DNA from: a virus | Length of the DNA stretch: 47,699 nucleotides | IMG/VR virus record: IMGVR_UViG_3300023276_000226 | Coordinates: 1-47,699 of that record | Direction: 5' to 3' (one strand) | Shown: positions 1 through 47,699 of the stretch, in pieces | How the letters are laid out: every line of letters begins with the position of its first letter | Numbering within the stretch: position 1 is the first letter of the stretch | Program-made: the position numbers and the translations under genes | Notes under the pieces: model-generated | The model's database searches: none | What the model saw: only the letters and a program-made list of their open reading frames with translations | What the model was told of the DNA's origin: nothing

Positions 1-3000
1 CTTGTCACAATAAAAGATAAGCTCTCTAAGATAGGTACCGAAGAAGAAGTAGATGCAAATTTAAAACCAAAGAAAGATGCCATTCAAGAGTCAAGCACAA
101 CGGAAGTGGATGTACAAGAACAAGCCGCGGATGGCGAGACTGTGGGAGAGCGAGACGCCGAAGGGGGAATTGCCGTTGAAGGTGAAGAGCAAGCCGAAGT
201 TTCTCCAGAGACAACGGAGGAGAAAGTAGAACTTACCGTAGAGGAACGTGCGAAGCAGATAGAAGAGTTGGTAGAGCAGGAGCAGGAAGATAGCAAGCCT
301 CTTGAGCCACAGCCTATACCGCGTGAGCAGTTAGAGTCTGTAGATGAAACTGTATCCGTAAATAAAAAGAACGCTCCGAAAAGAATAAACCCTTTATTAG
401 ATACAGTAAAGAGGCGTGTAAATAGAGCGGCTAAAGCCATAAAAAGAATTGCTCCAAGTGTAAAAATTATAATGCATGAGAGTGCAGAAGATTTCACTGC
501 AGCTACAGGGTCTCGAGGGCGAGGAACTTTTTTAGATAACACTATACATATAAACTTAGAAGACGCTTCGGGCACTACAGTAGCTCACGAAGCGTTCCAC
601 GCTATCTTATTAAGTAAGATATCTACAGACCTTCAAGCGCAGCAAGTGACGAAGAGGCTGATGCAAAGTATGGCTAAGTCTTTGGATGCAAACTCTCCTT
701 TAAAAAAGAAGATAGAAGAATTTGTGGAGGGGTACGATGAGAATATAAAGAATGAGGAGCGGTTGGCTCAGGTATTGGGGGAGCTATCTTCTAACTACAC
801 ACAGTTAAAAGCTCCAGAGAAAAGTCTGGTGCGTAGGTGGATAGATAAACTTTCTAAGAGACTTGGATACGAGGTGTCGGAGTTTACTCAAGAGGATCAA
901 GATGTGGTAGATTTACTTAACACGTTAGCCGCTAAGGTAACGGCAGGGGTAGAGGTAGAAGAGGGGGATGTAGAGATTTTAGAAACCGAGCAGGGTGACG
1001 GAGGAGAAGTAGGTAAACTTAAAGTAAGGGAGCAGAAGGATTCTCGCAACTCCCCTAAAGTAGAGACAGACAAGAGATCGTTTGCTAAATTTATTTCTAA
1101 TAAAGACTTAGGAGATTTTGATGGGAGAGATTTCGTTACCAACATGTATGACTTTACTACAGCAGGTGTAGTGGATATAGGTAATGGTATTACTCTGGAT
1201 CTACAGGGAGGGAAGAGTTATGTCCCTTTTATGATGGAGAAGCAGGGTTTGAATATCGGGGATGTGTCTAACTTAGCCGCGTTTAATAATAAAGCTCAGG
1301 CAGAAACTTTTGTAAGGAACTCAGAGCAAGGGAACGCAACCTTGTTTATGCCCCATGCTGGAACCATTGAAGGGTCGTGGCAATTTCAACAGTCTATATT
1401 TGAGCAGCTCATAAACGCTGCTTTAGATAATAAGATACTTTCTAATAAGGAGATAATAAACTCTTTCAACGAAGTCTTAACGAATGAGGTAGGAAAGAAA
1501 GCTTTCGCTATCTTTAAAAAGAAGTTAGGTAAGAATATAAGAAACTTTAACTCCTTCTCTAAGAACCCATTAGAGATAGTAGAGCTCTTAAACACTACAA
1601 ATAATTTTTCTCCTGAGTTAAGGAAAGCTTTAAACGATAAACTGTCTGCCAATAAAAAGTATCAGGCAGCTATCGGTGTAAAATCTAAAGAAGCTTTTGC
1701 ACGTAAGATGGAGGACCCTTTGAATAAAGGTGTTGAAGGGGGTGACCTGATGGGGGTTATAGAGTTTGACAACACGAGCTTTGAGATAAGCAAACCTAAG
1801 CCAGGTGATGCAGACTACCATCCATCTTTTGCATGGACTGTCAAAGCAAAGATCGAGGGGATATATCAGCCTACTAAGTTTTACAAATCTTACGATGTGA
1901 CGGAGGAGTACACCAGGTACAATCAATCTGGACCGAATGTATCTCGTAAAGCAGAGCAAACGAAGGAACAGTTTAAGAAATCCAATGTTATGGGACATAC
2001 GGGGGCTGGACCTAAAGTAGCTAAGGTCTCGAAGCGTGAGCAGATTATAGGACAGAATGCAGAGCTTTCCGCACAGGTAAGAGAGGATTTACAGTACGCT
2101 AAAATTGAGCATGAAGCTTACATGATGCAGAAGGAGGGTGTCCTTGCCGCTCCTACAGAAAATATGATGAACCCCGCAGCTATTAAAGAGATAACAGGAT
2201 GGGAGTTGGGGGCAGACGGGAAGTGGAAATATGAGATACAAGACGGAAGACTGAAGGAGGAGGGCACAGGTGTTTGGAAACTTTCGGATATATATGATGC
2301 CCCCGAGTTCTACGACGCATATCCCGAAGCAAAAGATATATTGGTGTCTATACAGGTCAGGCCTGAGGGTAAAGAAAATTCCTGGTATATGCCGGGTAAT
2401 GAATTTATGTTACCCTCTATTGAGATAAATGTAAAAAATCAATACAGGGTTGTTCAAGACTTAGTTCATGAGCTCCAGCACTTTGTCCAATACCAAGAAG
2501 GGTTTGCTATAGGGGGTAATGAGTCTACATTCGCCTACAACCCTGAGCTGGTAAAACAAGCTGAAAAGGAGGGGAGTAAAGAGGAATTAGTTATAAAGAA
2601 TGAGATGTTACGAGCTCTTTCTTTTACTATCGAAGAAGCTATAGGTGAGCATGAGGGTGTGGCTTTAGATAAAATTATGACTAAAGAGTTTTTAGAGAAG
2701 AATATGGGCTTCTATCTTGACACCTTTGATAATCTTGTTGAGAGAGGATTGATTGACAAAGACGCAGATTTTGCTCAAGCTTTAGAAGACTTTTATTTTG
2801 AGCTCCCTGAAATGGATAGAAGAAAGCTTAAGATTGCACAGAGAGAAGGGGGAATGAATGAAGCTTTAGATGTTGCCGATGAGATATCTGAGCCTGTTAG
2901 AGAATCGCTTCAGAAGTTAGGTAATTTCGCAATGTACGAGAGGCTTATGGGGGAGGTAGAAGCTCGTAACGTCACGAAAAGATTATTTTATACCGCAGAG

Positions 3001-6000
3001 AAGAGAGTAAGAAATACGCTTGAGAGTACTGAGGACGTTAGCAGAGAAGACCAAATTGCATATTTTGATACGAGTGAAAGCAAGGAGGATGTAACTACCG
3101 AAGAGTCAAAGCCTGCCCCTCGTGAGCAGAAGGCTCCGATCAAGCAAACCAAAAGAGAGTTTGTAGCACGGTTGAAGGATGCCCTTAAGGGTGAGGGAAG
3201 TTTCGCGCATATGACGGCGGAGAATCCTGCGAACAAGACTATGTCCGCAAAGGAGAATGCTATAAGGAATAAAGAGTTGAAGGCGCAGCTCGATGAGATG
3301 GGGTACGATGCCGTAGCAATAGATGGTAGGTATGACAGAGACGAGAAGTCTTTCTTTGTGCCTGATATAAGTGAGGCGGATGCGATAGAGATAGGGAAGA
3401 AGTATGGACAAGAGTCCGTAGCCCACAGCAAGGGGATGCTATATACCACAGGTAAAGACAAAGGAAAAAGGAATCCCATCACGGGAGACGTAGAGGTAAA
3501 TAATAAATTAAAGAATTACTATAGCGAGATACAAACTAAGGGTGGGAAAGTAAAGTATAGTGTGGGGTATAACTTCGACGTTCTCACAGAAGATTCCTCT
3601 AAGAAGAAGCCTGCAACTCGTGAGCAGAAGGAGGTAAGGTTCCAGAAGATAGCAGATAAGTTTCAGGATCCAGTAGAGATAATTAAACTTGCACGAACTG
3701 CAGGGTTCGAAGACTCCGAGATAAAATACTTCCTTCAGAAAACAAAGAAATTAAAAGTTAAAGAGATAAACGATCTTCTTAAAGTAGATGTAGATATGTT
3801 TGAGTCTATGCCTTCGGTATTTGGAAATGTACCAGGGGGGATGGTAGCGGGTAGGAAACTATATGAAGCTACTATGAAGAAGTTTAATTCTTTACTTAAG
3901 AAAAACTTGAAGCGCCCGAAAGAAAAGCAGGCAAGTATGGCTGATATGATAAACGAATCTATAGAGTTTATGATGGGCCGTAAAGTATATAAGGAGGCTA
4001 CGGAAGGGGTGACGTCTAAAACAGAACTCTCTACCCTACAGCAGCAGCTACAAGCAGCGATGCAAGAAGCGTTAGGCGGAGGTAAGGTTAAAGATATAAG
4101 TAAGAAAATTAAAGAGCTGAAGAAGATTTTACGTCAGAAGATCCGAGGGGCGCGAGAGGTTAGAGATGTCAAGAGACAGTTGCAAAGAACGATTCGTGAG
4201 GTGTTGCCCAAAGCTGCGTTTAATAAAACAGAAGTTAGAAACTTACTGAGAACGATACAGGACGCTGAGCCTAAGTGGTTGAAAGGAAATCTAAGGTTCC
4301 TTGCTGAAAAGATTGAGTCGTTGGCGGCAGAAAAAAATGTATCTATATTAAATAAAGCTATCCAAAAAATATTGGACAATAAGTTTTTAGTTAAGGTGGG
4401 TGGTTTAGAGAAGTTGATTAAGATAGATCAGGCCACATATAAAATAGTGGAGTCTATAAAAGATAAGATGTATAAGGCTGCAGAAGTAAAGGATGATATC
4501 ATTAAGGAGCAGACTAAACTTATCGAACAGGTAGAGGAATTAAATAGAAAGGTACAGCTGACAGAGGAAGAAGAGACGCAGCTATTGGTGTTGAATATAG
4601 CGCTGGGTATTAACAATGCTAAGCTCATGGAGGATAGTAACCCCCGTAAAGCGGATCAGTTAGCGGAGGTATATAACAACCTGAAAGATCTTATCACTCA
4701 AGGTCGCAACAACTATAAGGAAGCGGCGAAGGAAAGATCAAAAAGGTATGCGAAAAATACAGCCCTATTCCACCAAGCTTTAGAAGGCTATAAAGACGTA
4801 TTAGATTTCACAGATCCAGAGGTGCTGGAGCGTATAAGGAAAGACCTTAAAGACAGGGCAGATGAGAAGGCTTCTAACTACGGAAGGAACGCCCTTAAAG
4901 AATACTTTAAAAAGATAGGAGACAATATAGATAAGTACTTAAAGATGGGGACGCTGGGTTTAAGCCAACTGTCTTCAGCTTTAGATAAATCTCCTGGTGC
5001 AGCCTTCGAAGGTTTTATAAAAGACTTTGTATACCGAAAGGTGAATGAGTCTACCCGTATGTACAAAGAAAGCATGATGGCTTTGGATCAGATACTTACG
5101 GAAAAGACAGAAGAGTATTTAGGGAAAGACTACGCAAAAAAGATTAAGGAATATAGGAAGTCTATAGATTTCCTTGAGCTACAAGACGGAAAGTTCTTGA
5201 AAGATCCGCAAGAGGTAAAGGATGCGCAGGCAGAATTTGATAAAGACCCTACCAGAAAAAATAAAGATAAATTAAATAAGATAATTAGAAAGAATATTCC
5301 TTTCTCTAACCTCACCCCTCTGCAGCTGCAGTATCTATACTTTCAGTATAAGCAGAAGGATACGCATGCAGGTTTTAAAACTTCATTGGGGGACAACTAC
5401 CAGCCTATAATGGATGGGTTGAGTAAGCATTTTGAAGAGACTTACCCTGATCTTTTAGAGCTGGGGCGCTGGCAGGTAGAGGTTTTGCTTCCTTCGCTAT
5501 ATGAAAAGTATAACGAAGTATACAAGAAGTTATACAATACAGACCTACCTCAGAGGGATAACTATTCTGGAAGAACATTTAGAGTTATATCAAAAGGAGA
5601 TAAGGTAGAGATGGAGAAGTACGATCCTTTGTCTCTCCTCTCGGAACAGGGTATGCCTCAGATGGGGATGAATGTAATAGGAAACTCTACTAAGCTGACT
5701 CAGAAAAATAGTAAAGCTATTATGCCTGTCGATGCTTTCACAGCTATCGATACATACCTGAAAGATATGGAGCACTTCGCTGCATATGCAGAGAATATCA
5801 ATGAAATATCTAAAGTGTTCTTTAATAAAGATATTGTAGATACCATTGTAAGTATACACGGACAGGATGTCTACGATACCATTAGGAAACAATTAATGGC
5901 TACAGCTCAACGCGGAGCCAATCAATCTGATAAGACTGTTGATTTGGTAAATAGAGCTAACAATATATTTATTGTACAGAAACTGGGAGCGGGGCTTACG

Positions 6001-7266
6001 GTATACCTTAAGCAGTTAACTTCTATTGGGACTTACGGAAACTTTATCGGGTACGGAAACTGGATAAAGACAGCTACCACTATGGGACCTAAAGAGTTTA
6101 TAAAAGCATGGAAAGAAATCTCTGAAGAGTCGGTATATATAAAGTATAGATACTGGCAGCAGATTAGTAAAACGATTGAAGCATATGGGGAGAAGCAGAT
6201 GGAGACATATACTCCAGGAGATAAGGGTAATAAAACACTTCGACTCCTTATGTCACCGATTAAAGCGGGAGATAAGCAGGCTATATATTTAGGTGGTATA
6301 CCTAACTATGTGTTCTTAAAAAACAAATTCATGAAGCAAGGCATGAGTGAGGAGAACGCAAAGAAGAAAGCGATGCTGATGTTTGAGGAACAAACCAAGG
6401 AGGTTCAGCAGTCTTCAGATAAGCAAGATAAAGATTCGATACAAAATGAGGGCGGTCTTGTTCAGACTTTTAATATGTTTATGTCTGCCCCGAAAGCATA
6501 CCTAAGACAAATATTTGGAGGGTATAGAGAGTTGGGGCGTAATATAAAAGATGGTTCAGGTAAAGGAACCACGGGTGAAAACCTCAGAACTATATTGGTG
6601 TATCAATTTGCTATGCCTATGATCTTTCAATGGGCAGGATCAGGATTCCCTGTAACGGACTGGGATGAAGAGGATAAGAAAGATATGGCCAGAGCAGCGA
6701 TCCTAAGCGTGTTCAATTCTATCTTTGTGTTGGGTCAGATATTAGAAATGGGGGCTGACTACGCTACAGGTAAGCCATGGTGGGATGATTTGAAACAATT
6801 CCCGGTGCTTGATTTAGTAAAGGATGCTATTAAACAGTATGACAAAACCAACCTTGAGGACTCTGAGAAAGCAGATGAAGCTTGGAAGCAATTTATATTT
6901 ACCCTTATGCCTTTAGCTTCTGTAGTTCCAGGAGGACGTACCGTAGCGGCTCTCCCTTTTAAAACTTTAGATAGGATGAGGTTAAATATGAAGAAGATTA
7001 TTCAAGATGGTGGCGACCCTAAAGAAGTCTTCTTAAGATTGTTTAACTACTCCGACTATGTTATAGAGGGGCCTGAAGAGAAAGAGAAGAAGACGAAGAA
7101 GCTAAGAAAGAGTGAGGTGGATAAGTATATGCCCGAGCTATCCGAACAGATGGAAGAGTTTAATAACGATCCAGACTATAAAGAAATGTTAAAGGATATA
7201 AAGGATCTAAAGAAAGAGCAAGAGGCTATGCGTCAAGAGCTCTTGGAAGAGATGTTTGCTGATTAA
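1..7266 (+). CDS. Giant polyvalent phage protein with two HExxH motifs (5' end outside window)
   Basis: The frame is open from base 1, so the N-terminus lies outside the window; at least 2421 residues are visible. In order it shows an acidic Glu-rich part (to about 400), a metallopeptidase-like segment with HEAFH at 586-600, a second HExxH (HELQH) at 2467-2481, a DUF3293-like segment near 3160-3600 (FFVPDISEADA), a long charged helical middle, and a C-terminal region (about 5950-7050) with hydrophobic helices resembling the LPD38-type end domain of polyvalent proteins. Such proteins in podophages are usually packaged and ejected with the DNA (family knowledge). REQ or REQK tripeptides recur at domain borders. 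GTG at 106 is only an internal codon; nothing stops the frame upstream. The stop overlaps a convergent gene by 4 bases. The peptidase call rests on motifs only; the virion role is inferred. Confidence 0.85.
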   Translation, partial: LVTIKDKLSKIGTEEEVDANLKPKKDAIQESSTTEVDVQEQAADGETVGERDAEGGIAVEGEEQAEVSPETTEEKVELTVEERAKQIEELVEQEQEDSKPLEPQPIPREQLESVDETVSVNKKNAPKRINPLLDTVKRRVNRAAKAIKRIAPSVKIIMHESAEDFTAATGSRGRGTFLDNTIHINLEDASGTTVAHEAFHAILLSKISTDLQAQQVTKRLMQSMAKSLDANSPLKKKIEEFVEGYDENIKNEERLAQVLGELSSNYTQLKAPEKSLVRRWIDKLSKRLGYEVSEFTQEDQDVVDLLNTLAAKVTAGVEVEEGDVEILETEQGDGGEVGKLKVREQKDSRNSPKVETDKRSFAKFISNKDLGDFDGRDFVTNMYDFTTAGVVDIGNGITLDLQGGKSYVPFMMEKQGLNIGDVSNLAAFNNKAQAETFVRNSEQGNATLFMPHAGTIEGSWQFQQSIFEQLINAALDNKILSNKEIINSFNEVLTNEVGKKAFAIFKKKLGKNIRNFNSFSKNPLEIVELLNTTNNFSPELRKALNDKLSANKKYQAAIGVKSKEAFARKMEDPLNKGVEGGDLMGVIEFDNTSFEISKPKPGDADYHPSFAWTVKAKIEGIYQPTKFYKSYDVTEEYTRYNQSGPNVSRKAEQTKEQFKKSNVMGHTGAGPKVAKVSKREQIIGQNAELSAQVREDLQYAKIEHEAYMMQKEGVLAAPTENMMNPAAIKEITGWELGADGKWKYEIQDGRLKEEGTGVWKLSDIYDAPEFYDAYPEAKDILVSIQVRPEGKENSWYMPGNEFMLPSIEINVKNQYRVVQDLVHELQHFVQYQEGFAIGGNESTFAYNPELVKQAEKEGSKEELVIKNEMLRALSFTIEEAIGEHEGVALDKIMTKEFLEKNMGFYLDTFDNLVERGLIDKDADFAQALEDFYFELPEMDRRKLKIAQREGGMNEALDVADEISEPVRESLQKLGNFAMYERLMGEVEARNVTKRLFYTAEKRVRNTLESTEDVSREDQIAYFDTSESKEDVTTEESKPAPREQKAPIKQTKREFVARLKDALKGEGSFAHMTAENPANKTMSAKENAIRNKELKAQLDEMGYDAVAIDGRYDRDEKSFFVPDISEADAIEIGKKYGQESVAHSKGMLYTTGKDKGKRNPITGDVEVNNKLKNYYSEIQTKGGKVKYSVGYNFDVLTEDSSKKKPATREQKEVRFQKIADKFQDPVEIIKLARTAGFEDSEIKYFLQKTKKLKVKEINDLLKVDVDMFESMPSVFGNVPGGMVAGRKLYEATMKKFNSLLKKNLKRPKEKQASMADMINESIEFMMGRKVYKEATEGVTSKTELSTLQQQLQAAMQEALGGGKVKDISKKIKELKKILRQKIRGAREVRDVKRQLQRTIREVLPKAAFNKTEVRNLLRTIQDAEPKWLKGNLRFLAEKIESLAAEKNVSILNKAIQKILDNKFLVKVGGLEKLIKIDQATYKIVESIKDKMYKAAEVKDDIIKEQTKLIEQVEELNRKVQLTEEEETQLLVLNIALGINNAKLMEDSNPRKADQLAEVYNNLKDLITQGRNNYKEAAKERSKRYAKNTALFHQALEGYKDVLDFTDPEVLERIRKDLKDRADEKASNYGRNALKEYFKKIGDNIDKYLKMGTLGLSQLSSALDKSPGAAFEGFIKDFVYRKVNESTRMYKESMMALDQILTEKTEEYLGKDYAKKIKEYRKSIDFLELQDGKFLKDPQEVKDAQAEFDKDPTRKNKDKLNKIIRKNIPFSNLTPLQLQYLYFQYKQKDTHAGFKTSLGDNYQPIMDGLSKHFEETYPDLLELGRWQVEVLLPSLYEKYNEVYKKLYNTDLPQRDNYSGRTFRVISKGDKVEMEKYDPLSLLSEQGMPQMGMNVIGNSTKLTQKNSKAIMPVDAFTAIDTYLKDMEHFAAYAENINEISKVFFNKDIVDTIVSIHGQDVYDTIRKQLMATAQRGANQSDKTVDLVNRANNIFIVQKLGAGLTVYLKQLTSIGTYGNFIGYGNWIKTATTMGPKEFIKAWKEISEESVYIKYRYWQQISKTIEAYGEKQMETYTPGDKGNKTLRLLMSPIKAGDKQAIYLGGIPNYVFLKNKFMKQGMSEENAKKKAMLMFEEQTKEVQQSSDKQDKDSIQNEGGLVQTFNMFMSAPKAYLRQIFGGYRELGRNIKDGSGKGTTGENLRTILVYQFAMPMIFQWAGSGFPVTDWDEEDKKDMARAAILSVFNSIFVLGQILEMGADYATGKPWWDDLKQFPVLDLVKDAIKQYDKTNLEDSEKADEAWKQFIFTLMPLASVVPGGRTVAALPFKTLDRMRLNMKKIIQDGGDPKEVFLRLFNYSDYVIEGPEEKEKKTKKLRKSEVDKYMPELSEQMEEFNNDPDYKEMLKDIKDLKKEQEAMRQELLEEMFAD

Positions 7267-7583
7267 AAGTTCTTGTCGTAGTTCTTACGCTCCGCCTCGG
7301 TCTTGTATATAAAGAATGCTTGGAACCCACTGACATGAGAGTCGGTGGGGAAGAAGTACTTCCATCCCTTGGACGCACCCCTGTTGATATAGTAGCAGAA
7401 GGCTACGCCTATCTTACCATTGCTCTTAACAAAGTTTATCACAGCTGTGTGGTCCGACATAGGGATAACGTCCTGGACATAAAAAGCCTCCTTGTTCACA
7501 TTACCCTCACGATCTGTACATGAGTAGCGCCTGGCTATTTCCTGTGCAAACTTATTTAATTCTTTAGCTATTGGTCTTTGCAT
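7263..7583 (-). CDS. Hypothetical protein, 106 aa
   Basis: I do not recognise this gene. It is a soluble-looking mixed alpha/beta protein with a Tyr/Phe-rich C-terminal half (YKTEAERKNYDKNF end) and no clear catalytic motif. It is the last gene of the leftward replication block: its stop overlaps the stop of the giant gene by 4 bases in convergent orientation, and its start lies 16 bases inside the upstream HNH gene, so it is probably co-transcribed with it. Confidence 0.7.
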   Translation of the reverse strand: MQRPIAKELNKFAQEIARRYSCTDREGNVNKEAFYVQDVIPMSDHTAVINFVKSNGKIGVAFCYYINRGASKGWKYFFPTDSHVSGFQAFFIYKTEAERKNYDKNF

Positions 7584-7924
7584 TTGATTCGTCGGTTATG
7601 GGTTGCTACTCGGTGACAGTTGGAACATCTCACCTCACACTTATCTATTTCTTTTTGTATACTTTCTACACAGTAGGATCTATAAACCATGTTTGATATA
7701 TCGCACACCTTCTCTCCTTTAACATGGTCAAAGTCCAACACTAAAGGATTGCTTTCCCCGCAGTCAACACACGGGGATGACCGCTTTATCTGGTCCACAA
7801 AAGCTTTGTTTATAACCCTCTGCTTCTTATTTCTTTTATAACTTCTGGCTACTATCTTTTCTTTATTAGCCTCGTAATGACGCTTAGCAGCCGCTGCTTG
7901 ATCCTCTTTATTTTTGTAAGCCAT
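7568..7924 (-). CDS. HNH endonuclease-like protein
   Basis: This 118-residue protein has a basic Lys/Arg-rich N-terminal helix followed by an HNH fold with zinc-binding pairs: CVDC at residues 52-55, the catalytic DFDH at 64-67, and CSNCHR at 100-105. HNH proteins of this size in phages are homing endonucleases or packaging and repair nucleases. Here it sits directly downstream of tRNA-Arg (14 bases), a common place for a free-standing homing endonuclease. It could equally be an ordinary member of the replication operon. Fold confident, role inferred. Confidence 0.85.
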   Translation of the reverse strand: MAYKNKEDQAAAAKRHYEANKEKIVARSYKRNKKQRVINKAFVDQIKRSSPCVDCGESNPLVLDFDHVKGEKVCDISNMVYRSYCVESIQKEIDKCEVRCSNCHRVATHNRRIKCKDQ

Positions 7925-7937
7925 GGGTGGTTAGTTG

Positions 7938-8011
7938 TGATCCCGCAGGGACTCGAACCCCAAACCGCCTCCTTAGAAGGGAGGTGCTCTATCCAGTTGA
8001 GCTACGAGACC
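7938..8011 (-). tRNA. tRNA-Arg (anticodon UCU)
   Basis: The minus strand folds as a full cloverleaf of 74 nt: acceptor GGTCTCG/CGGGATC (G-U pairs allowed), D-arm GCTC/GAGC with AACTGGATA loop, anticodon stem CCTCC/GGAGG with loop CTTCTAA (anticodon TCT, reading AGA), and T-arm with loop TTCGAGT. CCA is not encoded after the discriminator A. AGA codons are frequent in the window's genes (for example aga in the capsid gene), so the tRNA may support phage translation. It lies within the leftward operon between a 62-residue gene and the HNH gene. Confidence 0.95.
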
Positions 8012-8012
8012 A

Positions 8013-8201
8013 TTAGGTTTCTTCAGCTAAGGATGCGAGAAGGTCGGCTAACAACTTGATAAGTTCTTGTGCCTCTTCTTTCACCTCATCATACTCCCTG
8101 TCCATCAACCCCTCGTACAGGGTGTCGGCATAGTCGTGGATGAGATTGGACACATAGTTTATATGCTGTATAGTAACCTTATCTTCGGGGTGTACAGGCA
8201 T
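8013..8201 (-). CDS. Hypothetical small acidic helical protein, 62 aa
   Basis: Unrecognised. It is acidic and probably all-helical, ending in a Leu/Ala-rich helix (LIKLLADLLASLAEET). Its start codon shares one base with the stop of the upstream gene (TAATG), so translation is probably coupled. The tRNA-Arg begins two bases after its stop region, which places it in the same leftward transcript. Confidence 0.65.
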   Translation of the reverse strand: MPVHPEDKVTIQHINYVSNLIHDYADTLYEGLMDREYDEVKEEAQELIKLLADLLASLAEET

Positions 8202-8452
8202 TAGGGTTTGTCTTCAGAGATTAAAAGCGCTCGACCTGTCACCTCGTCTAACTTTTTAATGGCTTTATATATAGATCGAGAGCGACGTTTAGTCTCCAGC
8301 CTTTCGTTTTTAGTAGAGTCTATACCTAAGTTGGTATACATAATACAGTCAATACGAAGTAGGGTGTCTATCTTCTTCTTAAGACTCCAAGTGGAGAACT
8401 CTACTACCTTATCTATATCTTCTATAGTGTATTTGCAATCAGATAAAACCAT
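8201..8452 (-). CDS. Hypothetical protein, 83 aa
   Basis: Unrecognised, charged, with a basic central stretch (ETKRRSRS) and no membrane segment. It overlaps the 3' end of the DnaA-like gene by 14 bases and touches the next start by one base, so it belongs to the tightly packed leftward replication operon. No motif supports a function. Confidence 0.65.
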   Translation of the reverse strand: MVLSDCKYTIEDIDKVVEFSTWSLKKKIDTLLRIDCIMYTNLGIDSTKNERLETKRRSRSIYKAIKKLDEVTGRALLISEDKP

Positions 8453-8960
8453 TGATGATGTCGTATATTTTCTTCTCGATTCTTTTTAATCTATCTTCAG
8501 GTGCAATTTTCTCAAGCTTCTTAACTAAAGTAAAGTATCTTTTGTTGTCTTTACTTAACTTATCTACCTGTTCTTTAACCTCAAGCAACGCTAAATTAAG
8601 CAGATTATTTCTCTCCTCCAACTTTCGCAAATCTTTTTTCAACATAACAGGGTTAACATCAGGCAGATCCGCAGACTTACTCAGCCATCTATCTAATACT
8701 TTACGGTAGGTTCTTTCCATTTCCTTATCAGCCTTAAGCATCCATGGGAACTCTTCAATACTGTGTAAGATCGTTGCGTGGTTTTTATTAAACTGTCTAC
8801 CTATAAAAGCAGAAGTCATCTGACACTCCTCTTTCAAGATCTTGTAACAGATAGCGCGAGCCATAATATATTCCGATTTGCGTGACCTGTGGTCTACGTT
8901 CAGTTCAAAGGCTTGGTTAACTATCTCCTTCAGGAGCGCCACTCGTTGTGTGTTCATCAT
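8439..8960 (-). CDS. DnaA domain-IV-like DNA-binding protein
   Basis: The 173-residue protein has, at residues about 25-70, the helix-turn-helix pattern of DnaA domain IV: a helix beginning SRKSEYIMARAI, then FIGRQFNKNHATILHS at about 52-67, matching the DnaA signature IGxxFGxRDHTTVxHA. The AAA+ ATPase part of DnaA is absent. The C-terminal half (about 105-165) is a predicted coiled coil (LEERNNLLNLALLEVKEQV). DnaA domain IV binds 9-base DnaA boxes (family knowledge), so this may bind the phage origin or compete with host DnaA; that is inference. A related protein is encoded at 15947-16240. It overlaps the upstream gene by 44 bases. Confidence 0.75.
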   Translation of the reverse strand: MMNTQRVALLKEIVNQAFELNVDHRSRKSEYIMARAICYKILKEECQMTSAFIGRQFNKNHATILHSIEEFPWMLKADKEMERTYRKVLDRWLSKSADLPDVNPVMLKKDLRKLEERNNLLNLALLEVKEQVDKLSKDNKRYFTLVKKLEKIAPEDRLKRIEKKIYDIINGFI

Positions 8961-9276
8961 AATTTTTGATATATAAATTTAAGTTAATGAGGTCTAAGTA
9001 TTCATCCATACTGATTAGATTTATATCGGTAAGCAATACAACCTCGGATTCTATTTTAATAAATTTTATAGAGAAAGGAACGTCTTCATGATCAGTAGAA
9101 GCAACACCCCCTATGGTGTGGGAGATGCGGTCATCATCAGGGAGTTCTATCTGACTGTGAGATATAGATTTAGAAATAGCTACCGCCGTTTCCAGTCCGA
9201 TCTCCTGAAGCTTATCAAAGAAAGCATCTGATACATCGAACTCTTTAACCTCTATATACTTCTGTGGTAACTCCAT
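8917..9276 (-). CDS. Hypothetical acidic protein, 119 aa
   Basis: Unrecognised. It is strongly acidic with alternating hydrophobic stretches that suggest beta strands in the second half (FIKIESEVVLLTDINLI). It overlaps both neighbours: the start lies 32 bases inside the VRR-NUC gene and the end runs 44 bases into the DnaA-like gene. The position suggests a replication accessory role, but nothing in the sequence shows one. Confidence 0.65.
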   Translation of the reverse strand: MELPQKYIEVKEFDVSDAFFDKLQEIGLETAVAISKSISHSQIELPDDDRISHTIGGVASTDHEDVPFSIKFIKIESEVVLLTDINLISMDEYLDLINLNLYIKNYDEHTTSGAPEGDS

Positions 9277-9484
9277 GTGCTTCTAATTCTTGTAGTCTAT
9301 ATTCCTGTAGCTTCGACAGCTTTCCCTTAGATGTTTTAATTTCAGAGAAGAGGACCCCGCAGTCGGGAGGTATGGCTATCAAGTCTGGTATCCCATTCTT
9401 ATTTGTTTTAATTAATTTAATTACGTAGTACCCTTCAGATTCTAAGTGCTTGATACGTTTAGATTGGATCTGTTGCTCTGTCAT
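9245..9484 (-). CDS. VRR-NUC domain nuclease
   Basis: The protein is a minimal 79-residue VRR-NUC nuclease of the PD-(D/E)XK superfamily: GIPDL at residues 31-35 gives the catalytic Asp, SEIKTSKG at 47-54 gives the ExK pair (E48, K50), and the conserved Gln is in LSKLQ at about 60. Stand-alone VRR-NUC proteins in phages are thought to be structure-specific, Holliday-junction-type nucleases (family knowledge). It lies among replication genes with overlaps on both sides, consistent with processing of replication or recombination intermediates. Confidence 0.9.
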   Translation of the reverse strand: MTEQQIQSKRIKHLESEGYYVIKLIKTNKNGIPDLIAIPPDCGVLFSEIKTSKGKLSKLQEYRLQELEAHGVTTEVYRG

Positions 9485-9743
9485 TGTAATAGTCTAATAT
9501 AAACTTTTTGCTTGCATAAATTCCATGCGCTAACTTTTTTATATTTCTCCTTTGAACATTTCGTTTTAGGATATTAGTTAATGTTCTTGAGGGTATGCGT
9601 AGAGTGTCGGCAACTTCTTGTATTTCCATCCTTCTGACAGGACTCTCTAAAGAATCAATGAATTTAATTAGCTCTTTTTCCTTTATAAGGTTGTACTCTG
9701 TCTCATAGTCCCAGATATCGTCTCTTAAATTTAAGTATGGCAT
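9459..9743 (-). CDS. Small helix-turn-helix protein, 94 aa
   Basis: Residues about 37-60 (MEIQEVADTLRIPSRTLTNI) have the spacing of a helix-turn-helix, preceded by a charged helix and followed by a basic stretch (KRNVQRRNIKK). This suggests a small DNA-binding regulator or a replication accessory protein. It overlaps the VRR-NUC gene by 26 bases and sits within the leftward replication operon. I do not recognise the family. Confidence 0.65.
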   Translation of the reverse strand: MPYLNLRDDIWDYETEYNLIKEKELIKFIDSLESPVRRMEIQEVADTLRIPSRTLTNILKRNVQRRNIKKLAHGIYASKKFILDYYNDRATDPI

Positions 9744-9766
9744 AATGTTTTTGTTTATTAAAAGTT

Positions 9767-9949
9767 TTAGTGTGGTTTAAATATTACGGGGTACTTTGAT
9801 AAGAATGACTCAACCTCTTTTAGTTTAGCAAACTTTATGTACTTCCCTTCAGTGTCTAACACTTTAACCATCGATATAATAATCTTTGGTTCCCTATCTA
9901 CAACTTCGTAGTGGTATCGTGTAATCTCTAAGCTTCCTGTTTCTTTCAT
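9767..9949 (-). CDS. Hypothetical protein, 60 aa
   Basis: Unrecognised small protein with alternating strand-like segments (ITRYHYEVV, KIIISMVKVL). It is only five bases from the downstream end of the helicase gene and is probably expressed from the same transcript. No motif supports a function. Confidence 0.55.
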   Translation of the reverse strand: MKETGSLEITRYHYEVVDREPKIIISMVKVLDTEGKYIKFAKLKEVESFLSKYPVIFKPH

Positions 9950-9954
9950 TCTGT

Positions 9955-11187
9955 TTACAAAGTTAATAGATCTCTCTTGAAATGGTTTAAAGTGTAGTCC
10001 TTTTTCTTTATGACAGCCTTGTATATCTCGTGCTCTATACCGGTTTTACTGAAGATCCAGTACACATCATTCTTTAATCTATCCTTGGTGGTCATCCTAT
10101 CTCTTGACTGCCAATAGCTTGTCGCTGAGAAGTCTATGTTATAGTATACAAGTGCCTCAGCTTTTCGTAAGGATATACCCTCACGACCTGATACAATTTG
10201 TAAGGCTATAGACTTACTTGTGTCTTCAAAGACACTTAGTTCTGTACATAGGTCATCACCAAAGACTTCCTTCAAAGCGTTCAGCTCTTCCTTGAATTTA
10301 TAGAACACCCCTATCTTCTTACCCTTGAAATGCTTCTTTATAAACTTAGCCTTGGTAAGGTCTAATACTTTAGAGTTTCCACTCTCAAACTTTACAGTGC
10401 CACTGCATAGCTGATGTACCTTAGTCATAAGTTTAACGGCTGTATCAGCCAAGATAACCTCATCCTTACCCTGCACCACCAAATCTTTTTTAAGCGTCTT
10501 TATAACGCCCTTAACAGTGTCAGACATATCAACCTCCAGGATGTGTTCCTTGGTATCAACCACGAACCCCGCATCCTTTTGAGTGAAGCGTATCGTGTAT
10601 GGTTTCATCTCCTCGAGGATCTTCTCCGACCCCCGAGAGTAGTCGTTGACAAACATCCCACCCACCTTAAGCTTCGTAACATGCACATACTCATGGGCAA
10701 ACTTATAGAAACTTTTGTGCCTGCGGAAGGGGTTGTTAGGGATAGAGTACACCTGGTGGTACATCTGTGAGTATGCTTCAGGGGTAGGGGTGCCGCTGAG
10801 GAAGATTACATAGGGGTTGGAGTGGAAGACAAATTCCTTAAACCTCTTGGCTCTACCACTTGGTTTAGGGAAAGCTCCCATACCATGAGCCTCGTCAGCC
10901 ACGATAAGGTCCCACCCCCGTGGGTTAACTTTATGTAAAGACTCGTAGTTGATTACGGTGAGCCGAAAGTCTGGGTTTAACAGCTCATAGTCATGTTCGA
11001 TACTGGAGATAGCCTTCTTCTTGGTGATAAATAAAACATTAGTCATGCCTATCCTATCAGCTATACCTAAACTCGTTAGTGTCTTACCCGTGCGCACCTC
11101 CATGGCTAAGTATACAAAGCGATGGCGGGAGATAATCTTAGAGGCTTTCTCTATGATGTCTGTTTGGTAGTCTCTAAATTTTATCAT
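9955..11187 (-). CDS. SNF2-type SF2 helicase / DNA translocase
   Basis: The 410-residue protein has the ordered motifs of an SF2 helicase of SNF2 type: Q-motif-like FRDYQ at residues 4-8, Walker A VRTGKT at 31-36, DEAH at 98-101, SGTPT (motif III) at 131-135, and near the C-terminus SGREGISL (motif V) and QSRDRM (motif VI). It is shorter than cellular SNF2 proteins but usual for phage versions. The family translocates on DNA using ATP and serves phage replication or recombination. Its start overlaps the end of the primase-helicase gene by 4 bases (ATGA), so the two are probably made together. Confidence 0.9.
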   Translation of the reverse strand: MIKFRDYQTDIIEKASKIISRHRFVYLAMEVRTGKTLTSLGIADRIGMTNVLFITKKKAISSIEHDYELLNPDFRLTVINYESLHKVNPRGWDLIVADEAHGMGAFPKPSGRAKRFKEFVFHSNPYVIFLSGTPTPEAYSQMYHQVYSIPNNPFRRHKSFYKFAHEYVHVTKLKVGGMFVNDYSRGSEKILEEMKPYTIRFTQKDAGFVVDTKEHILEVDMSDTVKGVIKTLKKDLVVQGKDEVILADTAVKLMTKVHQLCSGTVKFESGNSKVLDLTKAKFIKKHFKGKKIGVFYKFKEELNALKEVFGDDLCTELSVFEDTSKSIALQIVSGREGISLRKAEALVYYNIDFSATSYWQSRDRMTTKDRLKNDVYWIFSKTGIEHEIYKAVIKKKDYTLNHFKRDLLTL

Positions 11188-13592
11188 AATAGTTTAGCTT
11201 GCTTATTGTAGTAATCCTTACGAACAAACTCCATCCACTTACCTTGGTTGTCTCTCCCGGTTTGGGGAGGGCAGGTGTATTTATATTGAGAGTAAGCTTC
11301 CAACCACTTGTGAAATCTTTGTCGAGTGACGGACATCTTAGCTTTTGGTCCATAGTCTGGATACTCTTCAATAAAATTGAAGTATAAGGTGTTGGTCATA
11401 ATTCTTTCTTTCATTACCAGTAAAGGATTGGTAGTGTTTTCTAAGAGTCCACACCATTCAATAAACTCATGAGAAGTTTCAGCAGATAGCCTGCGTAGTT
11501 CTAAGTTTACAAATGTGCTGCGCAATAAACCTTTCTCTAAGTAAAGCTGAAGACAGCTAATCATAAAGTTATCGAACTGGCACCACTCGCTATCGTCCCA
11601 CTCTCCAAAGAAATGCTTTCCGAACTCCACTAAAGGAGTAAACTCTTTGGTGTAGTGCTGAGATAGTTCCAACTCCCACTTCCTGCGTTCAAAAGAACTT
11701 CCCTTCCCACGTATAGCATAGTTGGTGGTGATAGCGATCTTCGGAGACTTAGCAAAAGGAATCTTGATAGCGTCTTTGTTTTTCTTCTCTAAGGTTAACC
11801 CTTCGGTAACAACGCTGAATAGTTTTTCAAAGTCGAAGTATTTTTTTACATCATCAAAGCATAACACTTGCGTGTCAGCAGAAACTAATTGGTATGCAAA
11901 AGATCTGGCGAAATCAAAAGACTTACCGTCAATGACAACCAGCTTCTTCATCTCCGATAAACCCTTCATAAACAAACCTTTACCTGTTCCACCTTCTGGA
12001 TTGTCAGAGATAATTTCGTCATTAAGGATTACCGCAGGGCAGTAAGAAAGATTCTTAAAACCGTGGAGCATATACCCAATGGTAGAGTACATAGAGCCAA
12101 CCCTCTCCCGTGTGCCTCCAGCTATGTTATGTATAAACTGTTGGTAGTCACACTCATGTCTCTCACACATAATAAAAATTCTATCTATCACATGATCCTT
12201 CCACACATATCCCCCTAAGTCTATATAATCTATAGGTATAATCTCTGTCTCCGTAACCTTTACCGCACAGTTTCGGTAATAGAGGTAGGATGTGTCGGTG
12301 GTATCTTCAATAAAGAACACATCAATGGAGGAGAGAAGGGTAAGAAACTCCTCCCTAAAATAACGGGTGTGTTCTGCAAAGTAATTATATATAGAAGTAT
12401 CATCATCCTCTAATAGATAGTTGAGAACAAAATCTTTTATTTCTTTTTCAGAAGTGTGATCGATTAAGTTATTCGTTACCCTTACAAAGACGTAGCTCTT
12501 GCTACCCTCTGGATTAAACTTATAGAACCCATGCTCCTCCAAGAACTCCTTGAATGAAAGGTGTATAATTTTTATAACCCCCTTCTCTGACTTTGTCCAA
12601 AACTTTTCCTTAGCACTATCCCCCTCCATCTTATCTAACATAACGTCAAGATTGTCCACCTTTACGTTGTCATCTATAAGCTGACATTTAATTTCTTTTT
12701 TAGATACACCGCGGCGCATCTTCTGTTTCACTTGATTTACTTTATCCTCATCCTCATAGTACTTAGTCCCAAAGTTTTGCTTGTGCGCATAAGCAGAGTC
12801 TATAGTTCTTTTTATCTCTCCCGAAGGAAAGTCTTCAGTAGCATAGCTCCCCATAACATACTCAGATAGGTTCTGATTGATTCCATAGTCGTTAAACGCC
12901 ATAGCCAATACATAGACGTTCTGATTTCGTTGCCCCTCTACCATAGGATACTTTTTTTCCCACCACTTGATTAAGATTTCTACTATCTTATTCTCATTCG
13001 TGATAGGGATAGTAGGTTGGTCTTTGTATTTTACTACCTCTTGATACTCTATCTCCTCTATCTTTTCCCATATACTTGACAGCTCATTCACATAGATAAG
13101 TGGATCGTAAGACTCATAACAAACCCTCGATATATTCTTGGTTGTCTTATCAAAGTAAGAGCTATTGAAATAGTTCTCAAGCGAATTAAAATAGTTCTTG
13201 TGGTTTTCTATATCTCCAGGTATCTTTACGATAACCTTCAATCCATTATCGCTGGGTGAAATAAAAACAGAGTATACATATTTGTCTTTGCATAACCTCT
13301 GCTTCTCTTGAAGCATATCCTTCTTGCTTTTATACCCATCGAAATCTAAACATATGAACCCACTATGCTTGGTAATAGCAGAGTCTAACCTTTTGGTAAA
13401 CTCTCCGCTAAAACATACCGAAGGTAAAGATTGTTTAAGTTTATTCCTTTTAGATTTATCCTTCTCGGATCTTATTCCATTAACCTTATCCTTACTTGCC
13501 CCATCTTTTATTCTATTTAAGATGACACTAATATCTCTATGGAAAGGTTGCTCTGTATCTTTAATGTCTTTGAATATGGTAATATTTGACAT
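11184..13592 (-). CDS. Primase-helicase (VirE-N/BT4734-like primase + SF3 helicase)
   Basis: The 802-residue fusion has an N-terminal BT4734/VirE-N-like primase region (about 30-170, with GFICLDFDGY and VFISPSDNGLKVIVKI), a PriCT-like helical linker (about 205-270), and a C-terminal SF3/D5-like helicase. The helicase shows Walker A GGTGKG near residue 533, Walker B VLCFDDV near 578, the sensor ITTNYAI and an arginine-finger-like FERRK. The layout is typical of Bacteroidota phage and plasmid primase-helicases that prime and unwind at the origin. It is the first gene after a 232-base noncoding region with GTGTTAAA boxes. No clear TAnnTTTG box precedes it, so its promoter is unclear. Confidence 0.9.
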   Translation of the reverse strand: MSNITIFKDIKDTEQPFHRDISVILNRIKDGASKDKVNGIRSEKDKSKRNKLKQSLPSVCFSGEFTKRLDSAITKHSGFICLDFDGYKSKKDMLQEKQRLCKDKYVYSVFISPSDNGLKVIVKIPGDIENHKNYFNSLENYFNSSYFDKTTKNISRVCYESYDPLIYVNELSSIWEKIEEIEYQEVVKYKDQPTIPITNENKIVEILIKWWEKKYPMVEGQRNQNVYVLAMAFNDYGINQNLSEYVMGSYATEDFPSGEIKRTIDSAYAHKQNFGTKYYEDEDKVNQVKQKMRRGVSKKEIKCQLIDDNVKVDNLDVMLDKMEGDSAKEKFWTKSEKGVIKIIHLSFKEFLEEHGFYKFNPEGSKSYVFVRVTNNLIDHTSEKEIKDFVLNYLLEDDDTSIYNYFAEHTRYFREEFLTLLSSIDVFFIEDTTDTSYLYYRNCAVKVTETEIIPIDYIDLGGYVWKDHVIDRIFIMCERHECDYQQFIHNIAGGTRERVGSMYSTIGYMLHGFKNLSYCPAVILNDEIISDNPEGGTGKGLFMKGLSEMKKLVVIDGKSFDFARSFAYQLVSADTQVLCFDDVKKYFDFEKLFSVVTEGLTLEKKNKDAIKIPFAKSPKIAITTNYAIRGKGSSFERRKWELELSQHYTKEFTPLVEFGKHFFGEWDDSEWCQFDNFMISCLQLYLEKGLLRSTFVNLELRRLSAETSHEFIEWCGLLENTTNPLLVMKERIMTNTLYFNFIEEYPDYGPKAKMSVTRQRFHKWLEAYSQYKYTCPPQTGRDNQGKWMEFVRKDYYNKQAKLL

Positions 13593-13654
13593 ACTCTGTG
13601 TTGATTTTGTGTTAATTTAATTTTACTTAACTATCTTATTTATAGTTATTTATA

Positions 13655-13767
13655 TTCTTTTAGTGTTAAAGTGTTAAATTAAAAGTAAATATATAGATAT
13701 AAAAAAAATATTATTTACTAAAAACACTATAGTGTAATATAGAGGGATGAGTTTAACATTTTAACAC
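13655..13767. repeat. GTGTTAAA box cluster beside the primase operon (origin or operator candidate)
   Basis: This AT-rich stretch lies in the noncoding gap 13593-13824. It has two head-to-tail GTGTTAAA boxes at 13663-13678 and an inverted pair at 13752-13767 (TTTAACATTTTAACAC), flanking the perfect palindrome ACACTATAGTGT (13724-13735) and an AGTAAAT/ATTTACT inverted repeat. Twenty-four bases at 13655-13678 are identical to 22628-22651 upstream of groEL, with weaker similarity for about 40 more. Iterated boxes around an AT-rich core next to primase genes fit an origin or a shared regulator site; which one is not decided by the sequence. Confidence 0.6.
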
Positions 13768-13769
13768 GA

Positions 13770-13803
13770 GAGGGAGAAAAGAAAAGGGACGCGAAGTCCC
13801 CTT
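13770..13803 (-). terminator. Probable intrinsic terminator after the SSB gene
   Basis: On the minus strand AAGGGGAC pairs with GTCCCTTT around a TTCGC loop (plus-strand arms 13783-13790 and 13796-13803), followed by a pyrimidine-rich CTTTTCTC run. It lies 22 bases past the SSB stop codon and would end the leftward recombination transcript before the noncoding region that precedes the primase operon. Confidence 0.55.
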
Positions 13804-13824
13804 CCTTATTCCTCAACCTGTGGT

Positions 13825-14097
13825 TTAGAATGGCATCTCCTCCTCCTCAGCTTTAGCTTTGGAAGGAGCAGCCTTCTTCTCGTCAGGTTTCCAAGTGTTG
13901 ATGCGTACCCAATGAGTCTTTCCGTACTCATCAGCACCATCCTTCTTAGCCCCCACAATTAACTTTAAATAGTTCTTCCCATTAAACTCGAACATGTGTT
14001 CTTTGATTGCTGGGTTGCTTAGATCTAAGCTGAACTCTACCTGGTCTCCGTCAAACTTAGAGATACCATTGCCGACATAAATTTTTTCGTCTGCCAT
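13825..14097 (-). CDS. Small single-stranded DNA-binding protein (SSB-like)
   Basis: The 90-residue protein has a strand-rich body with an OB-like pattern and a Lys/Ala linker (KKAAPSKAKA) leading to the acidic tail EEEEMPF. That tail matches the C-terminal SSB tip (DDDIPF-type) which recruits replication proteins. It is much shorter than cellular SSB (about 170), as phage versions often are. It lies downstream of the exonuclease and annealing genes and upstream of the primase operon. Assignment rests on tail and context; the fold was not modelled. Confidence 0.75.
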   Translation of the reverse strand: MADEKIYVGNGISKFDGDQVEFSLDLSNPAIKEHMFEFNGKNYLKLIVGAKKDGADEYGKTHWVRINTWKPDEKKAAPSKAKAEEEEMPF

Positions 14098-14099
14098 AA

Positions 14100-14252
14100 T
14101 TAAAATGATTTATAAATTATTTGCTCCAACTTATCTGTAGTAGCCTCCATGAGTCGATCTCTTTCGGCTTGTGTAGTAAGGTTGGTTGGAACTTTCAACC
14201 ACACTACACGTTTGTTTTTACTCTTAAAGAGTTTCTTTATGAATGTAATCAT
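14100..14252 (-). CDS. Hypothetical small basic protein, 50 aa
   Basis: A short complete frame starts with ATG at 14252, inside the last 29 bases of the exonuclease gene, and ends three bases before the SSB start. The product begins MITFIKKLFKSKNKR, very basic with an amphipathic start, and ends in a helix (LEQIIYKSF). It fills an otherwise empty gap in an operon without other gaps. Unrecognised. Confidence 0.55.
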   Translation of the reverse strand: MITFIKKLFKSKNKRVVWLKVPTNLTTQAERDRLMEATTDKLEQIIYKSF

Positions 14253-14964
14253 CGATACTTATTGTTGAACCCTCAGCAAAGTAGGTGTTGTATACCTCCA
14301 TAGCCCTCTCAATCTTATCCCTACCATTGGCAAGGAAGTTCTCAGAAGGATAGAAGATGCCTAACTGAAGGCTGAGTTTATCTACCACATAGAACACCAA
14401 AGGTTTATCAAACAACTGCTGATAGATATACGCTTGGCTATCGTAGTTATATTTACGCGCTGAGTATTTGAAGTCACGGATATTGGAGGTGGTCTTGAGA
14501 TCGATAAGGATATCAGGCGTAACAATATCTGCCTTACCCTTCCATTTCAATCCCATAATCTCTGTCACCGCAGGAACCTCAAACGTATTCTCCTCTTGGT
14601 AGATAGCATCATAGAAATCTAAGTTGCTTTTCATCTTAGAGATGGCGCAGTCCGTAGCCTCCTTCTCTTTAGTAAGCATCATAAGAGGTACGCCGTGTTC
14701 GTCAATAGCCTCCTTGTATATCTTAGTATTGCGACTGCCAGAATCTATAGAAATGAACTCAGAAGAGGATAACTTCTCAGGCTCAAGCATAGCGGTATGG
14801 AAGTACCTACCTATAAGCATAGCTTTAGTCATCTCTTTAGATTTACCAAAGAGGTGTGGCTCGTTTAGTAGAGTATATATGTTGGAGTTGGATAGCCATT
14901 GCTGACCGAACTCTCCGTAATAATGCTCGTCTATCTGTAGCTTTGCAAGAATCTCTTTCATCAT
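14224..14964 (-). CDS. PD-(D/E)XK exonuclease (RecE/Cas4-like, DUF3799 type)
   Basis: In this 246-residue protein GRYFHTAMLEP at residues 52-62 provides the conserved His, GKADIV at 143-148 the first catalytic Asp (D146), LIDLKTT at 153-159 the D-x-K pair (D156, K158), and YDSQAYIYQ (about 174-182) the QxxxY helix typical of RecB/RecE nucleases. Family members resect double-stranded DNA 5' to 3' and work with an annealing protein (family knowledge). The next gene upstream is such a protein, overlapping by 4 bases, so the pair probably forms the phage's recombination system. Confidence 0.9.
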   Translation of the reverse strand: MMKEILAKLQIDEHYYGEFGQQWLSNSNIYTLLNEPHLFGKSKEMTKAMLIGRYFHTAMLEPEKLSSSEFISIDSGSRNTKIYKEAIDEHGVPLMMLTKEKEATDCAISKMKSNLDFYDAIYQEENTFEVPAVTEIMGLKWKGKADIVTPDILIDLKTTSNIRDFKYSARKYNYDSQAYIYQQLFDKPLVFYVVDKLSLQLGIFYPSENFLANGRDKIERAMEVYNTYFAEGSTISIDDYIHKETL

Positions 14965-15560
14965 ACGTGCTTACTTAATTCCTTTTTTACCATAGCCTTG
15001 ATGCTATACTTCTGCTCCAAAGTCTTGACGATTTTTGGCAACCCAAGTTCTTTATTGGCGGCGACAAACTTAAGAACTTTTGCCCAATTCTCATCACCTA
15101 TATCTAAAATTAAAGAGGTAGCCTCTTTCTTAGTAGCTTTCTTAGGGGTAGGGGTAGGCTCAGAGATAACTTTGTTTAAGTCCTCACCGATCCATAGACT
15201 GAGTCCTAATCCATGCATAGCTATAGCTTTAGCAGTAGACCTCTGTATCGTAGTGTTGATATCCATAGAGGTAACCTTATCCAAGAGGATAGACTTGTTT
15301 CTAAAGTCCATAACAGGTAGGTAGTCTACATGCTCTATGCCTTCGATAGTTATTCCCACCTTTACATAAGCAGTCCTTCCATCGGTAAAGAAGTTTAACC
15401 CAGTCTCTTCACACTCGTATACCTTACGCTGTGCTTGAGGGTATTCACTCTTGATTAGATGCCATGCGGTAGCCCAAGACATATAGTCGTGCTTACCTTT
15501 CTTCTCTACCTTTCCTTTGATATCGATAGAGGATAGTTGTTTGTAAATATTATTCTTCAT
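14961..15560 (-). CDS. Single-strand annealing protein, DUF1071 (Sak3-type)
   Basis: The 199-residue protein shows the DUF1071 pattern: DYMSWATAWHLIKSEYP near 25-41, a strand-rich core ending DYLPVMD near 79-85, then DINTTIQRSTAKAIAMHGLG near 99-118 and GEDL. The family belongs to the phage annealing proteins (Rad52-like superfamily) that promote strand annealing with an exonuclease partner (family knowledge). Translation is coupled to the exonuclease by an ATGA overlap. The Lys-rich linker (TPKKATKKEA) precedes a less conserved helical C-terminus. Confidence 0.85.
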   Translation of the reverse strand: MKNNIYKQLSSIDIKGKVEKKGKHDYMSWATAWHLIKSEYPQAQRKVYECEETGLNFFTDGRTAYVKVGITIEGIEHVDYLPVMDFRNKSILLDKVTSMDINTTIQRSTAKAIAMHGLGLSLWIGEDLNKVISEPTPTPKKATKKEATSLILDIGDENWAKVLKFVAANKELGLPKIVKTLEQKYSIKAMVKKELSKHV

Positions 15561-15954
15561 TTTTAATTAATTTTAATTCTGATTTACGTTTAGTATATTT
15601 TAGTAGTAGCTTATCTCGTGAGTTCTTTAACCCCCGAATAAACTTATCGTTCTTACGAGTGTTCATCTCGTTCTGTATCTTAAACTCAATAACGTCTAAC
15701 TTCCTTGTGTAGTTATCTATAGCTATCATAAGGACACCCTTGCGCCACCCATGAGTGAAGAGATACTCCAACTCGTCTGACGTAGCGTCAGCATAGTAGC
15801 CCCCAGTTTTCGTAGTGTTGAGGATAGTGATAAGGTCTTTATACTTGTGTAGCATCATGCCGTAAGAAAGTATAGACTCTTTGTTATCATCCCTTCTATA
15901 GCACGACCTCTTATCCCTTATAGCCTGATGGTAAAGATCGGTGTAGCTATACAC
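15550..15954 (-). CDS. Hypothetical protein, 134 aa
   Basis: Unrecognised basic protein with a Tyr-rich N-terminal half and a highly charged, probably helical C-terminus (KNDKFIRGLKNSRDKLLLKY). It overlaps the annealing gene by 11 bases and the second DnaA-like gene by 8, so it is an operon member of the recombination block. Such basic helical proteins often bind nucleic acid, but no motif proves it. Confidence 0.65.
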   Translation of the reverse strand: MYSYTDLYHQAIRDKRSCYRRDDNKESILSYGMMLHKYKDLITILNTTKTGGYYADATSDELEYLFTHGWRKGVLMIAIDNYTRKLDVIEFKIQNEMNTRKNDKFIRGLKNSRDKLLLKYTKRKSELKLIKNEE

Positions 15955-16240
15955 GAGAGATTTGTTTAGCTAAATTTTTGTAGTCGGGATCAGACTCTAC
16001 CAAAGCTTTAGCTTTTTTATATCCATGAAGGATAGTAGAGTGACATATATTCAATCCCTTTTCTTTGAGATACCTCTGTATATATGAGGTGCGGATAGGT
16101 CTTTCCATGCATAGGTAGTAGAGCAGAAACCTTGCGTCTACACACTCCCTCGCCCTCGATCCTTCGAACATCTCTGGTACGCTGATGTTAAATTCTTTCG
16201 CTACTGCCGTAGCGTAATTGTTAAATATTTCTTTCTTCAT
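15947..16240 (-). CDS. Second DnaA domain-IV-like DNA-binding protein
   Basis: The product, 97 residues from ATG 16240, is essentially a free-standing DnaA domain IV: SRARECVDARFLLYYL (about 28-43) matches the helix leading into the domain, and NICHSTILHGYKKA (about 64-77) matches the DnaA-box recognition signature RDHTTVLHAxxKI. An in-frame TTG at 16264 would add eight residues, but it lies about where the TAnnTTTG promoter at 16269-16276 should start transcription, so I prefer the ATG. It heads the leftward recombination/replication operon. Binding to phage or host origins is inference. Confidence 0.75.
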   Translation of the reverse strand: MKKEIFNNYATAVAKEFNISVPEMFEGSRARECVDARFLLYYLCMERPIRTSYIQRYLKEKGLNICHSTILHGYKKAKALVESDPDYKNLAKQISRV

Positions 16241-16268
16241 GTTTATTAAATTTAAGTAATGCAAGGTA

Positions 16269-16276
16269 CAAACTTA
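16269..16276 (-). promoter_or_regulatory. Leftward Bacteroidota-type -7 box (TAAGTTTG)
   Basis: The minus strand reads TAAGTTTG, a match to TAnnTTTG, 29 bases before ATG 16240. A weak TTG lies further upstream (minus CTTG at 16289-16292) at a shorter distance than usual. It would start the transcript for the DnaA-like, annealing, exonuclease and SSB genes. Confidence 0.55.
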
Positions 16277-16385
16277 GTGTAGAACACGCAAGTTTTATGC
16301 ATACTATTTTTGTTTTATTTTCACTTTTGGTTATGCTATTAGGTGATTTGATTCACTTATAACGTGAGTTCATGTTCATTTTATG

Positions 16386-16568
16386 ACTCTTATTGAACAA
16401 ATAAGAGTAATATGTTCACTTATAATGAGCGCACTTCATGATAAACGGGCGCATTGGTACATATGTATCAGTCGTGTATGCTTTTTGTACTCTCTTTGGA
16501 CATACGAGGGTAATATGTTCATTTATTTACTCTTGTTGGACACACGAAGGTAGTTTGGTTTGTATGTC
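16386..16568. repeat. Degenerate tandem repeats, 40-base unit, in the gap before the recombination operon
   Basis: The gap 16241-16526 contains three related units beginning ACTCT: 16386 (ACTCTTATTGAACA), 16489 (ACTCTCTTTGGACA) and 16529 (ACTCTTGTTGGACA). Units two and three are exactly 40 bases apart. Units one and two continue to GTAATATGTTCA. Unit one also forms a perfect hairpin: ACTCTTATT (16386-16394), loop GAACA, AATAAGAGT (16400-16408). TTCACTTATAA occurs at about 16341 and 16413. The third unit runs into the 3' end of the next gene. Protein-binding repeats or a second origin are possible. Confidence 0.55.
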
Positions 16569-16853
16569 ACGCCATGTTGATGGATGATCGTCTATTAGCA
16601 CCCTTTTTAACGCTTGTAACTCGTCCCAGATTTCTTTGATGACCTTAGCTTGGTCTTTAATTGTTTTGTCTTTGACTGTTTTTTCTCTGTTATCATTTAG
16701 CATTTCTATAGCGTCGTTACAGATTTCCTCTAAATCGAATCCGTTATGGTCTTGTAAAATAGGGGCGTACATACCTCTTGTGTACCACTCCTTAACGACC
16801 TCCCAAACGTCTGTTTCGCTCAGGTTCTTTTGTTGTGTTATTTTGATTTCCAT
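16527..16853 (-). CDS. Hypothetical protein, 108 aa, with helical C-terminal module
   Basis: Unrecognised. Residues about 58-100 (KDKTIKDQAKVIKEIWDELQ and onward to a WRDIQ motif) form a charged helix also found as a separate 42-residue protein at 16999-17127, so the two are paralogues through this module. The N-terminal part is mixed alpha/beta and acidic. It overlaps the upstream gene by 16 bases. It is the last gene of the early small-gene operon. Confidence 0.65.
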   Translation of the reverse strand: MEIKITQQKNLSETDVWEVVKEWYTRGMYAPILQDHNGFDLEEICNDAIEMLNDNREKTVKDKTIKDQAKVIKEIWDELQALKRVLIDDHPSTWRDIQTKLPSCVQQE

Positions 16854-17002
16854 TCTTGGTAAGTTAAAAAATTTGGGTTAGTAATTCCGATCTTATTGGA
16901 GAGCCATGTGTGTTCCCCATCACCCTCAACGTCTATGCTTCGCATAATTAAACCTTGCTTCCACGCCTCGTGGAGCCCTTCTGTTATTGCTTCTTTGTTC
17001 AT
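16838..17002 (-). CDS. Hypothetical small protein, 54 aa
   Basis: I place the start at ATG 17002, giving MNKEAITEGLHEAWKQG, because this ATG overlaps the TGA of the upstream 42-residue gene (ATGA) exactly as elsewhere in this operon. A longer frame from 17077 would run inside that upstream gene in another frame. The product is acidic with a Trp-containing helix. Unrecognised. Confidence 0.55.
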   Translation of the reverse strand: MNKEAITEGLHEAWKQGLIMRSIDVEGDGEHTWLSNKIGITNPNFLTYQEWKSK

Positions 17003-17127
17003 TTGTTTTGAATTTGACTCCATACATCTCTGTGGTTGTCGATTAATGTTCTCTTTAAAGCTTGTAGTTCGCGCCAAAGTTCTTTGATGACCTTAGCTTG
17101 TTCCTTAATTGTTTTCTCTTTATCCAT
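16999..17127 (-). CDS. Small helical protein, 42 aa, paralogue of the 16527-16853 C-terminus
   Basis: The product begins MDKEKTIKEQAKVIKELWRE and continues through a Leu-rich helix to WSQIQNK. It is closely similar, at protein and DNA level, to the C-terminal 45 residues of the gene at 16527-16853. It starts 8 bases inside the upstream gene and is ATGA-coupled to the next one. The duplication suggests a free-standing helical module, perhaps for protein interaction. Function unknown. Confidence 0.6.
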   Translation of the reverse strand: MDKEKTIKEQAKVIKELWRELQALKRTLIDNHRDVWSQIQNK

Positions 17128-17449
17128 TGTTATATATGTTTATTAAGTATACTGCTACGTTATATAAGTCCTCGATTGAACGCCATTTCTTTTGCTTGTT
17201 CCTCCTTAGAGAATTATCAATCATTCCATGCGGATCGAGTCCGTCATTTTCGATCTTCTCTACTACGGGCATCAACCAATCCCATGATGTGTGGTATTTC
17301 ATTTCGTCAGGGGTGTAGAAATGTTGTGCGTTTTCATCATCTGAATCAACGTCTAAGCAACCTGTGATGTACACATCCCACTCGGTAGGATTGTATTTAG
17401 GTGTACCCACAGCACCCATAAATTCCGCTATTAGTTTATTGTTGTTCAT
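17120..17449 (-). CDS. Early paralogue family member A (Phage ABA sandwich-like), 109 aa
   Basis: This is the first of four paralogues in the operon. It begins MNNNKLIAEFMG, has YHTSWDWLMPVVEKIE in the middle (about 52-67) and a degenerate C-terminal helix (LYNVAVYLINIYNNG). This pattern recalls the small 'phage ABA sandwich' proteins widespread in Bacteroidota phages, whose role is unknown. Compared with its relatives the middle and the C-terminal half have diverged most. It overlaps neighbours on both sides. Family link by eye only. Confidence 0.75.
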   Translation of the reverse strand: MNNNKLIAEFMGAVGTPKYNPTEWDVYITGCLDVDSDDENAQHFYTPDEMKYHTSWDWLMPVVEKIENDGLDPHGMIDNSLRRNKQKKWRSIEDLYNVAVYLINIYNNG

Positions 17450-17657
17450 CGCTATATATATTCGCTATGTTATTAAATAGTCCTTCGTACTCATCGTATG
17501 TTTCATTGAAGTGGTCTTGCGCCTCTTCAGTAAACTGCATAACTTCTTTCGAAGAGATATAAGTTTGCTCCCCAAAACGACCTTCAGTTAGTTGTGTAGC
17601 TAACTCGCTGACTAACTCCATGAAGATCGGATTGTCTATGTATATTTTATTGCTCAT
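17436..17657 (-). CDS. Hypothetical acidic protein, 73 aa
   Basis: Unrecognised. It is acidic and helical, rich in Glu and aromatic residues in the C-terminal half (FNETYDEYEGLFNNI). Overlaps of 14 and 11 bases with its neighbours put it in the early operon. Small acidic proteins of this kind in early regions can be DNA mimics or host inhibitors, but nothing specific supports that here. Confidence 0.6.
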   Translation of the reverse strand: MSNKIYIDNPIFMELVSELATQLTEGRFGEQTYISSKEVMQFTEEAQDHFNETYDEYEGLFNNIANIYSDEQQ

Positions 17658-17856
17658 TCTTTCTTAATGCGTTAAAGGTTAATATGCTATCGGTAATCAT
17701 CTCGTTGATGAGTTGCATAAGGTATTCATTGTCCTTAAACGTAGAGGTGAGGATATTCTCCGACTCTTCTACATTTAACTCTATGTCAAGGTTGTCTGCT
17801 TGTGCTTGGACATCCTCTATGCTCCATAGTAGTTCACTTCCGTTGTAGTATTTCAT
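17647..17856 (-). CDS. Hypothetical acidic protein, 69 aa
   Basis: Unrecognised. It is acidic, with an N-terminal helix (WSIEDVQAQADNLDIEL) and a hydrophobic helix near the C-terminus (YLMQLINEMITDSIL). Its ATG overlaps the TGA of the upstream 43-residue gene (ATGA), so translation is probably coupled. Confidence 0.6.
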   Translation of the reverse strand: MKYYNGSELLWSIEDVQAQADNLDIELNVEESENILTSTFKDNEYLMQLINEMITDSILTFNALRKNEQ

Positions 17857-17984
17857 TGTATTAGTTTTTGTAATTGTTCAAGGATAATATCTAACATCTC
17901 TCCATCAGATAAATAGTTCTCTCCCTCTTCTGAGTACTTAGGGTTTTGGGCGTACTCAATTAATCCCTTGATTTGTTCTTTCAT
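17853..17984 (-). CDS. Hypothetical small acidic protein, 43 aa
   Basis: A short frame from ATG 17984 encodes MKEQIKGLIEYAQNPKYSEE and an acidic helical tail (LDIILEQLQKLIQ). It ends in an ATGA overlap with the next gene and fills the only gap between two operon genes, which supports it as a real gene. Unrecognised. Confidence 0.55.
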   Translation of the reverse strand: MKEQIKGLIEYAQNPKYSEEGENYLSDGEMLDIILEQLQKLIQ

Positions 17985-17985
17985 A

Positions 17986-18258
17986 TCAGCAGTATAAAGA
18001 TGTTGGTATATCCTCTTGTAACTCTCGTATCTTCTCTATGTGTTTGAACCATGTGTATGTAGTCTCCGCTTCCTCCACCATTCCTTCCCATGCTTTGTCC
18101 CCAAATTTTACTGCATCATCCTCGCATTCAGCTATAGAATCTCTCAATCCCTGAAGTTGATATAGCATCTCATCGTTGTAGTCATATCCTCCGTACTCAT
18201 TGAAGATATCCCAACAATATCCGTTGAGGCTGTTTACTCTTTTTTCGTGTATATTCAT
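17986..18258 (-). CDS. Hypothetical acidic protein, about 90 aa
   Basis: The start at ATG 18258 (MNIHEKRVNSLNGYCWDIF) is preferred because the sequence before it looks like an A-rich leader. An in-frame ATG at 18294 would add 12 residues. The protein is acidic with several Trp and Tyr and a helical C-terminus (YTWFKHIEKIRELQED). Unrecognised; it belongs to the early operon. Confidence 0.6.
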   Translation of the reverse strand: MNIHEKRVNSLNGYCWDIFNEYGGYDYNDEMLYQLQGLRDSIAECEDDAVKFGDKAWEGMVEEAETTYTWFKHIEKIRELQEDIPTSLYC

Positions 18259-18333
18259 TTTATATAGTTTAATAATATTATGTTGAGTATCCATATACCT
18301 ATGGTAATCAACTTTGCTTTCTTTGTAGTTGGA

Positions 18334-18654
18334 TTAGTAATCATCTTTGTCTGCGTTCATATCGTTCCAGAACCCCCCTGAACAATCCTTAGAGCAGAAC
18401 TGACCTTGTTTCTCTACACGATTTGCATCGCAGTAGTCACACATAATTTCTTCTTCCTCCTCTTCAAACTCGTATAGGATTTCTCCATCTTTAGCAATGT
18501 ATCCCTCCTCAATAAGAGAGACTGCCGATCTTCCGTAATGACCTTGTAGTGTCCAAGCCATGCCCGATCTGATTAACTCAGAGAATAACTCTATAGATTC
18601 TCTATCGTTTAATTCGCCTACCTCGTAAGCTATGATTTGATTTGTTATATTCAT
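18334..18654 (-). CDS. DUF7417-like protein with C-terminal zinc-ribbon-like motif
   Basis: Residues 1-55 (with AWTLQGHYGRSAVSLIEEG) match the DUF7417-type module common in phage early regions (recalled from family knowledge). An acidic linker of Glu residues follows, then CDYC at about 72-75 and CSKDC at about 87-91, which could bind zinc. The fusion of this module with a Cys pair motif is unusual. The role is unknown; the position is the early operon, just downstream of the tRNA-like element. Confidence 0.65.
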   Translation of the reverse strand: MNITNQIIAYEVGELNDRESIELFSELIRSGMAWTLQGHYGRSAVSLIEEGYIAKDGEILYEFEEEEEEIMCDYCDANRVEKQGQFCSKDCSGGFWNDMNADKDDY

Positions 18655-18671
18655 AATATATTATTTAATTT

Positions 18672-18782
18672 GTACACGCAGAGGAGTCGAACCTCGAACC
18701 CATATAGGAAATTCAGAGAACCTATTGAGGGAACACCTACATTGTATCCTGAAGTTTTTGCAAACCTACAATGCTACGTGCA
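18672..18782 (-). ncRNA. tRNA-like element with non-canonical core
   Basis: The minus strand ends with a clear T-arm (GAGG, loop TTCGACT, CCTC) and an acceptor-like helix: TGCACGT (18776-18782) pairs with GCGTGTA (18673-18679) over 7 positions with two G-U pairs. A D-arm-like GCA/TGC with a GG-containing loop follows the 5' strand. The middle is about 35 bases too long and gives CATTGTA/TACAATG and ATAGG/CCTAT hairpins but no proper anticodon arm. It could be a decayed tRNA, an interrupted tRNA or a tRNA mimic. It fills the gap between the lipoprotein and the DUF7417-like gene. Confidence 0.4.
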
Positions 18783-18787
18783 TGTTG

Positions 18788-18949
18788 TTACCTTTTGTTA
18801 CAATTATTCCCATCACTCCATCCACCTCCGTTTCGATTGTTTCCGTACTCAGTCGCTCCTGATGAGGTAGCGCATGAGGTTAAACTCATAGCTACAAGTA
18901 TAGCTACTAAGAGTGTGTATGCTAAGCATACCTTGTTTGTGTGTTTCAT
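18788..18949 (-). CDS. Small lipoprotein, 53 aa
   Basis: The product has a classical lipoprotein signal: MKHTNKVCLA, a hydrophobic stretch (YTLLVAILVAMSL) and the lipobox LTSC with Cys at residue 26. The mature part of about 28 residues is Gly/Asn-rich and polar (GNNRNGGGWSDGNN). Signal peptidase II would cleave before C26 and the protein would be anchored at the cell surface or periplasmic side. Small phage lipoproteins expressed early often block superinfection by masking the receptor (known for T5 Llp); that role here is inferred. Its ATG overlaps the TGA of the upstream gene. Confidence 0.8.
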   Translation of the reverse strand: MKHTNKVCLAYTLLVAILVAMSLTSCATSSGATEYGNNRNGGGWSDGNNCNKR

Positions 18950-19080
18950 AGTTTAGATAGTTTTTCGTTTATTATTCTTAATTCCTCGATTGCAAATGTG
19001 CTTCCGTGAGCATCGCACTCATCCATCCACCAAAACAATTTCTTCTTGTCTTGCAGTAGTTCTTCTTTAGTTTTTTTCAT
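18946..19080 (-). CDS. Hypothetical small helical protein, 44 aa
   Basis: The product begins MKKTKEELLQDKKKLFWWMD and ends in a charged helix (EELRIINEKLSKL), probably all-helical and soluble. Its stop overlaps the ATG of the lipoprotein gene (ATGA), so it may govern lipoprotein translation. Unrecognised. Confidence 0.6.
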   Translation of the reverse strand: MKKTKEELLQDKKKLFWWMDECDAHGSTFAIEELRIINEKLSKL

Positions 19081-19086
19081 TGTATT

Positions 19087-19308
19087 TCATTTGTTATATT
19101 CTTTAATAAATTCTACTACTGCTTGGTACACTTCTTCGATGTTGCACGTTGTTAAGGCTACAGCTAAGTTATCCCATCCTTCGGTGTTATCTTCAGGGTT
19201 TATACACTTCTTAGCTACTGGCATCAACCAATCCCATGAGATGTGGTACTCCATATACAATGGAGGTTTTACCCCCATAAATTCTGCTATTAGTTTGTTG
19301 TTATCCAT
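19087..19308 (-). CDS. Early paralogue family member B, 73 aa
   Basis: The shortest of the four paralogues: MDNNKLIAEFMG start, EYHISWDWLMPVAKK in the middle and the conserved end VVEFIKEYNK. The segment between start and middle motif is only about 10 residues, against about 40 in the longer copies. It directly follows paralogue C with an 8-base overlap, showing a tandem duplication. Function unknown; Phage-ABA-sandwich-like by pattern. Confidence 0.75.
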   Translation of the reverse strand: MDNNKLIAEFMGVKPPLYMEYHISWDWLMPVAKKCINPEDNTEGWDNLAVALTTCNIEEVYQAVVEFIKEYNK

Positions 19309-19588
19309 TGTTATATTCTTTAATAAATTCTACTATTGCTCGGTATGTGTTATCTATATCAAATGATAACACTGCATTATGTACTCTATTGATAGCATCA
19401 TCTACTTCGTCATCCTCACCAAACATGGCATCTATCTTCTCGCCTACTGGCATCAACCAAGACCATGATGTATGAAACTCGTATGCCCAAAACTCTCCGC
19501 TATCTAACTCTAAGTTAGAAAGATGTAGGTTGCTTGGTATTTTAATATCCCATCCCATAAATTCTGCTATTAGTTTATTGTCTTTCAT
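19301..19588 (-). CDS. Early paralogue family member C, 95 aa
   Basis: It starts MKDNKLIAEFMGWDIKIP, has FHTSWSWLMPVGEKID in the middle and ends IVEFIKEYNNG. The DNA for the last 12 codons and for the first 12 is nearly the same as in members B and D, while the centre differs strongly. It overlaps its neighbours on both sides (8 and 4 bases). Phage-ABA-sandwich-like; role unknown. Confidence 0.75.
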   Translation of the reverse strand: MKDNKLIAEFMGWDIKIPSNLHLSNLELDSGEFWAYEFHTSWSWLMPVGEKIDAMFGEDDEVDDAINRVHNAVLSFDIDNTYRAIVEFIKEYNNG

Positions 19589-19833
19589 AGTTCCTTTGCA
19601 TTACAGGTTAGCATATCAGTATCCATCTGCTCAAGTTCTTTTTCAGCTATGATATCCCATATCTCATCGAAGATATCTTCTTCATACGTTTCAGGAGTGA
19701 GGTCGATCTTTGACGCTCTAAAATCTCCATTCACAATTCTTTTAATTTGTGAAGGTGTAAGATTGTCATCGGGTAGTTCTACCCCGAATGTTGTGGTGTA
19801 TGTGCGCACAACTTCTATTTCAAATTTTTTCAT
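19585..19833 (-). CDS. Hypothetical protein, 82 aa
   Basis: Unrecognised. A strand-like start (FEIEVVRTYTTTFGVELPDD) is followed by an acidic helical C-terminal half (EEDIFDEIWDIIAEKELEQ). It has 4-base overlaps with both neighbours, so it is translationally coupled in the early operon. Similar short proteins are common in early regions of Bacteroidota phages, without known function. Confidence 0.6.
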   Translation of the reverse strand: MKKFEIEVVRTYTTTFGVELPDDNLTPSQIKRIVNGDFRASKIDLTPETYEEDIFDEIWDIIAEKELEQMDTDMLTCNAKEL

Positions 19834-20180
19834 TGTATTTCAATTAGTTTTCCGTTAATTTCTTCGTATTGATGTTCGCTCTCATCCTCCCACTCAGTGT
19901 AGTATAGGTAGTCTTGTTGGTATCCGATAAGCAATAAATCTTCATCCGTTTCCTCCTCATTCTTTGCTCTCTCTATCGCTTCAGCCAACTCATCCCACCT
20001 CTCGTTATCTTGTACGTTCAAAGGTGTAAGGTCATCTACTTCTCGAAGGATTGCATCTCGGTCATTTCTACATTCAGTTAACGTACTCTTCTCAGACTTG
20101 GTGTAGAACACACCTTCGCCCCAGCACCAACCTTCGTTCATTCCTTCGCCCGTTATAGAGCATTTACGTGCGTATTTCAT
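19830..20180 (-). CDS. Hypothetical acidic protein, 116 aa
   Basis: The N-terminus (MKYARKCSITGEGMNEGWCW, followed by a short strand-rich part) has the look of a small Cys/Gly turn-rich domain, and the C-terminal half is strongly acidic with many Tyr and Glu (DYLYYTEWEDESEHQYEEI). I recall similar proteins from other Bacteroidota phages, all of unknown function. It is coupled by 4-base overlaps to both neighbours. Confidence 0.65.
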   Translation of the reverse strand: MKYARKCSITGEGMNEGWCWGEGVFYTKSEKSTLTECRNDRDAILREVDDLTPLNVQDNERWDELAEAIERAKNEEETDEDLLLIGYQQDYLYYTEWEDESEHQYEEINGKLIEIQ

Positions 20181-20509
20181 TTGTTATATTCTTTAATAAA
20201 TTCTACTACTGCTTTGTAGGTTGCTTCGTGTAGTGTTAATCCAACCTCAAAGATTCTTCTATACTTTTCGTCCTCTTTGTAGCATAGAATTACACATTGG
20301 TCAGACTCATTGTTTGTTTCTATTGTTATGGTGTGATATAACTCACCAATCTTTTCTACAACAGGCATCAACCAATTCCATGAAGTGTGATATTGTGCTT
20401 GTTCATACACATCTACATCTACGTTTATCTTTCCTTGATGTAGTGAGGCTAATGAATCCTTGAAAGAATCCATCCCCATAAATTCTACTATTAGTTTGTT
20501 ATCGTTCAT
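20177..20509 (-). CDS. Early paralogue family member D, 110 aa
   Basis: It starts MNDNKLIVEFMG, has YHTSWNWLMPVVEKIG at about 40-55 and ends YKAVVEFIKEYNK. The region between middle motif and end holds an extra strand-rich insert (ITIETNNESDQCVILCYKED) absent from member B. It is the first of the four copies to be transcribed. ATGA overlaps link it to both neighbours. Phage-ABA-sandwich-like; role unknown. Confidence 0.75.
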   Translation of the reverse strand: MNDNKLIVEFMGMDSFKDSLASLHQGKINVDVDVYEQAQYHTSWNWLMPVVEKIGELYHTITIETNNESDQCVILCYKEDEKYRRIFEVGLTLHEATYKAVVEFIKEYNK

Positions 20510-20652
20510 GCTTTCTTAATTGTGTCGATTATTTTTACTCCCGATGCGCTCACCTTGTCGTACCATCTTGAAAAGTGTAGTTCGTTGTTGAACGTCTTGG
20601 TTTTAGTTATGTAGCGATTGCCTCGCTTGATTGATATGTCGTATGTTATCAT
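20506..20652 (-). CDS. Hypothetical small basic protein, 48 aa
   Basis: A short frame from ATG 20652 encodes MITYDISIKRGNRYITKTKT and a basic helical end (GVKIIDTIKKA). Both ends overlap neighbours as ATGA, which strongly supports a real, coupled gene. It looks like a two- or three-stranded beta protein. Unrecognised. Confidence 0.6.
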   Translation of the reverse strand: MITYDISIKRGNRYITKTKTFNNELHFSRWYDKVSASGVKIIDTIKKA

Positions 20653-20921
20653 AGTAGTGAAGGTATTGTTGCAAGGAGAACGTGAATCTTCTTGAAGTGA
20701 TTGATGTACTCAAGTTCATCGTTTAAAGCGTCCAAAAGTTCGTCCATCGAATACTCGTCATCAACACATCCCTCAACCTCTGCATATAGACTCTTAGCAC
20801 GTTCGTATGAGTAGAGCATATGGTCGTGGTAGGTGTCTCCGCGCTGACCTTCGACTACGTAGATTCCATACGTAGCGTATGTGTCGTATATCTTGCGCAT
20901 TATGTTTTGTGCTTTGTTCAT
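20649..20921 (-). CDS. Hypothetical acidic helical protein, 90 aa
   Basis: Unrecognised. It is acidic and helical, with Tyr-rich N-terminal part and a Leu/Asp/Glu-rich centre (YSMDELLDALNDELEYI). Overlaps of 4 bases on both sides couple it with its neighbours in the early operon. No functional motif seen. Confidence 0.6.
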   Translation of the reverse strand: MNKAQNIMRKIYDTYATYGIYVVEGQRGDTYHDHMLYSYERAKSLYAEVEGCVDDEYSMDELLDALNDELEYINHFKKIHVLLATIPSLL

Positions 20922-21118
20922 TTTGATAGGTGGTTTAAGATTTCTTGCGCTTTGTCCATCGCATAGCTACGTTGTTGTGTCATCGTTCCAGCAACTTGTG
21001 GTGTAGGTAGCATAATGCTATATGCCTTGTCTCCTACCTTTAAAGTGTAGAACTCTTGGTGACGTTGGATAGCATTAGCCATCTCGTTTGTGTGGTTGTT
21101 TGTTTCTTCTAAAGTCAT
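20918..21118 (-). CDS. Hypothetical small protein, 66 aa
   Basis: Unrecognised. The N-terminal part is polar (MTLEETNNHTNEMANAI), the centre is strand-like (FYTLKVGDKAYSIML), and the end is helical. It follows the structured gap 21119-21198 and is coupled by a 4-base overlap to the next gene. Confidence 0.6.
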   Translation of the reverse strand: MTLEETNNHTNEMANAIQRHQEFYTLKVGDKAYSIMLPTPQVAGTMTQQRSYAMDKAQEILNHLSK

Positions 21119-21144
21119 CTTAAATTAGATTGGTGAATAATTAG

Positions 21145-21191
21145 AGCGGAGAAACGGAGCGAATCGTTTCGAGGTGCGCACTACCTCCGCT
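21145..21191 (-). ncRNA. Structured GC-rich element, possible decayed ribozyme
   Basis: On the minus strand this 47-base stretch folds as AGCG/CGCT closing two contiguous hairpins, GAGGT/ACCTC (loop AGTGCGC) and GAAACG/CGTTTC (loop ATTCGCTC). The order closing stem, hairpin, GAAAC, hairpin is that of the hammerhead at 21447-21496 except that the CUGAUGA box is missing. It is far more GC-rich than its surroundings and sits in the next gap downstream in the same operon. It may be a degenerate hammerhead or a stability element. Confidence 0.4.
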
Positions 21192-21198
21192 TGTTGGT

Positions 21199-21423
21199 CT
21201 ATCCTATCTCGATATCCCTATTCTCGATAGCCTCTTGCATCTCATCTTCCCAATCTGAAGAGAGCATATTCTCGTACACCTCCTCTCGTGTAACGTGCGC
21301 CCAATTCGTGCGGATGTTGTACTGACCTGATGCAACCATCTCGTCAGATGGGGTGTAGTACACCTCAATTCTGATGTTGTCTATGTCTCTCTGTCCGCAG
21401 TTAACTACTCTAAAATCGTTCAT
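21199..21423 (-). CDS. Hypothetical acidic protein, 74 aa
   Basis: Unrecognised. A strand-rich start (DFRVVNCGQRDIDNIRIEVYY) precedes an acidic helical half (DWEDEMQEAIENRDIEIG). It is the first gene downstream of the hammerhead ribozyme: cleavage would leave a 29-base 5' leader before its ATG. It is followed by the second structured element. Confidence 0.65.
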   Translation of the reverse strand: MNDFRVVNCGQRDIDNIRIEVYYTPSDEMVASGQYNIRTNWAHVTREEVYENMLSSDWEDEMQEAIENRDIEIG

Positions 21424-21446
21424 GGTATATGTATTAGTTAATAAAT

Positions 21447-21496
21447 GTAACAGACGTCTCGCGACGTTTCGACCATTGAGGTCTCATCAGTGTTAC
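21447..21496 (-). ncRNA. Hammerhead ribozyme (type I topology)
   Basis: All core elements are present on the minus strand in order: stem I GUAACA (21496-21491) pairing with UGUUAC (21452-21447); CUGAUGA (21490-21484); stem II GACC/GGUC with a UCAAU loop; GAA (21470-21468); stem III ACGUC/GACGU (including the A15.1-U16.1 pair) capped by a GCGA tetraloop; and C17 at 21453. Cleavage is expected between 21453 and 21452. The UAA stop of the upstream gene lies inside stem I. Self-cleavage would separate the first early gene from the rest of the polycistronic mRNA, 29 bases before the next ATG. The match to the consensus is exact; activity is inferred. Confidence 0.92.
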
Positions 21497-21771
21497 TTTG
21501 GGTTATAGGACATATAAACCTCACGCTCACTTGCGCTCTTAGGCACACCCGCTTCATTCTCGTAACCGAGTAAACGTTGCTTCGTCACTTCGTGAGCATC
21601 GATGGTCTTGTTCCATTGTCTATCGTTTTGTGTTAGTCTATCTCTTAGGTTAGCTATCTCAAATTGAAGGTCTTTCCGTTCCTTTCTATGGTGGGTATTA
21701 ATCTCTCGTATCTGATTAAGGTAGTCGTTCTCAAGTTGTACGAGGTCTTGGAGTGTAACTGAATCGCTCAT
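21493..21771 (-). CDS. Coiled-coil protein, first gene of the leftward early operon, 92 aa
   Basis: The product is dominated by a charged heptad-like helix (residues about 10-65: LVQLENDYLNQI, then HHRKERKDLQFEIANLRDRL), a likely coiled coil. The C-terminus is polar. It is the first gene after the leftward promoter at 21814-21821, and its stop codon is embedded in stem I of the hammerhead ribozyme, so its mRNA would become a separate short transcript after cleavage. Function unknown. Confidence 0.7.
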   Translation of the reverse strand: MSDSVTLQDLVQLENDYLNQIREINTHHRKERKDLQFEIANLRDRLTQNDRQWNKTIDAHEVTKQRLLGYENEAGVPKSASEREVYMSYNPK

Positions 21772-21813
21772 GGTATTGTGTATTAAATTAGTATTAAATG
21801 TTTAATGATGGAG

Positions 21814-21845
21814 CAAATATATAGCATAACTTCTATGCTCACAAG
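21814..21845 (-). promoter_or_regulatory. Leftward early promoter with operator-like inverted repeat
   Basis: The minus strand has a TATATTTG box (21814-21821) 43 bases before ATG 21771 and an upstream TTG (CTTG near 21842-21845) about 20 bases away, close to the Bacteroidota -33/-7 spacing. Between them lies AGCATA (21823-21828) and TATGCT (21834-21839), an inverted repeat well placed for a repressor. A further AGCATA occurs at 21852-21857. Confidence 0.6.
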
Positions 21846-22080
21846 TTTTTTAGCATAAATCTTTTACTAAATGTGCATATTTCCTCTATAACTCCCGTAA
21901 ACGCTGAGAAAAAAAGTTTAAGAAATATGTGAATCGTTTGTGGATGTCAGTGTTCGTTGGGGTTTTAACCCTTGTCTCACTGTCTCTCAACAAGGTTATT
22001 CCCCTTCACTATGGGGATATGTGGGGAGTGTGTCCGTATATTGGGAGCATATAGCTACGTATAGCGGAACGATGAACGAA

Positions 22081-22117
22081 GAGCCGAGCCGAGCCGAGCC
22101 GATAGCCGAGCCGAGCC
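22081..22117. repeat. GAGCC short tandem repeat
   Basis: GAGCC occurs four times head to tail (22081-22100), is broken by GATAGCC, then occurs twice more (22108-22117), followed by TATC so that GATAG and CTATC form an inverted repeat around the last copies. It stands out as GC-rich in an AT-rich region. It may bind a protein or arise from slippage. Confidence 0.8.
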
Positions 22118-22264
22118 TATCACCCCCTACCTAAAAGCTAAAACATTTGACCGAAATTTTTGAAAACATCACCCCCCCTTCGAAAACAAATCACTTTCCT
22201 CAGACGCATACCTCGTGTGTGACCTATAATAACCCTCAACCCCTGGACATCTAAAATTTTTTTG

Positions 22265-22272
22265 TATCTTTG
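22265..22272 (+). promoter_or_regulatory. Rightward -7 box TATCTTTG
   Basis: An exact TAnnTTTG box 15 bases before ATG 22288. Transcription starting about 7 bases downstream excludes the upstream TTG at 22270 as a start codon and supports the ATG. Confidence 0.8.
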
Positions 22273-22287
22273 TCAAAAATAACTACC

Positions 22288-22488
22288 ATGAAAAAGATAT
22301 CAGACTTCGTAGACGGTTTATATGTAGAGGGCGGACGTTTAATTAACGCTCGCGCACCAGGTGAAAGTGGCATTGCCCAGGCTGCTCGTATTAAAAGATC
22401 TATCTCTAACGACAGAAAGATAAACCAAATTGCAGAGGGGATTCAATTAGCTGAGGCTAAGAAGAAGTGGAATGAGTTAGAGTTTTAA
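22288..22488 (+). CDS. Hypothetical small basic protein, 66 aa
   Basis: Starting at ATG 22288 the product is MKKISDFVDGLYVEGGRLIN followed by a basic helical part (IAQAARIKRSISNDRKINQI) and a charged end. A longer frame from TTG 22270 would start inside the promoter box. The gene is alone between its own TATCTTTG promoter and an intrinsic terminator, so it is an independent transcription unit and probably strongly expressed early. Unrecognised. Confidence 0.75.
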   Translation: MKKISDFVDGLYVEGGRLINARAPGESGIAQAARIKRSISNDRKINQIAEGIQLAEAKKKWNELEF

Positions 22489-22513
22489 TTCACTATACCC
22501 ATCACATTAATAG

Positions 22514-22542
22514 AGGGAATCTTAACGGGTTCCCTTTTTTTT
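22514..22542 (+). terminator. Intrinsic terminator
   Basis: AGGGAATC pairs with GGTTCCCT (8 base pairs including one G-U) around a 6-base loop, followed by a run of T. It lies 26 bases after the stop of the 66-residue gene and closes its transcript. Confidence 0.85.
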
Positions 22543-22550
22543 ATCCAATA

Positions 22551-22740
22551 GTGTTAAAGTTTAACACCTTTGTGTTAACTCAAAAAAAGTTTAACACCTT
22601 CTAACTCCTTTATTATTAATATATTACTTCTTTTAGTGTTAAAGTGTTAAACTGAAAGTAAGAATAGAGAAATAAAAAAAAAGAATAAATAGAAAATATA
22701 TATAGTAGAGTATAGGTTATTCACTTTGTCACTTTAACAT
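22551..22740. repeat. GTGTTAAA box cluster upstream of groEL
   Basis: Boxes are at 22551-22558 and inverted at 22560-22567 (a perfect 17-base palindrome), GTGTTAAC at 22572-22579, inverted at 22590-22597, two head-to-tail at 22636-22651, and TTTAACAT at 22733-22740 touching the TATCTTTG box. The segment 22628-22651 is identical to 13655-13678. Placement before and against the promoter suggests operator function; the dense palindromes also fit a replication origin. Confidence 0.65.
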
Positions 22741-22748
22741 TATCTTTG
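22741..22748 (+). promoter_or_regulatory. Rightward -7 box TATCTTTG for the groEL operon
   Basis: An exact TAnnTTTG box 19 bases before ATG 22768 and immediately after a TTTAACAT copy of the GTGTTAAA-type box, so a bound regulator would overlap the promoter. It should drive the small membrane gene, groEL, the 50-residue gene and groES. Confidence 0.8.
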
Positions 22749-22767
22749 CGCCCCAATTAATTTTAAA

Positions 22768-22878
22768 ATGAAGAAGCTTATTTACCGCTATCGATCTTTG
22801 GAGGAGAACTCCAAATTGAATCTAATAGTTATCGCCTACACGGTGTTAACTTTTTCCTTGTTATTTATTTCAGTATAG
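22768..22878 (+). CDS. Small single-pass membrane protein, 36 aa
   Basis: The frame from ATG 22768 encodes MKKLIYRYRSLEENSKLNLI followed by a hydrophobic segment (VIAYTVLTFSLLFISV) that reaches the C-terminus, so a basic cytoplasmic head and one membrane helix. It is the first frame after the TATCTTTG promoter with a normal leader and precedes groEL by 45 bases. Unrecognised; it might also act as a leader peptide for the chaperonin operon. Confidence 0.6.
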   Translation: MKKLIYRYRSLEENSKLNLIVIAYTVLTFSLLFISV

Positions 22879-22923
22879 AATTTTTGTTATACATTTGTTC
22901 CACTAACTTTAATTTTATTTCAA

Positions 22924-24516
22924 ATGCAAGAGCAAGGGTATATTGCTAAAGACCTTTCCTTCGATGAAGAGGGCAGGGCAAAACTTATCAGCGGGATCAC
23001 TGCTATCTCTAAAGCGGTTAAGAGTACGCTGGGCCCACGAGGCAAGACTGTCATCATTGAATCTACAAACCACCTTGGCGGATTAACTGTCACAAAGGAT
23101 GGGGTCACTGTAGCGAAGAGTATTGATCTATACGATCCCGTTGAGAACATAGCTGTACGCATGGTAAAGGAGGCTGCTAATAAGACAGCTTCCATTGCTG
23201 GTGATGGAACCACCACGGCTATTGTTCTTACGGAAGCTTTGGTTTGTTCTGGCATAGAGCATATGTCTGGCGACGTCAATGCCACGGAGGTCATTGGTAT
23301 CATCCGAGAGAAGGTTGACGAGGTTATTAAAAAGTTAGAGAAGCGATCTCGTAAGGTTACGGGCAAGAGGCTTTTGGATGTAGCCACTATCTCTGCTAAC
23401 AACGATAAGAGTTTGGGTAAGCTTATCACGGATACCTATAACGAGGTTGGTTTGGATGGCATTGTTACGGTGGAGCGTTCTCAGACGGCAGACACCTATG
23501 CAGATATTACTACGGGTATTAAAGTTGACCGTGGGTATAGCTCCCCTTTGTTCATCAACAACCATAAGAAGGATGAGTGTGTGCTCGAGGATGTGAAGAT
23601 TTTGGTATGCGATGCTGAGATCAACAACATCATGCAGATCGAGACTGTCTTGAAGGATGTGGTTCAGAAGAATGAGAAGCTGCTTATCATTGGAACGTGT
23701 AGTGTGAATATGATAAACACTTTAGCGGCCAATGTTATGAAGAACGGATTAAAGTTCTGTAACGTCCCTCCCCCCAACTTCGGGTACAAGCAGCACGAGC
23801 TCATGCAGGACATCGCTTTGGCTGTTGGGGCTACGTACTTCTCTGAGAAGACGGGCGACGATCTTAGTCTTATCCTCCCCAGAGATTTAGGCCATGCGCA
23901 AAAAGTCGTGGCAGGCAAAGACTCTACTGTCATCCTTACGGGTAATGATATGAGCGAAGAGTGCACGACTCGCGTAGAGGAATTGCGTGAGCAGCAGGTG
24001 AGAACTAAGAACAAGGGTGAGCGTGACTTTATCAACACGCGTATCGCGAGTTTAGCTGGCGGCATAGGATGCATCTATGTTGGTGGGGATAGTGACATCG
24101 AGCAGAAAGAAAAATTTGACCGCGTCGACGACTCGGTATGCGCTGTGCGCAGTGCCCTCCAGGAAGGCATCCTTCCGGGTGGCGGGTTAGCATTATGGCG
24201 TTTGGCTCCCGACCCTTCGCAGAGCTGTGACTATAGGGAGGAGGATTTGGCCAACCGTATTTTACACGACGCTTTAAAATCTCCTCTGCTTCAGATTATG
24301 GAGAACGCAGGATTGGATGGGGAGCGCATCATGGACAACGACGATCTTATAGACGACACCCATGGGTTCGATGTTAAGAACGAGAAGTACGGGGACATGT
24401 ACAAGATGGGTGTTATCGATCCACTTAAGGTTACCAAGAATGCCTTGATCAATGCCACGAGTGTAGCCACCACTATCCTTAGCACCAATGCTATTGTAAC
24501 ACACGCCCGCGCATGA
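22924..24516 (+). CDS. groEL: Chaperonin GroEL (Hsp60), phage-encoded
   Basis: A full-length group I chaperonin of 530 residues: nucleotide-binding TLGPRGKTV at 35-43, GDGTTTA at 93-99 (D94 equals E. coli D87), apical-domain strands in the centre, and DRVDDSVCAVR with EGILPGGG near 400-420 providing the catalytic Asp of the equatorial domain. The Gly-Gly-Met tail of bacterial GroEL is missing; the protein ends THARA. The complete motif set argues for an active ATPase folding chamber, probably for capsid or tail proteins (inferred). Codons favour ATC/CTT/GGC more than the ATA/TTA-rich neighbours, suggesting high expression or transfer. It is followed, not preceded, by groES. Confidence 0.97.
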   Translation: MQEQGYIAKDLSFDEEGRAKLISGITAISKAVKSTLGPRGKTVIIESTNHLGGLTVTKDGVTVAKSIDLYDPVENIAVRMVKEAANKTASIAGDGTTTAIVLTEALVCSGIEHMSGDVNATEVIGIIREKVDEVIKKLEKRSRKVTGKRLLDVATISANNDKSLGKLITDTYNEVGLDGIVTVERSQTADTYADITTGIKVDRGYSSPLFINNHKKDECVLEDVKILVCDAEINNIMQIETVLKDVVQKNEKLLIIGTCSVNMINTLAANVMKNGLKFCNVPPPNFGYKQHELMQDIALAVGATYFSEKTGDDLSLILPRDLGHAQKVVAGKDSTVILTGNDMSEECTTRVEELREQQVRTKNKGERDFINTRIASLAGGIGCIYVGGDSDIEQKEKFDRVDDSVCAVRSALQEGILPGGGLALWRLAPDPSQSCDYREEDLANRILHDALKSPLLQIMENAGLDGERIMDNDDLIDDTHGFDVKNEKYGDMYKMGVIDPLKVTKNALINATSVATTILSTNAIVTHARA

Positions 24517-24665
24517 GACCTTGGGAAATAAATATAGGTTTCTATGTGGGTATCCTTATCGGCATAAGGAGTTACGATCTGGAAGACGTAACCTCTCACG
24601 TTCTATATCTTCCTTTTATTAATATAGCTTTAATGATAGACAAGTACGATGAAACCGATTGGTAA
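24513..24665 (+). CDS. Hypothetical protein between groEL and groES, 50 aa
   Basis: The ATG overlaps the groEL stop (ATGA) and the end overlaps groES by 17 bases, so it is a coupled third member of the chaperonin operon. The product, MRPWEINIGFYVGILIGIRS then an acidic turn and LYLPFINIALMIDKYDETDW, has two hydrophobic segments that could be short membrane or hairpin helices. It has no known equivalent in bacterial groESL operons that I recognise. Confidence 0.7.
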   Translation: MRPWEINIGFYVGILIGIRSYDLEDVTSHVLYLPFINIALMIDKYDETDW

Positions 24666-24906
24666 ATATATAGTTATAGAAAAGATAGAGGAGACTTTAA
24701 AGACAGAGTCTGGCCTTCTCCTTTCTCAGGAAGATGCTTCTGGGTTTAGATACCAGAAGGGAAAGGTTGTAAAGCCTGGCACCGATGTAGGGGTCATCCA
24801 AGCGGGTGACGTTATCTACTACGACAAAAACGCGGGACACAGTATGTTCGTTAACGAAAAACCATACACTGTCATAGTTGAGCGCGACGTCGTTGTTGTT
24901 TTATAA
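24649..24906 (+). CDS. groES: Co-chaperonin GroES (Hsp10)
   Basis: An 85-residue GroES: PIGKYIVIEKIEE start (strand 1), mobile-loop region with ESGLLLSQEDASG (about 21-33; LLL is the likely GroEL-binding tripeptide), then KGKVVKPGTDV, GDVIYYDKNAG and the closing strand TVIVERDVVVVL. Slightly shorter than cellular GroES (about 97). It would cap the phage GroEL. Its 3' end overlaps the convergent winged-helix gene by 35 bases, so no terminator separates them. Confidence 0.95.
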   Translation: MKPIGKYIVIEKIEETLKTESGLLLSQEDASGFRYQKGKVVKPGTDVGVIQAGDVIYYDKNAGHSMFVNEKPYTVIVERDVVVVL

Positions 24907-25306
24907 AGTCGTTCATCTCTATAATCATATTCCTATATACCTTATCCATATAGGACGCGTCCTTTCTAAAGAGTGGGTTTAGTTGTGGGGATATACCTAT
25001 CTCTTCTCCGTTAAGTTTCTTGTATATATTTATCACGAGGCTTCTCCCTTTGTGTGACAGGCGGTATAGTGTTGTTTGTTTCCCTGTATTCTTCCTAAAC
25101 ACCTGCAGCCATCCGTCCCTTAGCAGGCTATGGAACCTTCCATCGTCCCACGACATACACTGCTCGAACTCTTTAAACTTTGACTTGTTGAATATCCCTT
25201 CGCTGTATAGGAATAGGAGCATCTCTATATCTGGGGTCCCTACGTTATATTTTGCTTTGGCCCAATACCGGATGACTCTCCAGTACTTCATATAATTTGT
25301 TTTCAT
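24872..25306 (-). CDS. Winged-helix (MarR-like) transcription regulator
   Basis: The 144-residue protein has TPDIEMLLFLYSEGIF (about 24-39), a recognition-helix region with DDGRFHSLLRDGWLQVF (about 54-70) and a wing-like RKNTGKQTTLYRLSHKGRSL (about 71-90), the usual winged-helix order. The C-terminal tail is basic. It is the only leftward gene in this rightward arm, reads convergently against groES, and its promoter overlaps that of the Cys-rich gene at 25341. It may therefore control the switch between early and late rightward transcription; this is inference. Confidence 0.75.
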   Translation of the reverse strand: MKTNYMKYWRVIRYWAKAKYNVGTPDIEMLLFLYSEGIFNKSKFKEFEQCMSWDDGRFHSLLRDGWLQVFRKNTGKQTTLYRLSHKGRSLVINIYKKLNGEEIGISPQLNPLFRKDASYMDKVYRNMIIEMNDFIKQQRRRAQL

Positions 25307-25314
25307 TTAAGTTG

Positions 25315-25333
25315 TATCTTTGCTACAAAGTTA
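25315..25333. promoter_or_regulatory. Two overlapping face-to-face promoters
   Basis: TATCTTTG (25315-25322, plus) and TAACTTTG on the minus strand (plus CAAAGTTA, 25326-25333) face each other with only CTA between, forming an imperfect inverted repeat. The plus box is 18 bases before ATG 25341; the minus box is 19 bases before ATG 25306. Polymerase on one should exclude the other. Confidence 0.65.
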
Positions 25334-25340
25334 AAACAAT

Positions 25341-25520
25341 ATGAACACATACTCCGATTGTCAGTGTAATAATTCTACGTGTATATGCAGTAAGGATCAT
25401 TTCGACTCACCTTCTTTTTTAGATCCAGGGAAGTTAAAAGAGGGAGAGGATAAAATTATATCTGGTGAGACGGTATGTAATGTTGACTCTCCTGAAGATT
25501 GTGAGAACTGTGGAAGTTAA
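25341..25520 (+). CDS. Small cysteine-rich protein, 59 aa
   Basis: The product has seven Cys: C7 and C9, C14 and C16 near the N-terminus (SDCQCNNSTCICS) and C46, C54, C57 near the end (EDCENCGS), which could bind a metal or form disulfides. It is acidic in the second half. The gene starts 18 bases after a TATCTTTG box and stops 6 bases before the next gene, so it leads the basic-protein cluster. Unrecognised. Confidence 0.7.
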   Translation: MNTYSDCQCNNSTCICSKDHFDSPSFLDPGKLKEGEDKIISGETVCNVDSPEDCENCGS

Positions 25521-25526
25521 AAAATT

Positions 25527-26183
25527 ATGAAAGAATCAGCAATAAAGACACAAGGGAAAAAGATCCGCGCCTCTGCGGATTCCGTAAAGGACCGTAGAGC
25601 TTCTATCGCCAAACAAAAGGCGAACCGCATAGCGAAAGAGAAGAAGGCTAAAGCCGAGAAGAAAGCTAAAGAGCGTAAGGAAAAGTTAGAGGAGGCTTAC
25701 GATAAGCAGCGTAACAAAGTTGCAGAGAAACAAAAGAAAGCCAAAGAGAAGAAGAAGAAGAGAGAGTCTAAAGTAAAAGATAAGCAGGGGGCTAAGGTTG
25801 GTCGAGCAAAGAAGAGACTTTCTAAAAAGATTGATAAGACAGATAAAGATGTCGAGAGAGAGACAGAAAATACAAGAGGAGGAAAGAGGAGGGAGAAAAA
25901 GTATTATAAAGCACGAAAAAAGGTTAGTGAAGCTCGGAAGGCTATGTCTAAGAAAGTGAAGAGAGTTAAAGGGCGTGAGAGTAAACCTGTTACGAGAGCA
26001 ACTAAAGCTGAGTCTCGCTTAAAGAAAAGATACGACACTGTTAATAGAACTATTGGCGGAGCTAAAGAGAGCGCGTTCAAGAGGGCGGATAAAAGCAAGA
26101 TGCGTAAGAAGAGAAGGGCTGCGGGGGAGACTTGGCTTCAGAGACATTCCGGTAAGTGGGGTGGGAAGTTTAGTGACCGTTAA
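25527..26183 (+). CDS. Very basic Lys/Arg/Glu-rich protein, 218 aa
   Basis: Lys, Arg, Glu and Ala make up most of the sequence (EKKAKAEKKAKERKEKLEEA and similar), with no hydrophobic core, so it is probably a long helix or disordered chain with strong positive charge. It ends in GETWLQRHSGKWGGKFSDR. Such proteins may bind nucleic acid or occupy the capsid interior. It lies at the start of a run of small basic proteins. No family is recognised. Confidence 0.75.
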   Translation: MKESAIKTQGKKIRASADSVKDRRASIAKQKANRIAKEKKAKAEKKAKERKEKLEEAYDKQRNKVAEKQKKAKEKKKKRESKVKDKQGAKVGRAKKRLSKKIDKTDKDVERETENTRGGKRREKKYYKARKKVSEARKAMSKKVKRVKGRESKPVTRATKAESRLKKRYDTVNRTIGGAKESAFKRADKSKMRKKRRAAGETWLQRHSGKWGGKFSDR

Positions 26184-26204
26184 ACCAAAGAAATAAATTA
26201 GTAG

Positions 26205-26212
26205 TATCTTTG
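26205..26212 (+). promoter_or_regulatory. Rightward -7 box TATCTTTG
   Basis: An exact box 14 bases before ATG 26227. An in-frame GTG at 26212 overlaps its last base and so cannot be the start codon of the next gene. Confidence 0.8.
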
Positions 26213-26226
26213 TGAAAATTAATGTT

Positions 26227-26427
26227 ATGAAAAAGCAAGGTTACAATTCAAGACTCGATGAGTCTTTAGGTGCAAAGCACAAAGGTTCTCACAAGCAATC
26301 TTTAAAATCTCGTAGAGACGAGTCTAAGGCTATGTCTAAGAAAGATTACGGACACGCATATGGTGGAGATCACGGTATGCATTACGAAGGGGTTAAAGCA
26401 AGAAACTCTGCCAATATTAGAAAGTAA
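26227..26427 (+). CDS. Small basic protein, 66 aa (RLDESLG family)
   Basis: Start ATG 26227 chosen because an earlier GTG lies in the promoter box. The product (MKKQGYNSRLDESLGAKHKG, then SLKSRRDESKAMSKKDYG) is basic, His-rich and probably unstructured. Proteins with the same YNSRLDESLG start occur next to structural genes in other Bacteroidota phages (recalled), with no known role; a minor virion component is plausible. Confidence 0.75.
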   Translation: MKKQGYNSRLDESLGAKHKGSHKQSLKSRRDESKAMSKKDYGHAYGGDHGMHYEGVKARNSANIRK

Positions 26428-26445
26428 CGATACAATAAAAAAATT

Positions 26446-26775
26446 ATGAAAAGAGATTTATCCAAACCATTAGCTCCTACATTCGGAGACCCTAAACCAA
26501 AAGTAAGAAAAAGGTCTACTAACTCCGAAAAAGGAACTGCATCTAAATCAGGTCGAAATCGTTCAACAACTTTCTCTTCACCGGGGGGAGGTTCTCCTGC
26601 TAAAAAAACTGTACATATAACTAAAATTAGAAGAAATAAGCAGGGAAATGTAATGTCTCTCAAAAGTAAGCAGAAAGGTATATCAGATAAAAAATTCCGA
26701 AAAGCTTCGAACAGGATTGCTGTAGGTGAAGCCCGCGACAAGTTTAAAGAAAAAAAGAAAAGAATTAAAAAATGA
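26446..26775 (+). CDS. Basic low-complexity protein, 109 aa
   Basis: The product is Lys/Arg/Ser/Gly-rich (RKRSTNSEKGTASKSGRNRS, then a SPGGGSPAKK linker and a basic end KEKKKRIKK), most likely disordered. Its stop overlaps the ATG of a 14-codon frame (ATGA). It belongs to the run of basic proteins 25527-27182, perhaps DNA-associated virion proteins. Unrecognised. Confidence 0.7.
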   Translation: MKRDLSKPLAPTFGDPKPKVRKRSTNSEKGTASKSGRNRSTTFSSPGGGSPAKKTVHITKIRRNKQGNVMSLKSKQKGISDKKFRKASNRIAVGEARDKFKEKKKRIKK

Positions 26776-26816
26776 GCTTTAAATCCGTCGCAAATAAACT
26801 TGGAAAGAATTTCTAA
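26772..26816 (+). CDS. Possible 14-residue micro-protein or truncated gene
   Basis: MSFKSVANKLGKNF is read from ATG 26772, which overlaps the upstream TGA (ATGA), and ends 1 base before the next ATG. Its start resembles the MxFKxVA start of a small basic protein family often found near here in related phages, so this may be a truncated remnant or merely a coupling peptide that hands ribosomes to the next gene. Confidence 0.35.
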   Translation: MSFKSVANKLGKNF

Positions 26817-26817
26817 A

Positions 26818-27009
26818 ATGGCTGGTCGAACTAAAAAATTTCCAGCTATTAAAAAAGCTAACCGAGGTAAGTTTACCTCGTGGGCGAAGAACAATGGGTT
26901 TAAGGACGCATGTAGTGCGGCCTCTGCTGTCATGAAGAGTACGGATAAGTATTCTGAAAAGGTAGTCGAGATGGCTAACTACGCTAATAACTTCGGTTGT
27001 AAAAAATAA
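26818..27009 (+). CDS. Small basic protein, 63 aa
   Basis: Start at ATG 26818 (MAGRTKKFPAIKKANRGKFT); an in-frame TTG at 26800 lies within the preceding micro-frame. The product has a basic N-terminus and a helical C-terminal part with ACSAASAVMKSTDKYSEKVV and a final NNFGCKK. Similar proteins are widespread in Bacteroidota phages (recalled), role unknown. The stop overlaps the next ATG by one base (TAATG). Confidence 0.75.
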   Translation: MAGRTKKFPAIKKANRGKFTSWAKNNGFKDACSAASAVMKSTDKYSEKVVEMANYANNFGCKK

Positions 27010-27182
27010 TGAAAAGAACTCGCATCGCACCCTCAAGAGGTTTAGGTGATACTATAGAAAAATTCACCACTGCTACTGGAATTAAGAAGGTAGTGGATAC
27101 TGTAGCTAAAGCTGCAGGTAAGGACTGCGGATGTGGCGAGCGTCGAGACACTTTAAATAGGGCGTTCCCCTACCAAAAATAA
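27009..27182 (+). CDS. Small Cys-containing protein, 57 aa (GLGDTIEKFT...CGCGERR family)
   Basis: The product (MKRTRIAPSRGLGDTIEKFT, a helix ATGIKKVVDTVAKAAG, then DCGCGERRDTLN and FPY) closely follows a small family I recall next to structural genes of many Bacteroidota phages. The CGC pair might bind metal. The function is unknown. It is translationally coupled to the preceding gene and 6 bases ahead of the next. Confidence 0.8.
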   Translation: MKRTRIAPSRGLGDTIEKFTTATGIKKVVDTVAKAAGKDCGCGERRDTLNRAFPYQK

Positions 27183-27188
27183 AAAGAT

Positions 27189-27677
27189 ATGGCATATCAA
27201 AGATTACAAGTCAGTGAGGGGTTAGCAGTTATACCGAGCAATACTGTCCCTATCCCGGACCCGTCTACGAAAGTTATAAGCGGTACTGCAGATTTTTCTG
27301 TAGCCGGGACGCTTACAGATGTTGGAACCACTTTTCTGTCAGCTGGCATTCAAACGAATGCTATCGTATATAATGTAACCGCAGGTATTGCTTACTATGT
27401 AACGGCAGTTACTGACGATTTAAACTTAGCCCTTTCGCCGAGTTCTGCAGGAGGTGCTACTGATGAGTATGTTATATACAACGCAGCCACTAAAGCGGCC
27501 ACTCTATATATAGGCACAACGGGAGACCTTGTGGTGGAGATGGCCAGTGAGCGAGACTCTCAAGCTACCCCTGCTTTAACCTTTTATAACGTACCCAGCA
27601 GCGCGTTCCTCCCTATCTTAGTTACTAAGGTGGGAATAAGTAGTTCGCCTAATATGAACATCATAGCTCTCTGGTAG
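27189..27677 (+). CDS. Probable virion protein, 162 aa
   Basis: A strand-rich, Ser/Thr/Val-rich protein with no signal peptide. It opens YQRLQVSEGLAVIPSNTVPI and closes with FLPILVTKVGISSSPNMNII, a pattern I associate with small structural proteins (baseplate or spike-associated) of Bacteroidota phages. It precedes the large LamG protein by one base and is probably an assembly partner. Family name not known to me. Confidence 0.65.
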   Translation: MAYQRLQVSEGLAVIPSNTVPIPDPSTKVISGTADFSVAGTLTDVGTTFLSAGIQTNAIVYNVTAGIAYYVTAVTDDLNLALSPSSAGGATDEYVIYNAATKAATLYIGTTGDLVVEMASERDSQATPALTFYNVPSSAFLPILVTKVGISSSPNMNIIALW

Positions 27678-27678
27678 T

Positions 27679-30600
27679 ATGCCTACAGGGATAGGAAACG
27701 GCATAGCGGGAGATGTTTTCCAAAACAACCTTGGAGCGGGTGGCGGAGGCGGCCTTGTTTGTCCTTCTCGCTATTCGCTATTATTTAACGGCACGACTCA
27801 GTTCTCCTATGGGTCAACATTTGATGTATCAGCATCCGCTTCCTCTTTATCTGTTTGGATTAATACCTCGGATAGAGCGGGGGTCTCTGCTACAGGCACC
27901 GGTATATACAGTTCCTCAGCAAGCGGAATAAGACCTTTCTCCACTTATTTCGATGCCGAGGGTGTCCTAAATTCTAAGTTAGGCCCCATGACTTTCCCTG
28001 CTCACCCCGAGCTTATAACTAACGGAAGCTTTTCCAATGTCCCTGTGGGTACGGAGCTTATCGCTAACCCTACCTTCTCTGACGCTGCGAGTATAACCCC
28101 GTGGAATACATCTTCCGGTAGGGCTACTATAGGGCCTTGGGAACCGAGGTTTATGAGACTTACTTATGATTTAGCCCAAGGTGGCGCTTTATTTGATAAC
28201 CTGAGCCAGCCTTTAAACACCATGTACAGCGTTAAGATGCGTGTGCGTGGAGTCACTTCAGCGGGTGCAGACCAAGGGTCAGCCTTTAGTAACATAGGGG
28301 ATAACGTAGCTCTAACCTCTGCAAATATTATCTCTAACCCTACCTTAACTTACGACTACCAAGACTATGAGTTTAGGGTGTGGAGCACCACGGCTGAGTT
28401 TAGACTATATTTAGCTTCCGCCGCTATAGGCGACGTAGTAGATTTCGATAGCATCTCTGTTAAGCCGCTCGATATGGTGGTGGACAATGGGAACTTTAGT
28501 TCTCTTGGAGCGGATTGGACGGTTATAGATAATGCTGCTGGCGATACGGTTACTTTTGGAGGATCATCGGCTACGTGGACAAAAACTGTCCCTGAAGCAG
28601 TCTATCTTCAACAAGATTATCCGGTAACTCTCGGAGCTTCACACAAGCTTACATATACTGTATTATCAAACACTTTTACTGGTTCAGGAACTGAGTTAGG
28701 TCTTTCGAGTGTAAGTGCATACGGACAATCCACTATACCTTCCTCAGTAGGTACTCATACAGTATATTTAATAGTAACCCTTGATACACCAGTAGCAGCA
28801 CTTAGGTTTTATTCTAATGATACTGGGGGTTCATTAGAAATCACAGATGTCTCCGTCGAAGAACTCGGAGAGGATTGGACTGTTTTAGAAGACACTTGTA
28901 CTTTTGGAGAGAATGGTGTTACTATGACTTCAACTGAAGGTACTGATTTAAGAATTAGAACTGGCGCAATACTTGCCGACACTACTTCATATAAAGTAAC
29001 CTACACAATACATGCAGTCGGATTAACTGGAACAAATGCCATACAATACTACACGGGTTCAGCTTTAAATGCTTATGACGATTTACCTGAACAAGGGATA
29101 GGAACACACACTTTTTATTACACCACACCAAGTTCAACTAACAACAACTGGTATTTTAAATTAGACCTTAGAGATGGTTCAACAAGCACGACCGACTTTG
29201 TAACTATAAGCAGCGTCTCAATCGAGGAAGTTCTTTCGGAGGACGAGTGGCACCACATAGCTCTTTCTATAGATCGTGATAGCGAGTGGAAGTGGTACGT
29301 AGACGGGGTGCTTACCAACACTATGGATAACAGCACGGACGCCGTTCCTGATTTTGCTGGGTTTATAGGGTTTACACTACCTTCTTCATCTATTATAGGG
29401 CTTAATGATTGGTTTAATGGATATATGACAGAGCCTTCTTTATGGAACACAGCTTTGTCTACCAGCTCGGTAAAAGCTATATACGATAATATGTATGGGG
29501 GACAGAGGTGTTTAGGCACCCTACCTTTTACCTCGGACTTAATTACCAACGGGAACTTTACTCAGATAGGTCCGGAGCTTGTAAGCAATCCAAATTTTAC
29601 GGATACGGGAAGTGATGTAATTTACAACGGAGGATTTGACACTTCTATTGCTTTAGGCACTACGGGTTCAGGGTGGGTAAACCCTGACGCTGCTGCTGCG
29701 TATAACTTAGGAGGATGTAAAATCACTCGCGGAGCAGCAGGTTTTGCAAGACTAAGAGGGGCGGATATTTTAGGCAACGATGATATTATAAGTCTATCGA
29801 CAAACTATAAAATTACATACACAGTTTTAGAAAATAATGGAGCTGCTTCTGTTATTTTTGAGTTAGCGGGAACTGCCTCCGATGATATTCCGCTTTCGCT
29901 CACAACTCATACGGTATATGTTACTTCGGGGACAAGCGCAAGTCAAAGGTTTCAAGTATATAATCAAACAGCTTCTTCAAATATAACTTTAACAGATATT
30001 CTTGTTGAAGAACTCGGAGAGGATTGGAGTATAGGAATGTCTGACGGCTCAGCGCAAACAGCCACCAAGTATGCCGAAATCTTAGCATCGGGATGTAGAA
30101 TTGTTTCCGATGATACAGCGACCCCTTATATAGGTGTTCAGCAAGATGTAGTAGAAATAGGTAAAAATTACAAAGGCTCAGTGTCGGTTACAAACTCCGA
30201 CACCGGAAAAATCCGTGCAAACTTTGGGGGTGTTAATAGTGATAGTTTTATTGACGGCAGTAATACTTTTTATGCTTCTGAGACCTCTTCTATAAGCGTG
30301 ACTTTTTTAAGGAATGCTACTGACGTAGACACTACTTTTACTCACGTTTCTGTAAAAGAAGTCGGACAGGGGTGGGAGGCCGAGGGCACAGGGTCTGGTG
30401 TTGTAACCTTCCCTAACGGAATGGCGAGGATTGAAACTGTAGCTGCTCCAAACTCGGCCTATATACGTCAGTATAGCGTGATGGAGGTAGGAAAATCCTA
30501 TACTATGACGTACCGTATAGTAAGTAATAACGGTGGAACTCTATACAACTCCGGACAAACCCCCACCACAATGGACTCTACTGTAGGATCACACTCCGAG

Positions 30601-30831
30601 ACCTTTATCGCCGGATCCTCCAATCTACTTATTAGCCGATCTGGGAACAACACAGACATCTCTATAACAAATATCACCCTCACCCAAGTGGGCGGTGGGA
30701 ACTTAGAGCGTTGGTGGAGGATGAATGGAACGGATGACTCTTCATATATAGTAGCCAACCAAGCGCCTAATGGGACGGTAAATGATTTAGCTTTTGCAAA
30801 TAGCCCACAAATAGAACCAGAAGTGCCATGA
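27679..30831 (+). CDS. Large tail/receptor-binding protein with split LamG domain and repeated modules
   Basis: The 1050-residue protein begins with a Gly-rich stretch (GAGGGGG) and the first half of a LamG/concanavalin-like domain (YSLLFNGTTQFSYG, about 30-70). The second half (EDEWHHIALSIDRDSEWKWY and YVDGVL to WNTALS) appears only at about 520-595. Between and after lie several beta-sandwich, carbohydrate-binding-like modules, with starts of ELITNGSFS type and ends of ISVKP, VSVEELGEDW or VSVKEVGQGW type. A 22-base segment is identical at 28858-28879 and 30007-30028. Glycan binding in adsorption is the likely role. ATGA overlap with the next gene. Domain calls by eye. Confidence 0.8.
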   Translation: MPTGIGNGIAGDVFQNNLGAGGGGGLVCPSRYSLLFNGTTQFSYGSTFDVSASASSLSVWINTSDRAGVSATGTGIYSSSASGIRPFSTYFDAEGVLNSKLGPMTFPAHPELITNGSFSNVPVGTELIANPTFSDAASITPWNTSSGRATIGPWEPRFMRLTYDLAQGGALFDNLSQPLNTMYSVKMRVRGVTSAGADQGSAFSNIGDNVALTSANIISNPTLTYDYQDYEFRVWSTTAEFRLYLASAAIGDVVDFDSISVKPLDMVVDNGNFSSLGADWTVIDNAAGDTVTFGGSSATWTKTVPEAVYLQQDYPVTLGASHKLTYTVLSNTFTGSGTELGLSSVSAYGQSTIPSSVGTHTVYLIVTLDTPVAALRFYSNDTGGSLEITDVSVEELGEDWTVLEDTCTFGENGVTMTSTEGTDLRIRTGAILADTTSYKVTYTIHAVGLTGTNAIQYYTGSALNAYDDLPEQGIGTHTFYYTTPSSTNNNWYFKLDLRDGSTSTTDFVTISSVSIEEVLSEDEWHHIALSIDRDSEWKWYVDGVLTNTMDNSTDAVPDFAGFIGFTLPSSSIIGLNDWFNGYMTEPSLWNTALSTSSVKAIYDNMYGGQRCLGTLPFTSDLITNGNFTQIGPELVSNPNFTDTGSDVIYNGGFDTSIALGTTGSGWVNPDAAAAYNLGGCKITRGAAGFARLRGADILGNDDIISLSTNYKITYTVLENNGAASVIFELAGTASDDIPLSLTTHTVYVTSGTSASQRFQVYNQTASSNITLTDILVEELGEDWSIGMSDGSAQTATKYAEILASGCRIVSDDTATPYIGVQQDVVEIGKNYKGSVSVTNSDTGKIRANFGGVNSDSFIDGSNTFYASETSSISVTFLRNATDVDTTFTHVSVKEVGQGWEAEGTGSGVVTFPNGMARIETVAAPNSAYIRQYSVMEVGKSYTMTYRIVSNNGGTLYNSGQTPTTMDSTVGSHSETFIAGSSNLLISRSGNNTDISITNITLTQVGGGNLERWWRMNGTDDSSYIVANQAPNGTVNDLAFANSPQIEPEVP

Positions 30832-31106
30832 CTATAGATGATTTTAGATATGCGGAGCTCACACAAACGGAAGCTCGTGGGATAGATTTTTCTCAAGTCC
30901 TAACCAACAGTTGGGATACTGCGCGATGGAACGACGATAGCAGTATGTGTATGGTGTGCTGGGTGGGAGAAACTCCTTCTACTATATCTTCTATACAAGG
31001 GTTAGCCACGAAGACGCAGGCTACGATGAGGACTGATTTAAGAACTCCAGGAAATAAATTTAAGAACGGAAAAGGCGATACCCCTTCTAAGAAGAAGGGA
31101 AAATAA
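30828..31106 (+). CDS. Hypothetical protein, 92 aa
   Basis: Coupled by an ATGA overlap to the tail gene. The N-terminal half is acidic with Trp and Cys (RWNDDSSMCMVCWVG), the C-terminal half is basic and disordered (NKFKNGKGDTPSKKKGK). It may be a chaperone or small partner of the tail protein, a frequent arrangement for the gene after a fibre, but no motif shows it. Confidence 0.65.
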   Translation: MTIDDFRYAELTQTEARGIDFSQVLTNSWDTARWNDDSSMCMVCWVGETPSTISSIQGLATKTQATMRTDLRTPGNKFKNGKGDTPSKKKGK

Positions 31107-31112
31107 TTGTAT

Positions 31113-31120
31113 TATCTTTG
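31113..31120 (+). promoter_or_regulatory. Rightward -7 box TATCTTTG for the lysis genes
   Basis: An exact TAnnTTTG box seven bases past the stop of the preceding gene. Transcription should begin near 31127, giving the holin-like gene at 31195 a leader of about 70 bases. Confidence 0.7.
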
Positions 31121-31194
31121 TGATATGAATTACTGGACAACACACACTACATGGTCGGGGAGTTTTACGTATAGTTTTAAAAAAAGAAATTAAA

Positions 31195-31356
31195 GTGCAG
31201 GTGGAGATTAAAGATACAATTAGCGTTATCGCAGCTAACGGAGGGGCTTTAGGAATTACCCTAACCCAGTGTAATCAGTTTTTACAAATGGTTTCTTTAC
31301 TCTTAGCTATCTCATATACGGGATATAAGATATATAAGATCTTCGAAAAAAAATGA
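31195..31356 (+). CDS. Holin-like small membrane protein, 53 aa
   Basis: Start is GTG 31195; no ATG lies in frame before the membrane segment. After a charged start (QVEIKDTISVIAANGG) comes a hydrophobic helix (ITLTQCNQFLQMVSLLLAIS) and a basic tail (YKIYKIFEKK). The stop overlaps the ATG of the lysin-type gene (ATGA). One membrane helix, small size and position before a cell-wall gene suggest a holin or spanin-like partner. Start and function are both tentative. Confidence 0.6.
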   Translation: MQVEIKDTISVIAANGGALGITLTQCNQFLQMVSLLLAISYTGYKIYKIFEKK

Positions 31357-31823
31357 AGCTCGAGGTTATACGATTCAGCTCCCAAGCCGACTCTACCTCC
31401 GGACTCCTTTTTGAAACGACGCCTGTAGGGAGATCTTTCTTGTGCTACACCTTGGAGGATGAGTACCAGGCTTTAAAAGTAAAAGGAGAGACGCGTATCC
31501 CAGCTGGGGTATATGAAATAAAATTTAGAAAGATAGGTGGGTTGCATGCGAAGTACAGTAAAAAATATCCTGATATTCATCGTGGCATGCTTCATATCAC
31601 TGATGTTCCTAATTTTGAGTATATTCTTATACATACCGGTAATACTGATGAACATACTGCGGGCTGTCTCATCGTGGGGGATTCTCAAGAAAATAATATC
31701 GTCACTGAAAACGGTTGGGTTGGGAAGAGCCGTAATGCTTATAAAAGGATTTATCCTCTGGTGGCGAAAGCTTTGGAGAGGGGAGAGAAGGTAATGATAA
31801 AATATACCGACTACGATGATTAA
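31353..31823 (+). CDS. DUF5675 protein, probable cell-wall-active lysis enzyme
   Basis: The 156-residue protein shows the DUF5675 pattern: RIPAGVYEIKFR (about 48-59), then KYPDIHRGMLHITDVPNFEY and LIHTGNTDEHTAGCLIVGDS (about 92-111), where the His and the Cys in TAGC resemble an L,D-transpeptidase-type active site. Family members lie in phage lysis cassettes or near tail genes and are presumed to act on peptidoglycan (family knowledge, activity unproven). It sits between two membrane proteins, a classic lysis arrangement. Confidence 0.75.
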   Translation: MKLEVIRFSSQADSTSGLLFETTPVGRSFLCYTLEDEYQALKVKGETRIPAGVYEIKFRKIGGLHAKYSKKYPDIHRGMLHITDVPNFEYILIHTGNTDEHTAGCLIVGDSQENNIVTENGWVGKSRNAYKRIYPLVAKALERGEKVMIKYTDYDD

Positions 31824-32220
31824 TATTTGGGCCTCTATATTTGGAAAGGTAATAGAAAGTGCCGAAGGTATCCTCGACGAAGTTATCACAACTAAGGAGG
31901 AGAAGGAGACTATTAAGTTAGAGTTAAAAAAAATCTTACTGGAAGCGGAGCGTGAAGCTTTCGCTAAAGAGGTGGAGGACCGTAAGGACGCCAGGTCGTT
32001 ATATAAAGACGACGCTTTGATACAAAAAATCTTAGCCGCTTTATTTACTATAGCATATTTCACTCTCTCATATATTATGTTTAAATACTTTGTGTTCCAC
32101 GACGTCGTGCTTTCGGAGTATGAGATAGGGTTTATCTCTACGATATTTGGAGCCATGAGTGCCAAGGTAAATACCATAGTAGACTTTTTCTTTGGGGGCA
32201 GCTCAAAAGAAAATAAATAA
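31816..32220 (+). CDS. Holin (GTA/3TM holin-like)
   Basis: Residues about 25-60 form a charged helix (EKETIKLELKKILLEAEREA, then KEVEDRKDARSLY) followed by two membrane helices (LAALFTIAYFTLSYIMFKYF; FISTIFGAMSAKVNTIVDFF). The EVEDRKDAR motif before paired helices is that of the 3TM/GTA-type holins. Holins permeabilise the membrane so the lysis enzyme can act. The gene overlaps the DUF5675 gene by 8 bases. Confidence 0.8.
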   Translation: MINIWASIFGKVIESAEGILDEVITTKEEKETIKLELKKILLEAEREAFAKEVEDRKDARSLYKDDALIQKILAALFTIAYFTLSYIMFKYFVFHDVVLSEYEIGFISTIFGAMSAKVNTIVDFFFGGSSKENK

Positions 32221-32224
32221 ACCT

Positions 32225-32232
32225 TATCTTTG
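32225..32232 (+). promoter_or_regulatory. Rightward -7 box TATCTTTG
   Basis: An exact box immediately after the holin stop codon and 27 bases before ATG 32260; it should start a transcript for the fibre block. Confidence 0.75.
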
Positions 32233-32259
32233 CTGTAATATTTACTTAAATCTATTACA

Positions 32260-32502
32260 ATGGAAAAGATTACAGATGCAGAGTTAAAGAGGTTAAACGA
32301 TCTCAACTCTGAGTTCAACACAATTAAAACTCAACTGGGCGATTTAACTCTACAGAAGCATGGTCTTGTGTTAAGAGTGCAAGAGCTAAAGGGCGAGTTC
32401 CAAACCGCGGAAGAGGGCTTGATGCAAACCTATGGAAAGGATGCCGTCATCAACTTGGAAACCGGGGAGGTGAAGCAAAAAGAAAATGGCGAAGATAAGT
32501 AA
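32260..32502 (+). CDS. Coiled-coil protein, 80 aa
   Basis: A small coiled coil with heptads through residues 5-60 (AELKRLNDLNSEFNTIKTQL and LVLRVQELKGEFQ) and a conserved-looking end DAVINLETGEVK. Similar proteins are frequent upstream of fibre genes in Bacteroidota phages (recalled); a role in tail assembly is possible. It overlaps the next gene by 17 bases. Confidence 0.75.
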   Translation: MEKITDAELKRLNDLNSEFNTIKTQLGDLTLQKHGLVLRVQELKGEFQTAEEGLMQTYGKDAVINLETGEVKQKENGEDK

Positions 32503-33034
32503 CACTACAGTATACCCTACAGTAACCCCTGCAGATAACGACCTTCTTATATTAACCGACGCTACCGATTCGAATAAAACGAAGACGGTATTGATGAGCG
32601 GGGTGAAGTCTTATCTAAATGTTGATACGTTTAATGCTACAGGGACTGTTACTTCTACGCAAATATTAAACTCTTTCGCCATACCTGTCGTTCTTATTCA
32701 GGGTGTTGCGGGAAAACATATTGTCCCCATATCTATGGTGTTTACGTTTGTGCCCAACACCACCCCTTACACGACTGCTAACGAGGCATTGTTTACTTTG
32801 GGTACGCCGTCATCAGCTGGTACATGGAGTCGTATAACTAATGCGTACTATACGGGGTTAACTTCTAAAACTGCATTTAGTTTACCAAGCAGTTACAATA
32901 CTTTTAACAACCCAGGTATTTATGCGTCAGGTGCCGGAAATGATAATTTCTTATATTCTACGACAGTAGCCGCCCCTACTGGGGGTGATGGGACTTTTAC
33001 TTATAATATTATGTACAGACTTGTAAACGCGTAA
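32486..33034 (+). CDS. Short fibre-like virion protein sharing N-terminal module with next gene
   Basis: The 182-residue protein starts MAKISNTTVYPTVTPADNDL, the same module as the next, larger gene (MAKIENTTVYPLVTPNASDF), then continues as a strand-rich Ser/Thr-rich domain resembling a compact beta-sandwich (TFVPNTTPYTTANEALFTLG). The shared module is probably the virion attachment part; the C-terminal part may be a head fibre or short tail fibre. Ends 3 bases before the next start. Confidence 0.7.
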   Translation: MAKISNTTVYPTVTPADNDLLILTDATDSNKTKTVLMSGVKSYLNVDTFNATGTVTSTQILNSFAIPVVLIQGVAGKHIVPISMVFTFVPNTTPYTTANEALFTLGTPSSAGTWSRITNAYYTGLTSKTAFSLPSSYNTFNNPGIYASGAGNDNFLYSTTVAAPTGGDGTFTYNIMYRLVNA

Positions 33035-33037
33035 GCT

Positions 33038-34942
33038 ATGGCTAAAATTGAAAACACTACCGTCTATCCTTTAGTTACGCCTAACGCGTCTGACTTTGTT
33101 ATTGGTACAGATACCAGCGATGACAACCGCACGGTATCGTTTAAAATATCTGATATCACTGCATCTGGAGGCTTACAAGATCTTCAGTCTGTTTTAGACA
33201 CGCCAACAACTAACACGGGAGGAACCGCTGCTGGCGATATAAGCCTTACAGGAAACATTACTGTAAACGGAACAGTTTCCCCAATAACTATTACAGCAGC
33301 GGGAACGCCAGGATCTGCAGGGCAGATACTTAGCTCTACAGGAACAGGTATCCAATGGATCGCCGCTGCAGGAGCTCAAGACCTACAGGATGTTATAGCG
33401 GTTGACCCTAATACAACACTGGGTTTTGTAATGGACAACTGTGATATTGATACTACGGGAAGTATTAATATGTCTGGTGCGGCGCAGGTGTTAGCTTTAA
33501 GCACCAATACCGATATGACTTTAGCAGCAAATTGTGATATTACCACAGATGGAAATATTATATTAGGATCAGCTTCTGTATTAAACTTTAATGCTACGTC
33601 TAAAATAAATGACTCCACTGGCTCTACTGGAGCTGTAGGATCCATCCTTACTGTTGATGCAGCAGGGACAGGAGTAGAGTGGTCTACAGTAATCCCATCA
33701 GCTTCTATGCCTACATTACAGGAGGTCCTTAGTGCGGGTAATACAGCTACAGGGATAGGAATTTCTTTTGGTGGAGTTGGATCGGGATCTACCTACTCTG
33801 TGAGTTCTCCCATCAGCTCTTTCGCTCCAAATATCTGGCAGGGCACTAATTCATTTACGGCCAACGGAACTACAATTAGTACGGCGGGTATTGCTTTAAG
33901 CGGATCACTTTGGGACGGAGCGGCCACAGGAACATCAGGACAAGTCCTTACCTCTACAGCTACGGGAGTAGCGTGGGCAGACCTTTCAACGATTGGGGTG
34001 TCGAGTGTTAACGTGGTTTCCCCTCCTGTACCCGCAACACTTCCTTCAATGCCACTAACAATTACCCCGACTACGGGGGATGTTTTAATCAGATCAAATG
34101 TTTACGCCGGAGCTTCTCTTATAGGGTGCGTCCCCGCGGGAGGTACAGCCAGTACCTTCCTTCAGGGAGATGGCACATGGGCAACCCCTACGGGAGCGGT
34201 AACCTCAGTGAGTGTGCTCGCTTCAGGAACCTCTACAGGGCCAATAGACGCTATAAAAATAGCACCTACTACAGGACCTGTTCAGGTTCAGTCTAATGCT
34301 TTTGGAGGCGGAAACGCTGTAGGTCACGTACCGGATGCCACTGGAAATACTGCTAAATTTTTAAAGGGTGACGGAACATGGGCCGCCGCGGGAGGATCAG
34401 CCGCAGCCCCAGAGTGGGTGCAGACTATAGGTGTGGGAAACACAAAAGTTAACATGACGGCTTCTAATTATTATATGTCCAATGCTGCAGGTGCTGCCGG
34501 AGTTGAACCTAACACCTCGAATTGGAGTTTTGACTTTGGAGCGTCTCCCCCTTCCTCGGTAGGTCCAGCAGATGACCAACATGCTATGAGTATGGTTTAT
34601 GCAAACAGCTCTGCTACAGGGTGCGCAACATCTTATCCTGACCACACCCTATGTGACGCCGCTATAATGTTCAGCACGAGCTACCCGGACACATTTTTTG
34701 TTACTCTCTGGAAGAGCACTCTGGCTGCTCATAGCGTTTATGAGGCAGTGCCAGCTGCTACATGGACGGAGGCTATTACAGCGGGAAATATAAATGCTAC
34801 TCAAAACATGACAATAAGCGTTTCTGGCACAGAAATCCTTGAGCCGGGGTATGGGTTTTTTGCTACGGTACGGGCTGCTACTGGTGGCATACAGGGCTCT
34901 TTCGCTGCGAGGATAGTTCTTAAATTTAGTGGGTCGGTATAA
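33038..34942 (+). CDS. Fibre-like virion protein, 634 aa
   Basis: The N-terminal module (about 1-45) matches the preceding gene. Then comes a repeated Gly/Ser/Thr-rich stalk with recurring motifs: LQDLQSVLDTPTTN and AQDLQDVIAVDPN, GQILSSTGTGIQW, GSILTVDAAGTGVEW and GQVLTSTATGVAW, and FLQGDGTWA and FLKGDGTWA. Such repeats are typical of phage fibre shafts. A compact strand-rich C-terminal domain (about 490-634) would be the tip. Host recognition is inferred. Confidence 0.8.
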   Translation: MAKIENTTVYPLVTPNASDFVIGTDTSDDNRTVSFKISDITASGGLQDLQSVLDTPTTNTGGTAAGDISLTGNITVNGTVSPITITAAGTPGSAGQILSSTGTGIQWIAAAGAQDLQDVIAVDPNTTLGFVMDNCDIDTTGSINMSGAAQVLALSTNTDMTLAANCDITTDGNIILGSASVLNFNATSKINDSTGSTGAVGSILTVDAAGTGVEWSTVIPSASMPTLQEVLSAGNTATGIGISFGGVGSGSTYSVSSPISSFAPNIWQGTNSFTANGTTISTAGIALSGSLWDGAATGTSGQVLTSTATGVAWADLSTIGVSSVNVVSPPVPATLPSMPLTITPTTGDVLIRSNVYAGASLIGCVPAGGTASTFLQGDGTWATPTGAVTSVSVLASGTSTGPIDAIKIAPTTGPVQVQSNAFGGGNAVGHVPDATGNTAKFLKGDGTWAAAGGSAAAPEWVQTIGVGNTKVNMTASNYYMSNAAGAAGVEPNTSNWSFDFGASPPSSVGPADDQHAMSMVYANSSATGCATSYPDHTLCDAAIMFSTSYPDTFFVTLWKSTLAAHSVYEAVPAATWTEAITAGNINATQNMTISVSGTEILEPGYGFFATVRAATGGIQGSFAARIVLKFSGSV

Positions 34943-34957
34943 TTAAAATCAAATGAA

Positions 34958-35176
34958 ATGGACATCAGGAAAATATCAATCGGCGCAGACTATAAGTCTG
35001 GCGCCATGCATTATATCGTAGGGCAAGACGTCTTAGGTGGAAGCCATACGATACATCTTATACAGGACCATAACGAAGGGTATAAAATTTGGATACAGAA
35101 ATCTGAGGAAGTATATTTGTGGAAAGAGTTTAGAAAAACTCTACCCATTTCTTTAGAATTTAATATCAATTTTTAA
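34958..35176 (+). CDS. Hypothetical protein, 72 aa (MDIRKISIGADYK family)
   Basis: A strand-rich protein whose start MDIRKISIGADYKSGAMHYI follows a small family I remember from Bacteroidota phages just upstream of packaging genes; function unknown. Its stop overlaps the next ATG by one base (TAATG), so the two are coupled. Confidence 0.7.
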   Translation: MDIRKISIGADYKSGAMHYIVGQDVLGGSHTIHLIQDHNEGYKIWIQKSEEVYLWKEFRKTLPISLEFNINF

Positions 35177-35736
35177 TGCAATCTCCTTTTAGCTTTATAG
35201 TAAAGGCATACAACGAAAGGAGGTACGACAATATTAAGGAGATAGGAGGGGTAGACTTTATCACCAGCGTGTCTAAAGAAGACCACACCGCATCCAATCG
35301 TTTCGCTACCGTAGTGGAAACACCACTAAAATATTCTGGCCCCATAAAAAAGGGGGACAGACTTCTCGTGCACCACAATGTGTTTAAGTATTATAACGAT
35401 ATGAGGGGGCGAGAGAAGAGTGGGAAGAGTTATTTTAAGGACGATATGTTCTTCGTAGATATGGACCAGTTCTTTATGTACCATAATGGTACACAATGGA
35501 ACGCCCACGATAAGTATTGCTTTGTAAAACCTATAGACGCCAGGGAGTCCGTTATATATAAGCGCGGGGAAGAACCTTTAGTGGGGGTAATAAAGCACGG
35601 GAACGCAGAGTTAGAGGCTTTGGGAGTCAGGGAGGGAGACGAGATAGCTTTCGAACCCGAGAGCGAGTATCCTTTTTATATAGATGGAGAGAAACTATAC
35701 AGGATGTTTACCAACAATATAATGATGATACTATGA
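35176..35736 (+). CDS. Possible GroES-fold protein, 186 aa
   Basis: The middle (ATVVETPLKYSGPIKKGDRL and LLVHHNVFKYY, about 45-75) has the GroES-like barrel pattern seen in T4 gp31-like and other phage co-chaperonin proteins: a strand, a hydrophobic turn, then K-x-G-D-x-L-x-x-H-H. The C-terminal part (ALGVREGDEIAFEPESEYPF) repeats the G-D pattern. If right, this phage would have a second co-chaperonin candidate besides groES at 24649. The match is by eye and weak. Coupled by 4-base overlap to the oxygenase gene. Confidence 0.45.
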   Translation: MQSPFSFIVKAYNERRYDNIKEIGGVDFITSVSKEDHTASNRFATVVETPLKYSGPIKKGDRLLVHHNVFKYYNDMRGREKSGKSYFKDDMFFVDMDQFFMYHNGTQWNAHDKYCFVKPIDARESVIYKRGEEPLVGVIKHGNAELEALGVREGDEIAFEPESEYPFYIDGEKLYRMFTNNIMMIL

Positions 35737-36305
35737 TATATGTTATAGATGATTTTTTGGAGCGCCCTATTTTAGATGTAGCTAAGAATTATTTAAACGA
35801 CGAGCCTTTTGCAAAGGAGGTGGTCGGGGGAAAGAATTTTTACGTAAAAGAATCCCCTACAGATTTTACTAACTACGTAATAGACAGATTGACTGTTATA
35901 GAGAGACGCCCTTTGGTAAATATATTATCCTTCTTTAGAGAGGCTACCGATGAGCTCGATGTCTCATGGCGCATACATTCCGATTTGAATATTAATGGGC
36001 AGAAGCCAGACAGGGCTATAGTATTATACCTCTCTCCCCGAGAGAGAGAAGATCTGCATGGCACCGCTTTATGGGAGCACCATAGGTATGGTAAGGAGTT
36101 GCCCCACGATATCTCCGACGAAGAATACGATAGTATGATTAGAGTAGACTCGGAAGATTTAGATAAGTGGAGGTTGAGCTCAGTAGTAGGGTATGAAAAA
36201 AACAGACTTATATCTTATCCTTCTTCATACTTTCACAGTAAATATCCTAACGTATCTTGGAAAGAAGGGAGGCAGGTTTTTGTAATGTTTTATAAATTTA
36301 ATTAA
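35733..36305 (+). CDS. 2-oxoglutarate/Fe(II)-dependent oxygenase
   Basis: The 190-residue protein carries the full metal and cosubstrate set of the 2OG-Fe(II) family: H82-x-D84 (RIHSDLNING), H168 in SSYFHSKYP and R180 in KEGRQVF, in the double-stranded beta-helix order of prolyl-hydroxylase-type enzymes. Phage members are proposed to hydroxylate proteins or nucleobases; the substrate here is unknown. The location just before the packaging genes suggests modification of a virion protein or of DNA. Confidence 0.85.
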   Translation: MIYVIDDFLERPILDVAKNYLNDEPFAKEVVGGKNFYVKESPTDFTNYVIDRLTVIERRPLVNILSFFREATDELDVSWRIHSDLNINGQKPDRAIVLYLSPREREDLHGTALWEHHRYGKELPHDISDEEYDSMIRVDSEDLDKWRLSSVVGYEKNRLISYPSSYFHSKYPNVSWKEGRQVFVMFYKFN

Positions 36306-36306
36306 T

Positions 36307-36510
36307 ATGGGAGTACAGAAAAATATAGCCTCACTAAAAGTAAATACAGAGGCGCTAACAGAGAATTTAAAAAAGCTTATCTTAGAGGAGCAGCAAACCA
36401 GGGAGTTGGCTGTAGGTACCTTAAACCTTTTAAAGCTAATGCCTGGGTATGAAGAGGCTTTAGCGGAAATGAAAAAAAGCACCGAAGAAGATGGACACCA
36501 AGGAGATTAA
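36307..36510 (+). CDS. Small helical protein, 67 aa
   Basis: Helical with a coiled-coil-like start (SLKVNTEALTENLKKLILEE) and an acidic end. It overlaps the next gene by 20 bases and precedes the terminase genes, where small terminase subunits often lie. No DNA-binding motif is seen; unrecognised. Confidence 0.6.
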   Translation: MGVQKNIASLKVNTEALTENLKKLILEEQQTRELAVGTLNLLKLMPGYEEALAEMKKSTEEDGHQGD

Positions 36511-36769
36511 ATTACAGATCATAGAGGCGGGCGAAAAGGCTGTGCGACAATTAATTAAGGTAGCTAAAGAAGATATCATCAAGTTTGATAAGGACGATGA
36601 GTTGGCTGCGGATAGATTAAAGAACGCAGCGGCTACCAAGAAGCTTTGCATCATGGATGCTTTTGAGATATTAAAAAGAATAGAAGAAGAGAAAGCTCTT
36701 TTAGATGGGGCTCCTTTAGAAAATAAAACACATACCCCGAAAGGATTTGCCGAGTCAAGATCAAAATAG
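36491..36769 (+). CDS. Probable terminase small subunit or packaging accessory, 92 aa
   Basis: An all-helical, charged protein (ELAADRLKNAAATKKLCIMD then AFEILKRIEEEKALL). Similar proteins lie directly upstream of the large terminase in Bacteroidota phages (recalled), the usual place of the small subunit that recognises the genome's packaging site. It overlaps the terminase gene by 23 bases. No clear helix-turn-helix is visible, so the small-subunit role is inferred from position. Confidence 0.6.
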   Translation: MDTKEIKLQIIEAGEKAVRQLIKVAKEDIIKFDKDDELAADRLKNAAATKKLCIMDAFEILKRIEEEKALLDGAPLENKTHTPKGFAESRSK

Positions 36770-38993
36770 TTTATATAAGGTAGTAGAAAAAGCTATACCT
36801 AAACATGTGGTGGTAAATAAAAACCGTGCCCGCACATGGGCCTATGGCTATGACCCAAAATATGACCTCGTGGTTATATCTAAGACGGGCCAGATAGGAG
36901 AGGTGTATGAAATAAATGGTCTAAGGGTGGCTTTACCTAAAGCTCCCAAAGAAGTTTATTCTCGTTCTAAGAAAAAAGAAGAGCAATACTGGGAGCCTTT
37001 TGAATATAGCAAAGACTTAAAGCGTATTAAATCTATCTTTCAATGGCACTCTACCCCAAATACTTTTAAGTCTAAGTGGGTGGAATATATAGAGTCGGAG
37101 TTCGATAGGCGTGAGGAAGGGTTCTGGTTTTTAAACAACGGGACCCCTACATATATAACGGGAACGCATTATATGTACCTCCAATGGACGAAGATAGATG
37201 TGGGGCATCCTGACTTCCGGGAGGCTAATAGAATTTTTTATATTTTTTGGGAAGCATGTAAAGCAGATAAGCGTAGCTTTGGGATGTGTTACTTGAAGAT
37301 ACGTCGTTCTGGATTTTCTTTTATGAGCTCCAGCGAAGGCGTAAACCAAGCCACTATAACTAAAGACTCACGGATAGGAATACTTTCCAAAACAGGATCA
37401 GATGCTAAAAAAATGTTTACCGATAAGGTGGTACCTATATCTAACAACTATCCCTTCTTCTTTAAACCGATACAGGATGGAATGGATAAACCTAAGACAG
37501 AACTTGCTTATCGTGTTCCTGCTTCGAAGATTACAAAGAAAAACATGTATGAGGTCGAAGAGGAAGAGTTGGAGGGATTGGATACAACTATAGACTGGAA
37601 GAATACGGGAGACAATAGTTATGATGGAGAGAAGCTACAGCTGCTCCTGCATGATGAGAGCGGTAAATGGGATAAGCCAGATAATATATTAAACAACTGG
37701 CGTGTAACAAAAACGTGTCTTCGTTTGGGAAGTAAGGTTATAGGGAAGTGTATGATGGGCTCTACCTCTAACGCTTTAGATAAAGGTGGTAGAAACTTTA
37801 AAGCTTTATATGAAGACTCCTTCCCTTCCAAGCGCAACTCCAACGGTCAGACTAAAAGCGGAATGTATTGCTTATTCGTTCCTATGGAATGGAATATGGA
37901 AGGGTTTATAGATATGTATGGCATGCCTGTATTACGCACTCCGCCTAAACCTATAGTGGGGATTGATGGAGAGGATATAAATATAGGGGCTATAGACTAC
38001 TGGGAGAACGAGGTGTCGTCACTTTCTCAAGACGCGGATGCATTAAATGAGTTCTACAGACAGTTCCCACGTAGCGAGTCTCACGCATTCAGAGATGAAA
38101 GTAAGCAGTCTATTTTTAATCTAACTAAAATATATCAGCAGATAGATTATAACGACTCCTTAATTATGGACCACCACCTTACGCAGGGTTCTTTCCGTTG
38201 GAAGGATGGTATAAAAGACTCCACGGTGATATGGTCTCCTGATAAGCGCGGTAGATTTTTAGTGGGATGGACTCCGCCTCCTCATATGCAGAACAGGGTG
38301 GAGGTGCGTAATGGGAGAAAATATCCAGGCAACGAACACTTAGGGTCTTTCGGATGTGACTCTTATGATATATCTGGGGTCGTAGTAGGTAAGGGGTCGA
38401 ATGGATCTTTGCATGGCCTTACGAAGTTTAATATGGATGAAGCTCCAAGCAACGAGTTCTTCTTGGAATATATAGCCCGCCCACAAACGGCAGAGATATT
38501 TTTTGAGGAAGTGCTTATGGCTTTAGTCTTTTATGGTATGCCTATCCTGTGTGAGAATAACAAACCGCGTCTCTTATATCATTTAAAAAACAGAGGGTAC
38601 AGAGGGTTTTCTTTAAACAGACCTGATAAAATATACACCAAGCTTTCGCGTACAGAGAAAGAACTTGGCGGCATACCGAACACCTCCGAGGATGTAAAGC
38701 AATCTCACGCAGCCGCTATAGAGTCCTATATAGAAAAGCATGTGGGGATGGATATGGCGGGGGAATACCGAACTAAAGAGGACATGGGAACTATGTATTT
38801 TCGTCGTACCTTAGAGGATTGGGCGAAGTTCGATATAACCAACAGAACTAAGTTTGACGCCTCTATAAGTAGTGGTTTATCTATTATGGCTAACCAAAAG
38901 CATTTATACACCCCTGCTACAAAGAAATCAAAAATAAGCATTAACTTTGCAAAGTATAATAATAGTAGTACAACAAGTCAATTAATTAGATGA
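36747..38993 (+). CDS. Terminase large subunit
   Basis: The 748-residue protein has a deviant Walker A (KIRRSGFSF, RRSGFS at about 186-191, lacking the usual GK and recalling lambda-type terminases), Walker B LLLHDES at about 298-304, and a C-terminal RNase-H-like nuclease with GCDSYD near 536-541 and an ENN near 602-604. It powers DNA packaging and cuts the genome. The start is TTG 36747, the first in-frame start candidate, overlapping the previous gene by 23 bases; the N-terminus is therefore uncertain. The C-terminus overlaps the portal gene (ATGA). Confidence 0.9.
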   Translation: MPSQDQNSLYKVVEKAIPKHVVVNKNRARTWAYGYDPKYDLVVISKTGQIGEVYEINGLRVALPKAPKEVYSRSKKKEEQYWEPFEYSKDLKRIKSIFQWHSTPNTFKSKWVEYIESEFDRREEGFWFLNNGTPTYITGTHYMYLQWTKIDVGHPDFREANRIFYIFWEACKADKRSFGMCYLKIRRSGFSFMSSSEGVNQATITKDSRIGILSKTGSDAKKMFTDKVVPISNNYPFFFKPIQDGMDKPKTELAYRVPASKITKKNMYEVEEEELEGLDTTIDWKNTGDNSYDGEKLQLLLHDESGKWDKPDNILNNWRVTKTCLRLGSKVIGKCMMGSTSNALDKGGRNFKALYEDSFPSKRNSNGQTKSGMYCLFVPMEWNMEGFIDMYGMPVLRTPPKPIVGIDGEDINIGAIDYWENEVSSLSQDADALNEFYRQFPRSESHAFRDESKQSIFNLTKIYQQIDYNDSLIMDHHLTQGSFRWKDGIKDSTVIWSPDKRGRFLVGWTPPPHMQNRVEVRNGRKYPGNEHLGSFGCDSYDISGVVVGKGSNGSLHGLTKFNMDEAPSNEFFLEYIARPQTAEIFFEEVLMALVFYGMPILCENNKPRLLYHLKNRGYRGFSLNRPDKIYTKLSRTEKELGGIPNTSEDVKQSHAAAIESYIEKHVGMDMAGEYRTKEDMGTMYFRRTLEDWAKFDITNRTKFDASISSGLSIMANQKHLYTPATKKSKISINFAKYNNSSTTSQLIR

Positions 38994-41425
38994 AGGGACT
39001 CCAGATAGATATTAAGTCTGCTACCTTCCCGAACCAGTTTGTTTCTGACTCTGAGAAAGCAACAAAAGAATTTGGGTTGCAGGTAGGTCAAGCAATACAG
39101 TATGAATGGTTCAGGAGGGATGGATTATCCTGTAGGTTTTATAGTCAGTTCCAAGAGTTTCATAAGCTAAGACTTTATGCTCGCGGAGAACAATCTGTGG
39201 CTAAGTATAAAAACGAGTTGGCTATAGATGGAGATTTATCTTACCTTAATTTAGACTGGACCCCTGTACCTATTATACCTAAGTTTGTAGACATCGTAGT
39301 AAACGGTATGTCCGATAGGCTGTTCGATGTGAAGTGCTATGCTCAAGACGCTCTGTCTGCAGAGAAGCGTAACGAGTTTCAAAACTTAGTTCAAGGCGAT
39401 ATGATCGCTAAGAAGCTATTTATGCAGATAAGAAAAGATTTCGATGTAGATCCCTTTACGGTAGATCCGGGACAGCTTCCTGAGAACGACCAAGAGATGG
39501 AGCTATATATGCAACTTAACTACAAGCCTTCTGTAGAGATAGCTAATGAAGTTGCTATAAACACTATGCTTGAAGAGAGTCATTATAATGACACTCGCAA
39601 AAGAGTAGACTATGATATAACTACTTTAGGGCTCGGTATAGCAAAGCATGTTTTCCAGGAAGGGGACGGGGTAAGGGTAGAGTATGTAGACCCAGCCAAT
39701 GTGGTGTATAGCTATACCGAAGATCCGTACTTTAAAGACTGCTTCTATTGGGGAGAGCTTAAGACAATTCCTATTACAGAGGTTTTAAAGATCAACCCCG
39801 ATCTTACTGAAAAAGATTTAGAAGAGATATCTCAGTACAGCCAATCGTGGTACGACTACTATAACGTAGCCGCTATGTATGAGAACAGTATGTTCGCTCG
39901 AGACACATGCACCCTCCTATACTTTAATTATAAGACGACAAACAGTTTTGTATATAAGAAGAAGGAGATGAAGGACGGGAGTTTTAAAACGGTAGAGAAG
40001 GACGATCAGTTTAACCCTCCCGATGAGATGATGGAAGAGGGGAAGTTTGAAAGGGTAGAGAAGCGTATTGATGTATGGTATGAGGGTGTCATGGTTATGG
40101 GAACTAACATTATCCTAAAGTGGGATATGATGAAGAATATGGTTAGACCTAACTCAGCAAATCAGTTTGCTATGTCTAACTATGTAGCCTGCGCTCCACG
40201 TATGTACAAAGGTGTATTAGAATCTTTGGTACGTAGGATGATTCCTTTCGCCGACCTTATTCAAATGAGTCACCTTAAAATCCAGCAGGTAGTAGCCCGC
40301 GTAGTTCCTGACGGAGTATTTATAGACGCGGATGGTTTGAATGAGGTGGACTTAGGAACGGGAAATGCTTATAACCCTGAAGATGCTTTACGCCTTTACT
40401 TCCAAACGGGTAGTGTAATAGGTAGAAGCTATACTCAGGATGGAGAGTTTAATAACGCTAAGGTTCCTATTACTCAACTAACCTCTAATAGCGGAGCTTC
40501 TAAGATGCAGATGCTTATAGGAAACTATAACCACTATTTAGATATGATCCGCGCGGTAACGGGACTTAACGAAGCGAGAGATGGAAGCACCCCTGACCCT
40601 AACTCTTTAGTAGGGGTACAGAAATTAGCTGCTTTAAATTCCAATACCGCTACGCGCCATATCCTTCAAGCAAGTCTATTTATTACAAAGACTTTAGCGG
40701 AGGCTTTATCTCTTCGTGCGGCAGACGTTTTAGAGTATGCGGAGTTCCGTGATGAGTTTGCTATGCAGATAGGGAAATACAACCTTGGTATCTTAGAGGA
40801 GATTAAGAACTTATACATCTATGACTTTGGGATCTTTATTGAGATGTCTCCTGACGAAGAGCAGAAGGCACAGCTTGAGGCTAATATACAGATGGCTCTT
40901 TCTCAAAAAGATATAAGCTTAGAAGACGCTATAGATATTAGGCAGATAAGAAATTTAAAGCTCGCTAACCAATTACTTAAAGTTAAGCGTAAGCAGAAGC
41001 AAGAGCAGATGCAGCAGATGGAAGCTCAGAAGCAACAGATGCAAGCTCAAGTTAACCAGCAGTCACAACAGATGGCGGCACAGGCGGCTATGCAAAAGCA
41101 GCAGATGGAGACGCAAGCTAAGATGCAGCTACAACAAGCGGAAGCGGCTATGTCTATAGAGAAGATGAAGAATGAAGCGGCCCTTAAGCAACAGCTTATG
41201 GCGGTAGAGTTCCAATATCAGATGCAGCTTAAAGGCGTAGAGCAGTCACAGATAGACGCCCGAGAAGAATCTCGTGAGGTAGGTAAGTCTGAGCGTATAA
41301 GCCAGGCGAATACGGAGCAGTCTAAATTGATACAGCAGCGCAAGAATAATACTGCGCCTATCAACTTTGAATCGAATGAAGATAGCTTAGATGGGTTTGA
41401 CTTTTCGGAGTTTAACCCACGCTAA
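38990..41425 (+). CDS. Portal protein
   Basis: The 811-residue protein contains the crAss-like/Cellulophaga-phage portal pattern: FHKLRLYARGEQSVAKYKNE, then LDWTPVPIIPKFVDIVVNGM (about 84-103), followed by the wing and stem regions and a long Gln/Met/Ala-rich coiled coil (about 660-790; KQEQMQQMEAQKQQMQ). It forms the dodecameric ring at the capsid vertex for DNA passage. Its place between terminase and scaffold/capsid genes supports the call. It is coupled to the terminase gene. Confidence 0.9.
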   Translation: MKGLQIDIKSATFPNQFVSDSEKATKEFGLQVGQAIQYEWFRRDGLSCRFYSQFQEFHKLRLYARGEQSVAKYKNELAIDGDLSYLNLDWTPVPIIPKFVDIVVNGMSDRLFDVKCYAQDALSAEKRNEFQNLVQGDMIAKKLFMQIRKDFDVDPFTVDPGQLPENDQEMELYMQLNYKPSVEIANEVAINTMLEESHYNDTRKRVDYDITTLGLGIAKHVFQEGDGVRVEYVDPANVVYSYTEDPYFKDCFYWGELKTIPITEVLKINPDLTEKDLEEISQYSQSWYDYYNVAAMYENSMFARDTCTLLYFNYKTTNSFVYKKKEMKDGSFKTVEKDDQFNPPDEMMEEGKFERVEKRIDVWYEGVMVMGTNIILKWDMMKNMVRPNSANQFAMSNYVACAPRMYKGVLESLVRRMIPFADLIQMSHLKIQQVVARVVPDGVFIDADGLNEVDLGTGNAYNPEDALRLYFQTGSVIGRSYTQDGEFNNAKVPITQLTSNSGASKMQMLIGNYNHYLDMIRAVTGLNEARDGSTPDPNSLVGVQKLAALNSNTATRHILQASLFITKTLAEALSLRAADVLEYAEFRDEFAMQIGKYNLGILEEIKNLYIYDFGIFIEMSPDEEQKAQLEANIQMALSQKDISLEDAIDIRQIRNLKLANQLLKVKRKQKQEQMQQMEAQKQQMQAQVNQQSQQMAAQAAMQKQQMETQAKMQLQQAEAAMSIEKMKNEAALKQQLMAVEFQYQMQLKGVEQSQIDAREESREVGKSERISQANTEQSKLIQQRKNNTAPINFESNEDSLDGFDFSEFNPR

Positions 41426-41446
41426 AGTTATTAGGAATATATACAC

Positions 41447-41454
41447 TAACTTTG
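41447..41454 (+). promoter_or_regulatory. Rightward -7 box TAACTTTG
   Basis: A TAnnTTTG box 15 bases before ATG 41470 in the 44-base gap after the portal gene; it would give the scaffold and capsid genes their own transcript. Confidence 0.75.
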
Positions 41455-41469
41455 TAAAAATTAAATCAA

Positions 41470-42600
41470 ATGGATAACGAAAAATTTGTTGTTAAAGAAG
41501 TTTCGGAAGTAGAACAAAAGTCTAAAGCACAAGTTGAAGAGGAACTACTTCAAAAACATGAGGAGCAATTTACCGCTACTGAAAGTGTTGAAGATGTGGA
41601 AAAGGTGGACACCACTGCAGAGGCAGAAGGTGCGCAGCCAGAGCCAGAGACACAGGAAGGAGTTGGATTAAAAGACGAAGACGTTCTTGAGTATATCAAG
41701 AGCAGATACGATAAAGAAATAAACTCTGTCGATGAGTTGTTTGCACAGACAGAAGCAAACGAGGAATTGCCAGAGGATGTTTCAGCGTTCTTTAAATATA
41801 AAAAAGAAACCGGTAGAGGATTCGATGACTACGTAAAACTGCAAAAGAATTACGAAGACATGGATGGAGATACCGTAATAGCTAACTACTATTCTCAAAC
41901 CGAGGAAGGGTTGGATGAAATCGATATTCAAGATATCATAGAAGATAAGTTTGGATACGACGAAGACCTGGATGAGGAAAAGGATATTAAGAAGAAAAAG
42001 TTAGCGCATAAAAGAGAACTTGTAAAAGCGAAGAAATTTTTCAAGGAGCAACAAGAACAGTACAAGATCCCTCTTGAGTCAAGTGGGGGTTTCAGTTCGG
42101 AGGAGCAAACGGAAGAGTTTAATCGCTATAAGAGTTATGTTGAGGAATCAACTACTCGAGAGGAGCAAATGAAAAAGAGGTACGACTGGTTTGTCGACAA
42201 GAGCAATGAGGTGCTCAACGATGATTTTAAAGGTTTTAATTTCAACGTAAACGAGAAGCAGTATACCTTTAAACCAGGCGATGGTAAAGAGTTGTTCAAT
42301 AAGCAGAAGGATGTAAATAATTTTGTAAAACCTTATTTAGATGCTGACAGCGGGATGATGAAAGACGCAGAGGGATACCACAGAGCTATGTCTATAGCGA
42401 TGAATCCTGATAAGTTCGCCCAGTTTTTTTATGAGCAAGGTAAAGCGGAAGCCATAGATGATGTATCTAAAAAATCAAAGAACATCGATATGGTGCGCCA
42501 AGCCCCTCAATCGTTTAACAAGAATGGTCTTAAGATCAGACAGGTTGGCGATACTTCGAGTGGAAAAGGACTCAAAATTAGAAGTATAAAAAAAGTTTAA
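41470..42600 (+). CDS. Head scaffolding-like protein
   Basis: The 376-residue protein is very acidic in its first 150 residues (DVEKVDTTAEAEGAQPEPE) and helical and charged after that, and ends in a basic tail with two copies of a GLKIR motif (NGLKIRQVG and KGLKIRSIKK). Position directly before the major capsid gene, high charge and helical content match phage scaffolds. The basic tail would contact capsid protein. Family not identified, role inferred. Confidence 0.75.
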   Translation: MDNEKFVVKEVSEVEQKSKAQVEEELLQKHEEQFTATESVEDVEKVDTTAEAEGAQPEPETQEGVGLKDEDVLEYIKSRYDKEINSVDELFAQTEANEELPEDVSAFFKYKKETGRGFDDYVKLQKNYEDMDGDTVIANYYSQTEEGLDEIDIQDIIEDKFGYDEDLDEEKDIKKKKLAHKRELVKAKKFFKEQQEQYKIPLESSGGFSSEEQTEEFNRYKSYVEESTTREEQMKKRYDWFVDKSNEVLNDDFKGFNFNVNEKQYTFKPGDGKELFNKQKDVNNFVKPYLDADSGMMKDAEGYHRAMSIAMNPDKFAQFFYEQGKAEAIDDVSKKSKNIDMVRQAPQSFNKNGLKIRQVGDTSSGKGLKIRSIKKV

Positions 42601-42619
42601 AAATTAAAAATTAGAAAAA

Positions 42620-44071
42620 ATGGCTGTAAATGCAACGCCAGGATTTAACTTGATTCCTTCAGCGGAACGAGTAGCACTGGCCTCAAACTATATTACGGAC
42701 TTCGATTTCATGAATCAGTATCTTCCTGATACTTACGAAAAGGAATTTGAGCGTTACGGTAATAGATCGATCTCTTCATTCTTAAGAATGGTGGGAGCGG
42801 AAATGCCTTCTAACTCTGACATGATTAAGTGGGCAGAGCAAGGAAGACTTCATATTAAATACACTAATGTCACTCTTGACGCAACAAACGCGACGACTGG
42901 AGTGTTAACTGTAGGTGATGACCTTACTCCAACTATACCAGGTGGAGGTACTACTACTGCTGGACAAGGCGGTATTGCGGTAAGAAAAGGGCAGACAATT
43001 ATGATCTCGGACAATACTGCTGGATCTAACCTAAGCAACAAAGCTGTTGTTACTGACGTAGACTACGCGTTAGGTACTATTAATGTATCTTTCTACGAAG
43101 CTCTATCTGTAGTCCCAGCTACTCCATCTACATTAACTGTTTGGATCTACGGTTCTGAGTTTAAGAAAGGAACTGCTGGAATGGAAAACTCTTTAGAGTC
43201 TGACGATTTCATCTTCGAGAACAAGCCTATTATCATTAAGGACAAGTACGAAGTATCTGGTTCTGATATGGCTCAGATCGGATGGATCGAAATTACTTCT
43301 GAAGATGGAGCTAACGGATACCTATGGTACTTAAAGTCAGAGCACGATACAAGACTTCGTTTCGAAGACTACTTGGAGACTGCTATGGTAGAAGCTGTAC
43401 CAGCGGCTTCAACTTCTGGTGCTGCTGTCCATTTCGGAAACGCTGCAGGAACGGACTCTCAGGGTGGATCTCAAGGTGTATTCTATGTAGTAGGAGAGAG
43501 AGGTAACGTATACGGTGGGGGTAACCCAGTTGCGTTAGCTGACTTCGATTCTATTATTCAGAGATTAGATAAGCAAGGTTCTATTGAAGAGAATGTTCTT
43601 TTCCTAAACCGTCAGTTCTCTTTCGATATGGACGATATGTTGGCTGCTCAAAACTCTTACGGAGCGGGTGGTACTTCATACGGACTCTTCGATAACGACG
43701 AGGATATGGCTCTAAACTTAGGTTTCACTGGCTTCCGTAGAGGATATGACTTCTACAAGTCTGACTGGAAATACCTTAACGATGCTACTATGAGAGGTGG
43801 TTTAGTAGGTGGCGCTATCAACGGACTATTAGTCCCTGCTGGTTCTACTACTGTATATGACCAAATCTTAGGTAAGAACGCTAAGCGTCCATTCCTACAC
43901 GTTAGATACAGAGCTTCAGAAACTGAAGATAGAAGATACAAGACTTGGATCACTGGTTCTGCTGGTGGAGCGAGAACATCTTCTTTAGATGCTATGGAGG
44001 TTAACTTCTTGAGTGAGAGATGTGTGTGTACTTTAGGTGCAAACAACTTCTTCTTATTCCAGAACGCATAA
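42620..44071 (+). CDS. Major capsid protein
   Basis: The 483-residue protein follows the scaffold gene and has features of crAss-like/Bacteroidota podophage capsid proteins: ESDDFIFENKPIIIKDKYEV and GSDMAQIGWIEI (about 195-225), a strand-rich insertion at 80-180, and the C-terminal FLSERCVCTLGANNFFLFQ. An HK97-type fold is expected (family knowledge). Codon choice (GGT, GTA, ATC, TTC) is more biased than in its neighbours, as for a highly expressed protein. A strong terminator follows. Confidence 0.88.
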   Translation: MAVNATPGFNLIPSAERVALASNYITDFDFMNQYLPDTYEKEFERYGNRSISSFLRMVGAEMPSNSDMIKWAEQGRLHIKYTNVTLDATNATTGVLTVGDDLTPTIPGGGTTTAGQGGIAVRKGQTIMISDNTAGSNLSNKAVVTDVDYALGTINVSFYEALSVVPATPSTLTVWIYGSEFKKGTAGMENSLESDDFIFENKPIIIKDKYEVSGSDMAQIGWIEITSEDGANGYLWYLKSEHDTRLRFEDYLETAMVEAVPAASTSGAAVHFGNAAGTDSQGGSQGVFYVVGERGNVYGGGNPVALADFDSIIQRLDKQGSIEENVLFLNRQFSFDMDDMLAAQNSYGAGGTSYGLFDNDEDMALNLGFTGFRRGYDFYKSDWKYLNDATMRGGLVGGAINGLLVPAGSTTVYDQILGKNAKRPFLHVRYRASETEDRRYKTWITGSAGGARTSSLDAMEVNFLSERCVCTLGANNFFLFQNA

Positions 44072-44089
44072 CATAAAATGATGGAAATG

Positions 44090-44121
44090 GGGGAGGGGAA
44101 TCCCTCCTCCCCTATTTTTTT
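44090..44121 (+). terminator. Strong intrinsic terminator after the capsid gene
   Basis: GGGGAGGGG pairs with CCTCCTCCCC (nine pairs, 44090-44098 with 44104-44112) around AATCC, followed by a T run. It lies 18 bases after the capsid stop and should end most transcription there, matching the high expression expected of the capsid gene. Confidence 0.9.
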
Positions 44122-44144
44122 AACTTGAATTAAATTTTAATAAA

Positions 44145-44894
44145 ATGAAAAAGAAAACAGTTTTTACGTCTAAGGCGTACAGATTAAAAAATGACAAAGC
44201 GCCATTAAACTATATGTTGTCTTCGCACAACACAAGTAGATCTCCCTTGCTTTATTTCGACGAGGAAACAGGTGTTAACCGCCCCCTTCGTTATGCACGA
44301 AATCAAAAGTCTCCCTTCGTAGATGAACAAGATGGTAATGCTATTTTAGAACCTATCGTTTTTGAAGACGGTATGTTGATGGTAGAAAAAGCCAACCAAG
44401 TTCTTCAAAAGTTTTTATACTACCACCCAGGTAGAGATAGAGTCTTTGAAGAAGTCGATAATGAGAAAGATGCTTCACAAGATGTTACTTCATTAGAGAT
44501 GGAGATAGAAGCGCAAATTATTGCTAAAGATCTTACGTTTGAGAAATTACTTTCTGTAAGTAGGATTCTTATAGGAGGAAATATAGAAAGATATAGCTCT
44601 GCAGAACTTAAGAGGGATATTCTTTTATATGCTAAACATCATCCTTACGACTTTATGGAGGTAGTAAACGATCCTGATTTAGAGTTCGATGATGAGGTAA
44701 GACAATTCTTTGATGAAAAGCTCTTATCTTTACGAAACAATAAGAAGGATGTATACTTCAACCTTAAAGGAAATAAAAAGAAAATGCTTACCGTTCCTTT
44801 CGGAGAAGACCCTTACCACGTAGTGGGGTCTTACTTAAAGACGGACGAAGGCATAGAGATATACCAAGGACTTTCTAAGTTACTAAATAAATAA
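44145..44894 (+). CDS. Probable structural protein, 249 aa
   Basis: Unrecognised. Basic N-terminus (MKKKTVFTSKAYRLKNDKAP), strand-rich first third and acidic helical remainder (LEFDDEVRQFFDEKLLSLR). A TAACTTGA sequence (44121-44128) could be a weak promoter. Position directly after the capsid gene suggests a head completion protein, as found in the related gene order of crAss-like phages; no motif confirms it. Confidence 0.65.
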   Translation: MKKKTVFTSKAYRLKNDKAPLNYMLSSHNTSRSPLLYFDEETGVNRPLRYARNQKSPFVDEQDGNAILEPIVFEDGMLMVEKANQVLQKFLYYHPGRDRVFEEVDNEKDASQDVTSLEMEIEAQIIAKDLTFEKLLSVSRILIGGNIERYSSAELKRDILLYAKHHPYDFMEVVNDPDLEFDDEVRQFFDEKLLSLRNNKKDVYFNLKGNKKKMLTVPFGEDPYHVVGSYLKTDEGIEIYQGLSKLLNK

Positions 44895-44902
44895 ACAAAA
44901 CC

Positions 44903-45064
44903 ATGATAGATTTTATCGTAGAATTTTGGGCAGAATTGCTAATCGCAGTAATGGCCCTGGCAAAAGTAGTAGTAAACCTTACTCCTACAGAAAAAGACAA
45001 CCAAGTATTCGGTTGGATAGATAACCTTATAGGATACTTAATTCCAGATAGAAGGAAGAAGTAA
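44903..45064 (+). CDS. Small membrane-associated protein, 53 aa
   Basis: The product starts MIDFIVEFWAELLIAVMALA (one probable membrane helix), continues KVVVNLTPTEKDNQVFGW and ends in a hydrophobic then basic tail (LIGYLIPDRRKK). Similar short proteins occur among head genes of Bacteroidota phages (recalled), function unknown. It starts 8 bases after the preceding stop and ends before a terminator. Confidence 0.65.
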   Translation: MIDFIVEFWAELLIAVMALAKVVVNLTPTEKDNQVFGWIDNLIGYLIPDRRKK

Positions 45065-45076
45065 ATCAAACTTAAG

Positions 45077-45104
45077 AGGGGGCTCAAACGGGCTCCCTTT
45101 TTTG
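45077..45104 (+). terminator. Intrinsic terminator
   Basis: GGGGGCTC pairs with GGGCTCCC (eight pairs with two G-U, plus an outer A-T) around AAAC, followed by a T run. It is 13 bases past the preceding stop, and the next promoter box starts only four bases later. Confidence 0.85.
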
Positions 45105-45107
45105 TTG

Positions 45108-45115
45108 TATCTTTG
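45108..45115 (+). promoter_or_regulatory. Rightward -7 box TATCTTTG
   Basis: An exact box directly behind the terminator and 29 bases before ATG 45145, restarting transcription for the small head proteins. Confidence 0.8.
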
Positions 45116-45144
45116 TTTTTTATTAACCCATTAATTTTTTTACA

Positions 45145-45435
45145 ATGGACAAATTTATCTCAGTACCTGTTACAGGCGAAACAAACTTCTTAGTAAGTGT
45201 TTCAGATGTAATAGCTATACAAATTGGTGATGCCGCTGGATCTAATCCAACAACTGCTACAACTATTACTTATAACAGTGGTAATAAAGTAACGCCTACT
45301 CATGCTGCTGTAACAGGCAATGAATTTAGAGACTCTTTGCAAAGCGCTATGACAGCGGCTCTTGCTACGTCGTGGACTAATGTAGTTGCAGACTATGTTC
45401 CACCGACAGCAGTTTCTGCTATAGCCGTTGTATAA
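45145..45435 (+). CDS. Small head protein, series member 1, 96 aa
   Basis: A strand-rich protein that starts MDKFISVPVTGETNFLVSVS and is similar in layout to the genes at 46270 and 46581: a short M-x-KF strand, a gap, then DVIAI and a long strand. Probably a capsid decoration or head-tail protein of the same fold as these. Ends 2 bases before the next gene. Confidence 0.65.
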   Translation: MDKFISVPVTGETNFLVSVSDVIAIQIGDAAGSNPTTATTITYNSGNKVTPTHAAVTGNEFRDSLQSAMTAALATSWTNVVADYVPPTAVSAIAVV

Positions 45436-45437
45436 TT

Positions 45438-46259
45438 ATGACTAAATACGTTGACGTTCAAGTTCCTATTTTAGCTGGCTCTACTGCAACAGGGCCGGCA
45501 AAAGTGGTATTTACAAATAGTAGTACAACTACAGCTGCCGCAGACGGTAAGCTTACCGATACGGGTGGTACCCCAAACTTCACTGCGAATGTAGTGGTGG
45601 GTGACTATGTATTTGTTACTACAGGGATTAGCGGTTTTCCGGTTAGATCCTTTTCTATTGTTACCGCAGTAGACAGTGACTCTGTTTTATCTATTTCAGG
45701 TAGAGGTAATACTGGAGTGACAGGTTTGTCAGCTTCAGGAACTGCCTATACTATTGTAGCTGCAGCTAATGTATACGATTGTGACCTTAGTGGTGGTGGC
45801 TTTATCCAGCTTAATCGTCCTTCAGGCGTTCAGGTAGATGATGTATGGTGTAACACTACTACTAACTTAAACTACAGAGTTACCGAAGTAGTGAGTAGCA
45901 CTAAAATAAAGTTAGACACTCCAGGAGCTTGTATAGTAGGAGATGATTTTTTCCTTTTAACAGACAGAGCTGAAGGCGGTAACTACAAAGTAAGAGTAGA
46001 TAACGCTACACTAATTAGAGGTAACGCTTCTAATGGTCAAACTACTGTTCACTACAAAAGAGGATCAACAAGTCAAAAGCTGGCGATGGATTTAGGAGAC
46101 GCTCCTTCTTCTGCAAAAGATGTATTCTCTACGCAGTTTAAGAAGTCTGCAGAAATGGTTATGCAAGATAGCTGGAAGTACGCTTCTATTACGATGCCTT
46201 ACGTTCCGTCTGACGGAACACAGGGTATACAGTGGATAGCTACTTTTACTTACTCTTAA
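45438..46259 (+). CDS. Small head protein, series member 2, 273 aa
   Basis: It begins MTKYVDVQVPILAGSTATGP and carries a long strand-rich insertion (about 20-170, with VGDYVFVTTGISGFPVRSFS, DSVLSISGRGN) before a C-terminal part of the series type. The end (WKYASITMPYVPSDGTQGIQ) suggests a beta-barrel with a final strand. Probably a virion surface or decoration protein; unrecognised. Confidence 0.6.
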   Translation: MTKYVDVQVPILAGSTATGPAKVVFTNSSTTTAAADGKLTDTGGTPNFTANVVVGDYVFVTTGISGFPVRSFSIVTAVDSDSVLSISGRGNTGVTGLSASGTAYTIVAAANVYDCDLSGGGFIQLNRPSGVQVDDVWCNTTTNLNYRVTEVVSSTKIKLDTPGACIVGDDFFLLTDRAEGGNYKVRVDNATLIRGNASNGQTTVHYKRGSTSQKLAMDLGDAPSSAKDVFSTQFKKSAEMVMQDSWKYASITMPYVPSDGTQGIQWIATFTYS

Positions 46260-46269
46260 TTCCTGAATC

Positions 46270-46575
46270 ATGGTAAAATTTTTACAAGTAGATACAGCGG
46301 CTAACGGGAATATGATAGCTCCTCTTAAGGACCTTATTTTCATAGATGCTTTTAGCACCACTCAGGTTCGATTTGTTTATAGCAATGCATATCAAGACTT
46401 AAATCAAATTAAGCTTGATCACGCTGCTGATGCAAATGCTGATGAAGAGGTTGGGAGCATGGTTGACGCTTTAAGAAAGATTGTTATAGACGTTGCTAAA
46501 GGAAGATGGAGCACTCCTGTAGTGAATATAACGAGCCTTCTTCCTAAACCCATTACGAATATAATTATAGATTAA
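46270..46575 (+). CDS. Small head protein, series member 3, 101 aa
   Basis: It starts MVKFLQVDTAANGNMIAPLK, with DLIFIDAFSTTQVRFVYSNA following, the same strand arrangement as series members 1 and 4, and a helical second half (EVGSMVDALRKIVIDVAKGR). Head or neck protein by position. Unrecognised. Confidence 0.6.
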   Translation: MVKFLQVDTAANGNMIAPLKDLIFIDAFSTTQVRFVYSNAYQDLNQIKLDHAADANADEEVGSMVDALRKIVIDVAKGRWSTPVVNITSLLPKPITNIIID

Positions 46576-46580
46576 AGATC

Positions 46581-46877
46581 ATGTATAAATTTCTATACCT
46601 CCCCATTGGCGATGCAGCAGCGAATCTTGCTCCAGTGCTAATTGACGTCACTAATATTAAGGTGGTGGATAAGCAGAGTCTTACTGTGACTCATTTAAAG
46701 TACTCTACTTTTCAGTCCCATGATTTTGTAACTCTTACTACAGTAGAGGATGATTCAGGTCACGTTCTTCAAAACTGGTTGGTGGAGGAGATAAGAAAAC
46801 TTCTCTCTACCGGATATACCGGCACGGGGCCTTTATTAACACCTCCTCTGGCTATAGCTTCTATTGCTATAAGCTAA
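46581..46877 (+). CDS. Small head protein, series member 4, 98 aa
   Basis: It starts MYKFLYLPIGDAAANLAPVL with DVTNIKVVDKQSLTVTHLKY, then a short helix (LQNWLVEEIRKLL). It parallels member 3 in length and order of strand and helix, so the two probably arose by duplication. Ends before a terminator and promoter. Confidence 0.6.
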   Translation: MYKFLYLPIGDAAANLAPVLIDVTNIKVVDKQSLTVTHLKYSTFQSHDFVTLTTVEDDSGHVLQNWLVEEIRKLLSTGYTGTGPLLTPPLAIASIAIS

Positions 46878-46895
46878 AGGTTAACACACACTATT

Positions 46896-46930
46896 AGAAA
46901 GGGGCTCCAAAAAATGGGGCCCTTTTTTTT
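46896..46930 (+). terminator. Intrinsic terminator
   Basis: GAAAGGGGCTCCA pairs imperfectly with TGGGGCCCTTT (one mismatch, one G-U) around an A-rich loop, and a run of T follows. It is 19 bases past the preceding stop. Confidence 0.8.
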
Positions 46931-46935
46931 TGTGC

Positions 46936-46943
46936 TATCTTTG
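46936..46943 (+). promoter_or_regulatory. Rightward -7 box TATCTTTG
   Basis: An exact box directly behind the terminator and 18 bases before ATG 46962; it starts the head-tail connection block. Confidence 0.8.
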
Positions 46944-46961
46944 TAAAAATAATTTTACACT

Positions 46962-47699
46962 ATGCCAGCTTCAATAAATGCGGTGCGAAATACGGTGTTG
47001 GCTATAGCTAACAAAAATAACTACGGATATATCTCACCCCAAGATTTCAACCTCTACGCTAAACAGGCGCAGATGGATATGTTTGAGGATTACTTTTATC
47101 AGTACAACAACTGGATAAATAGAGAGAACGCACGATCTTCGGGTACAGGTTATGCAGATATAATAAAAAATATAGAAGAGGTTATAGACTCCTTCTCTGT
47201 GCAGGCGTTCTTAGCTCAGCTAAACCCTGTAGCCGTACCTAATGTACCCTCTGGTTTATCAGGGTCTGCAGTGTATTCATTACCAGACGATTACTATCTT
47301 ATAAATAAACTTTATAGATATCCTAAGCGTAGAGTAAGTGGAACCACTTCCAATTCTATTCTGGGCTCCACCCTCCTTATAGACAGCTCTCGAGATTTCT
47401 TTACTACAGGTGTACAGCCAGGAGATATCGTGATAAACACGAGCGCTACAGGCGCTGCTCCATATCCCGCTACAGGGGCTCCTGGATTGCAGGGGTGGGT
47501 GCAGAACATTTCTAATACAGCGTCGCCCGCTGGATCGAGTATAGTGTGCTCTGCTTCTTTATTTGTAGACCCTGCAGGTGCGGGAGGAGAAGGATATGCT
47601 ATATATGACGCTAATAATATTGTAGAGGTAGAGAGGGTAAGCCAAAGGAAGATATTCAATCTTACCAGCAGCAACCTCACTTACCCTACACCACAGTAC
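46962..47699 (+). CDS. Head-tail connector / ring-type protein (3' end outside window)
   Basis: The frame starts at ATG 46962 and stays open for 246 codons to the window end. The N-terminus (MPASINAVRNTVLAIANKNN, YGYISPQDFNLYAKQAQMDM, then FEDYFYQYNNWI) is a helical pattern I recall from crAss-like and other Bacteroidota phage neck proteins (ring or tail-stabilisation type), followed by a strand-rich domain interrupted by a Gly/Ala/Pro-rich loop (SATGAAPYPATGAPG). Position after the head genes fits a connector between portal and tail. The C-terminus is missing. Confidence 0.75.
   Translation, partial: MPASINAVRNTVLAIANKNNYGYISPQDFNLYAKQAQMDMFEDYFYQYNNWINRENARSSGTGYADIIKNIEEVIDSFSVQAFLAQLNPVAVPNVPSGLSGSAVYSLPDDYYLINKLYRYPKRRVSGTTSNSILGSTLLIDSSRDFFTTGVQPGDIVINTSATGAAPYPATGAPGLQGWVQNISNTASPAGSSIVCSASLFVDPAGAGGEGYAIYDANNIVEVERVSQRKIFNLTSSNLTYPTPQY

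Follow-up and report, generated by a model that had tools for sequence, protein, structure and literature searches.

The early operon

We analysed the boundaries between the first genes of a leftward early operon in an uncultivated virus record (IMGVR_UViG_3300023276_000226), the genes of which are open reading frames only and the full 47,699 nt of which are here called the window. The features at these boundaries are as follows.

21814..21844 (-), promoter-like site of the Bacteroidetes type, TTG-20-TATATTTG, preceding the first gene, called on sequence
21493..21771 (-), first early gene, an ORF of 92 aa
21447..21496 (-), type I hammerhead ribozyme, supported by its sequence, an RF00163 score of 29 bits, its fold and covariation in relatives
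21496-21491 (-), stem I, 5' strand, GUAACA
21493..21495 (-), UAA stop of the first early gene, within hammerhead stem I
21490-21484 (-), core CUGAUGA
21483-21480 and 21474-21471 (-), stem II, GACC/GGUC, loop UCAAU
21470-21468 (-), core GAA
21467-21463 and 21458-21454 (-), stem III, ACGUC/GACGU, loop GCGA
21453 (-), C17
21452-21447 (-), stem I, 3' strand, UGUUAC
21424..21452 (-), 29-nt leader that predicted cleavage would leave on the second gene, a 5'-OH being expected
21199..21423 (-), second early gene, 74 aa (MNDFRVV..., here the MNDF gene), AUG at 21423, with homologues in several related phages
21144..21194 (-), element 2, a 51-nt three-way-junction RNA
21119..21143 (-), leader of 25 nt that joins element 2 to the third gene
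20918..21118 (-), third early gene, 66 aa (MTLEET..., here the MTL gene)

The promoter-like call relies on what we take to be the Bacteroidetes promoter consensus. The first gene product is without a PHROG or Pfam match, and the third resembles the product of a gene that lies behind a hammerhead in two related contigs, G049 and G003. On the rightward strand, a GroEL-like gene and then an 85-aa GroES-like ORF (the latter recognized by eye) at 22924-24906 (+) adjoin the leftward operon, and MW202828 is annotated with the same GroEL/GroES pair. A tRNA-like stretch at 18660-18810 (-), with T-arm GAGGTTCGACTCCTC and a possible 7-bp acceptor stem (ACATGCA/TGCGTGT), was called by neither ARAGORN nor Rfam.

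The hammerhead ribozyme

The minus strand from 21496 to 21447, read directly, consists of the hammerhead segments in the order listed above. The core is present throughout (CUGANGA, GAA, the A15.1-U16.1 pair and H at position 17), and three stems join at it; stem II has 4 pairs and stem I is open, which makes the ribozyme one of type I. Judged by these sequence features, the site is a genuine and complete type I hammerhead ribozyme, with cleavage predicted 3' of C17, between 21453 and 21452. A previous reading of the bare letters (the sequence-only reading) had described a complete hammerhead on the minus strand at 21447-21496, with the UAA of the first gene embedded in stem I at 21495-21493 and 29 nt from the predicted cut at 21453/21452 to the AUG at 21423, and on all of these points, as on the core, stems and loop, it proved to be correct.

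The search with the Rfam model RF00163 that had been proposed as a check did return the site, at 29.0 bits with an E-value of 4.6e-5 in 601 bp (8.6e-7 in a second, genome search), but this score falls below the curated gathering cut-off of 34 bits, which is a database threshold and neither a chemical requirement nor a defining feature of a ribozyme. Because the score is below this cut-off, the hammerhead is absent from the Rfam gathering search of the window, in which tRNA only was listed. Gathering searches of 147 kb of relatives also gave tRNAs only, and the evidence was therefore taken from low-threshold and comparative searches. RNAfold predicts the exact hammerhead structure as both the minimum free energy (MFE) and the centroid fold (-14.1 kcal/mol); the corresponding z of -1.6 is not significant, so that folding energy alone proves nothing for the hammerhead.

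Over all loci collected, 90 distinct sites fitted a strict descriptor that contained the true core, as opposed to 0 or 1 when the core was replaced by any of seven scrambled versions. A family covariance model gave the window site an E-value of 1.5e-21, which is not independent since the model was built from five copies including this one, and the next-best position in the window 0.93; the model also matches copies outside its building set, for example that in the cultured phage elemoA (E 2.6e-11). In an alignment of 68 distinct hammerhead rows, which was fitted to the model and is thus biased towards the structure, 99.7% of stem cells are paired, two-sided changes occur in 13 of the 15 pairs, and 224 cells carry such changes compared with 57 in shuffles. 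All positions of the catalytic core are retained in phage groups that are unrelated to each other. This pattern of substitution is that of a structure selected as RNA. The related hammerheads also have in common the loop II pattern U-N-A-N-U and an A that is conserved to either side of stem I (74/75 and 70/75), which together suggest a shared tertiary contact between stem I and loop II.

Hammerheads in other phages

About 80 related hammerheads were found in the loci of relatives. The site in IMGVR 3300023112_000002 is identical to that of the window, 3300037191_001144 has three hammerheads in the same operon, and G018, a terminase relative picked without regard to hammerheads, has seven in a single operon, each of them on the coding strand. 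Hammerheads are present in 2 of 48 terminase-related records, many of which are fragments. When viral contigs were scanned with a pattern, 58 stretches were obtained, and many of these hold at least two copies. The two stretches that were compared with cultured phages, L116 and L125, match T7-like pelagiphages at sites within or close to the early region that contains the RNA polymerase gene, and copies are carried by the cultured pelagiphages HTVC031P, HTVC019P, HTVC109P and Eistla. Among the Flavobacterium elemo phages the hammerhead stretch is present in all 68 records, and in the elemoF copy the pairing of stem II is lost. Neither the hammerhead nor element 2 was found in Cellulophaga phages phi38:1, phi46:3 and phi13:2, Tenacibaculum phage Gundel_1 or MW202828.

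Two side observations concern these phages. Further hammerhead-like cores that look like type III lie beside type I copies at about 314 of L197 (HTVC031P) and about 857 of L200 (HTVC019P). In MT497017 (17275-17382) and MT497071 (16030-16137), plus-strand genes are annotated over the hammerhead and are probably spurious.

The sequence-only reading regarded a hammerhead straddling a stop codon in an early polycistron as unusual. This did not hold, as the placement is shared by 69 of the 78 hammerheads with enough flank, by the 68 elemo records and by the T7-like pelagiphages. It was scored as an upstream frame of >=40 codons ending between -15 and +3 of the core together with an ATG frame shortly after the cleavage site, so that a stop lies on the upstream side of the ribozyme and a start a short way downstream, and was seen at 1.7% of random positions and 9.5% of bare CTGANGA sites; many contigs are near-duplicates and these counts are not independent events. 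Most upstream stops lie in stem I or within a few nucleotides of it, and most leaders measure 21-44 nt.

A second structured element

Another structured element, which the sequence-only reading had missed, occupies the next spacer at 21194-21144 (-) and has the sequence ACAAGCGGAGGUAGUGCGCACCUCGAAACGAUUCGCUCCGUUUCUCCGCUC. Its loops GYGCG and AUUCGCYY are conserved, and cmscan of three copies gave no Rfam match up to an E-value of 10. Ten distinct copies align without gaps, with 98.1% of cells paired (a percentage biased towards the structure, which was derived from the same sequences) and two-sided changes in 8 of 16 pairs, spread over all three helices; in none of 500 shuffles was the percentage of pairing or the covariation score as high. 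At 10202-10253 of L170, a divergent copy that had not contributed to the model is matched at an E-value of about 2e-13. For the window copy the energy z is -0.98 and the MFE fold is not the three-way junction; we accept the structure because of the covariation and not because of energy.

Element 2 was found in nine phage contigs, namely the window, G001, G002 (five copies), G003 (three), G004, G031 (two), G032, G048 (two) and G049 (two). These represent about six distinct phages, since at these sites G001 duplicates the window, G004 duplicates G003 and G032 duplicates G031. A fixed-spacing pattern hit one contig in 84,980 prokaryote genomes, WLWP01000006.1, which is a phage-like contig in a Pseudomonadales MAG. 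Four GC-rich matches from a relaxed search (L192-L195) are without the pattern and were dropped as chance. At about 1541 of L191 (G048) an extra stretch, possibly a short hairpin, stands between the two arms and may make this copy a four-way variant.

Like the hammerheads, element 2 lies just after stop codons, the stop being mostly 6 to 11 nt upstream, and its leaders usually run 25-28 nt to the next AUG (exceptions 46, 89 and 100). In L186 (3510-3560) and L099 (11694-11780) a promoter-like site comes after the element, about 90-100 nt ahead of the next gene, and there the element may also end a transcription unit.

The two elements take each other's place before homologous genes. Before the MNDF gene stands a hammerhead in the window and in G003, but element 2 in G002; before the MTL gene, G003 and G049 carry the hammerhead, and it is element 2 that is found in the window and in G002. 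As the MNDF and MTL genes adjoin in both G049 and the window, the same boundary is occupied by different elements in these two phages. We infer from their positions that the hammerhead and element 2 are functionally equivalent, and they are best read as interchangeable mRNA-processing elements.

Discussion

Taken together, it is probable that the genuine hammerhead described here acts in cis as an mRNA processing site and that element 2 most likely does the same job. The RNA would fold while RNA polymerase passes and then cut itself 3' of C17, so that the mRNA of the first gene would end shortly after the stop codon of that gene, within the folded body of the ribozyme, and the next gene would begin with a short unstructured leader. 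Element 2 would most likely perform this task at the next boundary by its own means, and the two together would cut the early genes from the polycistron one by one, giving each early mRNA its separate stability and translation. Cutting, its occurrence during infection, the cutting by or of element 2 and the resulting benefit are what we infer from the comparisons above. Several points weigh against this reading: the window site scores under the RF00163 cut-off, stem II is short at 4 pairs, a ribosome terminating within stem I could hinder folding, the elemoF copy has a broken stem II, and hammerheads were seen in no more than 2 of 48 terminase-related records, although many of those are fragments. 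The sequence-only reading had placed the hammerhead just after the first gene of a leftward polycistron, which is the case, and cleavage would separate this gene from the rest. It also suggested that cleavage could uncouple the first gene from about 20 downstream ones; this part has to be revised, given that with element 2 in the next spacer the hammerhead is one of two punctuation marks and not a single switch for all of them at once.

How element 2 would act can be read in different ways. There is about an even chance that it is no ribozyme but is bound or cut by a host or phage protein, such as a ribonuclease, or stabilizes mRNA 3' ends. It matches no Rfam ribozyme, its conserved loops could be protein-binding or kissing loops, and the copies in G003 and G049 that lie about 90-100 nt before the next start would also fit 3'-end formation. 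However, it replaces hammerheads upstream of homologous genes with similar leader lengths, and stems of 4-6 pairs, such as it has, would be short in a classical RNase III site. It may also be, and we propose this tentatively, that element 2 represents a new class of small self-cleaving ribozyme, used interchangeably with the hammerhead at gene boundaries.

An active hammerhead could also serve as a regulated switch that cuts, for example, only when the first gene is not translated. The stop codon lies in or beside stem I in most copies, and a ribosome terminating at an embedded stop would cover stem I and could possibly block folding of the hammerhead. Nevertheless, we consider such regulation unlikely: UGA is part of the core and UAA of the commonest stem I, so that a stop is easily reached there and compactness would explain its position, and element 2 has its stop mostly 6 to 11 nt upstream instead. 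That the elements are DNA-level boundary or recombination cassettes for swapping early genes, with the RNA structure incidental or a relic, is improbable. In favour of it, they sit exactly at gene boundaries, the flanking gene content is shuffled among relatives, and GTAACACT(GAT), which may be the remnant of a hammerhead 5' strand, stands before some copies of element 2 (G002, G048). Against it, recombination would keep the stem sequence, whereas both sides of the stems change while the loops and, across unrelated phage groups, all catalytic core positions stay fixed.

The processing reading bears on a question that has been open since 2011, the role of phage hammerheads, which are here placed gene by gene and right at stop codons. 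As cultured phages carry the motif (Flavobacterium elemo; Pelagibacter HTVC031P, HTVC019P, HTVC109P and Eistla), this role is testable in infected cells. The replacement of a hammerhead by another structured RNA before homologous genes makes element 2 a concrete candidate for a new ribozyme class, one that rests on the logic of shared context, as in earlier ribozyme discoveries.

The candidate bears a weak likeness to the catalytic loop of the twister-sister ribozyme, with ACAAG and GCUC(A/U)A in element 2 and GCAAG and GCUCAU in twister-sister (PMC5660989). Unlike in twister-sister, its hairpin loops are different, and the G that is extruded in twister-sister is paired. By eye, no consistent pairing of an outer stem P1 of the twister-sister type was seen in its flanks, the family covariance model gave no match to the three copies scanned, and membership of twister-sister is unsupported.

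The early polycistron of phage T7 is cut between genes by a host enzyme, RNase III, at hairpin sites. The arrangement described here is similar in that an early polycistron would be cut between genes; here the RNA is predicted to cut itself, and in T7-like pelagiphages hammerheads lie in the early region near the RNA polymerase gene.

Clusters of hammerheads that flank phage genes have been reported; three of them showed cleavage in vitro, and the one from Agrobacterium was cleaved in E. coli as well (Perreault et al., 2011; PMC3088659). In the haloviruses HF1/HF2, a hammerhead variant (HHphage) lies 13 nt upstream of an early helicase gene, and a transcript 5' end maps to its cleavage site, within three nucleotides (PMC3088659). 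A paper on HDV-like theta ribozymes in gut phages does not mention hammerheads (PMC10879173). No related paper on pelagiphage ribozymes was found in the part of the literature covered, and a mixed system of hammerhead and element 2 was not found in the literature searched, subscription journals and preprints being largely outside its scope. Like the 2011 clusters and RF00163, the hammerheads described here have the same core and three-stem layout, with several copies flanking single genes or short blocks in phage polycistrons; unlike those clusters, they have in common a loop II pattern and a stem I of 6 bp, in which the stop codon is often found, and in some of the phages another RNA element, unrelated to the hammerhead, alternates with them. 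As with HHphage of HF1/HF2, which are lytic, the hammerhead lies just upstream of an early gene, but HHphage has a variant core and belongs to an archaeal virus, whereas the core is standard and the phage bacterial in the present case. The hammerhead is a further member of the kind reported in 2011, and element 2 is the new part.
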